Source: Halopiger aswanensis (GTDB taxonomy: Archaea > Halobacteriota > Halobacteria > Halobacteriales > Natrialbaceae). From it: a stretch of DNA of 64,000 nt. The stretch's first letter is position 1, and each line of letters starts with the position of its first letter. Position numbers and translations under genes: made by a program. The notes beneath the pieces were generated by a model, which did not search any database, was not told the origin of the DNA, and was given only the letters and a program-made list of their open reading frames with translations. Below, in pieces: positions 1 through 64,000 of the stretch. The stretch covers positions 620,001 to 684,000 of the forward strand of contig NZ_RAPO01000002.1 of assembly GCF_003610195.1 (NCBI RefSeq), given 5' to 3'.

Positions 1-121
1 GATCGGCGAGCGCGCCCCGCCGAAGACGCTGCCGGACGACCTCCGGGAGCGCGAGCAGCCGAGCGATCGGAAGCCACTCGAGGAGATCGTCCATCGGGGC
101 GGGTTCGACGGCGAGGAGTAG
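1..121 (+). CDS. C-terminal end of an unidentified protein (partial)
   Basis: An open frame read from base 2 runs to a TAG stop at 119-121 and encodes 39 residues, charged and ending FDGEE. The composition (acidic, proline-containing, no membrane segment) fits the tail of a haloarchaeal soluble protein. The start lies left of the window, so no family can be named. It reads in the same direction as the membrane protein that begins at 208. Confidence 0.55.
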   Translation, partial: IGERAPPKTLPDDLREREQPSDRKPLEEIVHRGGFDGEE

Positions 122-207
122 ACACCCGCTCTCCGGCCGAACTGCCGAGCGCTCGAGGGCGAGGCTTCAAGCTGAACCGCTTTTCGTCCGGCGACCGAAC
201 GGGCCGT

Positions 208-1242
208 ATGGACGAGGACGGCCCGCTGTCGCGGGACACGCTCAGGGGGCGAACGGGCGAGAGCTCGGTCGCACACTGGTTCTTGCTCGATGCCGACCGG
301 TGGCTGCTCGCGGGGGTGCTCTCGGTCGCGGCCTTCGCGACCTTCGTCGGCCTCGGCACGGTCGCCATGCCGCTCCGGGCAGCGATGGAGAGCGGAACGC
401 CGATCGATACGGCGTTTCAGGCGCTGGTCGCCGCAATTCTCACCGGCGTGACGCTCGTCGTCTCGATCAACCAACTGGTACTTTCCCAGGAGCTCGGGCG
501 GCTGGGCGACCAGCAGGCGTGGATGGACGAGGCGATGGAGTACCGCCGCAGCGTCGAGGAGTTGTTCGGCTCGGTCGGCCCGCCCGACCCGTCGCAGTTC
601 CTGCAGGCGCTCGTGCAGACGAGCAGCGACCGGGCCGAGGCGCTGCGGGACGCGGTCGCCGATAGCGACGACGACCAACTCCGACGGCGGACCGAGCGGC
701 TGGTCGAGAACGTCTGTCGCAACTCCGAGGAGATCCGCTCGCAGCTCGAGACCTCTACGTTCGGCGAGTTCGGCGTGCTGCGGTCGGGACTGAACTACAA
801 CTACTCCTGGAAGATCTACGCGGTCAGGCGGTTGCGCCACGAACACGAGGACAGCCTCGGCGAGGACGAACTGGCGGCGTTCGACGACCTGATCGACAGC
901 CTGACGCTGTTCGGCCCGGCGCTCGAGCACTTCAAGTCGCTGTACTTCCAGTGGGAACTGGTCCATCTCACGCGGTCGATCCTGTACGCCGGGCTCCCCG
1001 GCGTGGTGGCCGCGACGGCGACAGTGCTGTACCTCGATCAGGAGTCGGTACCGGGAACGACGCTCGGCGTGGATAATCTGGTGTGGGTCGTCAGCACCAG
1101 CGCGACACTCTCGCTCGTGCCGTTCTTCCTGTTAGCGGCCTACGTCCTTCGAATTGCGACGATTTCGAAGCGAACCGGTTCCCTCGGGCCGTTCATCCTC
1201 CGACGCGCCGAGCGGACGGAGGCGATCGATTGGGAGCAGTAA
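208..1242 (+). CDS. Hypothetical four-TM membrane protein
   Basis: This 344-residue protein is not recognised as a named family. Two hydrophobic segments lie near residues 32-52 and 70-90. A long, charged, probably cytoplasmic helical region (about residues 95-240) follows, and then two more membrane segments near 255-275 and 290-315. A short basic-acidic tail ends the protein. The layout of two TM helices, a soluble middle and two TM helices resembles other haloarchaeal conserved membrane proteins of unknown role. It stands alone between the partial gene and the GH3 gene, and no function should be inferred. Confidence 0.7.
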   Translation: MDEDGPLSRDTLRGRTGESSVAHWFLLDADRWLLAGVLSVAAFATFVGLGTVAMPLRAAMESGTPIDTAFQALVAAILTGVTLVVSINQLVLSQELGRLGDQQAWMDEAMEYRRSVEELFGSVGPPDPSQFLQALVQTSSDRAEALRDAVADSDDDQLRRRTERLVENVCRNSEEIRSQLETSTFGEFGVLRSGLNYNYSWKIYAVRRLRHEHEDSLGEDELAAFDDLIDSLTLFGPALEHFKSLYFQWELVHLTRSILYAGLPGVVAATATVLYLDQESVPGTTLGVDNLVWVVSTSATLSLVPFFLLAAYVLRIATISKRTGSLGPFILRRAERTEAIDWEQ

Positions 1243-1433
1243 CCGAGTCGTCGGCTGCACGGGATCGACGACTCGAGTCGGTAAGCTCGACTCGCGCAGT
1301 GTCGGACTCGACCCGACCGAGACGCGCCGTCACTCGAGCGGGCCGCTCGCCGACGAGTAGTCGAGCCGTATCCGACCTGTATCTCGCCGATACGAACCGC
1401 ACCGCGACCGTATTCGATTGTACGCTGAAAATG

Positions 1434-1443
1434 TTTATTATAT
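1434..1443 (+). promoter_or_regulatory. TATA box of the GH3 gene
   Basis: An AT-rich box TTTATTATAT follows a purine-rich BRE-like stretch (GAAAATG) and lies about 24-33 bases before the ATG at 1467. This spacing predicts transcription starting at or a few bases before the start codon, the leaderless arrangement common in haloarchaea. It supports 1467 as the true start rather than any upstream codon in the same open frame. Confidence 0.6.
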
Positions 1444-1466
1444 TTCGAGTTCCGTTACCGCCCCGC

Positions 1467-4001
1467 ATGACGGACGGTAACTCACAGGCGACAGAATCGG
1501 CCGAAGTAGACGAGTCGCGGCGGACGTTCATGAAGGCCACCGGCGCCGCGACGGCGGCGTCGGGCGTCGGGCTCGGCGCGAACAGCGCGGCTGCGTCGAC
1601 GGGCGGCGACCGCCGCTCGATCGACCTCGACCGCCTGCTCGAGGAGATGACCATAGAGCAGAAGGTCGGCCAGATGACTCAGGTCGCGATCGACGATCTC
1701 GGCGAGGGGTTCGGCCCCGAGACGGCGTTCAACGATCACGAGGAGCCGGCGACGCTCGGCGAACTCTTTACCGAACTCCACGTCGGCTCGATCCTCAACG
1801 GCGGCGCCTCCGGCCCGACCTACGACGGCGAGGAGTTCGTCGCCGGGTTGAATCGGCTCCAGCAGTACAACGTGGCCAACAACGGCACCGGAATTCCGTT
1901 CATCTGGGGCGGCGACGCGCTCCACGGAAACACGCTGCTCGACGGCTGTACGAGCTTCCCGCAGCGGCTCAACATGGGGATGACCCGCGACATCGACCTC
2001 GTCGAGGACGCGGCGACGCACACCGGCGCCGAAATCGCGGCCATGGGCGGCCACTGGATCTTCGGCCCGACGGTCGACCTGCTGCGGGACATGCGCTGGG
2101 GCCGGTTCTTCGAAGGTCACAGCGAGGATTCGATGCTGCTCGGCGAGATGGGGAAGGCCCGCGCCCGCGGCTTCGAACGGAACGGCCGCGTCGCCGCGAC
2201 GGTCAAACACTTCGCCGGGTACGGGACGCCGAACACCGGTAAGGACCGCGCCCACGTTCGCACGTCGATGCGCGACCTTCGCACCAGACAGCTCCCGGCC
2301 TACGAGCGCGCGCTCGAGGAGGCGAAGACGGTGATGGTCAACAGCGGCGCGGTCAACGGCAAGCCGGCCCACGCCTCGAGTTGGCTGCTGATCCAGGTGC
2401 TCCGCAAGCGCTTCGACTTCGACGGCGTCATCCTGAGCGACTGGGACGACTTCTACCGGCTCGTCTCAAACCACGAGTACCTGCCCGACACGGAGGACGG
2501 CTGGCGCGAGGCGGTCAAGCAGGGAATCGCCGCCGGCGTCGACATGCACATGTGCGGCGGCGAGGTCGCTCCCGCGGACTTCATCGAAACCGTGATCGAC
2601 CTCGTCGAGAGCGGCGAACTCTCGGAAGCGCGGATCGACGCCTCGGTGCGGCGCATCCTCGAGCTCAAGCTCGAACTGGGGCTGTTCGAGGAGCCGATCG
2701 TTCCCGAAGATCAGATCACCGAACTCGTCGGCGGTGCCCAGAGCGTCTCCGAGCAGTTGGCCAAGGAGTCGCTCGTCCTTCTGAAAAACGAAAACGACGC
2801 CCTGCCGCTCGAGGGCACCGAACGTGTCCTCCTGACCGGGCCCGGCGTCGAGGACGGGACGCCGAACCGGTTCCTGATGCAACACGGCGGCTGGACGCTG
2901 GGCTGGCAGGGAATCGAGGACGGCGACCTCACCGAGGACGGGCCGCGGCCGCGCCAGAACACGATCGAGGACGGGCTGGCCGCTCGACTCGGCGACCGGC
3001 TCACGCACGTCCCGACCGAGTTCCGCGCGGCACCGTACGAGAGCATCTACGAGAACTTCGACAACGGCTTCTTCGACGTGACCGACGAGCAGGCGGCGGC
3101 GATCCGAAACGCCGCACCCCGGTCGGATGCGGTCGTGATCGTCCTCGGCGAGGGGCCGCACAACGAGGGCTTCGGCGACCGCGACAAGATGCGGTTCCCC
3201 GAGGCCCAGCGGGAACTCGTCGAACTCGTCGCCGAGTCAACCGACGACGACGTGCCGCTCGTCGGCGTCATCCTCGCCGGCAGTCCGCGCGGGACCGCCG
3301 AAACCTTCGACCACCTCGACGCGGTGCTCTTTGCCGGTCAGCCCGGTAGCGACACCGGCGTCGCGGTCGCTGACACCCTGTTCGGCGACTACAACCCCTC
3401 CGGCAAGCTGTCGTTCACCTGGGAAGGCAACGTCGGCCACGTGCCCCAGTTCTACGACGACTACCCGCCGCGCCAGTCCGTCGGCGCCGAGGACCAGCTG
3501 GTCCAGTTCGAGTTCGGCCACGGCCTCTCCTACACCGACTGGGAGTATTCGGACCTCTCGCTGTCGCCGGCGACCGTCGCCGATCCGGCGTCGACGCCGA
3601 CGGTCACGGCGCAGGTCACCGTCCACAACACCGGCGACGTGGCCGGCGACCACATCGTCGAGGTGTACAACACCGAGTCCTACGGGTCGGTCCTCCAGCC
3701 CCACCGCCGCCTAATGGGCTTCGAGCGCGTCCACGTCGGCGCCGGCGAGAGCGAACCCGTCACGATCGAACTCGACCTCTCGACGCTCGAGGTCGTCCCC
3801 GGCGACGTGCCCGGCCACCGGGCGAAGGTCGTCGAACCCGGCGAGTACGAGGTGGCCGTCGGCGACGCGACGGCGACGCTGACGATCGAACGGGCGGGTC
3901 ACATCACCGATCCCGAACCGATGCCGGGCCGCTACGACATCAACAACGACGGCGAGGAGGACATCGACGACGTCATGGCGCTGTACCGGCGCCTCGAGTA
4001 G
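1467..4001 (+). CDS. Secreted GH3 beta-glucosidase with dockerin-like tail
   Basis: This 844-residue protein belongs to glycoside hydrolase family 3, which removes terminal beta-linked glucose or xylose from oligosaccharides. A twin-arginine signal (SRRTFMK, Arg18-Arg19, then an Ala/Gly-rich hydrophobic stretch and an AAAS region) points to folded export by Tat. The TIM-barrel domain carries the GH3 nucleophile motif SDW with Asp325. The GH3 C-terminal domain follows, then a fibronectin-III-like domain around residues 700-805. The last 21 residues (DINNDGEEDIDDV and on) look like one half of a dockerin calcium-binding repeat. The open frame extends upstream to 1083, but the TATA box at 1434 and the Tat motif fix the start at 1467. 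It heads a sugar-use neighbourhood. Confidence 0.92.
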   Translation: MTDGNSQATESAEVDESRRTFMKATGAATAASGVGLGANSAAASTGGDRRSIDLDRLLEEMTIEQKVGQMTQVAIDDLGEGFGPETAFNDHEEPATLGELFTELHVGSILNGGASGPTYDGEEFVAGLNRLQQYNVANNGTGIPFIWGGDALHGNTLLDGCTSFPQRLNMGMTRDIDLVEDAATHTGAEIAAMGGHWIFGPTVDLLRDMRWGRFFEGHSEDSMLLGEMGKARARGFERNGRVAATVKHFAGYGTPNTGKDRAHVRTSMRDLRTRQLPAYERALEEAKTVMVNSGAVNGKPAHASSWLLIQVLRKRFDFDGVILSDWDDFYRLVSNHEYLPDTEDGWREAVKQGIAAGVDMHMCGGEVAPADFIETVIDLVESGELSEARIDASVRRILELKLELGLFEEPIVPEDQITELVGGAQSVSEQLAKESLVLLKNENDALPLEGTERVLLTGPGVEDGTPNRFLMQHGGWTLGWQGIEDGDLTEDGPRPRQNTIEDGLAARLGDRLTHVPTEFRAAPYESIYENFDNGFFDVTDEQAAAIRNAAPRSDAVVIVLGEGPHNEGFGDRDKMRFPEAQRELVELVAESTDDDVPLVGVILAGSPRGTAETFDHLDAVLFAGQPGSDTGVAVADTLFGDYNPSGKLSFTWEGNVGHVPQFYDDYPPRQSVGAEDQLVQFEFGHGLSYTDWEYSDLSLSPATVADPASTPTVTAQVTVHNTGDVAGDHIVEVYNTESYGSVLQPHRRLMGFERVHVGAGESEPVTIELDLSTLEVVPGDVPGHRAKVVEPGEYEVAVGDATATLTIERAGHITDPEPMPGRYDINNDGEEDIDDVMALYRRLE

Positions 4002-4280
4002 GGTAGCGCGCGCTCGATTCCGATTCGAACGGGGCGATAAGCGGTACCGAAACTGATGGTTTCAGCTACTATGATCGCTATCGGACGGCGGGGCGTCAGC
4101 AGTAGCCCCTGAATTCTCGGCCTGCAGCCGCCAAGGGCCGTCTGTAATCGTGTCATACAGGCAGCGGATTTAACCCCATCAATGTGTCAGTCCGTGGCAA
4201 GACATGGTGCATCGGGTGCCCGTTCGATCGCCAGGGGACGACGCGTCGTACGCCGACCGGCCGCAGACGCCATCGTATCC

Positions 4281-5726
4281 ATGAGTGCTCGAGCCGACGA
4301 TCACGGGCGGGTTCGGGCCTTTTTCACTGCGCTCGGCGACGTCTCGAGTCGGCTCGTCCAGCGGTATCTCCCGGACGCGTTCATCTTCGCGCTCCTGCTG
4401 ACCTTTCTGACGATGGTCATCGCGGTGCTGGTCACCCCCGAGGGGCCGGCCGACGTCGCGATCCACTGGGGCGAGGGCTTCTGGGAGGTGATCGGGTTCT
4501 CGATGCAGGCGTCGCTCGCCCTGCTGACCGGCTGGGCGCTCGCGGACTCGCCGCCGGTCAAGCGCGTCCTCCGATCGATCGCCGCGATTCCGGACAGCCA
4601 GCTGCAGGCGATTTTCGTCGTCGCGCTCTGCGGCCAGTTGCTCGGGCTCTTTCACTGGGGCGTCGTCCTGATCGCCGGCGCCATCCTCGCCCGAGAGGTC
4701 GGAATCGAGATGGACGAGAAGGGGATCGAGGTCCACTACCCGCTGCTGGTCGCGGCGGCCTATGCGGGGCTGCTTCCGTGGCATCAGGGCCTGTCCGGCG
4801 CCTCGCTGTTGCTCTCGGCGACGGAGGGCCACTTCGCCGAGGAGAGCATGGGCGTGATCCCGGTCTCGGAGACGATTTTCCACCCGTTCAACCTCGCGAT
4901 CGTCGCCGGCGTCGTCCTGGTGACCGTCGTCGTCATGCCGCTGATGGCGCCCAGGCGGGAGAACGCGACGACCGTACCGAAGGAACAGCTTCGCGGCGCC
5001 GACGTCAGCGATATGGCGGCCGACGGCGGCACGAACGCGAACGCCGACGCGGCCGCGCGGCTCCCACACCGGACCCGCGAGTCCGCGCTGAAGGAGATGC
5101 TGCTCGATAGCCGCCTCGTCTGTCTCGGGATGGGGCTGCTCATCTGGGTCTACCTGGGCTATCTGTTCGCGACGGAGCCGTTCATGGACGTGTTCGACAT
5201 CAACGTCTTCATCACGGTGATGTTCGGCCTCGGTTTCCTCGCGCACGGTACGCTGCGCAGCTACATCGACGTCTTCTACGAGGCGATCAAGGGGGCCAGC
5301 CAGATCATCATCCAGTTCCAGTTCTACGGCGGAATCATGGGCATCATGGTCTTCTCCGGGCTGGTCGAACTGATCGCCGAGACCGCCGCCGCGTACGCGA
5401 GCGACACGACGTGGTACCTGTTCGTGTTCGTCTCCGGCGGCATCGTCAACTTCTTCGTCCCCTCCGGCGGCGGCCAGTGGGTCGTCATGGGCGAGATCTA
5501 CGCCTCGGCCACCCAGCAGATCTCGGGGACCCAGATGAACCACATGCTCATCGCGTTCGCGATGGGCGATCAGTGGACCAACATGATCCAGCCGTTCTGG
5601 GCGCTGCCCGTGCTGGGGATCGCCGGCCTCTCGATCCGCGACATGATGGGCTACGTCGTCGTCCTGTTCCTCTTTAGCGGGCTCGTGCTGGGCGCCGGTG
5701 CGCTCGCGATCGGGGTGTTCGGGTGA
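4281..5726 (+). CDS. AtoE-type short-chain fatty acid transporter (first of pair)
   Basis: This 481-residue polytopic membrane protein resembles the AtoE (short-chain fatty acid:cation symporter) family. It has about a dozen hydrophobic segments and family-like stretches such as LLPWHQGLSGASLLL and FVPSGGGQWVVMGEI. A charged cytoplasmic loop lies near residues 233-272. The ATG at 4281 was chosen because the residues further upstream are basic and non-conserved-looking. The stop overlaps the start of a paralogous gene, so the two are probably one transcript. The substrate could be a short-chain fatty acid or another small carboxylate; the sequence alone does not decide. Confidence 0.8.
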   Translation: MSARADDHGRVRAFFTALGDVSSRLVQRYLPDAFIFALLLTFLTMVIAVLVTPEGPADVAIHWGEGFWEVIGFSMQASLALLTGWALADSPPVKRVLRSIAAIPDSQLQAIFVVALCGQLLGLFHWGVVLIAGAILAREVGIEMDEKGIEVHYPLLVAAAYAGLLPWHQGLSGASLLLSATEGHFAEESMGVIPVSETIFHPFNLAIVAGVVLVTVVVMPLMAPRRENATTVPKEQLRGADVSDMAADGGTNANADAAARLPHRTRESALKEMLLDSRLVCLGMGLLIWVYLGYLFATEPFMDVFDINVFITVMFGLGFLAHGTLRSYIDVFYEAIKGASQIIIQFQFYGGIMGIMVFSGLVELIAETAAAYASDTTWYLFVFVSGGIVNFFVPSGGGQWVVMGEIYASATQQISGTQMNHMLIAFAMGDQWTNMIQPFWALPVLGIAGLSIRDMMGYVVVLFLFSGLVLGAGALAIGVFG

Positions 5727-7186
5727 TCGCGATGGCGGGTGAACCAACCTCCTCGAGTTCGAGTTCGAATCCGAATCCGAACTCGAGCGCGAACGCCGGC
5801 GGAACCGCAGGCGAGACGCGCGCGGACCGGTACCGCGACGCGTTCGTCCCGACCCTCGGCCGGTACTTCCCCGAGGCGCTGAGCAACGCCGTGGTGCTCG
5901 CCGCGCTGGCGCTGCTCGTGACCGTCCCCTTCCTCGAGCCGATGACCCAACTCGAGTTGCTGGGGACCGGCTTCTTCGACCTCTTTAGCGTCCAGATGCT
6001 GCTGATCCTCTACTGGGTACTGGGCGCCGCGCTCGTCGAATCCCCGCGGGTCGGCGCAGTGCTCGACCGATTCGCCGCGGCTCTGCCGACGAGCCAAGCG
6101 GGAGTCATCTACGCGACTGGGGTCCTCTCGCTGCTGCTGGGCTGGCTCAACTGGGCGCTCGGTCTGATCGGCGGCATTTACCTCGGCCAGCGGCTCTGTC
6201 GCCGCGCTCGAGAGAACGGCATCGCCGTCCACTACCCGGCCGTGCTCACCGCGAGCCTGCTCGCGCTCGTGCTCACGAACCAGGGTCTCTCGAGCCCCGG
6301 CGGCCTCATGCTGGCCGACGAGAGCGGGTTGGCGAATTTCATGGTCGACGAGGTCGGCTCGATCGCGATGTCAGAATTCCTGTTGCATCCGGTCAACCTC
6401 GTCTCGACCGCCGTATTCGTGCTCACGCTCCCCGCGCTCCTCGTCGTGCTGGCGCCGGACGCGGACGCGGCGGACGGCACCGACGATGCGATCACGACCC
6501 TCGGCGAGCGAAACGCGCTGCTCGACAGGACGGAGTCGATCGCGGCGGCGTTCGACCACTACTCGCCGGCAGTTCCGCCGGCGGACTGGGAGGTCGGCGA
6601 CCGCCTCGAGAACTCGCGGCTCATCACCGCGCTCGCAGTCGCCGTTGGCCTCATCTCCGCCGGATGGTACTTCGGGACCGGCGGCCGGCTGACGCTGCCG
6701 TGGCTGGCGTTTACGCTGTTGATCCTCGGACTCGCGGTCCAGGGGCCGCCGATGGCGTTCAGAAAGAAGACCGAGGACGCGACGCGGTGGGCGCTCCACG
6801 TGGCGGTCCCGTTCCTGCTCTACGCCGGCGTCTGGGCGCTGCTCGACGAGGCAGGACTCTACGGAACGATCGGCGACGCGATCGCCGCGACCGGGGTTCC
6901 GGCCGCGGCGTCCTACGTCGTCGCGTTCGCGCTCGGCTTGCTGGTTCCGGATCCGGGCTCCCTGTGGGTGCTCCAGGGGCCGGCAGTCGCCGCCGCGGAC
7001 GTCGATCTGGTCGGCTCGCTCGTCGCGACGATGTACGGCGCGGGCCTGTCGAACCTCTGGCTGGGCTTCCTGTTCGCGAGCCTCCTCTCGCTGTACGGCT
7101 TCGACTGGCGGGAGTTCGTGCGCTACGCCGGCGCGGTCACCGTCTACGTGACGGCCGTCGTTGTCGGACTCCTGCTGCTCTTCTGA
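5723..7186 (+). CDS. AtoE-type short-chain fatty acid transporter (second of pair)
   Basis: This polytopic protein of up to 487 residues is a paralogue of the preceding gene, with matching stretches (LSSPGGLMLAD, LLVPDPGSLWVLQGP, GLGLIGGIYLGQ-like). The start GTG at 5723 overlaps the upstream stop by four bases (GTGA), with an alternative ATG at 5732, which argues for translational coupling. Residues 8-22 are a low-complexity Ser/Asn/Pro run encoded by a TCGAG/CCGAA microsatellite. The larger loop near residues 245-295 is acidic. The pair may form a heteromeric transporter or two carriers with different substrates; this is inference. Confidence 0.78.
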   Translation: MIAMAGEPTSSSSSSNPNPNSSANAGGTAGETRADRYRDAFVPTLGRYFPEALSNAVVLAALALLVTVPFLEPMTQLELLGTGFFDLFSVQMLLILYWVLGAALVESPRVGAVLDRFAAALPTSQAGVIYATGVLSLLLGWLNWALGLIGGIYLGQRLCRRARENGIAVHYPAVLTASLLALVLTNQGLSSPGGLMLADESGLANFMVDEVGSIAMSEFLLHPVNLVSTAVFVLTLPALLVVLAPDADAADGTDDAITTLGERNALLDRTESIAAAFDHYSPAVPPADWEVGDRLENSRLITALAVAVGLISAGWYFGTGGRLTLPWLAFTLLILGLAVQGPPMAFRKKTEDATRWALHVAVPFLLYAGVWALLDEAGLYGTIGDAIAATGVPAAASYVVAFALGLLVPDPGSLWVLQGPAVAAADVDLVGSLVATMYGAGLSNLWLGFLFASLLSLYGFDWREFVRYAGAVTVYVTAVVVGLLLLF

Positions 7187-7290
7187 CTTTCGGTCGGGCC
7201 GGCTTCGGGCGACTCGAGTCTATTCCGCGACGTCGGTCGGCACCGCGTGGCTCCGTAACGCATTATCCGCGGGACGAGAAATGAGAGCGC

Positions 7291-8277
7291 ATGACTCGCG
7301 ACGTGTTAGTGGCCGGCGAAACGCTGATCGACTTCCTGCCCGAGCGGCCCGGCCCGATCTCGAGCGTCGAGGGGTTCGAACGACGGGCGGGCGGCGCCCC
7401 CGCGAACGTCGCCGTCGCGCTCGCGCGCCTCGAGCACGCGCCGCTGTTCTGGACCCGCGTCGGCGCCGATCCGTTCGGACGCTACCTCGAGTCGGTCCTG
7501 ACCGAGCACGGCCTGCCGGATCGGTTCCTCGAGCGCGACCCCGACGCGAAGACGACGCTAGCCTTCGTCACTCACGACGAGACCGGCGACCGCAGCTTCT
7601 CCTTCTACCGCGACGGGACCGCCGACACTCGCCTCGAGCCCGGCCGGCTCGACGACCCGACCCTCGCTGACCGGGAGTGGGTCCACACCGGCGGCGTGAC
7701 GCTCTCGAGTGGTCGTGCCCGCGAGGCCACGCTCGATCTGCTCGAGCGGGCCGCCGACGCGGGCTGTACGACCTCGTTCGATCCGAACTTTCGGCCGGAA
7801 CTGTGGCCCGACGAAGAGACCTTCCGGACGGTCGTCCGCGATGCACTCGAGCACGTCGACGTGCTGAAAGCGACCGACGAGGAACTCGAGACGCTGGGGT
7901 TCGGGAGCGACGGAGATGCTGATAGAGGCGGGGACGACCTCGAGACCCGCGCTCGAGCGGCGCTCGCGGCCGGCCCGGACGCGGTCTTCGCGACCCGCGG
8001 GGGCGAGGGAGCGATCGCCGTCGCGGCCGAGGACTCGCCGTGGGCGGGGACGGGTGCGAGTACAGTCGAACACCCGGGGTACGACGCCGACGTCGTCGAC
8101 ACCACCGGCGCCGGGGACGCCTTCGTCGCGGGGACGATCGCGGCGCTACACGAGGGCCGCGCCGACCTCGAGGCGACGCTCGCGTTCGCCAACGCGGTCG
8201 GCGCGGCCGCGACGACGGCTGCGGGAGCGATGACTGCGCTACCGGATCGCGAGGCGGTGCGCTCGATGCGCGAGTAA
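7291..8277 (+). CDS. PfkB-family sugar kinase (fructokinase-like)
   Basis: This 328-residue ribokinase/PfkB kinase should phosphorylate a free sugar or sugar acid with ATP. The N-terminal signature (GGAPANVAVALARL, residues about 34-47) and the C-terminal DTTGAGD motif with catalytic Asp276 are intact. Opening residues VAGETLIDFLPERPG are typical of the fructokinase/2-keto-3-deoxygluconate kinase branch. A TATA-like CGCATTATC at 7259-7267 would give a leaderless message. Its position between the transporters and the TrmB/ABC operon suggests a role in catabolism of the imported sugar. Fructose and KDG are both possible substrates. Confidence 0.88.
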   Translation: MTRDVLVAGETLIDFLPERPGPISSVEGFERRAGGAPANVAVALARLEHAPLFWTRVGADPFGRYLESVLTEHGLPDRFLERDPDAKTTLAFVTHDETGDRSFSFYRDGTADTRLEPGRLDDPTLADREWVHTGGVTLSSGRAREATLDLLERAADAGCTTSFDPNFRPELWPDEETFRTVVRDALEHVDVLKATDEELETLGFGSDGDADRGGDDLETRARAALAAGPDAVFATRGGEGAIAVAAEDSPWAGTGASTVEHPGYDADVVDTTGAGDAFVAGTIAALHEGRADLEATLAFANAVGAAATTAAGAMTALPDREAVRSMRE

Positions 8278-8300
8278 CGTCGAGTAGACGGCAGACGCGC

Positions 8301-9170
8301 TCAGGAGTAGGTGAAATACCGCACGTCGCAGTCCGGACAGACCAGCTTCTCCGGCGGCGTTTCGCCGATCGGCGTCACCTCGCCGCAGCAACTCGACTGC
8401 GTAATCGTCAGGTCGCGCTCGCAGCGCGGACACGACGCCAGCAGCGAGCGCAGCGGTCGGCCAGCGGCGAGCCGAATCGCGGGGTCGTCGATCCACGACT
8501 CGAGGGCGCGAGCGGCCGCGAGTTCGGCGACGGCGATCGGTCGCGTGAGCGACGCGACGCCGCCAGTCGCTTCGTCTCCCTCGAGGACGACCGCCTCGGT
8601 ACGAAACTTCCGACTCGTTCGCGTCGTGACCGACGGCCCCGTGAGGTCCGCGGCGATCGCGGCGAGGGCCTCGAGGTCGCGGTCTCGCAGCCGGTCCATC
8701 TCCGCCCGCCAGTCCTCGCGGAACGAGTCGGCGAGGGTGAGTTCCGGAGCGACGTCGGCGTCGGTATCGTCGCCGTCGTCCGCCGCCGGAATCGGGACGA
8801 CGACGCCGGCCTCGAGCAGCGCGGTGACGACCTCGTCGCCGGTCGGCTGGGTCGTTTCGGCATCCGTTCCGTCCGCGAGCCCCGACGTCGGTTGCGGGGT
8901 CGCCGAATTGCGGTGGCCGAACGGATCGCCCGGAAGCCGCGCCGCGAGTCGCGGCCCGACGCGAGGCGTGTACGGTACGGCGTAGCCGCGGAGCCAGATC
9001 GCCGCCGCACCGACCAGTACGGCGCCCGTGGCGACGACCGGCCGATCGACGATCACGAGGCCAATCGCGACGGCCGCGACGAGAACGACGTTGAGGACGG
9101 TACACGGCAGACACCTGTTCGCGCCGGTGTAGGCCGGTCGGCGGAGGCGCTCGATCGTGCGACCGATCAT
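8301..9170 (-). CDS. Hypothetical membrane protein with C-terminal zinc ribbon
   Basis: This 289-residue haloarchaeal protein is of unknown role. Two hydrophobic segments lie near residues 24-42 and 44-62, and Cys20 and Cys23 (CLPC) sit just before the first. A long acidic soluble region follows. The last 45 residues hold four paired cysteines (CPRC, SCC, CPDC), a zinc-ribbon arrangement facing the cytoplasm in the simplest model. It is convergent with the PfkB kinase and divergent from the TrmB regulator. A membrane anchor plus a zinc ribbon could tether a nucleic-acid or protein contact to the membrane, but nothing shows this. Confidence 0.7.
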   Translation of the reverse strand: MIGRTIERLRRPAYTGANRCLPCTVLNVVLVAAVAIGLVIVDRPVVATGAVLVGAAAIWLRGYAVPYTPRVGPRLAARLPGDPFGHRNSATPQPTSGLADGTDAETTQPTGDEVVTALLEAGVVVPIPAADDGDDTDADVAPELTLADSFREDWRAEMDRLRDRDLEALAAIAADLTGPSVTTRTSRKFRTEAVVLEGDEATGGVASLTRPIAVAELAAARALESWIDDPAIRLAAGRPLRSLLASCPRCERDLTITQSSCCGEVTPIGETPPEKLVCPDCDVRYFTYS

Positions 9171-9374
9171 ACGGCCGCGGTTTCGAGCCGAGCGCCTTCA
9201 GTGTGGCGCCGGAGACAGTCTTTTTTACACCCAGTGTGTTATCCGGCCTGAAATGAATGTGAATCTCTCCCGTAGATCGGCCGGCGGTTGTCGGTCGGTT
9301 TGCTGGAGCAGCGACGGGGACGCGTCGATCGTCGGTGTACAGCGCGACGGCGTTCGGGGACGAGGTGAACGGTG

Positions 9375-10466
9375 ATGGACGGCGACGAACTGACGGCCAC
9401 GCTCGAGGAAGCGGGGTTGTCGCCGTACCAGGCTGACGCCTTCGTGACGCTGCTGGAACTCGGCTCGGCGTCGGCGACCGACGTCGCACAGGCCAGTTCG
9501 GTGCCGGATCCGCGGATCTACGACGTACTGCGCGGCCTCGAGGAGAAGGGGTACGTCGAGACCTACGAGCAGGACAGCCTCCACGCTCGGGCGCACGACC
9601 CGGCGGACGTCCTCGCGGACCTCCGGTCTCGCGCCGATCGCTTCCAGACCGCGGCGGAGGAGATCGAGGACCGGTGGAGCCGTCCCGACCTCGAGGACCA
9701 CAGAGTGAGCATCGTCAAGCGCCTCGATACGGTGCTGGCGCGGGCCGACGAACTGATCCGCGAAGCCGACAATCAGGTGCAGGTCGGCCTGACGCCCGCC
9801 CAGTTCGACGAACTCGCGGACGCGCTCGAGGTCGCCCGGGAGAACGGCGTCAACGTCAAGGTGAGTCTCTTTCCGGAGCTGGATTCCGAGCCGGCGTTGC
9901 CGTCGACCGACGCCCTCGCTCGGACGTGTGCGGAGGCGCGGTACCGCACGCTCCCCGCGCCGTTCGTGGCGCTGATCGATCGCTCCTGGACCTGTTTCGC
10001 TCCGCACGGCGATTCGACGAACCAGTACGGCGTGATCGTCAACGACCGCACCCTCGCGTACGTCGTCCACTGGTACTTCCTCTCCTGTCTCTGGGAAGTC
10101 CACGAGACGATCTACAGCGACCGACGCGAGGAGCCGCCGATTACCTACGTCGATCTCAGGCGGTGTCTTCGGGACGTCGAACCGCTCCTCGCGGACGGCG
10201 TCACGATTCGAACGACAGTTTGGGGCTACGACACGAACACCGGACGGGAGGTGACGCAAACGGGGACGATCACGGACGTGTCGTACATCGACGACGTAGA
10301 CGACTCGAGAGCGGACGCAACGACGGAGTCGATCACGCTGTTACAGCTGTCGGGAAAGGCCTCGCTGACGGTCGAGACGGACGACGGCGAGGTGACGGTC
10401 GGCGGCTGGGGCGCGATGCTCGAGGACATCGAAGCGATCGAGATTACGATCACGGCCCTCGAGTAA
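9375..10466 (+). CDS. TrmB-family sugar-sensing transcription regulator
   Basis: This 363-residue regulator has an N-terminal winged helix (LSPYQADAFVTLLELGSAS, then DPRIYDVLRGLEEKGYV, residues about 10-65). A coiled linker follows, and then a C-terminal domain matching the TrmB sugar-binding region, with the ELDSEPALPS and WTCFAPHGDSTNQYGVIVND stretches. Family members bind maltose, glucose or related sugars and control sugar transport and central carbon genes. The start is ATG 9375, with a GTG directly before it. It lies 161 bases upstream of the sugar ABC operon on the same strand. The inverted repeat at 10559-10587 is the obvious candidate target. Confidence 0.88.
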   Translation: MDGDELTATLEEAGLSPYQADAFVTLLELGSASATDVAQASSVPDPRIYDVLRGLEEKGYVETYEQDSLHARAHDPADVLADLRSRADRFQTAAEEIEDRWSRPDLEDHRVSIVKRLDTVLARADELIREADNQVQVGLTPAQFDELADALEVARENGVNVKVSLFPELDSEPALPSTDALARTCAEARYRTLPAPFVALIDRSWTCFAPHGDSTNQYGVIVNDRTLAYVVHWYFLSCLWEVHETIYSDRREEPPITYVDLRRCLRDVEPLLADGVTIRTTVWGYDTNTGREVTQTGTITDVSYIDDVDDSRADATTESITLLQLSGKASLTVETDDGEVTVGGWGAMLEDIEAIEITITALE

Positions 10467-10558
10467 GCGCACACCCAGCGCAGCTATGAGCGAGTAGAGA
10501 CCGATCGATCCGCCCGGGAAACCGGAGACCGCTGTTTTCTCGCGTCTCAGTCCCGTTA

Positions 10559-10587
10559 ACGAGTTAACAACACCTGTTGTAACTCGT
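10559..10587 (+). promoter_or_regulatory. Inverted repeat upstream of the sugar importer promoter
   Basis: The left arm ACGAGTTAACAAC (10559-10571), a four-base ACCT spacer and the right arm GTTGTAACTCGT (10576-10587) pair along 12 positions with one bulged base. The repeat ends three bases before the TATA-like TTAAATATAA at 10591-10600, covering the BRE. A regulator bound here would touch the preinitiation complex. The TrmB-type gene directly upstream is the likely binder. That assignment is inference. Confidence 0.55.
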
Positions 10588-10590
10588 CCA

Positions 10591-10617
10591 TTAAATATAA
10601 GTGATGATGAGTATCAT
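10591..10617 (+). promoter_or_regulatory. TATA box and start-site palindrome of the sugar ABC operon
   Basis: TTAAATATAA at 10591-10600 is a strong TATA element about 30 bases before ATG 10628. Downstream at 10604-10617 a second small inverted repeat, ATGAT-GAGT-ATCAT, sits between the TATA box and the predicted start site. Together with the repeat at 10559 this gives two possible operators flanking one promoter. Confidence 0.5.
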
Positions 10618-10627
10618 TGTTCTTCAT

Positions 10628-12097
10628 ATGAGTGAAAGACACTCACAGGGAGATCGAACCGATGCGAGCGTGTCGCGGCGGACGTTCGTGAAGGCGGCCG
10701 GGGCCGGCGGCGCCAGCGTCAGCCTCGCCGGCTGTGTCTACGGTGGCGAGAGCTCGAGCGACGGGGCCGTCGTCTGGGGCTTCGACCCGAACGCCGCGGA
10801 AGCGGTGGGCGACGACATCGTCTCGCTCGTACAGGAGAGCGGCGCCGACGGGGTGGACATCGAACTGCAGCCCGGCGACGAGGATACGGGCGCCCGCCGG
10901 GAGACGTACACGAACCTGCTCGAGGCCGGCGAGACCCAACCCGACCTGTTCCTGATGGACAGCGGCTGGGTGAACGTCTTCATCCAGCGCGGTCACATCG
11001 CGAACTTGAGCGAGGAACTCGACGAGAGCGAACTCTCGACGGTCGAAGACGAGTACTTCGAGCGGTTCACCGCGACGACCCGCGACCCGGGGAACGGCGA
11101 CCTGTACGGCATCCCGATGTTCCCGGACTACCCGACGATGCAGTACCGGAAGGACTACGCGCGGGAGGCCGGCTACGGCGAGAGCGACTTCGAGGAGTGG
11201 GCGACCGAACCGATGACCTGGGCGGAGTGGGCCGAGGTCACCCAGGAGATCGTCGAGGCCTCCGACGCCGAGTACGGCCTCGCGACGCAGTGGGACCAGT
11301 ACGAGGGGACGGCCTGCTGTACGTGGAACGAGGTCATGTCCTCGTTCGGCGGCGCCTACTTCGGCGGCCGCGACAACGTTCTGGGTCCAGTCGGCGATCG
11401 GCCGGTGACGGTCGACGAACCGGAGTTCATCGAGGGACTGCGGATGATGCGCACCTTCGTCGCCGACGAGGCGGACGACCACACCCTCGAGGACGAGTAT
11501 CCGCTCAGCCTCGCCACGTCGGACATCACCTCGTGGACGGAAGAAGACGCCCGTACGGCCATCCTCAACGGCGACGCGGCCATGCAGCGCAACTGGCCGT
11601 ACGCGATCAACCTGAACGTCGCGGACGCCGACGACCCGCTTCCGGTCGAGGACTACGGTGCGATGCCGATCCCCTACGGCGTGCCCGAGGAAGAAGCCGC
11701 CCAACCCGGTACCGGCGGCACGACCGCGGCGCTCGGCGGCTGGCACCTCGTGCTCAACCCCAACTCCGAACGCAAGGAAGAGGCCCTCGAGGTCATCCGC
11801 GCGACGATGACCGACGAGTTCAACCTCGGCATGTTCGATCTCTGGGGCTGGGTCCCGCCGAAGCCGGCGCTGTTCGACGCCGATGAGGTCCAGCAGGCCG
11901 ACCCGATGGGTAACTACATGGACACCCTCCGCGTCGCCGGCGAGAACGCGATGCCGCGCCCGGTGACGCCGGTCTGGACGAACCAGTCGAGTCTCATCGC
12001 CGAGGAGGTCAACCTCGCGGTCGCCGGGGACAAGGCGCCCGATCAGGCGGCGGCCGACCTCCAGAGCGGTCTCGAAGACATCGAAGAACAGGGCTGA
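10628..12097 (+). CDS. Sugar ABC transporter substrate-binding lipoprotein
   Basis: This 489-residue extracellular solute-binding protein belongs to the MalE/UgpB-like family. It captures a sugar outside the cell for the two permeases encoded next. The N-terminus carries a Tat motif (SRRTFVK, Arg17-Arg18) and a lipobox LAGC with Cys36, so the mature protein is predicted to be a Tat-exported lipoprotein anchored to the membrane. The ATG at 10628 places the Tat motif at the usual distance and lies just behind the promoter. It is the first gene of a tight operon (7-base gap to the permease). The substrate is not identifiable from sequence. Confidence 0.9.
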   Translation: MSERHSQGDRTDASVSRRTFVKAAGAGGASVSLAGCVYGGESSSDGAVVWGFDPNAAEAVGDDIVSLVQESGADGVDIELQPGDEDTGARRETYTNLLEAGETQPDLFLMDSGWVNVFIQRGHIANLSEELDESELSTVEDEYFERFTATTRDPGNGDLYGIPMFPDYPTMQYRKDYAREAGYGESDFEEWATEPMTWAEWAEVTQEIVEASDAEYGLATQWDQYEGTACCTWNEVMSSFGGAYFGGRDNVLGPVGDRPVTVDEPEFIEGLRMMRTFVADEADDHTLEDEYPLSLATSDITSWTEEDARTAILNGDAAMQRNWPYAINLNVADADDPLPVEDYGAMPIPYGVPEEEAAQPGTGGTTAALGGWHLVLNPNSERKEEALEVIRATMTDEFNLGMFDLWGWVPPKPALFDADEVQQADPMGNYMDTLRVAGENAMPRPVTPVWTNQSSLIAEEVNLAVAGDKAPDQAAADLQSGLEDIEEQG

Positions 12098-12104
12098 CGC
12101 AAGG

Positions 12105-13118
12105 ATGAGTACCGAAGACCAGACGTCCGGTCCCGTCCGGGAGTCGAGACGATCGGGGCCGGCCGTCGCGATCACGCGCTGGATCGAGAACCTCGGCGAG
12201 ACGGCGTTCGCCTACCTGCTGCTGTCGCCGATCATCGTCCTGTTGAGCGTGGTCGCGCTGTATCCGCTCTTGCGGACGTTCGAGCTGTCGCTGTACCAGA
12301 ACGTGCTGACGGATCCGGAGTTCGTCGGCTTCGGGAACTACGTCGAACTGCTGACCGGCGAAGCCAACTCGCGGTTCCCCGGCTCGACGACGTTCCTGCC
12401 CAGCGTCAGCGTCGACGGCACGTTCCCGTTCGTGCACTTCGGCGGGCTGCTCCGGAGCGCGCTCGCGGTGACGATTATCTTCACCGCCGTGAGCGTCTTC
12501 TTCGAGACGCTGATCGGCTTCGGCCAGGCGCTGGTCCTCGACCAGGACTTCCGCGGCCGACGGTGGGTCCGCACCGCGATCATCATCCCGTGGGCGATCC
12601 CGATCGTCATCCAGGGGATGATGTTCTTCCTGATGTTCCATCCCACGGCCGGGTTCCTGACGGACCCGCTCGCGGACTGGGGGATCGTCCAGGCGAACAA
12701 CACGCTGAACGATCCGGCCAGCTCCCTGTTGATCATCTCGGTCGCGGACATCTGGAAGACGTCGGCGTTCATGGCGCTGCTCATCCTGGCCGGCCTCCAG
12801 AGCATCGACCGGAGCCTCTACGACGTCGCGAAGGTCGCCGGGGCGAGCAAGTGGCAGCAGTTCAAACTGATCACGTTCCCGCTCGTCCTGCCGACGCTCG
12901 GCATCGCCGTCCTGTTCCGTACCATCGCCGCGATGCGGATCTACGGCCTCATCGACTCGGTCTCGAACTGTTCGACCGTCCCGTCGCTGTCGTGCATGGT
13001 CGTCTCGACGTTCAACACCAATCGCGGCCTCGCGTCCGCGGTCGCGTTCGTGACGGCCGGCGTCATCGGTATCGCCGTGATGGGCGTGATCTACCAGCAG
13101 TACAAGGAGGGATTCTGA
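12105..13118 (+). CDS. Sugar ABC transporter permease (MalF/UgpA type)
   Basis: This 337-residue inner permease has about six membrane segments. The first (about residues 35-60) follows a charged cytoplasmic N-terminus. The loop DVAKVAGASKWQQFKLITFPLVLP (near residues 240-263) is the EAA-type motif that docks on the ATPase. It pairs with the next gene, whose ATG lies two bases after this stop, so the two are co-translated. CUT1-family importers use exactly this binding protein/permease/permease/ATPase set. Confidence 0.9.
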   Translation: MSTEDQTSGPVRESRRSGPAVAITRWIENLGETAFAYLLLSPIIVLLSVVALYPLLRTFELSLYQNVLTDPEFVGFGNYVELLTGEANSRFPGSTTFLPSVSVDGTFPFVHFGGLLRSALAVTIIFTAVSVFFETLIGFGQALVLDQDFRGRRWVRTAIIIPWAIPIVIQGMMFFLMFHPTAGFLTDPLADWGIVQANNTLNDPASSLLIISVADIWKTSAFMALLILAGLQSIDRSLYDVAKVAGASKWQQFKLITFPLVLPTLGIAVLFRTIAAMRIYGLIDSVSNCSTVPSLSCMVVSTFNTNRGLASAVAFVTAGVIGIAVMGVIYQQYKEGF

Positions 13119-13119
13119 G

Positions 13120-14148
13120 ATGTCGAACGTACCCGAACCCGAACCGGCACACGAGCCCGCACAACCGTCGACCGACGACGAGGACCGCGGGCCGCTCGAG
13201 CGCTGGACCCGCGGCGTCATCGAGGACTCGGAGAAGCGCAGCCGGCTCTACCGGGCGCTGTTTTACGTCGTGACGATCTTCTTCCTCGTGACGACGCTGT
13301 TCCCGTTCTACTGGCTGTTGGTACTCGCGCTGACGCCGAACGGGTTAATCCAGCAGGGTAACTGGGCCGTCTCGCTCCCCGCAGTCGGCGAGGTCCCGTT
13401 CCCGGCGCCGCAGGGATTCAACCCCGCCGCGTTCCTCGAGGTGTTCCAGCAGGTCCCGTTCCACCTCTACGTGTTCAACAGCTTCGTGCTCGCGACGATG
13501 ACGACGCTCATCGTCCTCGTCCTCGCGAGCCTCGCGGGGTACGTCTTCGGGCGCCTCGAGTTCCCCGGCCGCGGGCTGATGATGCTCGCCGTGCTGGCGA
13601 TCTCGTACTTCCCGCCAGCGGCGTTTCTCATCCCGCTGTTCGACGCCTTCCTCGGGAACGCGGTGACGCTCCCGTTCCTGGGGATCGAGCTGTTCACGCC
13701 GCCGCGGCTGGTCAACACGCCGGGATCGATGATCATGCCCATGAGCGCGCTGTTCCTCCCGCTGGCGATCTTCATCCTCACCACGTTCTACTCGCAGATC
13801 CCGGACGGGCTGGAGGACGCGGCGCGCGTCGAGGGGACCACGCGGCTGGGCGCGCTGGTTCGCGTGATCATGCCGCTGTCGGCGCCCGGCGTCGCGACCG
13901 CCGCCGTGTTGACCTTCATCTCGGTCTACAACGAGTACTTCTTCAGCTCGATCATGGCGCTGCAGAACGAGCCCGACCAGTGGTCGCCGCTGGTCGGGGG
14001 CATCCTGAGTTACCAGACTCAGTACACGACGGATTTCAACCTCATGGCGGCCGCCAGCATCGTCGGCGTGTTGCCCATGCTGATCCTCGTCGTGTTCGCA
14101 CAGGAGAAAATCGTCAGCGGACTCACCGACGGAGCACTCAAGGAGTGA
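13120..14148 (+). CDS. Sugar ABC transporter permease (MalG/UgpE type)
   Basis: This 342-residue second permease of the importer has six predicted membrane segments. An EAA-type loop (DGLEDAARVEGTTRLGALVRVIMPLSAPG) is located near residues 229-257. The charged N-terminal 45 residues are cytoplasmic. It sits two bases after the first permease and six bases before the ATPase gene. It should form the transmembrane heterodimer with the preceding protein. Confidence 0.9.
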   Translation: MSNVPEPEPAHEPAQPSTDDEDRGPLERWTRGVIEDSEKRSRLYRALFYVVTIFFLVTTLFPFYWLLVLALTPNGLIQQGNWAVSLPAVGEVPFPAPQGFNPAAFLEVFQQVPFHLYVFNSFVLATMTTLIVLVLASLAGYVFGRLEFPGRGLMMLAVLAISYFPPAAFLIPLFDAFLGNAVTLPFLGIELFTPPRLVNTPGSMIMPMSALFLPLAIFILTTFYSQIPDGLEDAARVEGTTRLGALVRVIMPLSAPGVATAAVLTFISVYNEYFFSSIMALQNEPDQWSPLVGGILSYQTQYTTDFNLMAAASIVGVLPMLILVVFAQEKIVSGLTDGALKE

Positions 14149-14154
14149 TCATCT

Positions 14155-15381
14155 ATGGCACGCGTAACACTCGATAACGTCACGAAACGCTACGAAGACG
14201 TCGTCGCCGTCGACGACATGAACCTCGAGATCGAGGACGGCGAATTCGTCACCCTCGTCGGCCCTTCCGGTTGCGGGAAGTCGACGACGATGGAGACGAT
14301 CGCCGGCCTCACCAAGCCGACCGAGGGGACGATCCGCATCGGCGACGCGGACGTCACGACCCTCCCGCCGAAGGACCGGGGCGTCGCGATGGTCTTCCAG
14401 AACATCGCCCTGTTCCCCCACATGGACGTCTACGACAACATCTCGTTCGGCCTGCGGCTGCGCAAGTACAACGAAGAGGAGATCGACCAACGCGTCGACC
14501 GCGCCGCCGAGATCGTCCAGCTCGAGGGGATGCTCGACCGGATGCCCGACGAACTGTCGGGCGGCCAGCAACAGCGCGTCGCGATCGCCCGCGCGATCGT
14601 GCGCGAACCCGCGGTCTTCCTGATGGACGAGCCGCTGGCCAACCTCGATGCAAAACTCCGCGTCCACATGCGCACGGAGCTCCAGCGGCTCCACAAGCAA
14701 CTGGACACGACGATCATCTACGTCACGCACGACCAGGCCGAGGCGATGACCATGTCCGACCGGATCGCGGTCATCAACAACGGCCGGCTCCAGCAGATCG
14801 CCCCGCCCCTGGAATGTTACAACGAACCGGCGAACCTGTTCGTCGCCGGCTTCATCGGTTCGCCGTCGATGAACTTCGTCGAAGGGGAGTTGACCGCGAA
14901 CGGGTTGACGACCGAGCACTTCGATATCGCGTTCGATCCCGCCGACCTCGAGGGCGCCTCGATCGGCGACACGGTGACGATGGGCGTTCGGCCGGAGGAC
15001 ATCTACCGGACCGACGCGGCCCAGTCGCTCCCGACGGCGTCGGCGCCGATCGACGCGACGACGGACGTCCTCGAGCCGATGGGTGACGAGATCTTCGTCT
15101 ACCTCTCGCTCGACGACGGCGGCGCGGGCGCGACGATGACCAGCGAACAGGCCGCGAGCGCGGCCAACCAGTTGCTGATGAGCGTCGATCCGGACGCGGC
15201 GATCGACGAGGACGACGACGTCAGCGTCGTCCTCGACCGCTCGAAGATCCACCTGTTCGACGCCGCCAGCGGCGAGGCGCTCGTCCACGGCCTTGACGAA
15301 CTAACGACGGGGCCCGCAACGGGTGCGGAGAGTGCGGAAAGTGCAGGCAGTGCGGGCAGCGCGGGTGGTCAGCGTGAGTAA
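14155..15381 (+). CDS. Sugar ABC transporter ATPase (MalK/UgpC type)
   Basis: This 408-residue ATPase powers the importer. Walker A (GPSGCGKST) spans residues 36-44, the signature LSGGQQQR residues 134-141, and the Walker B/catalytic pair is Asp158-Glu159 in FLMDEPLANLD. The C-terminal third is the OB-like MalK regulatory region (GVRPEDI motif near residue 278). The last 25 residues are a low-complexity Ala/Glu/Ser/Gly tail. The reading frame of this tail overlaps the start of the next small gene. In related CUT1 systems one such ATPase can serve several importers. Confidence 0.93.
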   Translation: MARVTLDNVTKRYEDVVAVDDMNLEIEDGEFVTLVGPSGCGKSTTMETIAGLTKPTEGTIRIGDADVTTLPPKDRGVAMVFQNIALFPHMDVYDNISFGLRLRKYNEEEIDQRVDRAAEIVQLEGMLDRMPDELSGGQQQRVAIARAIVREPAVFLMDEPLANLDAKLRVHMRTELQRLHKQLDTTIIYVTHDQAEAMTMSDRIAVINNGRLQQIAPPLECYNEPANLFVAGFIGSPSMNFVEGELTANGLTTEHFDIAFDPADLEGASIGDTVTMGVRPEDIYRTDAAQSLPTASAPIDATTDVLEPMGDEIFVYLSLDDGGAGATMTSEQAASAANQLLMSVDPDAAIDEDDDVSVVLDRSKIHLFDAASGEALVHGLDELTTGPATGAESAESAGSAGSAGGQRE

Positions 15382-15577
15382 CCTCGTCCCGCTGGTCTAC
15401 TACGGCGGCCTGCTCGTGCTGTTTTTCTTCTGGATCTACGGGATCGTCTCGTTCGCGTTGGATCTAAAGAACACGATCATCCCGGGTATCCGGGCGTACT
15501 GGCGCGGTCGAACACAACGGAAACAGCGGCAAGAGAGCGACAATGAACGTTCGGAGCGAGAGAAACAGCTGTACTGA
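15374..15577 (+). CDS. Small one-TM protein at the end of the sugar importer operon
   Basis: A 67-residue protein has GTG 15374 as the most plausible start, overlapping the ATPase stop by eight bases. Residues 5-28 form a single hydrophobic, aromatic-rich helix (VYYGGLLVLFFFWIYGIV), followed by a strongly basic, then mixed-charge tail. The overlap and the three-base gap to the following dehydrogenase make it part of the operon. A single TM segment with a charged cytoplasmic tail could be an accessory subunit of the importer; no family is recognised. Confidence 0.65.
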   Translation: MSNLVPLVYYGGLLVLFFFWIYGIVSFALDLKNTIIPGIRAYWRGRTQRKQRQESDNERSEREKQLY

Positions 15578-15580
15578 CCG

Positions 15581-16756
15581 ATGGCAGCCGACGACGCTGG
15601 AGCCGAACGCGGAGCCGACGATGAAGAGATACCCGAGGACGAAGCCGAAGACGGAGGCACAGGTACCCCGATGACGGCGACCGAGACGGACCCCCAGTCC
15701 GTTCGCACCGGCATCATCGGACTCGGAAATATCGGCCACCACCACGCCGACCGGCTCGTCGAGCACGGCGTCCCGCTCGTCGGCGGGATGGACGTCGACG
15801 CGGGGGCTCGCGAGCGGTTCGCGACCCACTACGACGTCGAGGTCTACGACGACCACCGCGACCTCTTCGACGCCGTCGACGCGGTCGTCATCACCACGCC
15901 CAACCGGTTCCACGAGGAGTACGCCGTCGACGCCTTCGAGCGCGACCTCCACGTCCTCCTCGAGAAACCCCTCGCGCACTCCGTAGAGAGCGCCCGGCGG
16001 ATCGCCGACGCGGTCGTCGACGCCGACGGGGTGTGTATGGTCGGGTTCAACAACCGGTTCTTAAACGCCGTCCGCCTCGTCCGCAACCGGATCGACCGCG
16101 GCGAGTTCGGCGAGGTGACCCACGTCGAGGCCAACTACGTGCGCCGGCGGGGCGTCCCCGGTCGCGGCTCGTGGTTCACCCGGCGCGAGGTTTCCGGCGG
16201 CGGCGCGCTCATCGATCTGGGCGTTCACGCGATCGACCTCGCAATGTACCTGCTGGACTACCCCGCCGTCGAAGACGTCTCCGGGGTCGCCCGCTCCGAG
16301 TTCGGGGCCCGCGATGACTACGCCTACCTCGAGATGTGGGGCGACGATCAGGGGCCGGGCGCCTTCGACGTCGACGACTCCGCGAGCGCCTTCATCCGCT
16401 GTGCGGGGGATCGAACCGTCTCCCTCGAGGTGGCGTGGGCGACCAACCGCCCGCCGACCCACGAGTTCGTCGTCCGCGGCACCGAGGCCGCCGCGCGGTT
16501 CGACCTCCTGACGAACGAACTGACGATCTACTCGGCGAGCGCGGACGGGCCGGATCACATGCTCGACACGAGCATCGAAACTGCGGAGAACGACACCCAC
16601 GCCGACGAACAGGCGGCGTTCTTCGACGCGATCGCCGACGGCCGATGCGGCGGCTCCACCGTCGAGGAGGGGCTGACCGTCCAGCGGATCGTCGACGCGA
16701 TCTACCGCTCGAGCGAGCGCGGCGGCGCCGTCTCGCTCGGCGACGAATCGCCGTAG
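15581..16756 (+). CDS. Gfo/Idh/MocA-family sugar dehydrogenase
   Basis: This 391-residue NAD(P)-dependent oxidoreductase acts on sugars or inositols. The Rossmann motif GIIGLGNIGHHHADRL lies near residues 44-59. The family motif EKPLAHSVESARRIADA (Lys-Pro of the active site) follows, and the substrate-domain stretch GGALIDLGVHAIDLAMYLL carries the conserved Asp and His. The first 30 residues are acidic and low in complexity, and ATG 15671 is an alternative start that would remove them. Placement at the end of the ABC operon suggests oxidation of the imported sugar or its derivative. Confidence 0.87.
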   Translation: MAADDAGAERGADDEEIPEDEAEDGGTGTPMTATETDPQSVRTGIIGLGNIGHHHADRLVEHGVPLVGGMDVDAGARERFATHYDVEVYDDHRDLFDAVDAVVITTPNRFHEEYAVDAFERDLHVLLEKPLAHSVESARRIADAVVDADGVCMVGFNNRFLNAVRLVRNRIDRGEFGEVTHVEANYVRRRGVPGRGSWFTRREVSGGGALIDLGVHAIDLAMYLLDYPAVEDVSGVARSEFGARDDYAYLEMWGDDQGPGAFDVDDSASAFIRCAGDRTVSLEVAWATNRPPTHEFVVRGTEAAARFDLLTNELTIYSASADGPDHMLDTSIETAENDTHADEQAAFFDAIADGRCGGSTVEEGLTVQRIVDAIYRSSERGGAVSLGDESP

Positions 16757-16810
16757 GGCAACCCTTCTTACCCTGATCGGCGGTTGCAACGGCTGCAGCG
16801 GGATCGAATC

Positions 16811-16856
16811 GGAAACTATCGGTTATTCCGGATCCGAGTTTCCAAAATAGTTTGGA
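16811..16856. promoter_or_regulatory. Nested inverted repeats between the dehydrogenase and an HTH gene
   Basis: GGAAACT (16811-16817) and AGTTTCC (16837-16843) form a 7-base inverted repeat whose interior can pair further (ATCGG with CCGGAT). A second repeat, TCCAAA-ATAG-TTTGGA, overlaps it at 16841-16856. The pair lies 43-88 bases before ATG 16899. It could be an operator of the following HTH gene or a terminator hairpin of the operon. Confidence 0.4.
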
Positions 16857-16898
16857 GGAAGGCTTCTATCAATTTTCGTGGTGTATCGCAGACACAGC

Positions 16899-17294
16899 AT
16901 GACGTCGGAACGGATGCAGCCAGCGATGGTGGATCGCGTCTACGACCTCCTGTCCGATCGGCGGCGCCGACACCTGCTCTATCTCCTGCTCGACGGTGAT
17001 CGGCTGCCCGTCGACGAGATTGCGCTCCGACTCGCGGCGTGGGAAGGCGAAACGCCGCTGCCCGCGGTCGAAGACGACCGGAGACGGCGAATAGCCACGG
17101 CGTTGCGGCACAACCACCTTCCCCGACTCGCCGACCACGACGTCATCGAGTACGACCCCGACGGGGAAACGGTCGCTCCCGGCCCCGACTTCGACGCGGT
17201 CGAATCCGTCGTCCGTCGCGCCTCCGCGATCGAAATCGACGCGAACCCGGCCGACGGTACGAGCAGCACGTGGTCGAACGGGTTCTCCGACTGA
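16899..17294 (+). CDS. Small HTH-type protein (DUF7344-like)
   Basis: This 131-residue protein resembles the haloarchaeal winged-helix domain known as DUF7344. A helical N-terminus (DRVYDLLSDRRRRHLLYLLLDG) is followed by a second helix (VDEIALRLAAWEGE), a basic recognition region (RRRRIATALRHNHLPRLADHDVIEYD) and an acidic, Ser-rich tail. ATG 16899 was preferred to an upstream GTG/ATG because conserved-looking sequence begins there. These proteins are presumed DNA-binding regulators. The inverted repeats just upstream suggest self-control, and the position after the sugar operon may be coincidental. Confidence 0.72.
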   Translation: MTSERMQPAMVDRVYDLLSDRRRRHLLYLLLDGDRLPVDEIALRLAAWEGETPLPAVEDDRRRRIATALRHNHLPRLADHDVIEYDPDGETVAPGPDFDAVESVVRRASAIEIDANPADGTSSTWSNGFSD

Positions 17295-17416
17295 CCGCGA
17301 ACCCAGTTGCCGGCTTCGGTCCCCTCCCACTGCCCTCCGTTCCATCGTCTTCCCACTCGTCGAATGCCAGTATGACAATCCACTTGAGGGCGTCCGCTGT
17401 CACTGTCGGATACGAG

Positions 17417-17842
17417 ATGTTCCACGAACAGCGACGGACCGTTCCCGGCTCGCCCGACGAACTGCTGGCAGAGTACCGCGACGACCTCGCGGCCGCCGTC
17501 GAGGAGTACGGCCCCGAGGCGGCCGCCGCCGACACCGACGTCGATCGCGACGCGATCGACCGGTTGCTCGAGGGCGACCGTCCCGAGTTCACGCTCGAGG
17601 AGGCCGCCCAGTTGCAGGCGCTTTCCGAGCGCGCGCCGGACGCGGAAACGATCGTCGACATGGGCTGTGAACACCTCCTGCTGGGGATGTCGACGGCGGT
17701 GCTCGACGTCGACGCCCTCGAAACCGAGGTGGCGCTCGAGATGGACGCCAAGGAGATCCAGCAGAAGATCGAACAGCGCGCGCCGATGTCCTTCGCGGAG
17801 TACGCCCACATCCAGTACGCAATCGCGGATAACACGCCCTGA
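17417..17842 (+). CDS. Conserved haloarchaeal protein (DUF5791-like)
   Basis: This 141-residue acidic soluble protein has no membrane segments. The opening MFHEQR...VPGSPDELLAEYRDDL and the closing MSFAEYAHIQYAIADNTP match my memory of the haloarchaeal family DUF5791, whose function is unknown. The start ATG 17417 was chosen for that reason. Predicted structure is mainly helical, with a central patch LEEAAQLQALSERAPDAETI resembling an HTH-like turn. It stands alone between the HTH gene and the epimerase-like gene. Confidence 0.65.
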   Translation: MFHEQRRTVPGSPDELLAEYRDDLAAAVEEYGPEAAAADTDVDRDAIDRLLEGDRPEFTLEEAAQLQALSERAPDAETIVDMGCEHLLLGMSTAVLDVDALETEVALEMDAKEIQQKIEQRAPMSFAEYAHIQYAIADNTP

Positions 17843-17986
17843 GTACGTCTCCGGACTGTTCACCATCGTTCGATCGATCGCCCGCCGGCTCGTTCCGTTC
17901 GTCCAGAAATCAGCAAATATGGCCGAACGGTTGGCCGTACTACCCGCGAGCGGTGCCATTATGTGTATCCGCTCGCGAATTCGAGT

Positions 17987-18877
17987 ATGGAAATCGCAAT
18001 TCTGGGCTGCGGGTATATCGGCCTCGAGTTGGGCCGCCAGCTGACGGCCCGAGGCCACGACGCCGTCGGCGTTCGCCGGTCCGACGCGGGCCTCGAGGCG
18101 ATCGGGGACGCCGGCTTCGAGGCCGTCCGGGCCGATATCACCGACCGCGACGAACTCGAACGAGTACCCGACGTCGACGCGATCGTCTTCGCCGCGAGCA
18201 GCGGCGGCCGCGGCGCCGACGCGGCCCGCGAGGTCTACGTCGAGGGACTGCGCACCGCGATCGAGGCCTTTGGCGATCGCGAGGACGCTCCCGAGCGATT
18301 GATCTACACTTCCTCGACTGGCGTCTACGGCGACCACGACGGCGACTGGGTCGACGAGACGACGCCGATAGAGCCGACGACCGCCAAGACCGAGGTGCTC
18401 GCCGAAGCCGAACGGATCGCCCGCGAACTCCCGTCCGAGTACGGATACGACGGCACCGTCGCCCGCTACGCCGGCCTCTACGGGCCGGACCGCTACCGTC
18501 TCGAGCGCTATCTCGAGGGACCGGTCACTGAAGGGTACCTGAACATGGTCCACCGAGACGACGCGGCCGGTTCGGTCCGATTCCTGCTCGAGGCGGACCT
18601 CGCCCGCGGCGAAGTCGTGCAAGTCGTCGACGACGAACCCGCACCCAAGTGGGAATTTGCCGACTGGCTCGCCGACCAGTGCGGTCTCGAGGAGCCGCCC
18701 AAGCGGACGAAAGACGACCGCCTCGAGGACGACGACCTCTCCGAGGCGGCCCGACGGCGCATCCTGACGAGCAAGCGCTGCTCGAACGCCAAACTGCGCG
18801 AGTTGGGCTACGAGTTCGCGTACCCGACCTACCGGGAGGGGTACCGCGACGCGATCGACGCCTACCGAGCCGACTGA
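17987..18877 (+). CDS. NAD-dependent epimerase/dehydratase-like protein
   Basis: This 296-residue extended-SDR-like protein has a clear N-terminal dinucleotide-binding motif (ILGCGYIGLELGRQL, residues 4-18) and the YTSSTGVYG stretch typical of sugar-nucleotide epimerases. The usual catalytic Tyr-x-x-x-Lys is not evident: at the expected place the sequence reads TTAK. It therefore resembles the YeeZ-type branch, whose reaction is unclear. ATG 17987 directly precedes the Rossmann fold. NAD(P) binding is well supported, the substrate is not. Confidence 0.78.
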   Translation: MEIAILGCGYIGLELGRQLTARGHDAVGVRRSDAGLEAIGDAGFEAVRADITDRDELERVPDVDAIVFAASSGGRGADAAREVYVEGLRTAIEAFGDREDAPERLIYTSSTGVYGDHDGDWVDETTPIEPTTAKTEVLAEAERIARELPSEYGYDGTVARYAGLYGPDRYRLERYLEGPVTEGYLNMVHRDDAAGSVRFLLEADLARGEVVQVVDDEPAPKWEFADWLADQCGLEEPPKRTKDDRLEDDDLSEAARRRILTSKRCSNAKLRELGYEFAYPTYREGYRDAIDAYRAD

Positions 18878-18970
18878 GTGACACGATCGTCGGCCCACGC
18901 GGCTCGCGCGGCGTCCGCAGACGCGTCAAATCGGGGGAACCTTCATAGTTGTTCGATTTGAGTGTCCGGT

Positions 18971-20164
18971 ATGGGCGATCCGGGCGCCGGACGCACCGAT
19001 GCGGCCGTCGAGCCGATCGCGACCGTCTCGGTCGTCGACGAGGCGATCGAGATGGCGACCTCCCTCGAGCCGCTGGTGCTTTCGCTGCTGGTTCTCGCGC
19101 TCGTCGCGCTCGTCCTCGGCGGCTGGTGGCTGATTCGGTGGTTCCGCCGCCCGCCCGGCGCACGCTTCCGGCGCGTCCTCGAGGGCCACGAGGAGGTGTC
19201 GGTGCTGATGCACCCCAACCCGGATCCGGACGCGATGTCGTGTGCGATGGCGGTCAAGGCGATCGCCGACGCCGTCGGCACCGACACAACGTTGCAGTAC
19301 GCCGGCGAGATCCGCCACCAGGAAAACCGCGCGTTCCGGACCGTCCTCGATCTCGACCTCGAGAGCATCGAGTCCAGTTCCGAACTCGCGACCGACGCGG
19401 TCGTTTTAGTCGATCACAACACGCCGCGGGGTTTTACCGGCGCGCAGACGATCGAACCGATCGCGGTCGTCGACCACCATCCCGGCAACGGGACCGGAAC
19501 GGAGTTTACGGACGTCCGGACCGAGTACGGCGCCGCGGCGACGATTTTCGTCGAGTACCTGGAAGACATCGGCGCGACGACGCCCGACGAGGACGGCGGG
19601 GCGTTCGAACTCACGCCGGAGCTCGCGACCGGACTCCTCTACGGCGTCCAGGCCGACACGAACCACCTGACCAACGGCTGCTCGCAGGCCGAGTTCGACG
19701 CCTGCGCGTCGCTGTACGACGGGATCGACGAGGACCTCCTCGACCGGATCGCGAACCCGCAGGTCAGCGACGACGTGCTCCAGATCAAGGCGACGGCGAT
19801 CACGGAGAAACGCGTCGAGGGCTCGTTCGCGGTCTGTGACGTCGGCACGGTGTCGAACACCGACGCGATTCCCCAGGCCGCGGACGAACTCATGCACCTC
19901 GAGGGGGTCACTGCGGTCGTCGTCTACGGGGAGAACGACGGCACGCTGCACCTCTCCGGGCGCTCTCGAGACGACCGGGTCCACATGGGCGAGACCCTCC
20001 GCCACGCGGTCAGCGACATTCCGATGGCCAACGCCGGCGGCCACGCGCGGATGGGCGGCGGCCAGGTTTCGGTCGAGCACATGCGCGGCATCGGCCCCTC
20101 CGACGGGATCGACAGGGCGGAGTTCGAGGAGCGGCTCTTTTCCGCGATGGCCGGCGAGCGCTGA
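18971..20164 (+). CDS. DHH-family phosphoesterase with N-terminal membrane anchor
   Basis: This 397-residue protein has one hydrophobic segment near residues 32-55, followed by a DHH domain (PNPDPDAMSCAMA, VLVDHN, VVDHHPGN) and a DHHA1 domain ending in GGHARMGGGQ. These metal sites hydrolyse small nucleic acids or dinucleotides such as cyclic-di-AMP products in related proteins. ATG 18971 fits a TATA-like TTCATAGTT at 18941-18950 for a leaderless start; GTG 18962 would add three residues. The membrane anchor recalls GdpP-type organisation, but the sensory domains of GdpP are absent. Confidence 0.85.
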   Translation: MGDPGAGRTDAAVEPIATVSVVDEAIEMATSLEPLVLSLLVLALVALVLGGWWLIRWFRRPPGARFRRVLEGHEEVSVLMHPNPDPDAMSCAMAVKAIADAVGTDTTLQYAGEIRHQENRAFRTVLDLDLESIESSSELATDAVVLVDHNTPRGFTGAQTIEPIAVVDHHPGNGTGTEFTDVRTEYGAAATIFVEYLEDIGATTPDEDGGAFELTPELATGLLYGVQADTNHLTNGCSQAEFDACASLYDGIDEDLLDRIANPQVSDDVLQIKATAITEKRVEGSFAVCDVGTVSNTDAIPQAADELMHLEGVTAVVVYGENDGTLHLSGRSRDDRVHMGETLRHAVSDIPMANAGGHARMGGGQVSVEHMRGIGPSDGIDRAEFEERLFSAMAGER

Positions 20165-20167
20165 GCG

Positions 20168-21277
20168 CTAGGGCCCGCCGTCGTCGCGACCGATACCGTG
20201 TTCTCGAACGAACGACCGAAGCGCCGCCGGATCCGCCGTCGCCGCGCTCTCGACGAACGCGGCGGCACACGCGTTGCCGAGCGCGAGCGCGGTTTCGAAC
20301 GGCCACTCGCGAGCGAGCGCGGAGGCCAGCCCGCCGGAGAACCGGTCGCCCGCGCCGGTCGACGTCCGCGGCGATTCGATCTCGAGCATCGGCACCGAAA
20401 CTGCATCCGAGCGCGTCGCGCCGACGGCCGCCGCAGAGCCGTGGGAGACGACGCCCGACACCGCGAGCGCCGAGCGGAGCGATTCGACGCGCTCCGGTGT
20501 CGGCTCGGGCGCCGACTCCGATGCCGGTTGCGCTGCCCCGTCCTCGAGTGCGACGGCCGCTGCGGCCTCGAACTCCGTCGGATTGACGCTGATGACCAGT
20601 TCGACGCCCGAATCGGCACTCGGATCCGCGTCGCCTGAGTCAGCTTGCGAAAGCGCGTCGAAAAAGTCCGCGAGCGCCGACGGCTCGACCGTCTCGAGGG
20701 CGCCGGGATCGACGACCACCGGGAGCCGGTGATCGATCGTCGACGATCCAAGTCGCTCGAAGACCGCGGTGAGCCCGCGGACCGACACCCAGTTCGGACA
20801 GCACAGCGCGTCCGCGCCGGTCAGGCGTTCCCACTCGATAACGGCGAGCAGGTCCTCGAGACGCCACTCGGCGGTCGGCCCGGGTTCCGCGAGCAGGACG
20901 TCGTCGCCGTCGAACGCGAGCACGCGGATGTGCGCGGGGCTGCCCATCGATCGCGCGTCGAAGGGCAACTCGTCGAACACCGGGTGATCGAGGTGGCCGA
21001 CCAGCGTCACGTCCTCGCCGAGCGCGTGGGCCTGTAGTGCGGCGTTGACGGCCTGGCCGCCCGGCCGAACCTCGAGCGGTTCGAGCGAGACGGTCTCGAG
21101 CCCGGACTCCAACTGGCGGGCAAAGGCAGCGGGCGACTCGAGGCGCTCCCCGCCCTCGCCGACGACGGCGTACCAGTGGTCGACGCTACCGTCGGGGAGG
21201 GCGACGATAGTTTGGGGATCGTTGGCGCCGCCGCTGGTGAGGCGCTCGAGACGAGTCAGTACGTCGTCGTAACTCAC
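20168..21277 (-). CDS. PfkB-family carbohydrate kinase (divergent)
   Basis: This 369-residue kinase has the C-terminal PfkB signature (STGAGDRFSGGLASALA) and a central LVISVNPTEFEAAAAVA region. The N-terminal 40 residues precede the usual beta-strand and the glycine motif is altered (RPGGQAVNAALQAHALG). A low-complexity acidic loop lies in the middle. The reading is convergent with the DHH gene, with only three bases between the stops. A minus-strand TATA-like CTTTTGTAAC (about 21299-21308) would give a leaderless transcript. Substrate unknown; it is clearly a different subgroup from the kinase at 7291. Confidence 0.8.
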   Translation of the reverse strand: MSYDDVLTRLERLTSGGANDPQTIVALPDGSVDHWYAVVGEGGERLESPAAFARQLESGLETVSLEPLEVRPGGQAVNAALQAHALGEDVTLVGHLDHPVFDELPFDARSMGSPAHIRVLAFDGDDVLLAEPGPTAEWRLEDLLAVIEWERLTGADALCCPNWVSVRGLTAVFERLGSSTIDHRLPVVVDPGALETVEPSALADFFDALSQADSGDADPSADSGVELVISVNPTEFEAAAAVALEDGAAQPASESAPEPTPERVESLRSALAVSGVVSHGSAAAVGATRSDAVSVPMLEIESPRTSTGAGDRFSGGLASALAREWPFETALALGNACAAAFVESAATADPAALRSFVREHGIGRDDGGP

Positions 21278-21489
21278 GTCGACTACTGCACCGGTCGGTT
21301 ACAAAAGGCTACACCCGGCACTCGGCAGTCGGTAGCCGGTACCTATATTCCGGGATTTCGGATCGCTATCCGGTGCAACGACCGGATGTCTCCGCTGACT
21401 GCTACTACCGATCGCGTTCGTCGCGAGCGCGCCGCCGAGCGGTCCCGGCCAGCGGGGGTCGCACACGTCGTCGCGCCGATCGATTTCCT

Positions 21490-21660
21490 CTAGCGAATCT
21501 CCTTCCACTCCGAATCGCAGTCCGGACAGATCCGGACCGTCTTGATGGAATCCGGATCGTTCTCAGTCTTCAGCGGCTTCTCGCACTCGCCGCAGACGAG
21601 CCGATCGTAGGTGTCCTTGTCGAGTTCGCCATCGCGGAGTGCCTTCCGGACAGATTTCAT
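21490..21660 (-). CDS. HVO_0758-like small zinc-finger protein
   Basis: A 56-residue protein with two cysteine pairs (CGEC near residue 24, CPDC near 46) framing a typical zinc-finger microprotein. The opening MKSVRKALRDGELDKDTYDRL and the ending SEWKEIR match the haloarchaeal HVO_0758 family as I remember it. The start is 21660, since residues further upstream are non-conserved-looking and basic. Such micro-proteins are thought to have regulatory or protein-binding roles. It is divergent from the glycosyltransferase gene. Confidence 0.75.
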   Translation of the reverse strand: MKSVRKALRDGELDKDTYDRLVCGECEKPLKTENDPDSIKTVRICPDCDSEWKEIR

Positions 21661-21885
21661 GTTCCGTCTGTAGGAAGGTAGGGGAGAAAAAGACCGGGGC
21701 TTTATCGAACGCTGTATTATCAAGCAGGTTATTATACTACTGCCCTCGAAGCCGCCTCGAGTCGGCTACTCGAATGCTCGCGCGCCTTTTCTTGTCGGCT
21801 GTCGCTGACTTTGGCTGGCGCTGACTACCGGGTCGGCTTCGCCGGAGTCGTGGCCGTTTTACCGGTTCGGGCGAACACACGACTA

Positions 21886-23154
21886 ATGGAGTACGTACAG
21901 GAGCGGATCGCGACGCTCCACGAGTTCGGCGACGCGGGGGCGCCGGGGTCGGAAGCCGAAACCGGGGCCGAGGCGTCGACGGCCAGTGGGGGTACCGCAC
22001 GCTGTGCCTTTGGCGACGCCCTCGAGGCGGGCCTGCGCGAGACGGCCGTCGTCGTCCCGATGACCGACCGCGAGCACGAGAACCCCGCCGCCGAGCGCGT
22101 GCTCTCGGAACTCGAGACGCTCGAGCCCGCTCCCGCCGCCGTCTTCGTCCCCGTTCGGGCCGACGCCGACCGGATCGAGCCGTTCCGCGAGTGGCTCGAG
22201 TCGTTTTCGCTGCCGATCCGCGTCCTGTGGTGCAACGCGCCCGCGGTCGACGAGCTACTCGACGACGCCGGTCTCGGCGGCGAGTTCGGCAAGGGCCGGG
22301 ACGTCTGGCTCGCCTTAGGCGCGGCCGCAGCGGCGGGCGAGTACGTCGTCGTCCACGACGCCGACGCGCGCAGTTACGAGGGCGACCACGTCCGGCGGCT
22401 GCTCGCGCCGCTGACGATGGACTCGAGCGCGAGCGCCTCCGGTTCCGGCTCCGATTCGGGCTTCGAGTTCTCGAAGGGCTACTACGCCCGCATCGAAGAC
22501 AATCGCCTCTACGGCCGGCTCTTTCGCCTGTTCTACGAACCCCTGCTACGCGCGCTCGCGACCGACAGCCACGCGCCGATCCTCGAGTACCTGCGGTCGT
22601 TCCGGTACGCGCTGGCCGGCGAGTTCGCCATGACCGCCGCGCTCGCCCGGCGGCTCCGCGCGCCCCGCGCCTGGGGCCTCGAGGTCGGCACGCTCGGGGA
22701 CGCGTTCGCCTACGCCGGCTTCGAGGGGACTGCGCAGGTCGACCTGGGCCGGCACGTCCACGACCACCGCGCGGTCGCCGGCGACGCCGGCCTCGAGGGG
22801 ATGAGCCGCGAAGTCGCCGCGGAGTTGCTGCGCGTTCTCGAGGAGGGCGGCGTCGAGCCCGAATACGGGACGCTGCGAGAGCGATACCGCACCGCCGGCG
22901 AGGAACTGATCGAGCAGTACCGCGTCGACGCCGAATTCAACGCCCTCGAGTACGATCCGGCCGGCGAACGCGAGCAGATCGCCCGCTACGCCGAGTCGAT
23001 CGCGCCGCCGGGGCCGGACCGCCGGCTCCCCCGCTGGACGGAAGCGCCGTTCGAACCGGCTGCGGTCGTCGACGCTGCTCGGCCGTGGGCCGACACCGAG
23101 ACCGACGGCGAATCCCGGAGCGGGCGGCGACTCGACTCTCGCGCACAAGACTAA
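21886..23154 (+). CDS. GpgS/MpgS-like glycosyltransferase (GT81-type)
   Basis: This 422-residue enzyme resembles glucosyl- or mannosyl-3-phosphoglycerate synthases. Visible markers are GKGRDVWLALGAA, the metal/sugar-nucleotide motif VVHDADAR, the acceptor-side FSKGYYARI, GRLFRLFYEPLLRAL, and WGLEVGTLGD. Such enzymes make the precursor of glucosylglycerate or mannosylglycerate, compatible solutes in the cytoplasm. The N-terminal 70 residues contain an acidic insertion and a Ser/Gly-rich loop precedes FSKGYY. ATG 21886 is preferred to the upstream in-frame ATG 21811. No partner phosphatase is adjacent, so the physiological product is uncertain. Confidence 0.75.
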   Translation: MEYVQERIATLHEFGDAGAPGSEAETGAEASTASGGTARCAFGDALEAGLRETAVVVPMTDREHENPAAERVLSELETLEPAPAAVFVPVRADADRIEPFREWLESFSLPIRVLWCNAPAVDELLDDAGLGGEFGKGRDVWLALGAAAAAGEYVVVHDADARSYEGDHVRRLLAPLTMDSSASASGSGSDSGFEFSKGYYARIEDNRLYGRLFRLFYEPLLRALATDSHAPILEYLRSFRYALAGEFAMTAALARRLRAPRAWGLEVGTLGDAFAYAGFEGTAQVDLGRHVHDHRAVAGDAGLEGMSREVAAELLRVLEEGGVEPEYGTLRERYRTAGEELIEQYRVDAEFNALEYDPAGEREQIARYAESIAPPGPDRRLPRWTEAPFEPAAVVDAARPWADTETDGESRSGRRLDSRAQD

Positions 23155-23180
23155 TCCGGGACTCGCCCGTGTAGCCGCGT

Positions 23181-23681
23181 ATGGACGCGACGGCCGACGA
23201 ACTGGCTGGCGTGGTCGACCTCTTCGGCGGGTTGACCCGAGCGGAACTCGAGCGCGCGCTCTCGGAGGCCGCCTACCGAGCGGACGGGCAATCCGTCGAC
23301 GAGGACGCCCTCGAGGCGGCGATCGACGACGCGCTGGCGTCGTTCGCGCTCGTTCGGTACGCGGGTCACGGCGTCGAAGACGCCGGCGACGAACCGCTGC
23401 TCGTCGCTGGCCCGACCGCCTTCCCGACCGTACCCGAGCACGCCGAGGACGTCCCGCACATTCTCGGCGTCGAGCGGCGGCGACTCGATCGAGCGGCGCT
23501 CGGCGAGACGGCTCGTGAACAGTTCCGCGAGTCCCTCGAGGAGGCGTTACCGGACGACTCGAGCGGCGATGTGAGCGAAGAGCGCCTGCACCGACTGCTC
23601 GACGTCAGCTACGACCTCGAGGCGTGGGCGCCGGTCGAACTCGACGAAGAACGCCGGCGACTGGAGGACGCGCTCGAGTGA
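23181..23681 (+). CDS. Conserved haloarchaeal hypothetical (DUF7109-like)
   Basis: This 166-residue acidic soluble protein has the opening MDATADELAGVVDLFGGLTRAELERALSE, which recurs in haloarchaea (I associate it with DUF7109, not certain). Predicted helices with a C-terminal LHRLLDVSYDLEAWAPVELDEER suggest an HTH-like or protein-binding fold. Its stop overlaps a possible GTG start of the Nudix gene, so the two are probably co-translated. Function unknown. Confidence 0.68.
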   Translation: MDATADELAGVVDLFGGLTRAELERALSEAAYRADGQSVDEDALEAAIDDALASFALVRYAGHGVEDAGDEPLLVAGPTAFPTVPEHAEDVPHILGVERRRLDRAALGETAREQFRESLEEALPDDSSGDVSEERLHRLLDVSYDLEAWAPVELDEERRRLEDALE

Positions 23682-23686
23682 CGCGC

Positions 23687-24274
23687 ATGCAACGGCGACT
23701 CGACCTCGAGCCGGTCGCGGGCCACGAACCCCGGGAGATCGACGACCAGCCCTACGACGCGGCCGTCCTCGCGCCGATCGTCGACCGCGGCGAGGAGGAC
23801 TACCTGCTGTTTACCAGACGCGCCGACGACCTCGGCGAGCATCCGGGCCAGATGAGTTTCCCCGGCGGCGGCGCCGAGCCGATCGACGACTCGATCCTCG
23901 AGACCGCGCTCCGGGAGGCCGACGAGGAGATCGGCCTCGCACCCGCGGAGGCCGACGTGGTCGGCCAACTCGACGACATCCGGACGGTCACGGAGTACGC
24001 CGTCACGCCGTTCGTCGCCCGCGTGCCGGACCGGGAGTACGAGCGCGACGGCCGCGAGGTCGCCGAAATCGTCCTCCTGCCGCTGTCGGGGCTGCTCGAC
24101 CCCGAAAACTACGAGTACGAACGGCGCGAGCACCCCTACTACGGCGACATCGTCATCCACTACTTCCACGTCGACGGCTACACCGTCTGGGGCGCGACGG
24201 GCCGGATTCTGGTGCAACTGCTCGAGTTGGCCACCGACTTCGAGGCGCCCGAGCGGATCGATCGGTCGCAGTGA
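23687..24274 (+). CDS. Nudix hydrolase (CoA pyrophosphatase-like)
   Basis: This 195-residue enzyme carries a complete Nudix box (GGGAEPIDDS, then LREADEEIGL) with the CoA-subfamily-like stretch preceding it, LGEHPGQMSFPGG. The family member NudL/YeaB cleaves CoA to 3',5'-ADP and phosphopantetheine. The start is either ATG 23687 or GTG 23678, which overlaps the previous stop (GTGA). The C-terminus VWGATGRILVQLLEL is typical of this clade. The upstream DUF gene is its likely operon partner. Confidence 0.85.
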   Translation: MQRRLDLEPVAGHEPREIDDQPYDAAVLAPIVDRGEEDYLLFTRRADDLGEHPGQMSFPGGGAEPIDDSILETALREADEEIGLAPAEADVVGQLDDIRTVTEYAVTPFVARVPDREYERDGREVAEIVLLPLSGLLDPENYEYERREHPYYGDIVIHYFHVDGYTVWGATGRILVQLLELATDFEAPERIDRSQ

Positions 24275-24456
24275 CGGCCGCCGAACGCCCGGCGTTCGCG
24301 GTGTGGCACAACGCCGAGTCGAGGCAGCGTCTGAACGGAACGTCAAGCTTTTGCGCGCGCCGCGCGCAGCACACGTCCATGGTCGCACAGACGATGGATC
24401 GAGTTCCGCACCGCCGATAACCACACCAGTTGCGTCGTCGTGCGAGGTGAGTCTCA

Positions 24457-25266
24457 ATGCTAAGCCCGAGTACCAGCGCCGACGAGAGCGAGAGTACCGT
24501 CGCCCGCGCCGGACTGGACGCGGTCGCGCTCAAACCGGCCGAGTGCGACGTCGCCGCCGCCGCGTCGATTCCCGCCGAGACCGTCGCGATCGACTACGAG
24601 GGCCGCGAGCACCTTCCGGACCCGGAGACGCTCGCTACCCTCGCGAGCGACGGCGACGCCGAGGTACTGGTGACCACGCCGGTCCGCGCCGACGGCTTCG
24701 ACCCGCTGGGCGACGACTCGCTGGCGCGGGCGTTGCCCGACGCGGTCGGTCGCGTGCTGGTCGCGGGCCACCCCGCCTACCTCACCGACGACGAGTGCCA
24801 CCGGGCCGTCGCGCCTCGCCTCGGCGCCGCCCTCGAGGACGAACCAGACGCCTGGGTCGGCACCGAGAACGTCGAGCGGATCGCGATGGCGACCGGCGCG
24901 ACCCAGTACGATCTGCTCACGCGGACGACCGAGCGCGAACTCCGGGCGCTGCGGGCGGCCGGCTTCGCGGGCGACGTCGCGATCTACGCGCCGACCGTCC
25001 TCACCGACGACGAGGACGCGATCCTCGACGCCGTCGGCGCGTACGTCGCACGCCGCCGGCCCGTGGCCGAGACGCTGCCCGACGACGCGCCGACCGACGC
25101 GAGCGCGACCGGCCGCGCCCGCGAGGTGCTGCTCGAGGCGGCGACGGACTACGCGCTGGTCGGCGCCGAAGCCGAGGTCCGCGAGCAGACCGACGCGCTG
25201 CGCGAGGCCGGCGCGACGACGGTCGTCGGCTACCCGGCGCGGGGACTCGAGGCGTTCGCGGAGTAA
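24457..25266 (+). CDS. Conserved haloarchaeal hypothetical (luciferase-like fold possible)
   Basis: This 269-residue acidic protein has no membrane segments and no catalytic motif I can name. It contains alternating strands and helices (AVLVTTPVRADGFDPLG, GRVLVAGHPAYLTDDE, FAGDVAIYAPTVLTDDEDAILDAVGAYVARR), which suggests a TIM-barrel or luciferase-like fold. The last match resembles the closing segment of flavin-dependent luciferase-type proteins. I think it is a haloarchaeal DUF (possibly DUF7388). It is followed by the oxidoreductase transcription unit on the same strand. Confidence 0.65.
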   Translation: MLSPSTSADESESTVARAGLDAVALKPAECDVAAAASIPAETVAIDYEGREHLPDPETLATLASDGDAEVLVTTPVRADGFDPLGDDSLARALPDAVGRVLVAGHPAYLTDDECHRAVAPRLGAALEDEPDAWVGTENVERIAMATGATQYDLLTRTTERELRALRAAGFAGDVAIYAPTVLTDDEDAILDAVGAYVARRRPVAETLPDDAPTDASATGRAREVLLEAATDYALVGAEAEVREQTDALREAGATTVVGYPARGLEAFAE

Positions 25267-25311
25267 CGCTTCAGTTCGCCCGCGGTTTGCTTCAACCGAT
25301 CCCGTCAGAGA

Positions 25312-25349
25312 GTATAAGTCGCTTCGACCGACAGGGGTAGCTATAGCTA
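25312..25349 (+). promoter_or_regulatory. TATA box and 12-base palindrome before a leader ORF
   Basis: A TATA element (GTATAAG, about 25312-25318) is followed by the perfect palindrome TAGCTATAGCTA at 25338-25349. Its last base is the A of the leader start codon. The predicted start site falls inside or just before the palindrome, which therefore is a candidate operator or a cleavage/regulatory element. Confidence 0.45.
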
Positions 25350-25423
25350 TGACTGGAGTCGACGCGGACGCGACGGCGGCCGACGCTGCGGGCGACCCGC
25401 GGCGGCCGGGTGATGTGCGATGA
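25349..25423 (+). CDS. Possible 24-residue leader ORF coupled to the FAD oxidoreductase
   Basis: The ATG at 25349 opens a 24-residue reading frame (MTGVDADATAADAAGD, then PRRPGDVR). Its TGA overlaps the ATG of the oxidoreductase as ATGA. The predicted transcription start is within about eight bases of this ATG, so a ribosome on the mRNA would meet it first. It is Asp/Ala rich like haloarchaeal coding sequence. It could be a leader that controls the next gene, or simply translated spacer. Confidence 0.4.
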   Translation: MTGVDADATAADAAGDPRRPGDVR

Positions 25424-26655
25424 GCGGCGACGGGACGCCATCGGCGCCGGAATCCGAACTCGCCGTCGGTGCCGACGCGTTCACCCAGCAGGGTGCGGGG
25501 CTCGAGATCGCCGTCGTCGGGGCCGGCGCCGTGGGTGCGACGGCGGCCTACGACCTCGCCCGCGAGGGCGCGGACGTGACGCTGTACGACCGCGGGTCGG
25601 TCGCCAGCGGCTCGAGCGGCCGCGCCGCGGGGATCTGCTACGACGCCTTCGCGGACCCGCTCGACGCCGAGATCGCGGGCGACGCGATTGAGCGCTTCCG
25701 GGCGCTGTCGGGCGACGACACCTTCCCGTTCGTCGAGTGCCCCTACGTCTGGCTCGCCCGCGAGGGTGACGACGAGCGCGCGAGTGCCGTCCGCGAACAG
25801 GTCGAGCGGATGCAGGACAACGGCGTCGTCGCCCTCGAGATGGACGCCGATGCGCTGGCGGACCGGTTCCCGACGCTTCGCGCGGACGACGTCGAAGTTG
25901 CCGCAATCGCGGGCGCGGCGGGCTACACCGATCCGGCGAAGTACACGGCCTGTCTCGCCGCCGCGGCCGACGGCGCCGGCGCGACGCTCGCGCCCGACAC
26001 GCCGGTCGAGGTGCGGACCGATCCCTCGCGGGTCGTGCTCGAGGACGGGACGGAGCGCGAGGTCGACGCCGTGCTCGTGGCGGCCGGCGCGCACACGAAG
26101 CGGGTGCTCGCGGACGCCGGCGTGCCGATCGCGATGAAACCGTATCGGGTGCAGGCGCTGGTTGCGAGCGTCGACGGCGGTAACGAAACCGGCGCGGCTG
26201 GCCCCCTCGAGGAACCCACCTGCTACGACGCCACCGGCGGCTTCTACGTCCGCCCTCACCCCGACGGCGTCCTCGCCGGCGACGGCACCGAGGAGGTCGA
26301 AGCCGATCCGGACGACTACGAGCGCGACGCCGATCCCGACTTCCCCGCCGATCTGCTCGAGCGCGTCCGTCACCGGTTCCCCGACCACGAGTTCGAGGTC
26401 GATCGGTCGTGGGCCGGACTCTGTACGGCGACGCCCGATCGCGATCCGCTCGTGGGTCGACTCGAGGACGGCCTCTACGTCGCGACGGGGTTCCAGGGAC
26501 ACGGCTTCATGCGGGCGCCGGCGATCGGCGCACGCGTCGCTGGGGAAATACTCGGCGGTGACGGGATCGACGCCTTCGATCCGACGCGGTTCGACGGCGA
26601 CGAAGAATTCGGAATCAACGAGGGGATGACGATCGACTGGGAGGACGAGCCGTAG
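25420..26655 (+). CDS. FAD-dependent oxidoreductase (DAO family)
   Basis: This 411-residue flavoprotein of the D-amino acid oxidase/glycine oxidase superfamily has an FAD-binding motif (VVGAGAVGATAAYDLAREGADVTLYDR, residues about 30-56) after an acidic N-terminal 20 residues. The second contact SGSSGRAAGI follows. The C-terminal substrate/FAD region includes RSWAGLCTATPDRDPLVGRL and YVATGFQGHGFMRAPAIGARVAGEI, typical of DAO proteins. Candidate substrates are amino acids, N-methyl amino acids or sarcosine-type amines. The start codon overlaps the small upstream ORF. Confidence 0.85.
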   Translation: MSGDGTPSAPESELAVGADAFTQQGAGLEIAVVGAGAVGATAAYDLAREGADVTLYDRGSVASGSSGRAAGICYDAFADPLDAEIAGDAIERFRALSGDDTFPFVECPYVWLAREGDDERASAVREQVERMQDNGVVALEMDADALADRFPTLRADDVEVAAIAGAAGYTDPAKYTACLAAAADGAGATLAPDTPVEVRTDPSRVVLEDGTEREVDAVLVAAGAHTKRVLADAGVPIAMKPYRVQALVASVDGGNETGAAGPLEEPTCYDATGGFYVRPHPDGVLAGDGTEEVEADPDDYERDADPDFPADLLERVRHRFPDHEFEVDRSWAGLCTATPDRDPLVGRLEDGLYVATGFQGHGFMRAPAIGARVAGEILGGDGIDAFDPTRFDGDEEFGINEGMTIDWEDEP

Positions 26656-26663
26656 TTCGCCGG

Positions 26664-27164
26664 TCAGTCGTCGACGGTGACCCCTTCGGTTTCGGCGCCG
26701 GGTTCGGGCCGTCCCGCCTCGGACCCGCTGTCGGTGCGGTCGGCGCTGACGATGTCTTCGTCGGCCTCAGCAGTTGTATCGGTTGCCGAGTCTGCTTTCG
26801 GAATCTCGATCCGAACGGTCCCGCTCTCGGTCAGCGTCGCCGTCCCCGCATCGGGGTTGACGAGCGCGTCAGAGGGTAACTCGGCCTCGCCCTCGAGTTC
26901 CATCCCGCGGCCGGGGAACCGCATCTCGTACCCCTCGCGGAACTCGCGGAACCGTTCGATGTGGATTCTGACGCTGCCACTCAGGTACCGGACCTGGACG
27001 TCGTCAGGTTCGGCCCCGGGTGCGTCGAAGACGACGAGGTAGGCGGTCTCGTTCTCGAGGACGTCGACCGGCAGCGAGCGGTGGCGCTGGACCTGTCCGT
27101 TGGCGCGCCCGACCTGCCGATAGAGCGCGTTACCGACCGATCGACCGAGGTCTTTGAGGGTCAC
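26664..27164 (-). CDS. Hsp20/alpha-crystallin-type small heat shock protein
   Basis: This 166-residue protein starts with GTG at 27164. The alpha-crystallin domain spans about residues 30-125 (SLPVDVLENETAYLVVFDAPGAEPDDVQVRYLSGSVRIHIER to GTVRIEIPKA), including the strand-forming EIPK ending where an IxI-like contact would lie. The C-terminal 40 residues are an acidic, Thr/Ser-rich disordered tail. It should bind unfolding proteins in the cytoplasm as an ATP-independent oligomeric chaperone. It is convergent with the oxidoreductase gene. Confidence 0.82.
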   Translation of the reverse strand: MTLKDLGRSVGNALYRQVGRANGQVQRHRSLPVDVLENETAYLVVFDAPGAEPDDVQVRYLSGSVRIHIERFREFREGYEMRFPGRGMELEGEAELPSDALVNPDAGTATLTESGTVRIEIPKADSATDTTAEADEDIVSADRTDSGSEAGRPEPGAETEGVTVDD

Positions 27165-27341
27165 TTCCCCTCACCCCCGGCGCGTGGGCTGCGCGCCGGC
27201 ATCGAAGCGGGAACGCGGCGGAAAACGTGGCAGTACGCGATAGGCATGTCCGGATATCACGGTATGTGAGCCACGTTCTTATTGGTTGTGATGCCAAAAA
27301 ATAAACGTCTGACGAACGGCTGACGCGATCGCGTTTTCTTT

Positions 27342-27500
27342 TCAGAGTTCGACGACCTCTAGACAGTCCGTGCCCCCGCAGACGGGACAGGAAAGCTCCG
27401 ACACGTCGAAATCGTCCGGCACGTCGTACGTGTAGTGATTCTCGAACAGGTCGAGAAAGCAATCGTCGTCGGTGCATACGATCTCTTCCGTCGGTGGCAT
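27342..27500 (-). CDS. Small zinc-binding protein (DUF7559-like)
   Basis: This 52-residue protein has two cysteine pairs: Cys9/Cys14 in VCTDDDCFLD, and Cys38/Cys41 in SCPVCGG followed by CLEVVEL. The opening MPPTEEIVCTDDDC with the central FENHYTYDVPDDF matches a haloarchaeal microprotein family I associate with DUF7559. A minus-strand TATA-like GATTAG about 27 bases before 27500 gives a leaderless start. Likely a zinc-stabilised protein of unknown partner. It lies divergent from the radical SAM gene. Confidence 0.72.
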   Translation of the reverse strand: MPPTEEIVCTDDDCFLDLFENHYTYDVPDDFDVSELSCPVCGGTDCLEVVEL

Positions 27501-27665
27501 GTTCGATACTCCGCGTGCCGAACTAATCAACATTCGGCTCGAGGCGAAGCCGTGTGGCTCCTCGCAGCAGGTGGCGTGGGCCGAACGGTCGAGCGGCCAG
27601 CGGCCGCACCCTCGCCCCGCGCCCGTGTAGTCACCGTTTTACTACTCGAGGGGCTAACGCTGCCT

Positions 27666-29402
27666 ATGACTGACCCCGAGACGCTGTCGGTAACGATCGT
27701 CGACGGCTACGTCGACGAACCCGCGCACTTCGGGGTGCCGCCGTACATCTCGACGTACCCGCGCTACGCGGCCGGGGCGCTCGTCGACGCGGGCGTCCCC
27801 CGCGAGCAGATTACGTACCACACGATCGACGGGCTGCGCGACGAACCGAACCGCTGGCGCGACGTCGACGAGGCCGATCTCATGATCTACCTGGGCGGGA
27901 TGACCGTCCCCGGGAAGTACGTCGGCGGCACGCCTGCCGAACCCGACGAGGTGCGCAAGCTCGCCTGGACGGCAAGCGGCACGAGCCTGATGGGCGGCCC
28001 CGTCAAGTTCGGCGTCGGCGACGAGAACGCCGGCGCCACCGAAACCGAACGGCAGGACTTGGACTTCGATTTCGTCGCCAAGGGCGACGTCGAGGCCGCC
28101 GTCCACGACCTCGTCGAAAACGGCCTCGAGGGCTTTAACAACCGGATGCGCGACGTCGACGAAGTTTCGCGGTGGGCCCAGGAGGGCGCCTTCATCGTCG
28201 AACAGCACCCGAACCATCCCGAGTATCTCATCGCCGAACTCGAGACCTCCCGCGGGTGCGCGTACCGGTGTTCGTTCTGTACGGAACCGCTGTACGGCAA
28301 CCCCTCGTTCCGGCCGCCGCCGACGGTCGTCGGCGAAGTCGACGCGCTCTCCGATTACGGCGTTCAGCACTTCCGGCTCGGCCGGCAGGCCGACATCCTC
28401 GCGTACGGCGGCGACGGCGAAGCGCCCAATCCGGACGCCCTCCGACAACTCTACAGCGGCATCCGCGAAGTCGCGCCCGACCTCGAGACGCTCCACCTCG
28501 ACAATATGAACCCCATCACCATCGTCGAGTGGCCCGAGAAGTCTCGGGAGGGGATCCGGATCATCGCCGAGCACAACACGCCCGGCGACACGGCCGCGTT
28601 CGGCCTCGAGTCCGCGGACCCGGTGGTCCAGGAGGAGAACAACTTGAACGTCAGCGCCGAGGAGTGTTTCCAGGCGGTCAAGATCGTCAACGAGGAAGCC
28701 GGCTGGCGTCCGGGCGAAGAGCCCGCAGACGCGCCCACCTTCGGCGACGACGCGCCGCGTCGACTCCCTAAACTGTTGCCCGGCATCAACCTCCTGCACG
28801 GCCTCAAGGGCGAGCGGGAGGCAACCTACGAGCACAACATGGAGTTCCTGCAGCGGGTCTACGACGAGGGCTACATGCTCCGCCGGGTCAACATCCGGCA
28901 GGTGATGGCCTTCGCCGGTACCGACATGAGCGATACCGGCGCCGAGATCGCCAAGGAACACAAGAAGCTGTTCAAGCAGTACAAGCGGGAGGTCCGCGAG
29001 GAGATCGACAACCCGATGCTCCGGCGCGTCGCGCCGCCCGGCACCGTGTTGCCGAACGTCCACCTCGAGTACCACGAGGACGGCCGGACCTTCGGCCGCC
29101 AGCTGGGGACGTATCCGCTGTTGGTCGGGATTCCGGGCGAGCGCGAGCTCGGGCGGACGATCGACGTAGCCGTCGTCGACCACGGCTATCGCTCGGTGAC
29201 CGGCGTCCCCTACCCGCTCGACCTCAACGATGCGTCGATGGACGAACTCACCGCGATCCCGGGCATCGGCGACCGGACCGCGGGCGACCTCGTTATTAAC
29301 CGGCCCTACGAGTCCGTCGCGGACGCGGACGTGGGGACCGACCTCGATCTCTCGCGGTTCGCGACGACGGTCCGCGGGCAGGGGCAGGAGCGCGCGAATT
29401 GA
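27666..29402 (+). CDS. Radical SAM protein with cobalamin-binding-like N-terminus and HhH tail
   Basis: This 578-residue protein carries the radical SAM [4Fe-4S] motif C198-AYR-C202-SF-C205. The region before it (LMIYLGGMTVPGKYVGGTP) resembles a B12-binding/Rossmann-like domain. The C-terminus holds a helix-hairpin-helix (MDELTAIPGIGDRTAGDLV, near residues 525-545). Related archaeal proteins are annotated as radical SAM proteins of uncertain reaction, with possible tRNA or cofactor modification. ATG 27666 follows several non-conserved-looking codons. The TRAM-domain gene 140 bases downstream suggests an RNA-related job. Confidence 0.82.
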   Translation: MTDPETLSVTIVDGYVDEPAHFGVPPYISTYPRYAAGALVDAGVPREQITYHTIDGLRDEPNRWRDVDEADLMIYLGGMTVPGKYVGGTPAEPDEVRKLAWTASGTSLMGGPVKFGVGDENAGATETERQDLDFDFVAKGDVEAAVHDLVENGLEGFNNRMRDVDEVSRWAQEGAFIVEQHPNHPEYLIAELETSRGCAYRCSFCTEPLYGNPSFRPPPTVVGEVDALSDYGVQHFRLGRQADILAYGGDGEAPNPDALRQLYSGIREVAPDLETLHLDNMNPITIVEWPEKSREGIRIIAEHNTPGDTAAFGLESADPVVQEENNLNVSAEECFQAVKIVNEEAGWRPGEEPADAPTFGDDAPRRLPKLLPGINLLHGLKGEREATYEHNMEFLQRVYDEGYMLRRVNIRQVMAFAGTDMSDTGAEIAKEHKKLFKQYKREVREEIDNPMLRRVAPPGTVLPNVHLEYHEDGRTFGRQLGTYPLLVGIPGERELGRTIDVAVVDHGYRSVTGVPYPLDLNDASMDELTAIPGIGDRTAGDLVINRPYESVADADVGTDLDLSRFATTVRGQGQERAN

Positions 29403-29543
29403 ACGATCCCGAACCCGTCCCCCGATTTGACCCGTTGGAATCGTTCGTTCGGGCGAGAACTGGCGCATTTCGTCGGCGATCATGACCATAGGTCGGTAGT
29501 TCTATTACGGAGGGGACGCAGAGACCGAAGTGAGGGTCTACCT

Positions 29544-29951
29544 GTGGAAATATCTGAAAAACTCCTGTGTCTGTTCAGTACGGACGTGTCAGCAGAGGAG
29601 GATCGGTACGTCATCGAGGTACCGCGTCAGGAAGTTGAAACCGGCGACATCGATCCGGGCGAGGTCTACCGCGTCGCACTCATCTCGCGCGATGAGGCGG
29701 GCGGGGCCGACACCGAGGCGTCGGCCCAGCCACAGAGTGCGCCGTCGGAACCGCAACCGCCAGTCGACGTCGGCGAAACGCGCTACGTCGAGATCGAAGA
29801 CATCGGCAAACAGGGCGACGGGATCGCCCGCGTCGAGCGCGGCTACGTCATCATCGTCCCGGGCGCCGATGTCGGCGAGCGCGTCAAGATCGAAGTCACC
29901 GAGGTCAAATCGAACTTCGCCGTCGGCGAGATCATCGAGGAGACCTTCTAG
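29544..29951 (+). CDS. TRAM-domain RNA-binding protein
   Basis: This 135-residue protein starts with GTG 29544 (VEISEKLLCLFS). The N-terminal half is a short helical/strand region ending in a Ser/Pro/Gln linker. The C-terminal 60 residues form a TRAM/OB domain (RYVEIEDIGKQGDGIARVERGYVIIVPGADVGERVKIEVTEV). TRAM proteins bind RNA; in methanogens a stand-alone TRAM protein acts as an RNA chaperone at low temperature. It follows the radical SAM gene in the same direction, perhaps functionally linked. Confidence 0.85.
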   Translation: MEISEKLLCLFSTDVSAEEDRYVIEVPRQEVETGDIDPGEVYRVALISRDEAGGADTEASAQPQSAPSEPQPPVDVGETRYVEIEDIGKQGDGIARVERGYVIIVPGADVGERVKIEVTEVKSNFAVGEIIEETF

Positions 29952-30297
29952 AGCCGACCTTTTTACTCGGGTCCGCGAGCGGTCTGCGAGCGCGCTCGAA
30001 CCCGAGCAAAAACGCCCTCAGAATCGAAGATTTCTGATGGGCCCGCGAGACCGGCGTTCTCGCGGACTTTGATGAAAAAGATCGAGCGCGCCTGCAGCGT
30101 GCCGTTTGCTCGCTTGCTCTCTTTCCGTCCGTCGTTCGGACGATGCCACCGATCCGGAACTCGTCTCCGGTTCGCCGTCGACGCAGGCATTGCCGATCAT
30201 GTCCACGCTGGTCTCAGGCCACCTCCTCGAGACTCCCCGAAAACGGGTCAATCGAACGACAAGCAGAAGCGGATGCACGCCCTACGTTGAAGGTGTT
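29952..30297. other. Structured 346-base intergenic region
   Basis: There is no convincing gene here. Directly after the TRAM stop lies a T5 run (29960-29964), a plausible archaeal terminator. Next is an inverted repeat CTCGGGT (29966-29972)/ACCCGAG (30000-30006) around a GC-rich interior. A short repeat CAGAA/TTCTG (30019-30036) and a perfect 8-base hairpin CCGCGAGA/TCTCGCGG with a 7-base loop (30043-30065) follow. The ORF at 30069-30290 is basic and Arg/His rich, unlike haloarchaeal proteins, so I do not call it. Confidence 0.5.
29960..29964 (+). terminator. Oligo-T terminator after the TRAM gene
   Basis: Five consecutive T residues start nine bases past the TRAM stop codon. Archaeal RNA polymerase commonly terminates at such U-tracts without a hairpin. 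The hairpin-forming repeat that follows at 29966-30006 is not required for this call. Confidence 0.4.
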
Positions 30298-30699
30298 ATG
30301 AGCGAGACCGACCGCGACGGCACGCTAGTACTGGCAGAACGAACGGCGGGACTCACAGCGGGAATCAGTGCCTTTGTCATGATCTCGGTGGCCGTGTTTA
30401 CCATCACCGGCTGGATTGGGATCCACAACTTCCTGATCGGGGCGACGATGAGCGCGCTCGCGTCGATCCACGCGCTTCGAATTAGCGAGGACAAACCGAT
30501 CATCGTCCTCGCCGGTCTGTTGGCGTTGCTCGGCATCTGGACCGCCGCAGCGCCGTTCGTCCTCGGCGTCAGCCGCCCACTCGTGTTGCAGGTAAACGGC
30601 GTGACCGGCGTCCTCATCGCGATCCTGTCTCTCGTCAGCGCGTACGGGATCTTGCAGACGTCGCGTGCCGGACGGACGACGACGTCAGCGGGCGCATAA
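30298..30699 (+). CDS. SPW-repeat integral membrane protein
   Basis: This 133-residue protein has four hydrophobic segments. The stretch LLALLGIWTAAAPFVLGVS near residues 75-93 is the characteristic SPW-type repeat (GxWxxxxPFxLG). The ATG at 30298 begins a short charged cytoplasmic N-terminus (MSETDRDGTLV). Function of SPW proteins is not known. It stands alone, with the structured intergenic region upstream and a convergent gene downstream. Confidence 0.75.
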   Translation: MSETDRDGTLVLAERTAGLTAGISAFVMISVAVFTITGWIGIHNFLIGATMSALASIHALRISEDKPIIVLAGLLALLGIWTAAAPFVLGVSRPLVLQVNGVTGVLIAILSLVSAYGILQTSRAGRTTTSAGA

Positions 30700-30798
30700 C
30701 TGATTCCCGTCGACTGTCCGTTTTTCCGCCGTGACGACCCCGTTCCGATAGCCGTCGAACTCGAGTTCGGCCGCCGAGCGCGAGCGAGACGGAACGCG

Positions 30799-31632
30799 TT
30801 AGCGACGGTCCCCCTCCGAACCCGTCTCCGTGTCGGCCTCCAGCGGTGTGCCGTCGATCCGTTTCGCACCCTCCGAGTCGTGGACGACGACCTCGCCCGC
30901 ATCCGGGTTCGCGGGCGCGTAATTGTCCCGAACGGCGATCGCCTCCTCGAGTTCTCGGACGGCCCGCTCCTTTAGCGCGCGAGCGAGGTCCTCGGCATCC
31001 TCGCGGGCGATGTCGCGGCCGAGGCCCTCACACTCGTGGGCGTGGACGACGCCCGCCTCGCCGGCCCCCTCATCGCCGGTGTCGTCGGCGCCGCCGACGC
31101 TACCGGCGCTCCCTTGTGCCCCCAACGCGACGCTGTCGACGGTCTCGCCCATCGGCTGGCTCGTCCCGGCGAACCCGACGCTAAAGGGGTAGGTGCGACA
31201 GATCAACGGCCGATCCTCGTGAGCGACGCAGGCACCCGTGCCGTCGTCGTCCTCGGCGTAGAAGACGCAGTCCCCGCAGCCGTCGGTCTGCAGCGCCCAC
31301 TCGAAGGTCTCGCCCTCGAGGCCGTCGTCACCGTCTGCGAGTCCGTACGGCATCGGCCGCGCAACGTCGCGCCACTCTCGTTCCGCCGCCGGCGGGACCA
31401 GATCGGTTTTGCCGAGCGTCACCGCGCCGTCAGTCACGTCGGTGTCGACGGCTGCGTCCTCGAGCCGTCGCGCTTCGTCCGGGAAGACCGTCGCCGTGTG
31501 GTCCTCGTCGCCGTGGCCCGTACAGCAGGCGCCACAGCGGGTACACTCGAAGCCGATCGACTCGATCGCGTCCGCGAGGTCGTCGACCGACAGCTCCCGC
31601 GCCCCGTCGAGTTCGGCCTCGAGCGATTGCAC
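30799..31632 (-). CDS. YkgJ-family cysteine cluster protein
   Basis: This 277-residue protein carries the YkgJ/CxxxCxxCC-type metal-binding pattern, here CTRCGACCTGHGDEDHTATVFPDEARRL (residues about 34-61). A second set is GDCVFYAEDDDGTGACVAHEDRPLICRTYPFSVGF. These bind zinc or an Fe-S cluster. The middle of the protein has a Gly/Ala-rich, acidic low-complexity loop before VHAHECEGLGRDI. The role is unresolved in the family. The start of this gene and the stop of the MBL hydrolase gene upstream are 30 bases apart, so they may be one transcript. Confidence 0.82.
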   Translation of the reverse strand: MQSLEAELDGARELSVDDLADAIESIGFECTRCGACCTGHGDEDHTATVFPDEARRLEDAAVDTDVTDGAVTLGKTDLVPPAAEREWRDVARPMPYGLADGDDGLEGETFEWALQTDGCGDCVFYAEDDDGTGACVAHEDRPLICRTYPFSVGFAGTSQPMGETVDSVALGAQGSAGSVGGADDTGDEGAGEAGVVHAHECEGLGRDIAREDAEDLARALKERAVRELEEAIAVRDNYAPANPDAGEVVVHDSEGAKRIDGTPLEADTETGSEGDRR

Positions 31633-31662
31633 GGGTCGATCGAGGTCCCGCCGGAAGAAAAG

Positions 31663-32520
31663 TCAGTCGCTGTCCGCTCGGTTCCGATCCAGCACCGCGT
31701 CCGGGGTCAGACGAGCACGCTCACCGTCCCACTCGAGGCGGTCTTCGACGTCGAGTTTCTCGAGGTGCGCGACGACCGTTGCCTTCGCGAGGTCGCGAAC
31801 ACCGGTCAGATTCTTGTCGTAGGCCTCATCGAGGATCGCCTCGAGCGTCGTCGCACCGCCCGCGATCGCCTCGAGGATCCGCCGCTCTCGCCTGCGCCGG
31901 TGGGCGAGCAGCCGCTCGCACGCGTCCCGCGGCGCGTCGATCGGCGGCCCGTGGCCCGGATACAGTCGGGGTGGATCGATCGCGCGCAGTCGACGAAGGG
32001 TCGTCAGATACGCGCGCATGTCGCCCTCCGGCGCGGTCACAGCCACGCTGCCGTCGCGGACGGCGCAGTCGCCACAACAGATCGGTCCATTGCGCCCGGC
32101 CTCGAAGGCGATGTGATCGGACGTGTGCCCGGGCGCGTCGAGGATGCGAATACGCTCGTCGAGGCTTCCCGTTCCCTTGGTTCCGGTACCCTCGAGTTCG
32201 ATGATCGTCCCTGGCCGCAACTCTCGATCGGGGTCGACGCCGGTCGCCGCTCGGAAGCCGGCCGCGCGGCCCGTCCTGGCCCAGACGGTCGCGTCCGTCT
32301 CAGCGGCGTACGCCGCGAGGGCCCCGACGTGATCCGGATGCGGATGTGTGACGACGATGTGCTCGATCTTCGCGTCGGCGACCAGTCGGTCGAGCGCGGC
32401 CGATCGGCCGGCGGGGTCGACGAGCACCGCCGGATCGCGACCGAGGACGTACGCATTCGTCTCGCCCCCCGGCGCGCTCGTTCCGGACGGCGGCGAGACG
32501 GAACAGCGACGGATCTCCAT
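31663..32520 (-). CDS. Metallo-beta-lactamase-fold hydrolase
   Basis: This 285-residue protein has the metal motif THPHPDHVG (residues about 58-66), with further ligands in DAPGHTSDHIAF and YPGHGPPI. The C-terminal 80 residues form a winged-helix-like extension (ILEAIAGGATTLEAILDEAY, then VVAHLEKLDVEDRLEWDGERARL), the layout of LACTB2-type hydrolases. Members act on RNA ends, hydroxyacylglutathione or related thioesters. It precedes the YkgJ-type gene in the same direction. Confidence 0.87.
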   Translation of the reverse strand: MEIRRCSVSPPSGTSAPGGETNAYVLGRDPAVLVDPAGRSAALDRLVADAKIEHIVVTHPHPDHVGALAAYAAETDATVWARTGRAAGFRAATGVDPDRELRPGTIIELEGTGTKGTGSLDERIRILDAPGHTSDHIAFEAGRNGPICCGDCAVRDGSVAVTAPEGDMRAYLTTLRRLRAIDPPRLYPGHGPPIDAPRDACERLLAHRRRRERRILEAIAGGATTLEAILDEAYDKNLTGVRDLAKATVVAHLEKLDVEDRLEWDGERARLTPDAVLDRNRADSD

Positions 32521-32651
32521 GCGTCGCAGTTACGGCGGGCAGAAAATGAAACCCCGTCTCGAGATCGAAATTGACCCCGGCCCCGACCCCCGTGTCACCC
32601 CTCGAGACACGAGCAGTCGCGCTCGCGTTCTTGGGCGCGAGCAACCCGGCG

Positions 32652-32933
32652 TTAGTGTTTCAGGTAGTACACTTGCTTGCGGGCGTCGCGGAAACTGTAG
32701 CGAGACCCGACGAGGTCGACGTCCTCGAGTCGATTCAGCGCGTAGCGGACGGTACGGTCGGGAAGTAGCGATTCTTCGGCGAGTTGCCCCTGTGAGAGCG
32801 GTGAATCGGTCTCCAGCACCTTCGCGACCAACTTCGCGCTCGGTGGCAGATCGCGAAGGCGGTCGCGGTATTCCTCCTCCGACAGCGTCTCCTCGGCAGC
32901 GACGTCGCGGTCCTCTGCGGTACTCATGCTCAT
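32652..32933 (-). CDS. MarR-like winged-helix regulator
   Basis: This 93-residue protein is a single winged helix (PPSAKLVAKVLETDSPLSQGQLAEESLLPDRTVRYALNRLEDVDLVGSRYSFRDARKQVYYLKH). The recognition helix is PDRTVRYALNRLEDV and the wing is RYSFRDARKQVYYL. The N-terminal 25 residues are acidic and probably disordered. Either ATG 32933 or 32927 could be used. It is divergent from the methyltransferase gene, with a palindrome-rich 224-base intergenic region between them. Confidence 0.82.
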   Translation of the reverse strand: MSMSTAEDRDVAAEETLSEEEYRDRLRDLPPSAKLVAKVLETDSPLSQGQLAEESLLPDRTVRYALNRLEDVDLVGSRYSFRDARKQVYYLKH

Positions 32934-33157
32934 ACCACACTCGGCGGCCCGATAGGTGGTAAAGCTTCCCTATATGTGGATACGAATACTGTAGTTTGTA
33001 TAAGGGATATTAATGTGGTCAATGGGCATTATCATCGGCCCGCACGTATTGCGATTGTGTCGTGCTACCGAGGTTCCGATCGACGGATCAGATGCAGGAC
33101 CTGTCTCGATAAAGTCCAGTATCGTTTTATCCTCCGGCTACTGTAGTTGCGCCCAGT
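32934..33157. promoter_or_regulatory. Divergent promoter region between the MarR-like and methyltransferase genes
   Basis: A near-inverted repeat TCCCTATA (32967-32974)/TATAAGGGA (32999-33007) flanks an AT-rich stretch. A second repeat GATAAA (33108-33113)/TTTATC (33126-33131) lies about 27 bases before the methyltransferase GTG at 33158. Its right half overlaps the TATA-like TTTTATC. Both sit where a local regulator would act. The divergent MarR-like protein is the obvious candidate; binding is inferred only. Confidence 0.45.
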
Positions 33158-33865
33158 GTGAAAGGACAGGAGTGGTACCAGGCCGACGACGTCGCCGAGG
33201 AGTACGACGATAAGCGCTTCTCCAAGGGCGGACAGCTGATCGACCGCCGGGAGAAGCAGGCGGTCCTCGAGGCGATCATGCCCGTCGAGGATCGATCGAT
33301 CCTCGAAATCGCCTGTGGTACCGGGCGATTCACGGTGATGCTGGCCGAGCAGGGCGCCGACGTCGTCGGACTCGACATTTCAGCGGCGATGTTACAGCAG
33401 GGGCGGACGAAGGCCCAGAACGCGGACCCGGCGGGAACCCTCGAGTTCCTGCGCGGTGACGCCGGACGGCTGCCGTTCCCCGACGATCACTTCGATACGG
33501 TCATCGCGATGCGGTTTTTCCACCTCGCGGACGACCCCGAGGCGTTCCTCCGGGAGATGCGACGCGTCTCGCGCGAGCAGATCGTCTTCGACACGTTCAA
33601 CCGATTTAGCGCGCGCAGCGTCTACAACTGGGCGCTGCCGATGGGGTCGCGCCTCTACTCGAAGAGCGAGGTCAGCGAGTTGCTCGCGAAGACGAACCTA
33701 ACGCTGGTCGACGTCGAAGACGACTTTCTCGCTCCCTACGGGCTCTACCGGTCGATTCCGAACGCGCTCGCGTCGCCGATCCGAGCGATCGACAAGGCGG
33801 TCGGCGGCCACCCGGTGACGGATCACTTCGCGTCGGTCTCGTACTGGAATACGGAACTTCGCTGA
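33158..33865 (+). CDS. SAM-dependent methyltransferase (UbiE/class I)
   Basis: This 235-residue class I methyltransferase has the SAM motif ILEIACGTGRFTVMLAEQGADVVGLDIS (residues about 48-75), then LEFLRGDAGRLPFPDDHFDTVIAMRFFHLADDPEAFLREM, the post-motif region of UbiE/small-molecule methyltransferases. The start is GTG 33158 (VKGQEWYQ). The ending SYWNTELR has no membrane segment. Substrate is not identifiable. It stands opposite a MarR-like regulator that may control it. Confidence 0.85.
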   Translation: MKGQEWYQADDVAEEYDDKRFSKGGQLIDRREKQAVLEAIMPVEDRSILEIACGTGRFTVMLAEQGADVVGLDISAAMLQQGRTKAQNADPAGTLEFLRGDAGRLPFPDDHFDTVIAMRFFHLADDPEAFLREMRRVSREQIVFDTFNRFSARSVYNWALPMGSRLYSKSEVSELLAKTNLTLVDVEDDFLAPYGLYRSIPNALASPIRAIDKAVGGHPVTDHFASVSYWNTELR

Positions 33866-34064
33866 GATCTGGGCGATCGGGTCGTCGCATTCGCGCTCCG
33901 ACCCTCGAAGCGACGGTTCCTCGCGTCGGTCCGCGTTACGCCTCACGGGACGAACGCTCTGAGACCGCCGTTTGTCGGCGCGACGGCGGCGGTGATGAGA
34001 CGCCGTGTCGGGGTCACCGTCGAACCCATCCTATTTTTACGCTCGAGCGGTTCTACTGTGATAT

Positions 34065-35009
34065 ATGCAGCTCTCGGTAGTCGTCTCGACGCTGAACGAC
34101 CGAGAGCAGTTACTCTCGTGTCTCGACGCGCTCCGCGAGCGAACGCCGCCTGCGACGGAGGTGATCGTCGTCAACGGCCCCTCTTCGGACGGCACCACCG
34201 GCGTCGTCCGCGAGCGCTCGGACATCGACGTCCTCGTCGAAATCTCCGAACGGAACCAGAACGTCTCCCGGAACGCGGGCCTCGAGGCCGCGACCGGCGA
34301 CGCCGTCGCGTTTCTCGACGGCGAGTACACGATCGAACAGGGGTGGCACGGCGCCATCGAACGGCACCTCGGGGACGCCGACGGCGACGAGAATACTAGC
34401 GCCGACGTCGTCACGGGACCCGTCACCGGCGAAGAGCGGTTCGACGACGTCGACGATCCGCGAGACTCGCGAACGGTCGCCGGCCGCGACGTGACCCTCT
34501 TCGACGGGGACAACGTCGCCTTCGACCGCACCGTCCTCGAGGCGTTAGACGGGTTCGACGAGTACTTGGAGACCGGCGGCGCGTGGGACTGTGCCCACCG
34601 CGTCGCGGCGCTGGGATTCGAGGTCGACTGGGCGATGGAGATGGCCGTCCGTCGGGACGTCGGCACCGACGGGGGGACCGCGGAACGCGACTGGGGAGCG
34701 GCCTACCGGTCGCTGGCCTACCGGCTCGCGAAGAACTACGGGCTGCGGCCGACGGTGCTCGCACGCACGCTCGGCAGTGCGCTCCGGGACGGCGTCGCGA
34801 GCGTTCGAGGCATCCTCTCGGGCGACGCGACGCCGACGGGCTGGCTCTCGAACGGGATCGACGTGGTCACGAACGTCGGCGGCGGGCTCCGGGATGGCGT
34901 TCGCGCCCGGTACACCGACCGGTCGACGCGGCGGAATCCGAACGGCGTCTCGGTTCGACACGATCGGGCTGTCCGGGTGTACGATCGGCGCGAGCACGAG
35001 TCGTCGTAG
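34065..35009 (+). CDS. Family 2 glycosyltransferase
   Basis: This 314-residue GT-A enzyme has the opening MQLSVVVSTLNDREQLLSCLDALRERTPPATEVIVVNGPSSDGT, with the sugar-nucleotide motif at AVAFLDGEYTIEQGW and the later FDGDNVAFDRTVL and GAWDCAHRVAALGFEVDW. There is no transmembrane segment, so it is probably a soluble or peripheral enzyme. It may add a sugar to a lipid or glycan precursor. A TATA-like CTATTTTTACG about 32 bases before ATG 34065 gives a near-leaderless start. No glycosylation locus lies next to it. Confidence 0.85.
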   Translation: MQLSVVVSTLNDREQLLSCLDALRERTPPATEVIVVNGPSSDGTTGVVRERSDIDVLVEISERNQNVSRNAGLEAATGDAVAFLDGEYTIEQGWHGAIERHLGDADGDENTSADVVTGPVTGEERFDDVDDPRDSRTVAGRDVTLFDGDNVAFDRTVLEALDGFDEYLETGGAWDCAHRVAALGFEVDWAMEMAVRRDVGTDGGTAERDWGAAYRSLAYRLAKNYGLRPTVLARTLGSALRDGVASVRGILSGDATPTGWLSNGIDVVTNVGGGLRDGVRARYTDRSTRRNPNGVSVRHDRAVRVYDRREHESS

Positions 35010-35093
35010 CTCGACGGACCGTTCTTCCCCTTTCTCCGCGTCTGAACTACGCTCGAGTCGTGACTACACCTGTAATTGCAACTGCAACGGCGG

Positions 35094-35447
35094 CTATTCG
35101 ACCGTCCACGCAGCGTAAATATACAGCCCGACGCCGGCGAACACGACCAGCGACGAGAGGTTATCGAGCGCCGCCGACCGCGAAAACAGGTAGGCGAACT
35201 GGAGTACGCCACCGGCGACGAGACAGACCGCAGCGCCGAGCACCGTCGACGATCGTCGTCCCCATCGGCGGTAGAGGACCGTTCCGAGGCCGACGGCGAT
35301 CGCGCCGAAGACGAACTCCGCGGCGTACGTTGCGAGCGGTTCGCTCGCGATCGTCCCGTAGACCAGCAGCGCGAAGTAGAGTGCAACCGCCAGAAAGACC
35401 GCGCGACTGATCGTCGCCGAACCGTCGCTGAGATCGGTTCCGTCCAT
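35094..35447 (-). CDS. Hypothetical four-TM membrane protein
   Basis: This 117-residue protein has four hydrophobic segments (near residues 15-33, 41-57, 67-84 and 93-113) and a short acidic N-terminus. No family motif is recognised. The stop is at 35094 and the start at 35447; a 48-base gap separates it from the CPBP protease on the same strand, so it may be the last gene of a lonB-CPBP transcript. Confidence 0.65.
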   Translation of the reverse strand: MDGTDLSDGSATISRAVFLAVALYFALLVYGTIASEPLATYAAEFVFGAIAVGLGTVLYRRWGRRSSTVLGAAVCLVAGGVLQFAYLFSRSAALDNLSSLVVFAGVGLYIYAAWTVE

Positions 35448-35495
35448 TCCTGCTCGAAAGCGTCGGCCCCGACCCCCTTAGCCCTTGACGTTCGC

Positions 35496-36500
35496 TCACC
35501 GCTCGAGTCCGTTCGCCCACTCGAGGTCGAGCCCCTCGTGAACGGCGAACTCGAGGGCGTTGATGAGGTAGTGGGCGACGACGACCACCAGAAAGCTGCC
35601 GGAGACGACGAAGATCGCCGCGAGGACGAACCCGAGCAGCCCGGTGACGACGACGCCGACCGAGCCCTGCATGCCGTGGCCGACCGCGAACGCGAGCGAC
35701 GAGACGACCGCGAGCGCCCACGGCGAGACGCCGAAGCCGGTCGAGACGGCGCCGATGATCGCCGCCCGAAAGAGCAGTTCTTCGAAGCCCGCGATGATCG
35801 GCAGGACGCCGAGCAGGAGGACCAGCCAGCTGGCGAGCGAATCGGGCGCCAGCAACTCTCGCAGTTCTTCGTCGTGGTCGAAGCCGAGTCGCGTCGCGGC
35901 CGCCGCGCCGAGTTCGTTCGCGACGTAGAGGACGAGACCTGCGCCCGTCCCGAGCACCAGGCCCTGACGGAGGTACGGGACGGAGAATTCGATCCCCAGC
36001 GCGTCGGCCGGGACGCCCGTGTAGATTACCGCGCCGAGCAAGACGAGCGCGAACAGCCCCTGGGACAGCGCGACGTTCGCGAGCAGCATCCCCGTCGAGA
36101 GGTCGCCCGGATCGATCGCGTCGTCGCCGGGACCGCGGCTGTGTCTCCCGCTGTACGCCGAGCCGTTCTCGAGTCCCACTCGTTGGCCGCCGTTCGGGCG
36201 TTCGTCGGTTCGCCTCGAGCGATCGTCGGCTCGAGACCCCACGTTGGTATCGGCACCAGCACTGTTTTCGAACGCGTCGGCGTCGGGCAAGAGATCGGGA
36301 TCAGGCTCGTCAGCGTCGGTCGTCGCGTCGAGCCCGGAGCCGGTCGCGTCGGCATCGATACCCTCGGCACCGTCACTATCGCTACCGGAATCGGTTTGGG
36401 AATCGACGTCGGCAAACGTCGACTGCGTCAGGTGGGATAAAACGAGCAGCAAGACGAGGACGACGCCCGTGATACCGGTGAACGCCGCCCAGTCAGCCAT
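35496..36500 (-). CDS. CPBP-family intramembrane metalloprotease
   Basis: This 334-residue protein has the CPBP/CAAX-protease motifs: GFEELLFRAA (Glu-Glu and Arg), the later HG in FAVGHGMQ and the closing HYLINALEF. About seven membrane segments follow an N-terminal TM and a long acidic disordered stretch (residues about 30-120). Members cleave membrane peptides or prenylated proteins. It starts 21 bases after the LonB stop, so the two membrane-associated proteases are probably co-expressed. Confidence 0.87.
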   Translation of the reverse strand: MADWAAFTGITGVVLVLLLVLSHLTQSTFADVDSQTDSGSDSDGAEGIDADATGSGLDATTDADEPDPDLLPDADAFENSAGADTNVGSRADDRSRRTDERPNGGQRVGLENGSAYSGRHSRGPGDDAIDPGDLSTGMLLANVALSQGLFALVLLGAVIYTGVPADALGIEFSVPYLRQGLVLGTGAGLVLYVANELGAAAATRLGFDHDEELRELLAPDSLASWLVLLLGVLPIIAGFEELLFRAAIIGAVSTGFGVSPWALAVVSSLAFAVGHGMQGSVGVVVTGLLGFVLAAIFVVSGSFLVVVVAHYLINALEFAVHEGLDLEWANGLER

Positions 36501-36521
36501 TGCTATCGTTATGGCGTCGGG

Positions 36522-38729
36522 TTACTGCGGACTCGGGTTCGACCCGCTCGCGGAGCCGACGCCCTGGTTCTGTTCGAACGCGTTGCTGGTGATCGACTTG
36601 AGGCGATCGACCAGCGAGTCCTTCTTCGGTTCGCCCATCAGCGCGACGTCTAGCACTTCGCTGATGTTCGCACAGGGGATGATCTCGATCATCTCCTCGT
36701 ACTCGTCCTCGATCATCACGTCCTGCTCGTTGGCCTTCGGGATGATGACCTTGTCGCAGCCGGCCTTCGCGGCCGCCTCGATCTTGTGGGTCACGCCGCC
36801 GACCGGGAGCACGTCGCCCCGGACCGACAGCGAGCCGGTCATCGCGACCGACTGGTCGACCGGAATGTCCTCCAAGGCGGAGATGACGGCCGTCGCCACC
36901 GTGATGGAGGCGGAGTCGCCGTCGACGCCCTGTTGGCCGGCCTGGACGAACTGGATGTGGATGTCCTTCTCCGAGAGGTCGACGTCGGAGAACTTCTTGA
37001 TGATCGCCGAGACGTTCTGAACCGATTCCTCGGCCATCTCCTGCAGTTTGCCGGTGGCGATCACCTGCCCGCCGCCCTGTGCGGGGGCGATCTCGGCCAT
37101 CACGGGGAGCATGATGCCGGAGTCTTCGCCCATGACGGCGAGGCCGTTGACGCGGCCCTCGACGCCGCCTTCGTTGACCTGCAGCTCGTAGTCCTTGCGG
37201 CGCTCGATGTAGTCGTCGGCGAGCTGTTGCTCGATCGAGCGCGAGCGGTCCTTGGCCTGCAGCACGTCGTCGCGGGTGGTGTACTCGCGGTCCTCGGCGC
37301 GGGCGATGTCGCCGGCGACGCGGACCAGGCCACCGAGGCTGCGGAAGTGCAGCGTGAGGTGGTTCTTGCGGCCCGAGCGGCGTTTGGCCTCGAGGATGAC
37401 CTCCTCGACGGCGTCGTCGGTGAAGTGCGGGAGGCGCCCGTCGCGCTCGACTTCCTGAGCGACGAAGCGGGCGTACTTGCGCCGCATCTCGGGGGTGTCC
37501 TCGATGGTGTCGTCCATGTAGACCTCGTACCCGTACCCCTTGATCCGGTTGCGGAGTGCGGGGTGCATGTTCTCCATGGCGTCGAGGTTGCCGGCCGCGA
37601 TCATGACGAAGTCACAGGGGACGGGCTCGGTCTGGACCATCGCGCCCGAGGAGCGCTCGGACTGGCCCGTGATCGAGAACTCGCCTTCCTGGATCGCGGT
37701 CATCAGCTTCTGCTGCGTGCGGACGTCGAGCGTGTTGATCTCGTCGACGAACAGCACGCCCTTGTTGGCCTTGTGGATGGAGCCCGGTTCCACGCGGTCG
37801 TGGCTCGGGGTCTCCATGCCGCCGGACTGGAAGGGGTCGTGACGGACGTCGCCCAGCAGCGCGCCGGCGTGGGCGCCGGTCGCGTCCTCGAAGGGCGCGG
37901 TGCGCTGATCGCCGTTGTCGACGATCATGTTCGGCACCATCGCGTCCGTGCCGCGGGAGGTGTACCGGAAGATAAGCCAGATGATACCCGCCGCGAGGAT
38001 GCCCAGCAGGATGTTGGCGGCGAGGATCGCGTACCCGATGACGATCGCGATGATGATCCACATCAGGATCGACCGCATCTGGTTGCGCTTCCGGGCCTCT
38101 TCCTTGTGGGCGTCGATGATCTGTTCGCCCTTCCCCGCGGGAACGGTCCGAACCTTCGGCTCGTTCCCGTCGTCGGGGTTGTGGTAGACCAGCACGTCCT
38201 GCAGGTCTTCCTGGGGCAACAGCTGGCTCATTGCCTTCGCCAGCATCGACTTCCCCGTCCCCGGGGAGCCGATCATCATGACGTGACGGCGCTGCTTGGC
38301 CGCCTTAATGATAATATCTCGTGCCTCGTCCTGGCCGATGACCTGATCGACGAGTCGGTCCGGCACTTCGATGTCGTCCGTCGAGTCGATCTGGAGGCCG
38401 CCGAGCAGATCGTCCTCGGCGTTCTCCTCGTCGATCTCGACGCCGGGGTCGACGTCGACCTCGCTGCCGAGGTCGTTGACGGTCTCGACGCCGTCGTCCG
38501 TCTCGGATGCGGGTTCGTCGACCTCCGTCGCCGGGCTCACCCCGTCGACCGGGTCGTCGGCGGTCTCGGTGTCGTCGACGTCACCACGCCGACCGTCCTC
38601 CTCGAGCGACGATCGGGCTCCCTGACGCTCCGGGTCGCGTGCCTGCTCCTGGGTCTGCTCCTCGTCAGTCTCCTCGGGAGCGGATGGAGCGTCTTCGGGA
38701 GGGTCGTCAACGTTCGTATCGTTACTCAT
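36522..38729 (-). CDS. lonB: Membrane-anchored ATP-dependent LonB protease
   Basis: This 735-residue archaeal LonB starts with a 110-residue acidic disordered region. Walker A is GSPGTGKS with Lys160. Two membrane segments ([30 protein letters not shown]) lie between Walker A and Walker B, the hallmark of archaeal LonB. The protease domain holds Ser606 (GDSAS) and Lys649 (GGVTHK), 43 residues apart as in known Lon proteins. In haloarchaea LonB is essential and degrades membrane and carotenoid enzymes. Start 38729 was chosen since the N-terminal residues upstream are Pro/Gly-rich and non-conserved-looking. No intein is present. Confidence 0.95.
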
Positions 38730-38865
38730 AGAACTCTGTTCGGTACCTGTTTCGAAGGGATTGCGACTGATATACTTTCTCCATGCGGAGGATGGTGACA
38801 GTGGTGGAAACCGGCCAGTACAGCCGCCTACGAGCAGGTTTTCCGGACCCGATTTCTCGACGAAC

Positions 38866-38896
38866 TTTATACGATTAGGGCGCGACACTAAGTGTC
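38866..38896 (+). promoter_or_regulatory. Promoter with a perfect 13-base palindrome
   Basis: CGAAC followed by TTTATA (38866-38871) is a typical haloarchaeal BRE/TATA pair. At the expected start site lies GACACT-A-AGTGTC (38884-38896), perfectly symmetrical. It sits upstream of the NMN adenylyltransferase on the plus strand and 155 bases from the LonB start, so it could control either. A second TATA-like CTTAAG at 38942-38947 gives a leaderless start at 38973. Confidence 0.5.
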
Positions 38897-38972
38897 AATT
38901 GCCAGTCGTACGAGAATCACTCTCGTCCGCGACTCGCCACGCTTAAGCGCCGGGGCAAAGCAGTTCTCGGCA

Positions 38973-39491
38973 ATGACCCGCGGGTTCTACATCGGACGCT
39001 TCCAGCCGTTTCACAACGGCCACCTGAGCATGGTCGAACAGATCGCCGACGAGGTGGACGAACTCGTCCTCGGCATCGGAAGCGCCGACGACTCCCACTC
39101 CGTCCGGAATCCGTTCACCGCCGGCGAGCGGATCATGATGATCACGAAGTCGCTCGTCGATTTCGACCTCGTGACCTACGCCGTCCCGATCGAGGACCTC
39201 GACCGCAACTCGGTGTGGGTGAGCCACGTCCAGAGCATGAGTCCCGACTTCGACGTCGCCTACTCGAACAACCCGCTCGTCATCCAACTGTTCCGGGAGG
39301 CCGGCATCGAGATCCGCCAGTCGCCGATGTTCAACCGCGAGGTCCTCGAGGGTAGCGAGGTCCGCCAGCGGATGATCGACGGCGACGACTGGGAGTCGCT
39401 CGTCCCCGAGGCCGTCGCCGGCGTTATCGACGAGATCGGCGGCATCGAGCGGATTCAGATGGTCAGCAAGACGGATTCGAACGGCGACTGA
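38973..39491 (+). CDS. Nicotinamide-nucleotide adenylyltransferase
   Basis: This 172-residue archaeal NMNAT joins NMN with ATP to make NAD. The opening MTRGFYIGRFQPFHNGHLSMVEQIA contains the HxGH-type nucleotidyltransferase motif (HNGH), and ISTGERIMMI-like GERIMMITKSL follows. The second signature near the C-terminus is VREPMFNREVLEGSEVRQRMI-like (SGSEVRQRMID). ATG 38973 is preferred to in-frame starts further upstream because the family begins this way. Confidence 0.92.
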   Translation: MTRGFYIGRFQPFHNGHLSMVEQIADEVDELVLGIGSADDSHSVRNPFTAGERIMMITKSLVDFDLVTYAVPIEDLDRNSVWVSHVQSMSPDFDVAYSNNPLVIQLFREAGIEIRQSPMFNREVLEGSEVRQRMIDGDDWESLVPEAVAGVIDEIGGIERIQMVSKTDSNGD

Positions 39492-39575
39492 CGCCCGGTT
39501 CGCCCGGCCGTTTCTCCGACCGTCGTCTCGAGCGCAAACGCGCCGACTTTCAATCCTGACGCCGTACAGCCGCCC

Positions 39576-40445
39576 ATGATTACGATCGCGTCGGACTTCG
39601 GGACCCCGTACCCGGCGGCGATGAAGGGCGTAATCCTCCAGCGAACCGACACCCGGCTGGTCGATATCGCCCACGACTTCCCCCGACAGGACGTCCGAGC
39701 CGCCGCCTTCTGGCTCCGCGAAGTACTCCCGTACTACCCGCCGGCGACGCACCTCGTCGTCGTCGACCCCGGCGTCGGCACCGATCGTGATGCCGTCGTC
39801 CTCCGCGCCGGCGACCACGCGCTCGTCGGCCCCGACAACGGCGTCCTCCGCCCAGTTGCGCGGGAACTCGCAGCCGACGGGCCGTTCGAGGCGTACGTCA
39901 TCGATGACGCCGAAATCGGACCGATCGAGCCGACGACCGGGGCGTCGGCACCGTCAGCGCCGTCGGCGATCGGGAGCGGTTCGGGTGAGGGCGACGGGGA
40001 CGGCGACGGCGAGGGACCCGCGAGCAACACCTTCCACGGGCGGGACGTGTTCGCCCCCGCTGCGGCTGACGTCCACGATACTGGCCGCGAAACTCTCGAG
40101 GCGCTCGACTATCTCTCGAAGGCTCCAGCCGAGAATCTCGTCGACCTCGAGTTGCCCGTCCCAACCATCTCCGACGACCGCGCCGAGGGCGAAGTGCTCG
40201 TCGTCGACGGCTTCGGGAACGTCATCACGAACGTCCCCGGCCGGTTCCTCGAGGGCCGCGATCGGATCGGCGCGAACGATGAGTCGGTCCCCGTCGGCGA
40301 GACGTTCGCCGCGGTCCCCGAAGGGGAGCAGCTTGCGACCGTCGGCAGCCACGGCTACGTCGAACTCGACGTCAATCAGGGACGGGGCGACGACGCGTTC
40401 GGAATCGAACCCGGCGATCGGGTCGTCCTCGAGGGGTTCGAGTGA
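39576..40445 (+). CDS. S-adenosylmethionine hydrolase (SAM hydroxide adenosyltransferase)
   Basis: This 289-residue member of the DUF62/chlorinase fold uses water to convert SAM to adenosine and methionine. The opening MITIASDFGTPYPAAMKGVI carries the conserved Asp, and VVDPGVGTDRDAVVLR and LVGPDNGVLRPVAREL follow, with FHGRDVFAPAAADVH in the middle. A 35-residue low-complexity insertion (SAPSAPSAIGSGSGEGDGDGDG region) sits in the central linker. It follows NMNAT by 84 bases on the same strand; both use nucleotide cofactors. Confidence 0.9.
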   Translation: MITIASDFGTPYPAAMKGVILQRTDTRLVDIAHDFPRQDVRAAAFWLREVLPYYPPATHLVVVDPGVGTDRDAVVLRAGDHALVGPDNGVLRPVARELAADGPFEAYVIDDAEIGPIEPTTGASAPSAPSAIGSGSGEGDGDGDGEGPASNTFHGRDVFAPAAADVHDTGRETLEALDYLSKAPAENLVDLELPVPTISDDRAEGEVLVVDGFGNVITNVPGRFLEGRDRIGANDESVPVGETFAAVPEGEQLATVGSHGYVELDVNQGRGDDAFGIEPGDRVVLEGFE

Positions 40446-40491
40446 TCGGGGGCCGCGAGCCCTATAGACGCAGCCTGACGGCGATAGCTGG

Positions 40492-40893
40492 TTAGCTGAA
40501 CCGCCGAGGATCGGACTCGCGATCGGATGCGGGTTCCGACGCGGCGCTGGGGTCCGGGTCGATCACGATCTCGCCGTCGCCGTGGATCGTCACGCCACAC
40601 TGTGAGAAGGTAAACGACACCGTGCCGTTCCCGACTCGCGGTTCATCCGCGCGCCAGTTAGCGAACAGCGAGTTCAGCGCATCGGGATCGACGCACTCCG
40701 AGAGGGGCTCGAGGTCGTCCGGTTCGACGCCGAGTACCGACGACACCGTCAGCAACAGCGCCGTACTCACCGGTTCGTAGGCGTCCGCATCGCACCGTGT
40801 ATGGTACGTCCCGCGGTCGGGGTCGTAGTAGACCGTCCGTTCGGTGGTATCGCCGACCGGCGTCGGTCGATCCGGCGGAGTAGTCCCGGACAT
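40492..40893 (-). CDS. HalOD1 output-domain protein
   Basis: This 133-residue protein has a HalOD1 domain, a haloarchaeal output domain often linked to sensory systems. The core is VSTALLLTVSSVLGVEPDDLEPLSECVDPDALNSLF, followed by the strand-rich VGNGTVSFTFSQCGVTIHGDGEIVIDP. It stands alone with an acidic N-terminus and a C-terminal acidic tail. A small inverted repeat TGTTA-GCACT-TAACA at 40910-40924 overlaps a minus-strand TATA-like TTAAGT about 30 bases before the start. Confidence 0.8.
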   Translation of the reverse strand: MSGTTPPDRPTPVGDTTERTVYYDPDRGTYHTRCDADAYEPVSTALLLTVSSVLGVEPDDLEPLSECVDPDALNSLFANWRADEPRVGNGTVSFTFSQCGVTIHGDGEIVIDPDPSAASEPASDRESDPRRFS

Positions 40894-40909
40894 AGTCGAA
40901 GCTATCGGA

Positions 40910-40924
40910 TGTTAGCACTTAACA
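40910..40924 (-). promoter_or_regulatory. Inverted repeat at the HalOD1 promoter
   Basis: TGTTA and TAACA with a five-base spacer overlap the TATA-like element of the HalOD1 gene. It is a possible operator; short repeats of this size also occur by chance. Confidence 0.3.
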
Positions 40925-41006
40925 CTGATGGCCATTGTGATAGATTCGGCACTGCCGACGGGCGACGTACGGCAAAGAAAACGAACGAAAACGGGTAACA
41001 GCGACG

Positions 41007-42584
41007 TTACTCGGCGGCGATGACGTCGTCGATACGAGCGATCATCGTCGCGGCCTCGGTGGCGCTCTCGACGGCCTCGCGCTTGACGTCGGCGGGGTCG
41101 ACGACGCCGTGTTCGAACGGATCGTCGATCGTGACGTCCTCGCCGCTGGTGATCAGGCCGGCGCGACCCTCGGACTCGTGGGCGGCACGGAGGTCCACGA
41201 GCGCGTCGATCGGGTCCTGGCCGGTGTTGGCGGCCAGCGTGCGCGGGATGACGTCGAGCGCGTCGGCGAAGGCGTTGACGGCCAGCTGCTTGCGACCCTC
41301 GATGCCGGCGGCCTCCTCGCGGATCTTGTCCGCGATGGCGATCTCGGTCGCGCCGGCGCCGGGGACGACCTCGCCGGAGTCGAGCGCGGTCGCGACGACG
41401 TCGAGCGCGTCACCGATCGCGCGCTCGAGTTCGTCGACGACGTGCTCGGTGCCGCCGCGGACGAAGACCGTGACGGACTCGGCGGCCGCGCCGCCCTCGA
41501 CGAACGCGAGTTCGTCGTCGCCGAAGGAGTCGGTGCGGATGCGCTCGGCCTCGCCGAAGTCGGCTTCCTCGAGGTCCTCGAGGGCGCCGACGCGGGTGGC
41601 GCCGGTCGCGGAGACGATCTGCTTGGCGTCGCTGTCGCCGAGGTCGTCGAAGACGAGGACGCCCTCCTTGGCGAGCGCGTTGGCCACGCGGTCGGCGACG
41701 TCGTCGGTCGTGAAGACGACGTCGGCGCCGCTGTCGACGATGGTCTCGGCGTAGCCCTGGAGTTCGCTCTCCTCGGCGTCGATGGCGGCGTTGAGCTGGT
41801 CGATCGAGTCGATGGCGTACTCGGCGTCGACCTCGCCGGTGCGGACGTCGAGTTCGACGTCGAGGACGGCGATCGAGGCGTCCTCGACTTCGGTCGGCAT
41901 GGCGTCGTGGGCGGGCTCCTCGTCGACGACGATGCCGGGGACCAGTTCGGTCGCGTTCGAGGACGCGCCGAGCTGGGTGTGGACGTTGATGTTATCGCGC
42001 TGGACGCCCGCGTCGGTGTCGACGTGGCGGACGGCCTCGACGACCGTCTCGGCCAGCGAGCGGGCGGTCAGGCCGCCGGTCCCCTTGCCGGTCATGCTGG
42101 ATTCGGCGACCTGCGTAAGGATCTCGTCGTCGACCTCGGCCTCCTGTACCTGCTCGTCGATGGCCTCGAGGGCGATCTCGGCGGCCTCGTGGTAGCCCTC
42201 GACGATGGTGGTCGCATGGACGTCCTGCTCGATTAGGTCCTCGGCTTCGCCGAGCAGGTTGCCAGCGATCACGGCCGCGGTCGTCGTGCCGTCGCCGACT
42301 TCCTCTTCCTGGGATTCGGCGACTTCGACGATCATCTGGGCCGCGGGGTGCTCGATGTCCATCTCCTCGAGGATGGTCGCGCCGTCGTTGGTGATGACGA
42401 CGTCCCCGCCGGAGTCGACGAGCATCTTGTCCATCCCGCGGGGGCCGAGGGTCGTCCGGACCGACTCGGCGACCGCCTTGCCGGCCATGATGTTGGACGA
42501 CTGGGCGTCGCGGCCCTGCGTTCGCTGGCTGTCCTCGCTCATGATAAACATAGGCTGTCCGCCCATGCGTCGCTGTTGTGCCAT
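41007..42584 (-). CDS. Thermosome subunit (CCT3-like)
   Basis: This 525-residue group II chaperonin subunit folds proteins in the cytoplasm in an ATP-driven ring. The N-terminal stretch [43 protein letters not shown] and the GDGTTTAAV nucleotide motif are intact. The C-terminus ends at [10 protein letters not shown] without the Gly/Met-rich tail of CCT1/CCT2, so it resembles Haloferax CCT3. Start 42584 is preferred because the preceding frame is antisense to the amidohydrolase gene. A promoter with heat-shock-type BRE/TATA lies at 42620-42636. Confidence 0.94.
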
Positions 42585-42619
42585 AGTTGAATCCTCACTA
42601 CCTATGTCACCAGCACTTC

Positions 42620-42636
42620 TATATAAACGTTTCCCT
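42620..42636 (-). promoter_or_regulatory. Promoter of the thermosome gene
   Basis: Read on the minus strand, GGGAAACGT is followed by TTTATATA. This is a strong haloarchaeal BRE plus TATA pair lying about 40 bases before the start codon, with a short leader of about 14 bases. Haloarchaeal cct genes have closely similar heat-inducible promoters. Confidence 0.6.
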
Positions 42637-42743
42637 AGCGCCACCGCTCCGTCTGGCGATTGCGGTGTGAACCGTCGCCACACCACTGCACGGCGGCGAA
42701 GCCGGTAGCAAAATATGGGTCGCGTCCGAAGCGTGGAGTGGGA

Positions 42744-43583
42744 ATGCTGGAGTTGGAACACGGGTTTCGGGTCGTCGACGTCTACGCCCGGCTCGAGCCG
42801 GACGACGGGGACGGGGATGGGGCCCCGCGCGGCTACACGATCACGCCCGATCGACTCGAACGGGAGATGCACCAGGCGGGAATCACCAGATCGATCGTCT
42901 TTCCGCCCGCGTCGGCGGAGACGAGCTACCTCGCGTCGAACAACGGCGTCGCGCGCCGCAGCGTCGACCGGCCGTTCGTCGCCTTCGCCCGAATCAACGG
43001 GACGCGACGACCGGAGGGGAGCCCGACCGGTCGCCTCCGGAACGCGGTCAGCCGGCGGAAGGAGTACCACACGTCGCCCGGCGACGTCGAGAAGTACGCC
43101 TACGACGACCGGTTCCACGGCTTCGTCTTCGATCCGACGGTCGACGACTACCCGGACGAGGACGTGCTCGACGTTCTCGAGGACGTCGGGCTGCCGCTTT
43201 TGGTCCGAGCCGGCGTCGACGCCCCGCCCGCGGAACTCGCCGAGATGCTGCTCGGGCGGTCGTTCCCGGTCGTCGTCGCCCACTTCGGCGGCCACCCGCT
43301 CGACCGGTCGCTGATGCACGAGATGATCGACCTGCTCGACGAGTACGACGACTGCTACCTCGAGACGAGTTTCGTCCGCTACCGCGACCTGCTCGAGCGG
43401 GCGGTCCTCGAGCATCCGGACCGCGTCTTCTTCGGCAGCGGCGCGCCGGCTTGCCACCCGAACGTGGCCGTCATGGAAATTCTGACGCTGGACGTTTCAG
43501 AGGACATGCTGCGGCGCGTTTTCTCGAAGAACGCCTGCCGCGTGATCGACGCGCTCGAGTCCGACGTGCAGCTTCGGGTGTGA
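42744..43583 (+). CDS. Amidohydrolase-family (metal-dependent hydrolase-like) protein
   Basis: This 279-residue protein resembles a TIM-barrel amidohydrolase of the ACMSD/amidohydrolase_2 type. Clear elements are RLEREMHQAGITRSIVFPPA, FVFDPTVDDYPDEDVLDVLEDVGLPLLVRAGVDAPP, VVAHFGGHPLDRSLMHEMIDLLDEYDDCYLETS and a late FGSGAPACHP. The typical N-terminal HxH metal site is missing (VVDVYARLE where DxHxH is expected), so catalysis may be altered or absent. It is divergent from the thermosome gene. Confidence 0.72.
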   Translation: MLELEHGFRVVDVYARLEPDDGDGDGAPRGYTITPDRLEREMHQAGITRSIVFPPASAETSYLASNNGVARRSVDRPFVAFARINGTRRPEGSPTGRLRNAVSRRKEYHTSPGDVEKYAYDDRFHGFVFDPTVDDYPDEDVLDVLEDVGLPLLVRAGVDAPPAELAEMLLGRSFPVVVAHFGGHPLDRSLMHEMIDLLDEYDDCYLETSFVRYRDLLERAVLEHPDRVFFGSGAPACHPNVAVMEILTLDVSEDMLRRVFSKNACRVIDALESDVQLRV

Positions 43584-43626
43584 GCCGTTGAGTACGCGGA
43601 CCGGTTTTGGGATCGCCGTCCGATCG

Positions 43627-44280
43627 CTACGAGAAGGGCCCGATCGAGCGATCGTACTCGAGGACGGCGTACCCCTGCGCTTCGTACGCCGCCTGCTGGT
43701 AGCGAACGGCAGCGATCGTCTGGGGTAGCCGATTGAGCGGGAACCGACGATTCGACTCGACCGAGACCGTCACGTGCGTCGCGCCGTCCCGTTCCTCGAG
43801 CGCGACCGAATACGTCCCCCACGGTCGGCCGGCTTCCGCAACTTCGATCTCGAGATCGACGTCCGGATCGTCCGAAACGGTTCGGGTTTCGACCGTCATC
43901 GTAACGGATCGGAGGCCGAACAGATACGATATTTCGTAGTCGGTGCCGTCATCGGTCGAGCGAACGGTGTCGGCGAGTCCCCACTGAAAGGGAAGGATCG
44001 GCGGCGTCTCCCCCTCGAAATCGCGTCGAACCGTCTCGAGATCGGCGTCCGTTTGCAGGTGAAGCGTCCCGGAGGTGGTCGAAAGCGGCAGGAGGAGAGC
44101 GACGAGTGCGCCGAGCGAGAGGCCCAGGGCGACGAGGTACGGGAGCGCGGCGAACGCGGCCAGAACGGCGACGACCGAGACGGCGGCGACGCTCACCTTC
44201 AGTATCCGCTGGGTCCGTTCGTATCGCCGGACGATCGAATCGACGGAAGCCGAATCGCTCGGACTCGTGGCGGAGGGCAT
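43627..44280 (-). CDS. Hypothetical membrane-anchored protein with SRPBCC-like domain
   Basis: This 217-residue protein has two hydrophobic stretches (about residues 27-47 and 49-66). A soluble beta-rich domain follows (LHLQTDADLETVRRDFEGETPPILPFQWG, then YEISYLFGLRSVTMTVETRTV, and VTVSVESNRRFPLNRLPQTIAAVRYQQAAYEAQGYAVLEYD), a pattern suggesting an SRPBCC/polyketide-cyclase-like fold. ATG 44280 was chosen over 44307. It is transcribed on the same strand as and just downstream of the nitric oxide reductase gene, separated by 136 bases. Function unknown. Confidence 0.6.
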   Translation of the reverse strand: MPSATSPSDSASVDSIVRRYERTQRILKVSVAAVSVVAVLAAFAALPYLVALGLSLGALVALLLPLSTTSGTLHLQTDADLETVRRDFEGETPPILPFQWGLADTVRSTDDGTDYEISYLFGLRSVTMTVETRTVSDDPDVDLEIEVAEAGRPWGTYSVALEERDGATHVTVSVESNRRFPLNRLPQTIAAVRYQQAAYEAQGYAVLEYDRSIGPFS

Positions 44281-44416
44281 ACTACCGACGTGATAGAACG
44301 AAATCATAAGCCTGCCGAACCGTCGCAGCACCCGATTGCACGCGTGCCGCCGGTTGGGACCGCCGACGGTCGGACCCCCGACACCAGGGGCCGCCGAGAC
44401 CGGAGGCGGCCGGCTG

Positions 44417-47400
44417 TCACGCAGTCGCGGTGCTCGCGCTCGAGTCGACTTCTCGACGCGCCGCCAGGAGATGCCGTATTGCCCCCGCCGTAAACGCCAG
44501 CGCACCCAGGATCATCGGCGTGTCGCCCAGCGTTCGGGCCCACAGCAGCGTCTGGATGCGGTCCCGCTCGTAGAACTCGAGGCTCCGCGCGGCGGCGTAC
44601 CCCTCCTGGAACGCCGTCCGCAACTGCAGGAAGCCGATCGGCAGCAGGGAGGCGATCGACATGACCGCGAGGCCGACGTTGGTCAGCCAGAACGCGGCGC
44701 GGAACCACGTCGGTTGCCACGCGGCTTCGGGCGTAACCACCCGCAGGATGTAGGTGCCGAGCCCCAGCGCCAGCAGGCCGAAGGCGCCGAACGTCGCCGT
44801 GTGGCCGTGCGCGACGGTCAGGTAGGTCCCGTGCTCGTAGTAGTTGATCACCGGCAGGTTGATGAAGAAGCCGAGCACCCCGCCGCCGACGAAGTTCCAG
44901 ACGCTCGAGCCGACGATAAAGAGCAGCGGCAGCGTGTAGGGGAACTCCTCGCCCTGGGCCCGCAGCGTCCGGTACTCGCCGAAACTGCGGTAGAGGACGA
45001 ACACGAGCGGGACGAACTCGAGCGTCGAGAACGTCGTCCCGATCGGCACCCAGACGTCGGGGAGACCGACCCACCAGTAGTGGTGAGAGACGCCGACGAT
45101 GCCGGCGGCCATGATGGCGAACACCTCGAAGAGGATCGCCTGCTCGGCGTCGGCGCGCTCCAGCAGGTCCATCGAGACCAGCGCGACGGCCACGATGGCA
45201 GTGACGAAGAACTCGAAGACGCCCTCGACCCACATGTGGACGACCCACCAGCGCCAGAACTCCGTCACCGCGATGTTCGTCTCCGGCGTGTAGAGCATGC
45301 TCGCGCCGAAGAGGAGGGCGATCGAGCCGCCGGCGTAGGTCATGAAGTGGCCCAGCCCGGTCGGCGGTTCGTCGAGCCGGCGGACGCTCCGGAGCACGAG
45401 GCCGGTCCAGCCGACCAGCGCGGCGAGCAGGGATACCTTCCAGATGCGGCCGGTCTCTAAGTACTCCAGTCCCTCGGAGCCGAGCAACCACCAGAGTTCG
45501 CCGTCCTCCGGGCTTCCGAACGCTCCTCGCATGCTAAGCCAGACGCAGGCGAAGGCCCCGACCGTGACGACGACGAGCGCGCCCAGCAGGGCGGTCGCCC
45601 CTTCGGCCTGCCGGGGCGGATCCTCGTCGGCGAACAGGCCCGGCAGGAAGAGCCCACCGGCGAGCCACAGCGTCGTGATCCAGAGGATGCCGAGGTTGAT
45701 GTGCCAGGTGCGGCCGACCGAGAACGGCAGCACGGAGACGAGGTCGATTCCCAACTTCTCGCCGATGCCGTAGAACCCGGTCCGCTCGACGTAGTAGTGC
45801 GCGAGGTAGGCGCCGACGAGCACCTGCGCGAGGAACAGCGCACCGGCGACGGGGACGTACCGCGCCGCGGCGTACTGCGCGGGCGTGATCGACACCGAAT
45901 CGGGCGCGGGAACGTCGACGAGTTCGGTCGTCGGCTCGGCGAAGTCGAAGCTGTGGTAGGCCCAGACGCCCGCGCCGCCGCCGGCGACCAGCAGGACCAC
46001 GCTGATCGTGCTCCAGACCAGCACCTGCCCCGTCGGCCGGTTGCCGCTGCCCGGCACCGGCGGCCAGTCGTTCGTGTAGGAGTGGTCCGAGCCGGGTCGG
46101 TCGGTGTGGGCCATCCACGCCGTCCAGCAGGCGAAGTCCGCGATCCGCGCGGCCTGCGAGGCCGACTCGACGAACCCCGCCGGCACGCCGCGCTCGGGCG
46201 ACCCGGCGTGATAGCGGTCGACGTACTCGTTCCGAATCCGGCGGTGCGCGTAAGCCTCCGCCGCCGAGTAGCGCGCGATCGCACCCTCGGGCGCGTCGTT
46301 CTCGAGTTCGCGCTCGACGCGGTCCGCGACGGCAGCCTGCCCGTCCGCCGACAGCTCCTCGAACGAACCGGCCCCTCGCTGGCGCGCGTAGTACTCGCGC
46401 ATGAACTCGGTCTTCAACTCGAGCGCGTCGGCGGTGATGTCGACCCCGAAGTACGAGCCGTTGCCCAGCACGGAGCCGTGGTTCATGAGCCCGTTCGCCT
46501 GGAAGGCTTTCTTTCCCTGCCGGACCTGCTCGGCGGTTACGACGGGCTCCCCGTCTGGCCCCCGAATCTCGTCGGGGATCGGCGGCGCCCGCTGGCGCGA
46601 GAGCCACGCGCCGATCGACATCGCGACGAGGTTGGCGACGAACAGGCCGATCAGCGCCAGCGAGCCCTTCGAGCGCGAGCGAAGCGCCGCAACGCCCGTG
46701 AGATCGAAGCCGTCGTCTCCGTCGCCCTCGAGCAAGAGACTCGAGACGAGTTCGACGAGGGCGCGCTCGATCGGGGTGTCCGAAGCGTCACCGGCACTCG
46801 AAGCCGTCGGACCCAACAGAGAGAGTAACTGGCCGGCGGCCGGATCCAGCCCGCCGTCGTCCGCGAGTAGCGCGAGCATCGTGGCCGCCGCGGTCGCGAC
46901 GGATCGGGGTTGGACGGGCTGGTTCCCTTGAGCGGCGGCATCGGTCCCTCCCTCGAGCGCGGCCCGGTCGGTCTCGGTCGGCGACGCGGGAGACAGTTCG
47001 CGCTCGTTGGGCTCGCTCGAGGACTCGTCCGGCGTTCGCTCGTCTACGAGCCGCGGAATCTCCTCGGTGAGCAGGCGCTCGAGGGCGTGGCCGACGACTA
47101 CAGCGTCGCACTGTCCAATTTCCGCGACGGCTTGCTCGAGCGACTGGTCCGGCTCGAGATCGAGTTCCGTTTGAATCGTTTCGCGCAGCTCCGTGAGGGC
47201 GGCCTCGATCTCGAGCGGGTCCGCAGCCGTGCTGTCATTGGCCGTCGCTGCATCCGGGCTGTCTCCGTCAGTGAGTCGCTCGAGCAACTCGCCTACGTCC
47301 ACATCGCCGTCCAGCCCTACTTCCGTCGCCAGCCGCTCGCGAATCGCGTCCAGCGTCCGCTCGTCCAGTCGCGCTTCGTCGAGGTCGTACCGGCGGACGA

Positions 47401-47680
47401 ACCGCTCGAGGGCGCGATCGATCGGATCGGTCCCGTCGGGGCCGCAGGCCGCCTCCTCGCGGAGGTCCTCGGGCGACCGGCCCGCGGCTCGCTCGCAGAG
47501 TTCGGTTACGGCGCGGTCGACGACCTTATCCCGTGCGCTCTCGAGCCGTTCGCGAGAACGGTCGCAGAGGTCGTCAACGGTTTTCGCCCCGGCCTCGAGG
47601 CGGTCAGTTACGAAATCGGTTCGCCGACGCCACGTCTCTCCGGTGTCATCCCGTGAGAGCAATCGGTCCGTAATGCGCAT
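44417..47680 (-). CDS. norB: Quinol-type nitric oxide reductase with large N-terminal extension
   Basis: This 1087-residue protein is a qNOR-type heme-copper oxidase relative that reduces NO to N2O using quinol electrons. From residue 338 on it is standard NorB: TM1 LALIGLFVANLVAMSIGAW, then RQGKKAFQANGLMNHGSVLGNGSYFGVDITADALELK. The metal-centre ligands are intact: HMWVEGVFEF (FeB His and Glu), SHHYWWVG (FeB His pair), AHGH (heme b3 and heme b His), and an early AHYYVE His. The first 337 residues are an extra soluble acidic, helix-forming region matching no domain I know. The gene lies downstream of the MGMT-like gene. Confidence 0.88.
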   Translation of the reverse strand: MRITDRLLSRDDTGETWRRRTDFVTDRLEAGAKTVDDLCDRSRERLESARDKVVDRAVTELCERAAGRSPEDLREEAACGPDGTDPIDRALERFVRRYDLDEARLDERTLDAIRERLATEVGLDGDVDVGELLERLTDGDSPDAATANDSTAADPLEIEAALTELRETIQTELDLEPDQSLEQAVAEIGQCDAVVVGHALERLLTEEIPRLVDERTPDESSSEPNERELSPASPTETDRAALEGGTDAAAQGNQPVQPRSVATAAATMLALLADDGGLDPAAGQLLSLLGPTASSAGDASDTPIERALVELVSSLLLEGDGDDGFDLTGVAALRSRSKGSLALIGLFVANLVAMSIGAWLSRQRAPPIPDEIRGPDGEPVVTAEQVRQGKKAFQANGLMNHGSVLGNGSYFGVDITADALELKTEFMREYYARQRGAGSFEELSADGQAAVADRVERELENDAPEGAIARYSAAEAYAHRRIRNEYVDRYHAGSPERGVPAGFVESASQAARIADFACWTAWMAHTDRPGSDHSYTNDWPPVPGSGNRPTGQVLVWSTISVVLLVAGGGAGVWAYHSFDFAEPTTELVDVPAPDSVSITPAQYAAARYVPVAGALFLAQVLVGAYLAHYYVERTGFYGIGEKLGIDLVSVLPFSVGRTWHINLGILWITTLWLAGGLFLPGLFADEDPPRQAEGATALLGALVVVTVGAFACVWLSMRGAFGSPEDGELWWLLGSEGLEYLETGRIWKVSLLAALVGWTGLVLRSVRRLDEPPTGLGHFMTYAGGSIALLFGASMLYTPETNIAVTEFWRWWVVHMWVEGVFEFFVTAIVAVALVSMDLLERADAEQAILFEVFAIMAAGIVGVSHHYWWVGLPDVWVPIGTTFSTLEFVPLVFVLYRSFGEYRTLRAQGEEFPYTLPLLFIVGSSVWNFVGGGVLGFFINLPVINYYEHGTYLTVAHGHTATFGAFGLLALGLGTYILRVVTPEAAWQPTWFRAAFWLTNVGLAVMSIASLLPIGFLQLRTAFQEGYAAARSLEFYERDRIQTLLWARTLGDTPMILGALAFTAGAIRHLLAARREVDSSASTATA

Positions 47681-47836
47681 GTTGCGGCCTCGTTCGGCGT
47701 AGCTACTAGGGCCCGAGACCGCACCGTAAGCGTGGACGTGTCAGTCGCCGGCGGTTTATCCCGCCGACTGTGGCGATCGCTAACCCGAAATAAAATGAAG
47801 GGGACAGTCGGTTTCGGAGAACGAGCGGTTGTGCCG

Positions 47837-48307
47837 TTACAGCCCCTCGAGCGACCGCAGCTTCTGCTCGACCGCCGGCGGCGCGGCACTGGGGCCGTCA
47901 CGGACACGATGGTCCGGGATCAACAGCGGTGCCGGGTTGTTGTCCAGCGCCGTCCGGACAAGTGTCAGATCATCCTCGTCGTCCGGGTCGAGTTCCGGCG
48001 TCATTCGAGCCAGCGCCTTCACGTCGACCTGGTCGCCGTAGGGAATCTCCCGGACCTGCTCGAGCACGGCCCGCTGGTCGGTCGGGACCGTCAGCGCGAC
48101 CTGTACGTCGTCGAAGTCGACCTCCTCAAGGCCCTCGAGGTACTCGAAAATACGGTCGAGGACGGGGTGTTCGTCCTCGGCGTCGGCCTCGGGCGTGTCG
48201 GGGAAGTCGACGCTCAGGACGCGTCCGCTGGCGGCGCCGAGTTGCACGTACCGGTCGAGATACGACGATTCCCGCGCGTAGATTCCGGCCTCCGTGACGT
48301 CCTCCAT
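47837..48307 (-). CDS. MGMT-like protein lacking the catalytic cysteine
   Basis: This 156-residue protein matches the O6-alkylguanine-DNA alkyltransferase C-terminal domain. The segment IPYGDQVDVKALARMT is the start of the DNA-binding HTH, LVRTALDNNPAPLLIPDHRVRDGP is the active-site loop and the tail EQKLRSLEGL fits. In alkyltransferases the loop is PCHRV; here the Cys is Asp132 (PDHRV). It cannot transfer alkyl groups in the known way, so it resembles ATL proteins that mark lesions for other repair. The TATA-like GGTTATTC at about 48330 gives a leaderless start. Confidence 0.8.
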   Translation of the reverse strand: MEDVTEAGIYARESSYLDRYVQLGAASGRVLSVDFPDTPEADAEDEHPVLDRIFEYLEGLEEVDFDDVQVALTVPTDQRAVLEQVREIPYGDQVDVKALARMTPELDPDDEDDLTLVRTALDNNPAPLLIPDHRVRDGPSAAPPAVEQKLRSLEGL

Positions 48308-48401
48308 GCGCGAGCGTAGGGCACGCCGGTTTGAATAACCGCCGGTCGCGGCCCGGACGCGTTCGCTCGAGCGCCCGCGGCGGGCGGATGGCGCAAGCCT
48401 T

Positions 48402-48429
48402 TTGTACATATGAGTACGTCGATGTACAA
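48402..48429 (+). promoter_or_regulatory. TRP-box-like inverted repeat in the trp promoter
   Basis: TTGTACAT (48402-48409) and ATGTACAA (48422-48429) form a perfect 8-base inverted repeat with a 12-base spacer. Each arm contains TGTACA, the box bound by the TrpY repressor in Methanothermobacter. The left arm overlaps the likely TATA region (about 48400-48407) and the right arm ends two bases before ATG 48432. Repression by TATA occlusion would follow. Whether a TrpY-type regulator exists in this genome is not shown. Confidence 0.6.
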
Positions 48430-48431
48430 CA

Positions 48432-49298
48432 ATGAACTCTGGAACGGAGCTCGCGCCCGCGGTGGCGTCGATCCTCGAGGCCGCCCGGGAGCGCTCTGGC
48501 GGCGAGACCGCCGTCGACGTGGACGCGCGGTCGCTGCCCGATGCGATCGCGAGTGCGGAGGCGGACGGCCGCGTCCCGGTGATCGCGGAGGTCAAGCCGA
48601 CGAGTCCAACGGCCGAGGGAACACGGGACGACGATCCCGTCGAACTGGCCGAGGCGATGGTCGAGGGCGGCGCAGCGGCGATTTCGGTGCTCACTGAGCC
48701 CTCGCACTTCGGCGGCTCGCCCGAGGCGCTGACCCGCGTCCGCGAAGCCGTCGACGTCCCCGTCCTCCGGAAGGACTTCGTCCTCGAGGAAGCACAAATG
48801 GACGTCGTCGAGGCCGACCTCCTCCTGCTGATCGCCCGCTTCGTGGACGATCTCGAGGGACTAATCGGGGCCGCCCGCGAGCGCGGATTCCAACCGCTCG
48901 TGGAGGTTCACGACCGCGAAGAGCTTGAGGCCGCGCTCGAGGCGGGGGCGGCGATCATCGGCGTCAACAACCGGGATCTGGCGCGACTCGAGGTGGACCT
49001 CGAAACCTTCGAGTCGGTCGCGCCCCATGCGAGGCGCATGACGCGCCTCGATGAGTCGAGCGGCGAAGCCGCGAGACCCGCTCCCGATGACGTGACGCTG
49101 ATCGCCGAAAGCGGCGTCTCGAGTCCGGCGGACGTGCGCCGGATGCGCGAGGCGGGCGCGGACGCCCTGCTGGTCGGCAGCGCCGTCATGGACCACGGCG
49201 CGGCCGACAGCGACGTCGCCGCGAACACGCGGCGGCTGACGCGGGCGGAAGCAACGGGCGAGACGAGCGACGACGACGGCGACGGCAACGGAGACTGA
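48432..49298 (+). CDS. trpC: Indole-3-glycerol phosphate synthase
   Basis: This 288-residue TIM-barrel enzyme closes the indole ring in tryptophan synthesis from CdRP. Motifs are [10 protein letters not shown] (the catalytic Lys), [38 protein letters not shown] and [17 protein letters not shown] short acidic insertion lies near residues 215-222. It is the first gene of a trpC-trpB-trpA-ADH synthase operon, six bases ahead of trpB, behind the TRP-box-like promoter. No trpD/E/F/G lies in the window. Confidence 0.95.
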
Positions 49299-49304
49299 TA
49301 CGAC

Positions 49305-50623
<1,319 letters not shown>

Positions 50624-50627
<4 letters not shown>

Positions 50628-51493
50628 GCGACACACCCGGCGAGTACGACAGCGACGTCGAGGCCGCCATCCGCGAGAACCACCCCGCGCTGATCACCTA
50701 CATCACCGCAGGCGATCCCTCCCTCGAGGACACCAAGGAGTACGTCGAGGCGCTCGATCGCGGCGGCTCGGACCTGATCGAACTCGGCCTCCCGTTCTCG
50801 GAGCCGATCGCGGAGGGCCAGACGATCCAGGCCGCGATCAACCGCGCGCTCGAGGCCGGCACGACCCCCGAGGGCTTCTTCGAGTTGGTCGACGACCTCG
50901 AGACGGAGGCGCCGCTGCTGGTGATGACGTACTACAATATGATCCTGCAGTACGGCGACGAACCCGATGTGCGGCCGTTCGTGGAGCGTGCTGCAGAGGC
51001 CGGGCTGTCGGGCATCATCGTCCCCGACCTCCCCGCCGAGGAGGCCGATCCCCTTCGCGACGCCTGCGACGACCACGGGCTCGATCTCGTCTTCATCATC
51101 GCGCCGACGACCGAGGGCCAGCGCCTCGACGACATCATGTCCCAGGTCTCGGGCTTCGCCTACGTGCAGGCCCGCCTCGGCACGACCGGGGCGCGCGCGA
51201 ACGTCTCGACGGCGACCCACGACAGCCTCGCGCGCCTCTCCGAGTACGACGTCCCCAAGGCCGTCGGCTTCGGCGTCAGCGAGGGCGACCACGCCGCGGA
51301 GATCGTCGAGGCCGGCGCCGACGGCGTGATCGTCGGCAGCGCCTTAGTCGATATCGTCGCGAGCAGCGACGAGACCGCCGAAGCCGTCGAGCGCCTCGAG
51401 GCCAAAGCGGCCGAACTCAAGGACGGTGCGCGCCGCGGCGCGGACTCTATCACGGTCGATGCGGAAGATGCACCGGAACCGGAACAGCAATAA
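50624..51493 (+). CDS. trpA: Tryptophan synthase alpha subunit
   Basis: This 289-residue TIM barrel cleaves indole-3-glycerol phosphate to indole, which passes to TrpB. Typical pieces are [37 protein letters not shown] (catalytic Glu), [15 protein letters not shown] (catalytic Asp), [16 protein letters not shown] and [15 protein letters not shown]. The GTG at 50624 overlaps the trpB stop. The C-terminus has an Ala/Glu extension. The next gene begins 25 bases on. Confidence 0.95.
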
Positions 51494-51518
51494 CTGCAAG
51501 CTTGCTACACACTCGCAA

Positions 51519-52319
51519 ATGACCACCGCCACCGGAATCGACGCACGACTCGAGCGAATCGGTACAGACGGGAACTACGTCATCGTCCCGATGGACCACG
51601 GGATCACGATGGGCGCCGTACAGGGCCTGAAGGACATCGAATCGACGATCGACGGCGTAACCAGCGGCGGCGCGGACGCCGTCCTCACGCAGAAGGGGAT
51701 CGCGCCCCGCGTCCACGAGAACAAGAACGGCAAGGGGTACATCGTCCACCTCAACGGCTCGACGACGATCGGCCCCGACGAGAACGATAAACGGATGACC
51801 GGCACGGTCGAGGAGGCCGTCCGCGCCGGCGCCGACGCCGTCTCCTTCCACATCAACGTCGGCTCCGACCACGAGCCCGACCAGATCACGCAGCTCTCGG
51901 AAGTGACGGCGGAGGCCGAACGGCTCGGCATGCCGGTCCTCGCGATGGCTTACGCGCGCGGTCCGGGCGTCGACCCCGAGGACCCCGAAGCGCTGGGGCA
52001 CGCCGTCCGACTCGCCGAGGAACTCGGCGCCGACATCGTCAAGACGGGCTACAGCGGCGACGCCGAGAGCTTCCAGCACGTCGTCGAATCGACCCGCCTG
52101 CCGGTCATCATCGCCGGCGGTTCCAAGGGCAGCGACCGCGAGACGATCGAAATGGTCCGCGGCACGATGGACGCCGGCGGCGCGGGCATCTCGATGGGCC
52201 GCTCGATCTTCCAGCACGAGGACCCCGAAGCCATCGCGACGGCCGTCTCGGGCGTCGTCCACGACGATCTCTCGACCGAGGAGGCGCTGCGCCGGGCCGG
52301 CCTCGCGCTCGAGGCCTGA
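51519..52319 (+). CDS. 2-Amino-3,7-dideoxy-D-threo-hept-6-ulosonate (ADH) synthase
   Basis: This 266-residue class I aldolase makes the ADH intermediate of the archaeal shikimate pathway that DHQ synthase II then uses. Signature stretches are VIVPMDHGITMGAVQGLKDI, KGIAPRVHENKNGKGYIVHLNGSTTIGPDENDK, and GADIVKTGYSGD with Schiff-base Lys175. It is highly similar to archaeal FBP aldolase, so FBP aldolase cannot be fully excluded. Placement behind trpCBA and the presence of DHQ synthase II in this window support the ADH role. Confidence 0.88.
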   Translation: MTTATGIDARLERIGTDGNYVIVPMDHGITMGAVQGLKDIESTIDGVTSGGADAVLTQKGIAPRVHENKNGKGYIVHLNGSTTIGPDENDKRMTGTVEEAVRAGADAVSFHINVGSDHEPDQITQLSEVTAEAERLGMPVLAMAYARGPGVDPEDPEALGHAVRLAEELGADIVKTGYSGDAESFQHVVESTRLPVIIAGGSKGSDRETIEMVRGTMDAGGAGISMGRSIFQHEDPEAIATAVSGVVHDDLSTEEALRRAGLALEA

Positions 52320-52465
52320 GATCTGACGCGGTCACTGCTGTACACGTTCACGTCGCCGTTCGTCGGTTCGATCTCGTCTTCTATCGCCGTCCTCGACGCC
52401 GCACCAGCGACGGCAGTGACGAGCGTGTCCAACAGTTATCCGCATCACGGTCGTAGTCGGTCGCC

Positions 52466-53062
52466 GTGACGCGACGGACGCTTACGACGCAACCCCTCGA
52501 GCGGACCGACACGGGACACTACTCCGAACTGCTGTACGACGACGGGGCGAACGACGACGTGCTGATCTGCGCCGCTCACGGCGGCGAAGTTGAGCCCGGC
52601 ACCGCTGAAGCGGCGATGGAACTCGCCGGCCGACTCGAGGACGCCACCTGCTGGGCCTGTCTCGGGTACGACGACGAACGGCGGGCGTTCGACCTCTACC
52701 ATCCGCCCTCGAGTTCCTTCGTCCCCGACGACTACCCGCTGCTCGGCCGAATCGCGGATCGGGGGTTCGAGACGGTGATCAGCCTCCACGGACTGGGCGA
52801 CGACCGGGTGATCGTCGGCGGCGGAATCGACGCCGACGTCAAGCACCGCGTGCAGGACCGACTCGACGACGCCGTTACGCATCCCGTCGAGACGGCGTCC
52901 GACGGGCCGTACGGCGGCGTGAGTCCGGACAACTTCGTCAACTGGCTCGCGCGGGACGGCCGAGGCGGCCTCCAGCTCGAGCAGAGCCTCGCCGTGCGCA
53001 GGGCCGAACGCGACGCCGTCGTCGACGAGTTAGCGTCGCTGGTCGACGGCGGTCTCCGCTGA
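52466..53062 (+). CDS. Poly-gamma-glutamate hydrolase-family protein
   Basis: This 198-residue protein resembles the YwqC/DUF867 family whose members cleave poly-gamma-glutamate. The metal-site region ICAAHGGEVEPGTAEAAMELAGRL carries conserved His and Glu, and VISLHGLGDDRVIVGGGID and GVSPDNFVNWLA follow. The start is GTG 52466. There is no signal peptide, so it may act inside the cell. Some haloarchaea (Natrialba) make poly-glutamate; a link here is not shown. Confidence 0.78.
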   Translation: MTRRTLTTQPLERTDTGHYSELLYDDGANDDVLICAAHGGEVEPGTAEAAMELAGRLEDATCWACLGYDDERRAFDLYHPPSSSFVPDDYPLLGRIADRGFETVISLHGLGDDRVIVGGGIDADVKHRVQDRLDDAVTHPVETASDGPYGGVSPDNFVNWLARDGRGGLQLEQSLAVRRAERDAVVDELASLVDGGLR

Positions 53063-53157
53063 TCTGGTCGGACGACCGTCGCAGTCTTTCGATCGGGAAG
53101 CTGCTGAAAACGGTATCGCGGTAAACATTTAATCGGGGTGAGCCCTTACGTCCGACC

Positions 53158-53784
53158 ATGCTTGACGCCCTTCTGGGGAACGTGCCGCTCTTGCTCCTCT
53201 CGGTGGGTCTCGTGTTGATGCTGCTCGAGGCCCTCTCGCCGGGCGCGCACCTCATCGTCATCGGGGTTGCGCTGGTCGGTGCGGGACTGATCGGGATGCT
53301 CGTGCCGCTCACGCTGAGCCCGATCGTCCTGGCCGCGCTGACGCTCGTGATCGGGCTCGCCGCGGCGTACGTCTACCGCGAGTTCGACTTCTACGGCGGG
53401 AAGGGAACCGCTCAGACGACGGACTCGGACTCCCTCGCCGGCGCGACCGGCTACGCTACCGAGCGCATCACGACGCGAGACGGCGAGGTGAAACTCGACG
53501 AGGGCGGCTTCGCCCCCTACTACAGCGCCCGAACCTCGAGCGGGACCATCGAGGAGGGCGAGGAGATCATCGTGATCGATCCCGGCGGCGGCAACGTGCT
53601 CACCGTCGAATCGCTGGGTGCGATTGGCGAGGACGAGATCGACCGCGCGCTCGCCAAAGACGCGGCAAACAACGCCACGAATGCCGATTCGAACACCAGC
53701 GCCGACACCGGCAGTCCGCTCGAGGACTCGGGGAACGCGAATGCGAACCCCGAGCGGGAGACGGAAACCGAAAAATCGAGTTAG
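53158..53784 (+). CDS. NfeD-family membrane protein
   Basis: This 208-residue protein has an N-terminal membrane block of two to three segments (about residues 5-75). An OB-fold-like soluble domain (YYSARTSSGTIEEGEEIIVIDPGGGNVLTVESLG) follows, with an acidic Asn-rich C-terminal tail. NfeD proteins partner with stomatin-type SPFH proteins in membrane microdomains. In this window the stomatin gene lies 1.7 kb downstream, with a transporter gene between. A TATA-like ATTTAAT before ATG 53158 predicts a leaderless message. Confidence 0.87.
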   Translation: MLDALLGNVPLLLLSVGLVLMLLEALSPGAHLIVIGVALVGAGLIGMLVPLTLSPIVLAALTLVIGLAAAYVYREFDFYGGKGTAQTTDSDSLAGATGYATERITTRDGEVKLDEGGFAPYYSARTSSGTIEEGEEIIVIDPGGGNVLTVESLGAIGEDEIDRALAKDAANNATNADSNTSADTGSPLEDSGNANANPERETETEKSS

Positions 53785-53999
53785 ATCTCTACCGGGCTCG
53801 TTGTGCGGACGGCCCCGAAGGCACCGCTAGCTCCGCTGCGTTCTCGATATCTCGTCGTTCGCTCTCGAGCATGCAGTATGGCGTGCGAGAGCCGGTGTGT
53901 TCTTCCTATCCTCCTATCGGATTCAAAATCATTATTGACCGCAGTACGGGAGTCGAATCAACACCGATTTCCTACTCCAACGGACACGCCTGTACATAG

Positions 54000-55397
54000 A
54001 TGGCTACTCGTGATTCGTGGGTATCGAATATCGGGTTCGTGCTCGCCGCGATCGGCAGCGCAGCCGGTCTCGGGAACATCTGGCGGTTTCCGTGGCTCAC
54101 CGCCGGCAACGGCGGCAGCGCGTTCCTCGTCGTCTACCTGCTCATCGTCGTCGGCGTCGGCGTCCCCGGACTGCTCGCCGAGTTCGTCCTCGGCCGTCGT
54201 GGTCGACAGACCCCGATCGGGGCGCTTCGGTCGCTGACCGCCTCTCGCTGGGGATCGGCGCTGGGGGCGTTCAACGTCGTCACGGCGCTCGTGATCTTCT
54301 CGTTCTACTCGGTGGTTGGCGGCTGGATCCTCCGTTACATGCTGGTCTCGCCGTCAGGGTCGTACTTCGGCCAACCGCAGGCGTACTTCGGGACGGTCAG
54401 CCACGGCCTCCAGGCGGTCGCGTTTCACCTGCTTTTCCTCGGGATCGTCGCTGCGATCGTCTTCTTCGGCGTGAGCCGCGGTATCGAGCGCGCCTCGAAG
54501 GTGATGCTTCCCGCAGTCGTGGTGCTCTTGGTCGGCCTCGCGGTATGGACGGCGACGCAGCCGGGGACCGACGCCGGCTACGCGTTCTACCTCGGTTTCG
54601 ACGCCGACTACCTCGCTGCGAACTTCGCGAGCGTTCTCGGACCCGCGGCGGGCCAGGCGCTGTTTACCCTCTCGCTCGGCACCGGGGCAATGTTGACCTA
54701 CGCGTCCTACCTCGAGGAGGACGTTTCGCTCCCGCGAGATACGCTCGTCATCGCCGTCTCGAACACGTTCATCGGCGTTCTCGCCGGGCTGGTCGTCATC
54801 CCGCTGCTGTTCTCGCAGGGCATCGAGCCCGGACAGGGCGGCCCGGGTGCGCTGTTCGTCGCGCTCGCGACGGCGTTCGCGTCGCTGCCGGGCGGCGCGG
54901 TCGTCGCGACGGCCTTCTTCGGTGCCGTCCTGCTGGCCGCAGTAACCAGCGGGATCAACCTGCTCGAGACGCCGGTCGGGACGCTCGTCGACCACTTCGA
55001 GATGCCGCGGGACCGAGCGACGCTGCTGACGACGCTCCTCGTCGCGGTAACCGGGAGCGGCTTGGCGCTGGCCGGATCGATCTTCCAGTTCGTCTCCGGC
55101 ACGCTCGCGGATCTGCTGTTAACCGTCGGCCTGTTCGCGTTCCTCGCGATCGTCGGCTGGCTACTGCGCGAGGACGCCGTTGCGGAGTTTCGCGTCGGCG
55201 CCGGTCGATTCGCCCCGCTGGCCGAACCGTGGCTGTGGCTGGTGAGTTGGGTGCTGCCGGTCGTCGTCCTGTTCTCGCTGACGAACACGCTCACCTCGCT
55301 TGCCGGCGTCTCGCTGGGTCTCGGCGGTCGGGCGGTCGTCGCCGTCGTCGCGACAGTCTGTTGTCGGCTGGCCGTCGCGGCGCGAGTCGACGGCTAA
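54000..55397 (+). CDS. NSS-family sodium-dependent transporter
   Basis: This 465-residue transporter is of the neurotransmitter:sodium symporter (SNF) family, which imports amino acids or related compounds with Na+. The N-terminal signature IGFVLAAIGSAAGLGNIWRFPWLTAGNGGSAFLVVYLL is intact, and about eleven to twelve membrane segments follow. The later FSLGTGAMLTYASYLEEDVSLPRD motif is typical. A strong TATA-like ATCATTATTG lies about 70 bases upstream. It sits between NfeD and stomatin genes. Confidence 0.92.
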   Translation: MATRDSWVSNIGFVLAAIGSAAGLGNIWRFPWLTAGNGGSAFLVVYLLIVVGVGVPGLLAEFVLGRRGRQTPIGALRSLTASRWGSALGAFNVVTALVIFSFYSVVGGWILRYMLVSPSGSYFGQPQAYFGTVSHGLQAVAFHLLFLGIVAAIVFFGVSRGIERASKVMLPAVVVLLVGLAVWTATQPGTDAGYAFYLGFDADYLAANFASVLGPAAGQALFTLSLGTGAMLTYASYLEEDVSLPRDTLVIAVSNTFIGVLAGLVVIPLLFSQGIEPGQGGPGALFVALATAFASLPGGAVVATAFFGAVLLAAVTSGINLLETPVGTLVDHFEMPRDRATLLTTLLVAVTGSGLALAGSIFQFVSGTLADLLLTVGLFAFLAIVGWLLREDAVAEFRVGAGRFAPLAEPWLWLVSWVLPVVVLFSLTNTLTSLAGVSLGLGGRAVVAVVATVCCRLAVAARVDG

Positions 55398-55525
55398 GGT
55401 GTCACGCTCCGTCTCGAGGGCGAAAGCGGCGATCTCGCTGCGCCCCGCTAATAAGTCACCGGCCGGCGTACACATGTCGGTAACTCAAGGGAACGTTTTT
55501 CACGGCACCGACACAAGACCGAACC

Positions 55526-56737
55526 ATGGTAGTAGACCTAATACCACTCCAAGCCGCCGCCGGAGGCGCCATCCTGTTCATCGGCGCCCTCGTGCTCGTC
55601 GTCGTCGTCGCCGCCCTCCTCAGCGCGATCGAGATCGTCGACGCGTACGAGAAGCGCGCGCTGACCGTCTTCGGGGAGTACCGTAAGCTGCTCGAGCCGG
55701 GGATCAACTTCGTCCCGCCGTTCGTGTCGAACACCTACCGGTTCGACATGCGAACGCAGACGCTGGACGTCCCCCGACAGGAAGCGATTACGCGAGACAA
55801 CTCGCCCGTGACCGCCGACGCCGTCGTCTACATCAAGGTGATGGACGCCAAGAAGGCGTTCCTGCAGGTCGACGACTACAAGCGGGCCGTCTCGAACCTC
55901 GCTCAAACCACCCTCCGCGCGGTGCTTGGCGACATGGGACTGGACGACACGCTCAACAAGCGACAGGAGATCAACGCGCGCATCCGCCAGGAACTCGACG
56001 AACCCACCGACGAGTGGGGGATCCGCGTCGAGTCCGTCGAGGTCCGCGAGGTCAACCCCTCGAAGGACGTCCAGCGCGCGATGGAGCAACAGACCTCCGC
56101 GGAGCGCAAGCGCCGCGCCATGATCCTCGAGGCGCAGGGTGAACGCCGCAGCGCCGTCGAGAAGGCCGAGGGTGAGAAGCAGTCCGAGATCATCCGCGCC
56201 CAGGGTGAGAAGCAGAGCCAGATCCTCGAGGCGCAGGGTGACGCGATCTCGACCGTCCTGCGCGCTCGGTCCGCCGAATCGATGGGCGAACGCGCGATCA
56301 TCGACAAGGGCATGGAAACCCTCGAGGGGATCGGCCAGAGCGAGTCGACGACGTTCGTCATGCCCCAGGAGCTCACCTCGCTGGTCGGCCGCTACGGCAA
56401 GCACCTCTCCGGCAGCGACGTGAAAGAAGACGGCACCGAGCTTCAGGCCCTCGAGTTCGACGAGGAGACCCGCGAACTGATTGGCCTGGACGACATCTCC
56501 GAGATCATCGGCGAAATCGATCAGGAGGCCTCGATGGACGTCGAAGCGATGGAGCAGGAGGCTCAGGCGATCAAGGAAGGCGAGGATCCCTCCGAGATCA
56601 CCGACCCCGACGAGGTCATCGAGGAGATGGACCAGAACTTCCAGGGCCAGACCGACGGCGGCACCGACATCGACATCGACGCGCCCGACGATGGAGACGA
56701 CGCCGGCACTGACGCGGAGACGGACGCGGACAACTGA
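55526..56737 (+). CDS. SPFH/stomatin-family protein
   Basis: This 403-residue protein has an N-terminal hydrophobic segment (residues about 10-33). An SPFH domain follows (YEKRALTVFGEYRKLLEPGINFVPPFVSNTYRFDMRTQTLDVPRQEAITRDNSPVTADAVVYIKVMD). A long coiled-coil holds repeated EGE-type units (AEGEKQSEIIRAQGEKQSQILEAQGD, with QGERRSAVEKAEGEKQ). The last 60 residues are acidic and disordered. It forms oligomeric membrane scaffolds, usually with NfeD. A TATA-like GTTTTTCA before ATG 55526 predicts a leaderless transcript. Confidence 0.9.
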   Translation: MVVDLIPLQAAAGGAILFIGALVLVVVVAALLSAIEIVDAYEKRALTVFGEYRKLLEPGINFVPPFVSNTYRFDMRTQTLDVPRQEAITRDNSPVTADAVVYIKVMDAKKAFLQVDDYKRAVSNLAQTTLRAVLGDMGLDDTLNKRQEINARIRQELDEPTDEWGIRVESVEVREVNPSKDVQRAMEQQTSAERKRRAMILEAQGERRSAVEKAEGEKQSEIIRAQGEKQSQILEAQGDAISTVLRARSAESMGERAIIDKGMETLEGIGQSESTTFVMPQELTSLVGRYGKHLSGSDVKEDGTELQALEFDEETRELIGLDDISEIIGEIDQEASMDVEAMEQEAQAIKEGEDPSEITDPDEVIEEMDQNFQGQTDGGTDIDIDAPDDGDDAGTDAETDADN

Positions 56738-56889
56738 CGATTGCTGACGACCGCCGCCGACCCTGTCGATCGCTGCGCCGCCCGCCCCTGATCGACGCAG
56801 CGACACTGAACGCGGGTTTCGGCCCGTAATCCGATTTTACCGACGGAAACCGATCGCTCGAGTCGAGCGTCCCGACCGAGTCGTCGAGG

Positions 56890-56925
56890 CGAATTCGGTC
56901 GCGAATTCGGTCACGAATTCGGGAC
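56890..56925. repeat. Three tandem 12-base repeats containing CGAATTCG
   Basis: The units are CGAATTCGGTCG (56890-56901), CGAATTCGGTCA (56902-56913) and CGAATTCGGGAC (56914-56925). Each holds the palindrome CGAATTCG, spaced 12 bases apart. They lie 70-110 bases before ATG 56998, upstream of the TATA-like TGTTTTAC near 56960. A symmetric GTTCA-G-TGAAC follows at 56933-56943. The layout suggests a multi-site binding region. Confidence 0.5.
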
Positions 56926-56997
56926 GTTCACGGTTCAGTGAACGAAGCGGAGCGAAACCTGTTTTACGTGTCGGGCCCTTTCGAACGGTAGAGAGAC

Positions 56998-57621
56998 ATG
57001 ACATCGTCCGATGGGGTCGACGACAACAAACGAGCGACCCTCCGCCGGTTTGCCGCCCTCGGTGCCGCGACACCGATCGCCGGAGCCGGCTTCTCCGAAT
57101 CCGCGGCCGCCGACGCGGGCGAGAGCGACGCCCGCGATGCGATCACCGGCTACCTCTCCACGACGCCCGGTGCGCACTTCTCGAAGATCCGGGACGACCT
57201 CCAACTCGGCACCGGCGAGACCCAACACCACCTGCGCCGCCTCGAGGAGATCGACGCGATCGAACGGTACCGCGACGGCGACTACAAGCGGTTCGTGACC
57301 GCCGGCCGGTTCGACGAGTTCGAGAAGCAGACGCTCGGCTACCTCCGGCGGGACACCCCGCGGGGCATGCTGATCGAACTCCTGTTGAACCCGGACGCGA
57401 CCGCGGGCGACCTGGCCGACGCGCTCGAGGTCTCGGCGCCGACGGTCAGCAAGTACGCCGGGAAACTCGAGGAGGCGGGCCTGCTCTCCCGAGACGACGG
57501 CTACGCGGTCGAACGGCCGGAAACCGTCATGATGCTCGTCGTGCGCCACGCCGACTCCTTCGGCGATCGCGCGCGGAAACTGGCGCGGAACGCGGATCAG
57601 CTACTCGAGTACGAGGGCTGA
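56998..57621 (+). CDS. Two-winged-helix regulator with Tat-like N-terminus
   Basis: This 207-residue protein has two winged-helix domains: GYLSTTPGAHFSKIRDDLQLGTGETQHHLRRLEEIDAIERY (about residues 51-90) and LIELLLNPDATAGDLADALEVSAPTVSKYAGKLEEAGLLSR (about 124-165). The first resembles ArsR/TrmB-like DNA-binding units. The N-terminus reads KRATLRRFAALGAATPIAGAG (residues 11-31), similar to a Tat signal with a hydrophobic stretch and an Ala-rich end, which is unexpected in a DNA-binding protein. The gene lies behind the tandem-repeat region. Its targets are unknown. Confidence 0.78.
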   Translation: MTSSDGVDDNKRATLRRFAALGAATPIAGAGFSESAAADAGESDARDAITGYLSTTPGAHFSKIRDDLQLGTGETQHHLRRLEEIDAIERYRDGDYKRFVTAGRFDEFEKQTLGYLRRDTPRGMLIELLLNPDATAGDLADALEVSAPTVSKYAGKLEEAGLLSRDDGYAVERPETVMMLVVRHADSFGDRARKLARNADQLLEYEG

Positions 57622-57698
57622 ATCGGACGGGATCCCATCGGGCTGCAGTGAATCGCTTCTCGTTCGGTTTTTAGGAGCCGTTGCCGAGCCCAGGCACC

Positions 57699-58424
57699 TC
57701 ACGGCCGTTCCGCAACGATCTCGAGATCGAGAAGAGCGGTCAGCGACTCGAGGTCGTAGGTCGCGTCCGCCGGACGCTCGCGGTCGCGGTTGTGCGGACG
57801 GCGGATGAAGGCCGTCTCGAGGCCGAGTTTCGTCCCGGCGACGACGTCCTTCGGCGAGTCGCCGACGTAGAGTCCTCGCGGCGCTCCCGTTCCGTCGCCG
57901 GTGCCGTCCGCCGGAACGCTATCGGTCTCCGCGGCGTCGAGTCGCGCGAGCGCGTCCTCGAGATAGTACGGGCCCGGCTTCCGTCGCCGGAATCCGTCGA
58001 TGGTGGGATCGCGGCCGCGAACGACGTCGAACGGAATATCGACGAAGTCGGCGACGAACTCGGCGGTCTCGTGGCGGTTGTTGGTGACGAGTCCGACCGT
58101 CGTCCCCGCCCGATCGGCGAGCGTCCGGATGGCGTCGATATCGTCGTACAGGCCGCGTGCGCCCGAACGGAGCCGCTCGTGGGTCCCTTCGGAGGCGTAC
58201 CGTTCCTTTAGCGTCCAAAACTGATCCGGCTCGAGACCGAGTTCGGCGCAGTGTTCGCGGATCGCCGCGATGTCCTGACTCCTGAGTGCGCGGCGCTGGT
58301 TGGGTGTCGGCTCGGCGCCCAGTTCCTCGAGCGCGGCGTCGGCTGCGTCGTCGTACACCTGCGGAGCGGTCCGGGGCCCCTCGAGGATGATTCCGTCCAT
58401 GTCGAAGCAAATCGGCACCGTCAT
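57699..58424 (-). CDS. HAD-family phosphatase
   Basis: This 241-residue HAD hydrolase starts at ATG 58424 (MTVPICFDMDGIILEG); an upstream ATG adds six residues. The nucleophile loop FDMDGI, the VGLVTNNRHET motif II region, the late Lys RRRKPGPYYLEDAL and the terminal GDSPKDV (Asp pair) are present. Members dephosphorylate small phosphosugars or phosphoglycolate. It is convergent with the winged-helix gene. Confidence 0.87.
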   Translation of the reverse strand: MTVPICFDMDGIILEGPRTAPQVYDDAADAALEELGAEPTPNQRRALRSQDIAAIREHCAELGLEPDQFWTLKERYASEGTHERLRSGARGLYDDIDAIRTLADRAGTTVGLVTNNRHETAEFVADFVDIPFDVVRGRDPTIDGFRRRKPGPYYLEDALARLDAAETDSVPADGTGDGTGAPRGLYVGDSPKDVVAGTKLGLETAFIRRPHNRDRERPADATYDLESLTALLDLEIVAERP

Positions 58425-58579
58425 TCGTGGTGGCTCGTGCATCGCCGGCGCAGCTGAAATAGACGGTGGTCGCGGCTAGGTGACGTGCGCTGAAAGAAAA
58501 CGAGAAAATCGATCGCCGAGCGGGGACTGCCGGCGACGCGGGGAGGATCGATTCAGGGGAACTCGCAGCGAGCCTGCAG

Positions 58580-58813
58580 TTAGACGCTGACCTTCCAGGT
58601 CGTACTCGAGGAGTAACCCCACTTTTCGATCTCGACGTCGTAGTCGCCGTCCTGAATGGCGGTGATGTTCGACCCCACCTCCTTCGCGGTCATCCCGAGC
58701 TCCTTCCCGATGATACGGGATTTGAAGTAGGTCTTGGTAGCCGCGTTCTCCCGGAGGTAGCGGAGAATTCGTTGTTGTTTGCTCGTGAGGTCGGATGCCA
58801 TTGCGCTGCTCAT
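58580..58813 (-). CDS. Small winged-helix-type protein (DUF7123-like)
   Basis: This 77-residue protein is a compact HTH: LTSKQQRILRYLRENAATKTYFKSRIIGKELGMTAKEVGSNITAIQDGDYDVEIEKWGYSSSTTWKVSV. The helix-turn-helix (SRIIGKELGMTAKEVGSNI) and the following basic strand-turn wing match haloarchaeal DUF7123-type proteins as I recall. ATG 58813 or 58801 could start translation. It is likely a DNA-binding regulator or adapter. Confidence 0.75.
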   Translation of the reverse strand: MSSAMASDLTSKQQRILRYLRENAATKTYFKSRIIGKELGMTAKEVGSNITAIQDGDYDVEIEKWGYSSSTTWKVSV

Positions 58814-59015
58814 ACCGATTTCGATGCGAGGAACGCCCTTAGGGGGTTTGGTACGCGCGGTTAACCCGCCGCCGTCGTGCGGTTTTCCCGGAGAGTAATA
58901 GCTCGATACTCGACCGGAAAGACTGGCTTGGTACGAGCGGTTAATTCATTCGATTTGACGACTATCCGGGCCCGTGATCGGTTTCGATCGGAAAGAAGGG
59001 ATTACCGGCACCCGG

Positions 59016-59537
59016 CTACTCGTACTGCGTCGTCCGGAAGGGACCGAACGCGCAGGCGAGCGCCTGGCCGAGCGCCGTCGTTCGATCGGTTAAGCCGTCC
59101 GTACAGACGCCGATCGCTCCGTCTGACTCGGCGATGCCCGTCGTATCGAGTTCATCATCCATTACCGGGCCGAGTTCTTCCCCCGCCTCGAGCCGCTCCG
59201 CGACGCGGTCGGGGAGCCGAAGCGAAGGGCCGCCGCCGCGCTCGACTCGCTCGCCGTCGGTCACCGCCGCCCACATGATCAGCGTCACGCCGGGCGCGCC
59301 GTCGAACCGGGTAACGCCGCCCTCGAGACCGACGCCGAACTCGTAATCGGCACTCGCTTCGGCCAGTGCACGCCGGGCGCGGTTCTCGGCGCCCGCGACG
59401 GTTTCCTCGACGGACCACGGCTGTTCGGGGACGCCAGACTCGACGTCCACGGCGGTAACCGTCGGCTCGAATCGCTCGAGCGTTCGTTCGACCGCGTCGA
59501 TCTTGACCGGGTTAGTGCTGCCGACTGCAACGTCCAT
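59016..59537 (-). CDS. DUF84 inosine/xanthosine triphosphatase
   Basis: This 173-residue protein of the YjjX family hydrolyses non-canonical nucleotides such as ITP and XTP and so cleans the nucleotide pool. The opening MDVAVGSTNPVKIDAVERTL is typical, then VPEQPWSVEETVAGAENRARRAL, FGVGLEGGVTRF and the C-terminal IGVCTDGLTDRT. A minus-strand TATA-like CAATTAGC about 27 bases before 59537 gives a leaderless start. It is divergent from the TFB gene. Confidence 0.9.
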   Translation of the reverse strand: MDVAVGSTNPVKIDAVERTLERFEPTVTAVDVESGVPEQPWSVEETVAGAENRARRALAEASADYEFGVGLEGGVTRFDGAPGVTLIMWAAVTDGERVERGGGPSLRLPDRVAERLEAGEELGPVMDDELDTTGIAESDGAIGVCTDGLTDRTTALGQALACAFGPFRTTQYE

Positions 59538-59756
59538 ACGGGGGCTTCGAACGACGGCTAATTGGACTCTCCGCTTTGGGACGCATTCACTACTTCAATG
59601 TTATGATTCCTCATACCGGTTCGGGCGAATTACCGGGTTTCGTGGCGTATCGGATCTCGATTTCGAAATCATTATACCTCGGGTCTCAGAACGGAGTAGG
59701 TAACGACTCCGTCCGGACTTTTGCGATTCGTTCGTCCGGGCAGCACTCGCCATCGC

Positions 59757-60746
59757 ATGACCGACGCACAATCGAACACGAGAGTACGGCGTACCGAACG
59801 AGAAACCGACACCACGACCGAAACAGAGACCGAAACCGAATCGAACGACCTCGTCTGTCCGGAGTGTGCGGGCAACCTGGTCGTCGACGACGAGCACGGT
59901 GAAACCGTCTGTGAGGACTGCGGCCTCGTCGTCGAGGAGGACTCCGTCGACCGCGGCCCCGAGTGGCGCGCCTTCGACGCCGCCGAGAAAAACGAGAAGT
60001 CCCGCGTGGGCGCCCCCACGACGAACACGATGCACGACAAGGGGCTCTCGACGAACATCGACTGGCGCAACAAGGACGCCTACGGTAACTCGCTGGGATC
60101 CCGGCAACGGGAGAAGATGCAGCGCCTGCGCAAGTGGAACGAGCGGTTCCGCACCCGCGACTCCAAGGAGCGCAACTTAAAACAGGCCCTCGGTGAGATC
60201 GACCGCATGGCCTCCGCGCTCGGCCTGCCGAACAACGTCCGCGAGACCGCTTCCGTCATCTACCGCCGCGCGCTCGAGGAGGATCTCCTGCCCGGCCGCT
60301 CGATCGAAGGCGTCTCGACGGCCTGCGTCTACGCCGCCGCGCGCCAGGCCGGCGTCCCGCGGAGCCTCGACGAGATCGCGGACGTCTCCCGCGTCGAGAA
60401 AAACGAGATCGCCCGCACGTACCGCTACGTGGTCCGCGAACTGGGGCTCGAGGTCCAGCCCGCCGACCCCGAGAGCTACGTGCCCCGCTTCGCCTCCGGA
60501 CTCGAGCTTTCCGACGAGGCCGAACACCGCGCCCGCTCGCTGCTCCAGAACGCCAAGGAGAAGGGCGTCCACAGCGGCAAGTCGCCGGTCGGCCTCGCGG
60601 CCGCCGCGGTCTACGCCGCCGCGCTGCTGACCAACGAGAAGACCACCCAGGCCGCCGTCTCCGACGTCGCCGACATCTCCGAAGTCACCATCCGCAACCG
60701 CTACCACGAGCTCCTCGAGGCCGAGGAGACGATCGGACTGGCCTGA
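59757..60746 (+). CDS. Transcription initiation factor TFB
   Basis: This 329-residue archaeal TFIIB homologue recruits RNA polymerase to TBP-bound promoters. The N-terminal zinc ribbon has LVCPECAGNLV and VCEDCGLVV. A B-reader/linker region (GPEWRAFDAAEKNEKSRVGAPTT) follows, and then two cyclin-like repeats (LGLPNNVRETASVIYRRALEEDLLPGRSIEGV and SGKSPVGLAAAAVYAAAL). A strong BRE/TATA (CGAAATCATTATACC, 59663-59676) lies upstream with a leader of about 55 bases. Haloarchaea carry several TFBs, so it could be a specialised one. Confidence 0.94.
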   Translation: MTDAQSNTRVRRTERETDTTTETETETESNDLVCPECAGNLVVDDEHGETVCEDCGLVVEEDSVDRGPEWRAFDAAEKNEKSRVGAPTTNTMHDKGLSTNIDWRNKDAYGNSLGSRQREKMQRLRKWNERFRTRDSKERNLKQALGEIDRMASALGLPNNVRETASVIYRRALEEDLLPGRSIEGVSTACVYAAARQAGVPRSLDEIADVSRVEKNEIARTYRYVVRELGLEVQPADPESYVPRFASGLELSDEAEHRARSLLQNAKEKGVHSGKSPVGLAAAAVYAAALLTNEKTTQAAVSDVADISEVTIRNRYHELLEAEETIGLA

Positions 60747-60833
60747 TCGGCGACGCGTCGAATCGACGACGAACCCGCACGAATCGCGCGGATCGGTACC
60801 ATTTTTCTATCACCGGTTCTCACCGGTAGTATC

Positions 60834-61520
60834 ATGGCTCTCGCATTCGATTCGTTCGTTCTCGCCGCCGCAACGGACGACCTGACGGACGAAGCTCGAG
60901 CCCGCGACCACGCGGACGCCGTCGAGTTTCGAATGGACCTGACGAGCGCGGACGACGCGCTGGCCGCCCTCGAGGCCTACGACGGCCAACTCCCGATCCT
61001 CGCGACCAACCGCGCCGCGTGGGAGGGCGGCGAGTGGGCCGGCGACGACGCGGAGCGGCTCGAGGTGCTGGCCGAAGCCGCTCGAACCGACGGCGTCGAG
61101 GCGATCGACGTCGAACTCGAGTCGCTGCGATCGGGCGCGGCCGACGACGTGCTCGAGACCGCCCGGGAGCAGGACGTTTCGGTGGTCGCGTCGACACACG
61201 ACTTCGAGGGGACGCCGAGCGAGGACGCGATGATCGACCGACTCGCCGAGGCCTGCGAGTACGCCGACGTCGGCAAGCTCGCGGTGACGGCCCGCGACCG
61301 GTCGGACTCGCTCGCGGTGCTGTCGGCGACGCATCGGTTGACGCAGGACGGGAAGGCGGTCGCGACCATGGCGATGGGCGAGGCCGGCAGTCACACGCGA
61401 GCCGTCGCGCCGCTGTACGGCTCGCGGATCGGCTACGCCCCCGTCGACCCCGCCGACGCTACGGCGCCCGGCCAGTACGACCTGGCGACCCTCTCGCGGC
61501 TGGTGTCGGATCTCGAGTAA
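60834..61520 (+). CDS. aroD: 3-Dehydroquinate dehydratase (type I)
   Basis: This 228-residue enzyme removes water from 3-dehydroquinate in the shikimate pathway. It has the type I layout: VEFRMDLTSAD, the catalytic His in VVASTHDFEGTPSEDAM and the Schiff-base Lys in DVGKLAVTA. An ATG at 60834 follows a TATA-like CATTTTTC near 60799. It is downstream of TFB on the same strand. It works after the DHQ synthase II partially encoded at the right edge. Confidence 0.92.
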   Translation: MALAFDSFVLAAATDDLTDEARARDHADAVEFRMDLTSADDALAALEAYDGQLPILATNRAAWEGGEWAGDDAERLEVLAEAARTDGVEAIDVELESLRSGAADDVLETAREQDVSVVASTHDFEGTPSEDAMIDRLAEACEYADVGKLAVTARDRSDSLAVLSATHRLTQDGKAVATMAMGEAGSHTRAVAPLYGSRIGYAPVDPADATAPGQYDLATLSRLVSDLE

Positions 61521-61646
61521 CCGCGTCAGAATCGAAGTCCGCATCGGCGATACAACTGACTGACTGCGGTCAACCGATGATTAGCTGTCGGTACGCGTGA
61601 CGGTAACAGCTGCATACCAATAGGTGACCCCGACGCATGCGGTCGT

Positions 61647-62345
61647 ATGAACTCGACGGGGACGAGTCGCCTCGAGTCGCTCCGCCGGCGGTCGACCGGG
61701 GCCGGAGAGCGCGGGGCGGCGTTCGCGTTCGTCGGCGGGGGACAGGACGGGGATGGCGGCGAGGGAAGCGACAGGGCGGTCGATCCCGAAACGTCGTCGC
61801 GCGCCGAAACGCTGCTTCGCTCGATCGGTCTCGTCGCGACGCCGCCGGGATCGACGCCGCTTCGCCTCGAGTCGGCGTTCGAAACGGCCTGGCGGGAGCG
61901 GCTGCGCGAGATCCGCACGCAGGATGCACAGCGGGAGGTGCTCGCGGCGCGGCTCGGCACCGCTCCCGGACGGGTAACGCTCGCGGTTACCGGCGACGGG
62001 TTCGTCGCGACTCGTGGCGACGGGCGAGTCGGGTGCTGGCCGTCGAACGCGGCTTTTCTCGCCGACCTCGCGGCCGCGGAGACGCTGGACGAGCGTCGAC
62101 CCGACTGGCAGTCCCTCGAGCCGGACGAACAGGGGATCGTACTGACCGCGCTCCGACTGTTTCTCGACCGCTGTCCGAACTGTGACGGCGCGCTCGTCGG
62201 GGCCGACGCGGGAACGGGGACGGCAACGGCGGCGGAACTCGAACGGCCGTCCGCGACGGGAACCGCCCGAACGGGTGCGGATCGGGGCGTTTCCCTCGAG
62301 TGTGCGTACTGCGGCGTGATGGTGATCCGGGCGCCGTACGAGTGA
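61647..62345 (+). CDS. Hypothetical haloarchaeal protein with C-terminal zinc ribbon halves
   Basis: This 232-residue protein has a Gly/Asp-rich N-terminal region (about residues 20-55). A helical domain follows (ETAWRERLREIRTQDAQREVLAARLG, then VTGDGFVATRGDGRVGCWPS), and two cysteine pairs (CPNC near 172, CAYC near 220) are joined by a 45-residue linker, which could form one zinc ribbon. No family is recognised. It stands between aroD and the zinc-ribbon membrane protein. Confidence 0.65.
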   Translation: MNSTGTSRLESLRRRSTGAGERGAAFAFVGGGQDGDGGEGSDRAVDPETSSRAETLLRSIGLVATPPGSTPLRLESAFETAWRERLREIRTQDAQREVLAARLGTAPGRVTLAVTGDGFVATRGDGRVGCWPSNAAFLADLAAAETLDERRPDWQSLEPDEQGIVLTALRLFLDRCPNCDGALVGADAGTGTATAAELERPSATGTARTGADRGVSLECAYCGVMVIRAPYE

Positions 62346-62460
62346 CGGCCGTGACCGTCCCGGGACGCGATTTGCAGACGACGGCGGGGGACGAACGGAT
62401 TCGAGAAGGCGTCATCTCGGAATCGGAATGTTAACCAGTCGGCTGGCCTAGTGTCCGACC

Positions 62461-62895
62461 ATGACATGGTTTCGTGCGCTCCTCGCCGGGGCCCTCTCGA
62501 TCCTCTTTCCCGGCGCAGGACACGCGTTCCTGCGGGACTGGCTCCGTGCAGTCGTCTTCGCGGGGCTGTATCTCTCGGCGATCGCGATCTTCCTCCCGAT
62601 GGACCAGCTCGCCGCGGCGGAAACGATGACCGATGCGGTAACGATCGTCAGCGAGGATATGGACTCGATGGGACAGTTCGCGCTCTCGTTTATCGGCCTG
62701 TTCGCGGCGATCGACGCGACGTTCCGCTCGCTCGGCTTCCCGCCGACCGCGTCAGGCTCCGGCGCAGGCTCGAGCGACGGGCCGACCTGTCCCGAATGCG
62801 GCAAGGAACTCGACGAAGACCTCGAGTTCTGTCACTGGTGTACGACCCGCCTCGAGCCGGCCGAGCCCGAAGAGGCGGAACCGAGCGAAGCCTGA
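62461..62895 (+). CDS. Membrane protein with C-terminal zinc ribbon
   Basis: This 144-residue protein begins with a helix and two to three hydrophobic segments (FRALLAGALSILFPGAGHAFL, WLRAVVFAGLYLSAIAIFL, FALSFIGLFAAIDATF). A Ser/Gly linker leads to a zinc ribbon (CPECGKELDEDLEFCHWC). The PGAGHAFLRDWLR motif resembles the small-TM/zinc-ribbon families common in haloarchaea. Function unknown. It is convergent with DHQ synthase II; the two stops are 35 bases apart. Confidence 0.72.
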   Translation: MTWFRALLAGALSILFPGAGHAFLRDWLRAVVFAGLYLSAIAIFLPMDQLAAAETMTDAVTIVSEDMDSMGQFALSFIGLFAAIDATFRSLGFPPTASGSGAGSSDGPTCPECGKELDEDLEFCHWCTTRLEPAEPEEAEPSEA

Positions 62896-62930
62896 TCGAG
62901 CCGCGAAAAACAGCGCTCCAGTCGGCGACG

Positions 62931-64000
62931 CTACTTCTCGATGATGCTCTCCTCGACGGCCTCGCCGAAGTGACGCGCCGTGTCCTCGTAGTACAGCAGG
63001 AGTTCGTCGCCGGCCTCGAGGTCGGTCACCGCCTTGCGGCCCTCGCCGGTGGCGACCTTGATCGTTTCGGCGTTCTGGAGTAGCGTCTCGACCCGGTCGC
63101 CAGCCTGCGTCTCGAGTGCGACCCGGAACATCGGGCGCTGCTCGATCTTGACGCGACCGACGATGGCCTCGCGGGTGTTACCGTTAGTGTCGACGACCTG
63201 CACCTCGTCGCCGCTTTGCAGTTCCGAGAGGTACTTCGTGCCGCCGTCGGGCGTCCGAACGTAGGCGTGAACCGCGCCCGCGTTGACTCTAAAGGGCCGC
63301 GAGGCGACGTAGGGCGACTCGGCCGTCTCGGCGTGGACGAAGACCAGTCCGCGGGCCATCGAACCGACGAGCATCCCCTCGTCGTGCTCGAGCAGGCTCC
63401 CCGTATCGATACAGACCCGATCGGCGCTGCCGACGCGCTCGACGTCGAGCACCTCGGCGTACTCCAGATCGAGGGTCTCGCGCTCGGCCTCGTCGCGGAC
63501 CTCGACGGTCTTGCGGATCTCGTCGGGGTCGCTCGAGTCCAGCAGGACGGAGTCGGCACCGATCTCGAGCGTTTCGAACGCTGTCCGCGCTTCCTCGGCG
63601 GTGGTGACCCCCGCCACGAGGTCGGTCTCGTCGCCGATTCGGGCGATCAGGTTCTCGAGCGGAATGATCGTCCAGTCCTCGCCGATGATGATCGTGTGGT
63701 CGGCCTCCTGGGCCGCGGTCTCGGCGAATTTCTCGTACTCGGTGTCGAGGATCCGGACGTACGCCCCGCGCTCGAGGTCGGCGTCCTCGTCACGGCGCAG
63801 CGTCGAGAGGTCGGCCGAGCCGGAGAAGTCCTCGGGCATGTCGATCGTCGCGTCGCCCTCGCCGTCCTTGCCGACGATGACGGCGTCGGGTTTCGCGGCG
63901 GCTTCGTCGCCCGTGTCGCCGACGTCCTCGATGACGTCCTCGGCGTCGTCGCTTTCCGCGTCGTCGACGAGCGTCACGTCGCCGTTCGTTCGGAACGCCG
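62931..64000 (-). CDS. 3-Dehydroquinate synthase II (cut by the right edge)
   Basis: At least 356 residues of this archaeal AroB'-type enzyme are present; the frame continues to the window edge (FRTNGDVTLVDDA near the edge), so the true start lies outside. It converts the ADH-derived product to 3-dehydroquinate. Clear family stretches are VLLDSSDPDEIRKTVEV, YAEVLDVERVGSADRVCIDTGSLL, MLVGSMARGLVFVHAET, SRPFRVNAGAVHAYVRTPDG and VKIEQRPMFRVALE. ADH synthase at 51519 supplies its substrate and aroD at 60834 uses its product. Confidence 0.93.
   Translation of the reverse strand, partial: AFRTNGDVTLVDDAESDDAEDVIEDVGDTGDEAAAKPDAVIVGKDGEGDATIDMPEDFSGSADLSTLRRDEDADLERGAYVRILDTEYEKFAETAAQEADHTIIIGEDWTIIPLENLIARIGDETDLVAGVTTAEEARTAFETLEIGADSVLLDSSDPDEIRKTVEVRDEAERETLDLEYAEVLDVERVGSADRVCIDTGSLLEHDEGMLVGSMARGLVFVHAETAESPYVASRPFRVNAGAVHAYVRTPDGGTKYLSELQSGDEVQVVDTNGNTREAIVGRVKIEQRPMFRVALETQAGDRVETLLQNAETIKVATGEGRKAVTDLEAGDELLLYYEDTARHFGEAVEESIIEK

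Follow-up and report, generated by a model that had tools for sequence, protein, structure and literature searches.

The norB gene of this window raises two questions: whether the long open frame that precedes its first membrane segment belongs to the protein, and what such an extension would contribute to a nitric oxide reductase. The window, the whole 64,000-nucleotide stretch of Halopiger aswanensis DNA that was analysed, holds the gene on its minus strand (44417–47680, stop codon included), with an uninterrupted frame of 1,087 codons running from an ATG at 47680 to a stop at 44417. The reading that we favour, with somewhat more confidence than doubt, is that the product is a single-chain qNOR of a distinct haloarchaeal clade that serves mainly in NO removal and carries a cytoplasmic, all-helical N-terminal domain with a contact function.

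The reading frame and the catalytic core

Hydropathy places the beginning of the first membrane helix at about residue 338, so that coordinates 46670–47680 (minus strand) correspond exactly to the extension, residues 1–337. TM1 itself, delimited by hydropathy and conservation, spans residues 338–361 (46598–46669, minus strand), and the fusion point lies directly before it, behind a conserved LRSxSTGS motif. The extension contains no transmembrane segment as judged by hydropathy, and a Pfam search with the whole protein returned no domain before residue 369. With 79 D/E against 36 K/R residues and a predicted helical structure, the segment agrees with its description in the initial annotation as 337 acidic, helix-rich residues in frame before TM1 without a stop. 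The further remark that both parts share one codon style holds for their overall similarity but not for GC3, at 0.78 for the extension as against 0.93 for the NorB part.

Behind TM1, a NorB cytochrome-c-like extracytoplasmic domain (PF22085, E 8e-48; residues 369–541; 46058–46576, minus strand) and a heme-copper oxidase-type catalytic domain (COX1, PF00115, E 1.5e-51; residues 605–1053; 44522–45868, minus strand) are found in one chain, both above the cut-off. The best PDB match of the core is the qNOR 3ayf (E 1.5e-155). The qNOR ligands and glutamates H628, H815, E819, E823, H866, H867, E888, H958 and H960 are all present, align with their counterparts in 3ayf and, within the clade of fused proteins, are either invariant or kept in no fewer than 90% of members, in keeping with the earlier statement that all metal ligands remain. 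Judged by this residue pattern, the core would reduce NO to N2O as other qNORs do.

Like the solved qNORs of Geobacillus stearothermophilus (3ayf), Achromobacter (6qq5, 8bgw) and Neisseria (6fwf), the protein is a single chain with TM1, a cytochrome-c-like domain without heme c and a heme-copper-type core carrying all metal ligands. No CxxCH motif occurs in the translated protein. Unlike the solved enzymes, which begin no more than ~30 residues from the aligned core, the fused proteins carry ~250–370 extra residues before TM1. Whereas a qNOR is usually ~750–800 aa long and starts near TM1, the chain here has 1,087 aa and puts TM1 at residue 338, and for this reason we conclude, on sequence grounds, that it is a clade-specific qNOR variant. 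The same genome encodes a short qNOR (NorZ; G000:C3:401227-403446) whose core is 55% identical and has the same catalytic pattern.

The same fused architecture is seen in Natronococcus occultus SP4 (WP_015323333.1; 1,088 aa), whose copy lies on a plasmid (NC_019976.1; L173:4848-8114) next to ric. RefSeq lists this protein as ‘cbb3-type cytochrome c oxidase subunit I’, apparently in error in view of its NorB domain. Fused proteins are already in the databases, at least one of them misnamed, and the name ‘cbb3 oxidase’ conceals a fused NO reductase. For the protein of the window, a cbb3-type cytochrome c oxidase (CcoN-type subunit) was ruled out by the PF22085 match and by the PDB matches at E ≤ 1e-20, of which all 13 belong to nitric oxide reductases.

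Start, conservation and descent of the fused form

A search with the extension alone, covering 392 haloarchaeal genomes of the order, revealed homologous extensions in frame 5' of norB in 33 genomes. Nearly all of its 34 matches lie within frames of ~1,010–1,120 codons that run into norB; the match in genome G019 was discounted, as it contains in-frame stops and the norB core was not found there. Two remoter members on deeper branches, in G105 and G111, have shorter extensions and were missed by this search. When the core alone was used as query, norB was found in 200 of the 392 genomes, and the hits divide sharply: with 67% identity or more to the core of the window they lie in long frames, whereas those sampled at 62% or below come from proteins whose initiating Met immediately precedes TM1. 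Members of the fused clade share their start codon (MxIxxxL), no Met separates that start from TM1 in several of them, and the RefSeq protein of N. occultus was called from the equivalent position.

Selection was assessed by comparing the genome of the window with that of a congener. The dN/dS of the extension was 0.34 in frame, whereas the two shifted frames gave apparent values of 1.3 and 1.9, which indicates, for this genome pair, purifying selection on the extension in the norB frame. Together with in-frame homologues in 33 genomes, this contrast places the extension beyond chance.

A promoter-like block, TGACACGTCCACGCTTAC, is situated 46–63 nt 5' of the extension's ATG (47726–47743, minus strand). 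In its general form, TGACRCGTSTACNNTTAYC, the block starts 56–68 nt 5' of the ATG in 14 of 31 fused genes, a descriptive count since the motif was defined on the same sequences, and it occurs in 0.3% of 90-nt background windows. It is absent from all of the 300-nt stretches that precede the core in the fused genes. In each of the genomes G000, G303 and G326, the block has a single genome-wide match, which is at the fused norB, and the TGACACGTCCACGCTTAC block is possibly the site of a dedicated regulator. The TTCGAGCC-CTAG motif was present in only 5 of the 31 promoters.

The initial annotation had left open that the start was mis-called, and on that account translation would truly begin directly ahead of TM1, with the open frame 5' of it a by-product of high GC content. 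The fall of GC3 in the extension is compatible with this account, as are the long chance open frames, of 285–307 codons, that precede short norB genes in G074, G354 and G151. These chance frames are mostly Arg-rich and mutually dissimilar, whereas the extension is acidic and aligns across at least 27 species. In view of this conservation, the in-frame selection, a promoter-like block that stands before the extension and not before the core, the lack of an internal Met in several members and the RefSeq start, we rejected the mis-called start as extremely unlikely. By the same sequence criteria, norB with its N-terminal extension is a real fusion that is conserved in its clade, as the alternative offered by the initial annotation had it. 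Chance frames of ~285–307 codons 5' of some short norB genes (L072, L073 and L074) are a trap for fusion calls in high-GC genomes.

In a tree of 81 cores, 31 fused proteins form one side of a fully supported branch (100%), indicating a single origin of the fused form on this tree, and in the other haloarchaeal NorBs the chain opens next to TM1. The clade includes Natrinema, Natronococcus, Haloterrigena, Halopiger and Natronoglomus, and also Halogranum, Halalkalicoccus, Haladaptatus, Halegenticoccus and Halococcaceae MAGs. Fused norB survives as a remnant in G220 and with several frame breaks in G249 (L168:2850-3619; L172:6504-8312), which suggests independent losses; the one frame break each in G332 and G156 may be an assembly error. 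In G211 (L052:5878-8715), roughly the first half of the extension is missing, and this copy may have been shortened or be in decay. No intact member has lost the extension entirely.

Nature of the extension domain

The extension is poorly conserved except in two helical blocks. The most conserved stretch, recovered in two alignments, comprises residues 84–116 (47333–47431, minus strand; pLDDT ~85–90) with the consensus DPxDRALExFLRRYxLDxxRLDDxTLxAIRxR. A second predicted helical block at residues 155–215 (47036–47218, minus strand; pLDDT ~80) aligns across members and contains the motif RDAVxVGHxLERxLxEELP. Tyr98 and Leu105 are invariant in both alignments, and Phe94, Arg97, Arg104, Arg114, Asp192 and Glu201 are kept in at least 90% of the aligned members. 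Structure prediction of residues 1–337 with AlphaFold, using 18 sequences, yielded a model consisting of helices only, whose local confidence is good in three stretches (pLDDT ~70–90 over residues 20–40, 86–120 and 160–210) and low from residue 224 on. The full-length model had a pLDDT of 45, too poor to show contacts or location.

Profiles built from 27 members gave only chance-level matches for the extension in Pfam, NCBIfam and PDB sequences. A Foldseek search with the extension model returned no match below E 1, a weak test of fold given the low confidence of the model. In 61 relatives, the extension profile had no convincing match other than the fused NorB, and among 295 genomes drawn from the phylum the search found only the window's own copy. 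The motif at residues 84–98 is echoed near residues 181–194 in several members, but this internal repeat is weak (best E 0.0035) and not convincing. A weak similarity to the N-terminus of an IS-type transposase (DRALNKFLTEYDWDEDQLNHERLEELQ, L170:736-1953; E 0.008), which falls on the most conserved stretch of the extension, was judged to reflect chance or a shared helical motif, and the transposase was rejected as a relative.

In qNOR topology, the chain that precedes TM1 is cytoplasmic, a placement with which the basic residues directly ahead of TM1 accord under the positive-inside rule. A cytoplasmic extension is consistent with this topology, and the protein would then be a normal qNOR core to which a cytoplasmic domain of helices is attached at TM1. 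The initial annotation saw in such a domain a possible connection between NO reduction and a second pathway.

Fusions to redox domains are common in respiratory enzymes, and on this precedent the extension could, as a redox or sensor domain, supply the enzyme with electrons or sense NO, O2 or a metal. His198, in 19 of 31 fused members, and Cys62, in 12 of 31, would be its candidate ligands. Across these 31 members, no Cys or His is conserved clade-wide in the extension, which makes a heme, Fe-S or copper redox domain unlikely; no family or fold match points to one either, and qNORs draw electrons from quinol without such a domain. We regard a redox or sensor domain as quite improbable, and the redox partner proposed at the outset finds neither conserved ligands nor a cofactor-domain match in the extension.

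The absence of cofactor ligands leaves protein contacts as the most likely mode of action of the extension. Such contacts, made at the cytoplasmic face, could contribute to assembly, oligomerization, positioning, or the binding of a regulator or partner. This function may be a loose one, because the extension changes at roughly three times the pace of the core when measured against silent sites, and its conservation is poor beyond the two helical blocks. Captured upstream sequence that remained as a largely passive tail, mainly aiding solubility or membrane insertion in high salt, is a serious rival for the same low conservation, and one that we consider unlikely. It would account for the fast evolution (dN/dS of 0.3–0.5 in the extension compared with ~0.1 in the core, and 0.92 in one MAG pair), the variable length (250–367 residues), the low GC3, the lack of relatives elsewhere and the truncated copy in G211, and the chance open frames before short norB would supply a precedent for such capture. 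It does not readily explain two helical blocks that retain invariant Tyr98 and Leu105, and nearly invariant Asp192, across several families, or why no intact member has dispensed with the domain. A function in protein contacts is the reading that we carry forward. An engineered C-terminal fusion to a qNOR has been reported to perturb the dimer (PMC13087809); in the fused clade, a large domain joined at TM1 occurs naturally.

Genomic setting and physiological role

Co-occurrence with nitrite reductase separates the two kinds of NorB. NirK scored above the cut-off in all 16 genomes that have both kinds, the window's genome and 15 others, but in only 3 of 16 fused-only genomes; in a fourth, G203, NirK is present as two fragments. 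The split gives a Fisher p of ~3e-6, or 2e-5 counting G203, with relatedness uncorrected. The fused norB does not adjoin nirK, whereas short norB genes do in some genomes (G017, G261 and G270), and short haloarchaeal qNORs, which also differ from the fused ones in starting beside TM1 and falling on the other side of the tree, accompany NirK in most genomes tested. Because the fused NorB does not follow nitrite reductase while the short NorB mostly does, the fused enzyme probably functions more in NO detoxification than in nitrate respiration.

The window's own genome complicates this assignment: it holds NirK, NosZ and a second NorB, so that its fused copy could also serve denitrification, a use that is possible in complete denitrifiers of this kind. 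Extended to the whole clade, the argument would make the fused protein a plain denitrification NOR whose extension links the enzyme to the denitrification chain. The NirK of all genomes with both NorBs accords with this, as does NosZ in 13 of 32 genomes tested, among them some without NirK. The lack of NirK in most fused-only genomes and the separation of the fused gene from nirK speak against it, and we hold such a general role to be improbable.

The extension might also go further than general contacts. It may represent a new cytoplasmic domain family that occurs on no proteins but those of this NOR clade and that specifically senses or recruits a partner, such as a protein for Fe-S repair, an enzyme that reduces quinone or another NOR; a respiratory NO reductase would in this way become a dedicated NO-defence enzyme. 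We offer this extended proposal tentatively, as possible but doubtful. In five Natronococcus-type loci (L048, L046, L091, L102 and L104), ric, a di-iron Fe-S repair gene, immediately precedes the fused norB and shares its strand. We count this arrangement in favour of the detoxification role, although ric is present in only 10 of the 32 genomes tested. Clustering of gene neighbours revealed no conserved partner or operon other than ric in Natronococcus, which we place on the same side.

Reviews of haloarchaeal denitrification treat all NO reductases as a single qNOR/NorZ kind (PMC8400030, PMC8301774), and no description of a haloarchaeal NorB so extended turned up in the open-access literature that was searched. 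Our analysis divides haloarchaeal NORs into two clades, one of which has a large, previously unrecognised and probably cytoplasmic domain and is without a tie to nitrite reductase. With two NorB clades, the use of norB as a marker of denitrification would mislabel genomes that may only detoxify NO.

In the window, the fused norB stands alone, with an uncharacterised ORF on one side and an alkyltransferase-like gene beside trpCBA on the other. An ORF (43627–44307, minus strand; 226 aa) located just downstream of norB contains a hydrophobic stretch and matches no family, and a counterpart occupies the same place in the congener G288.
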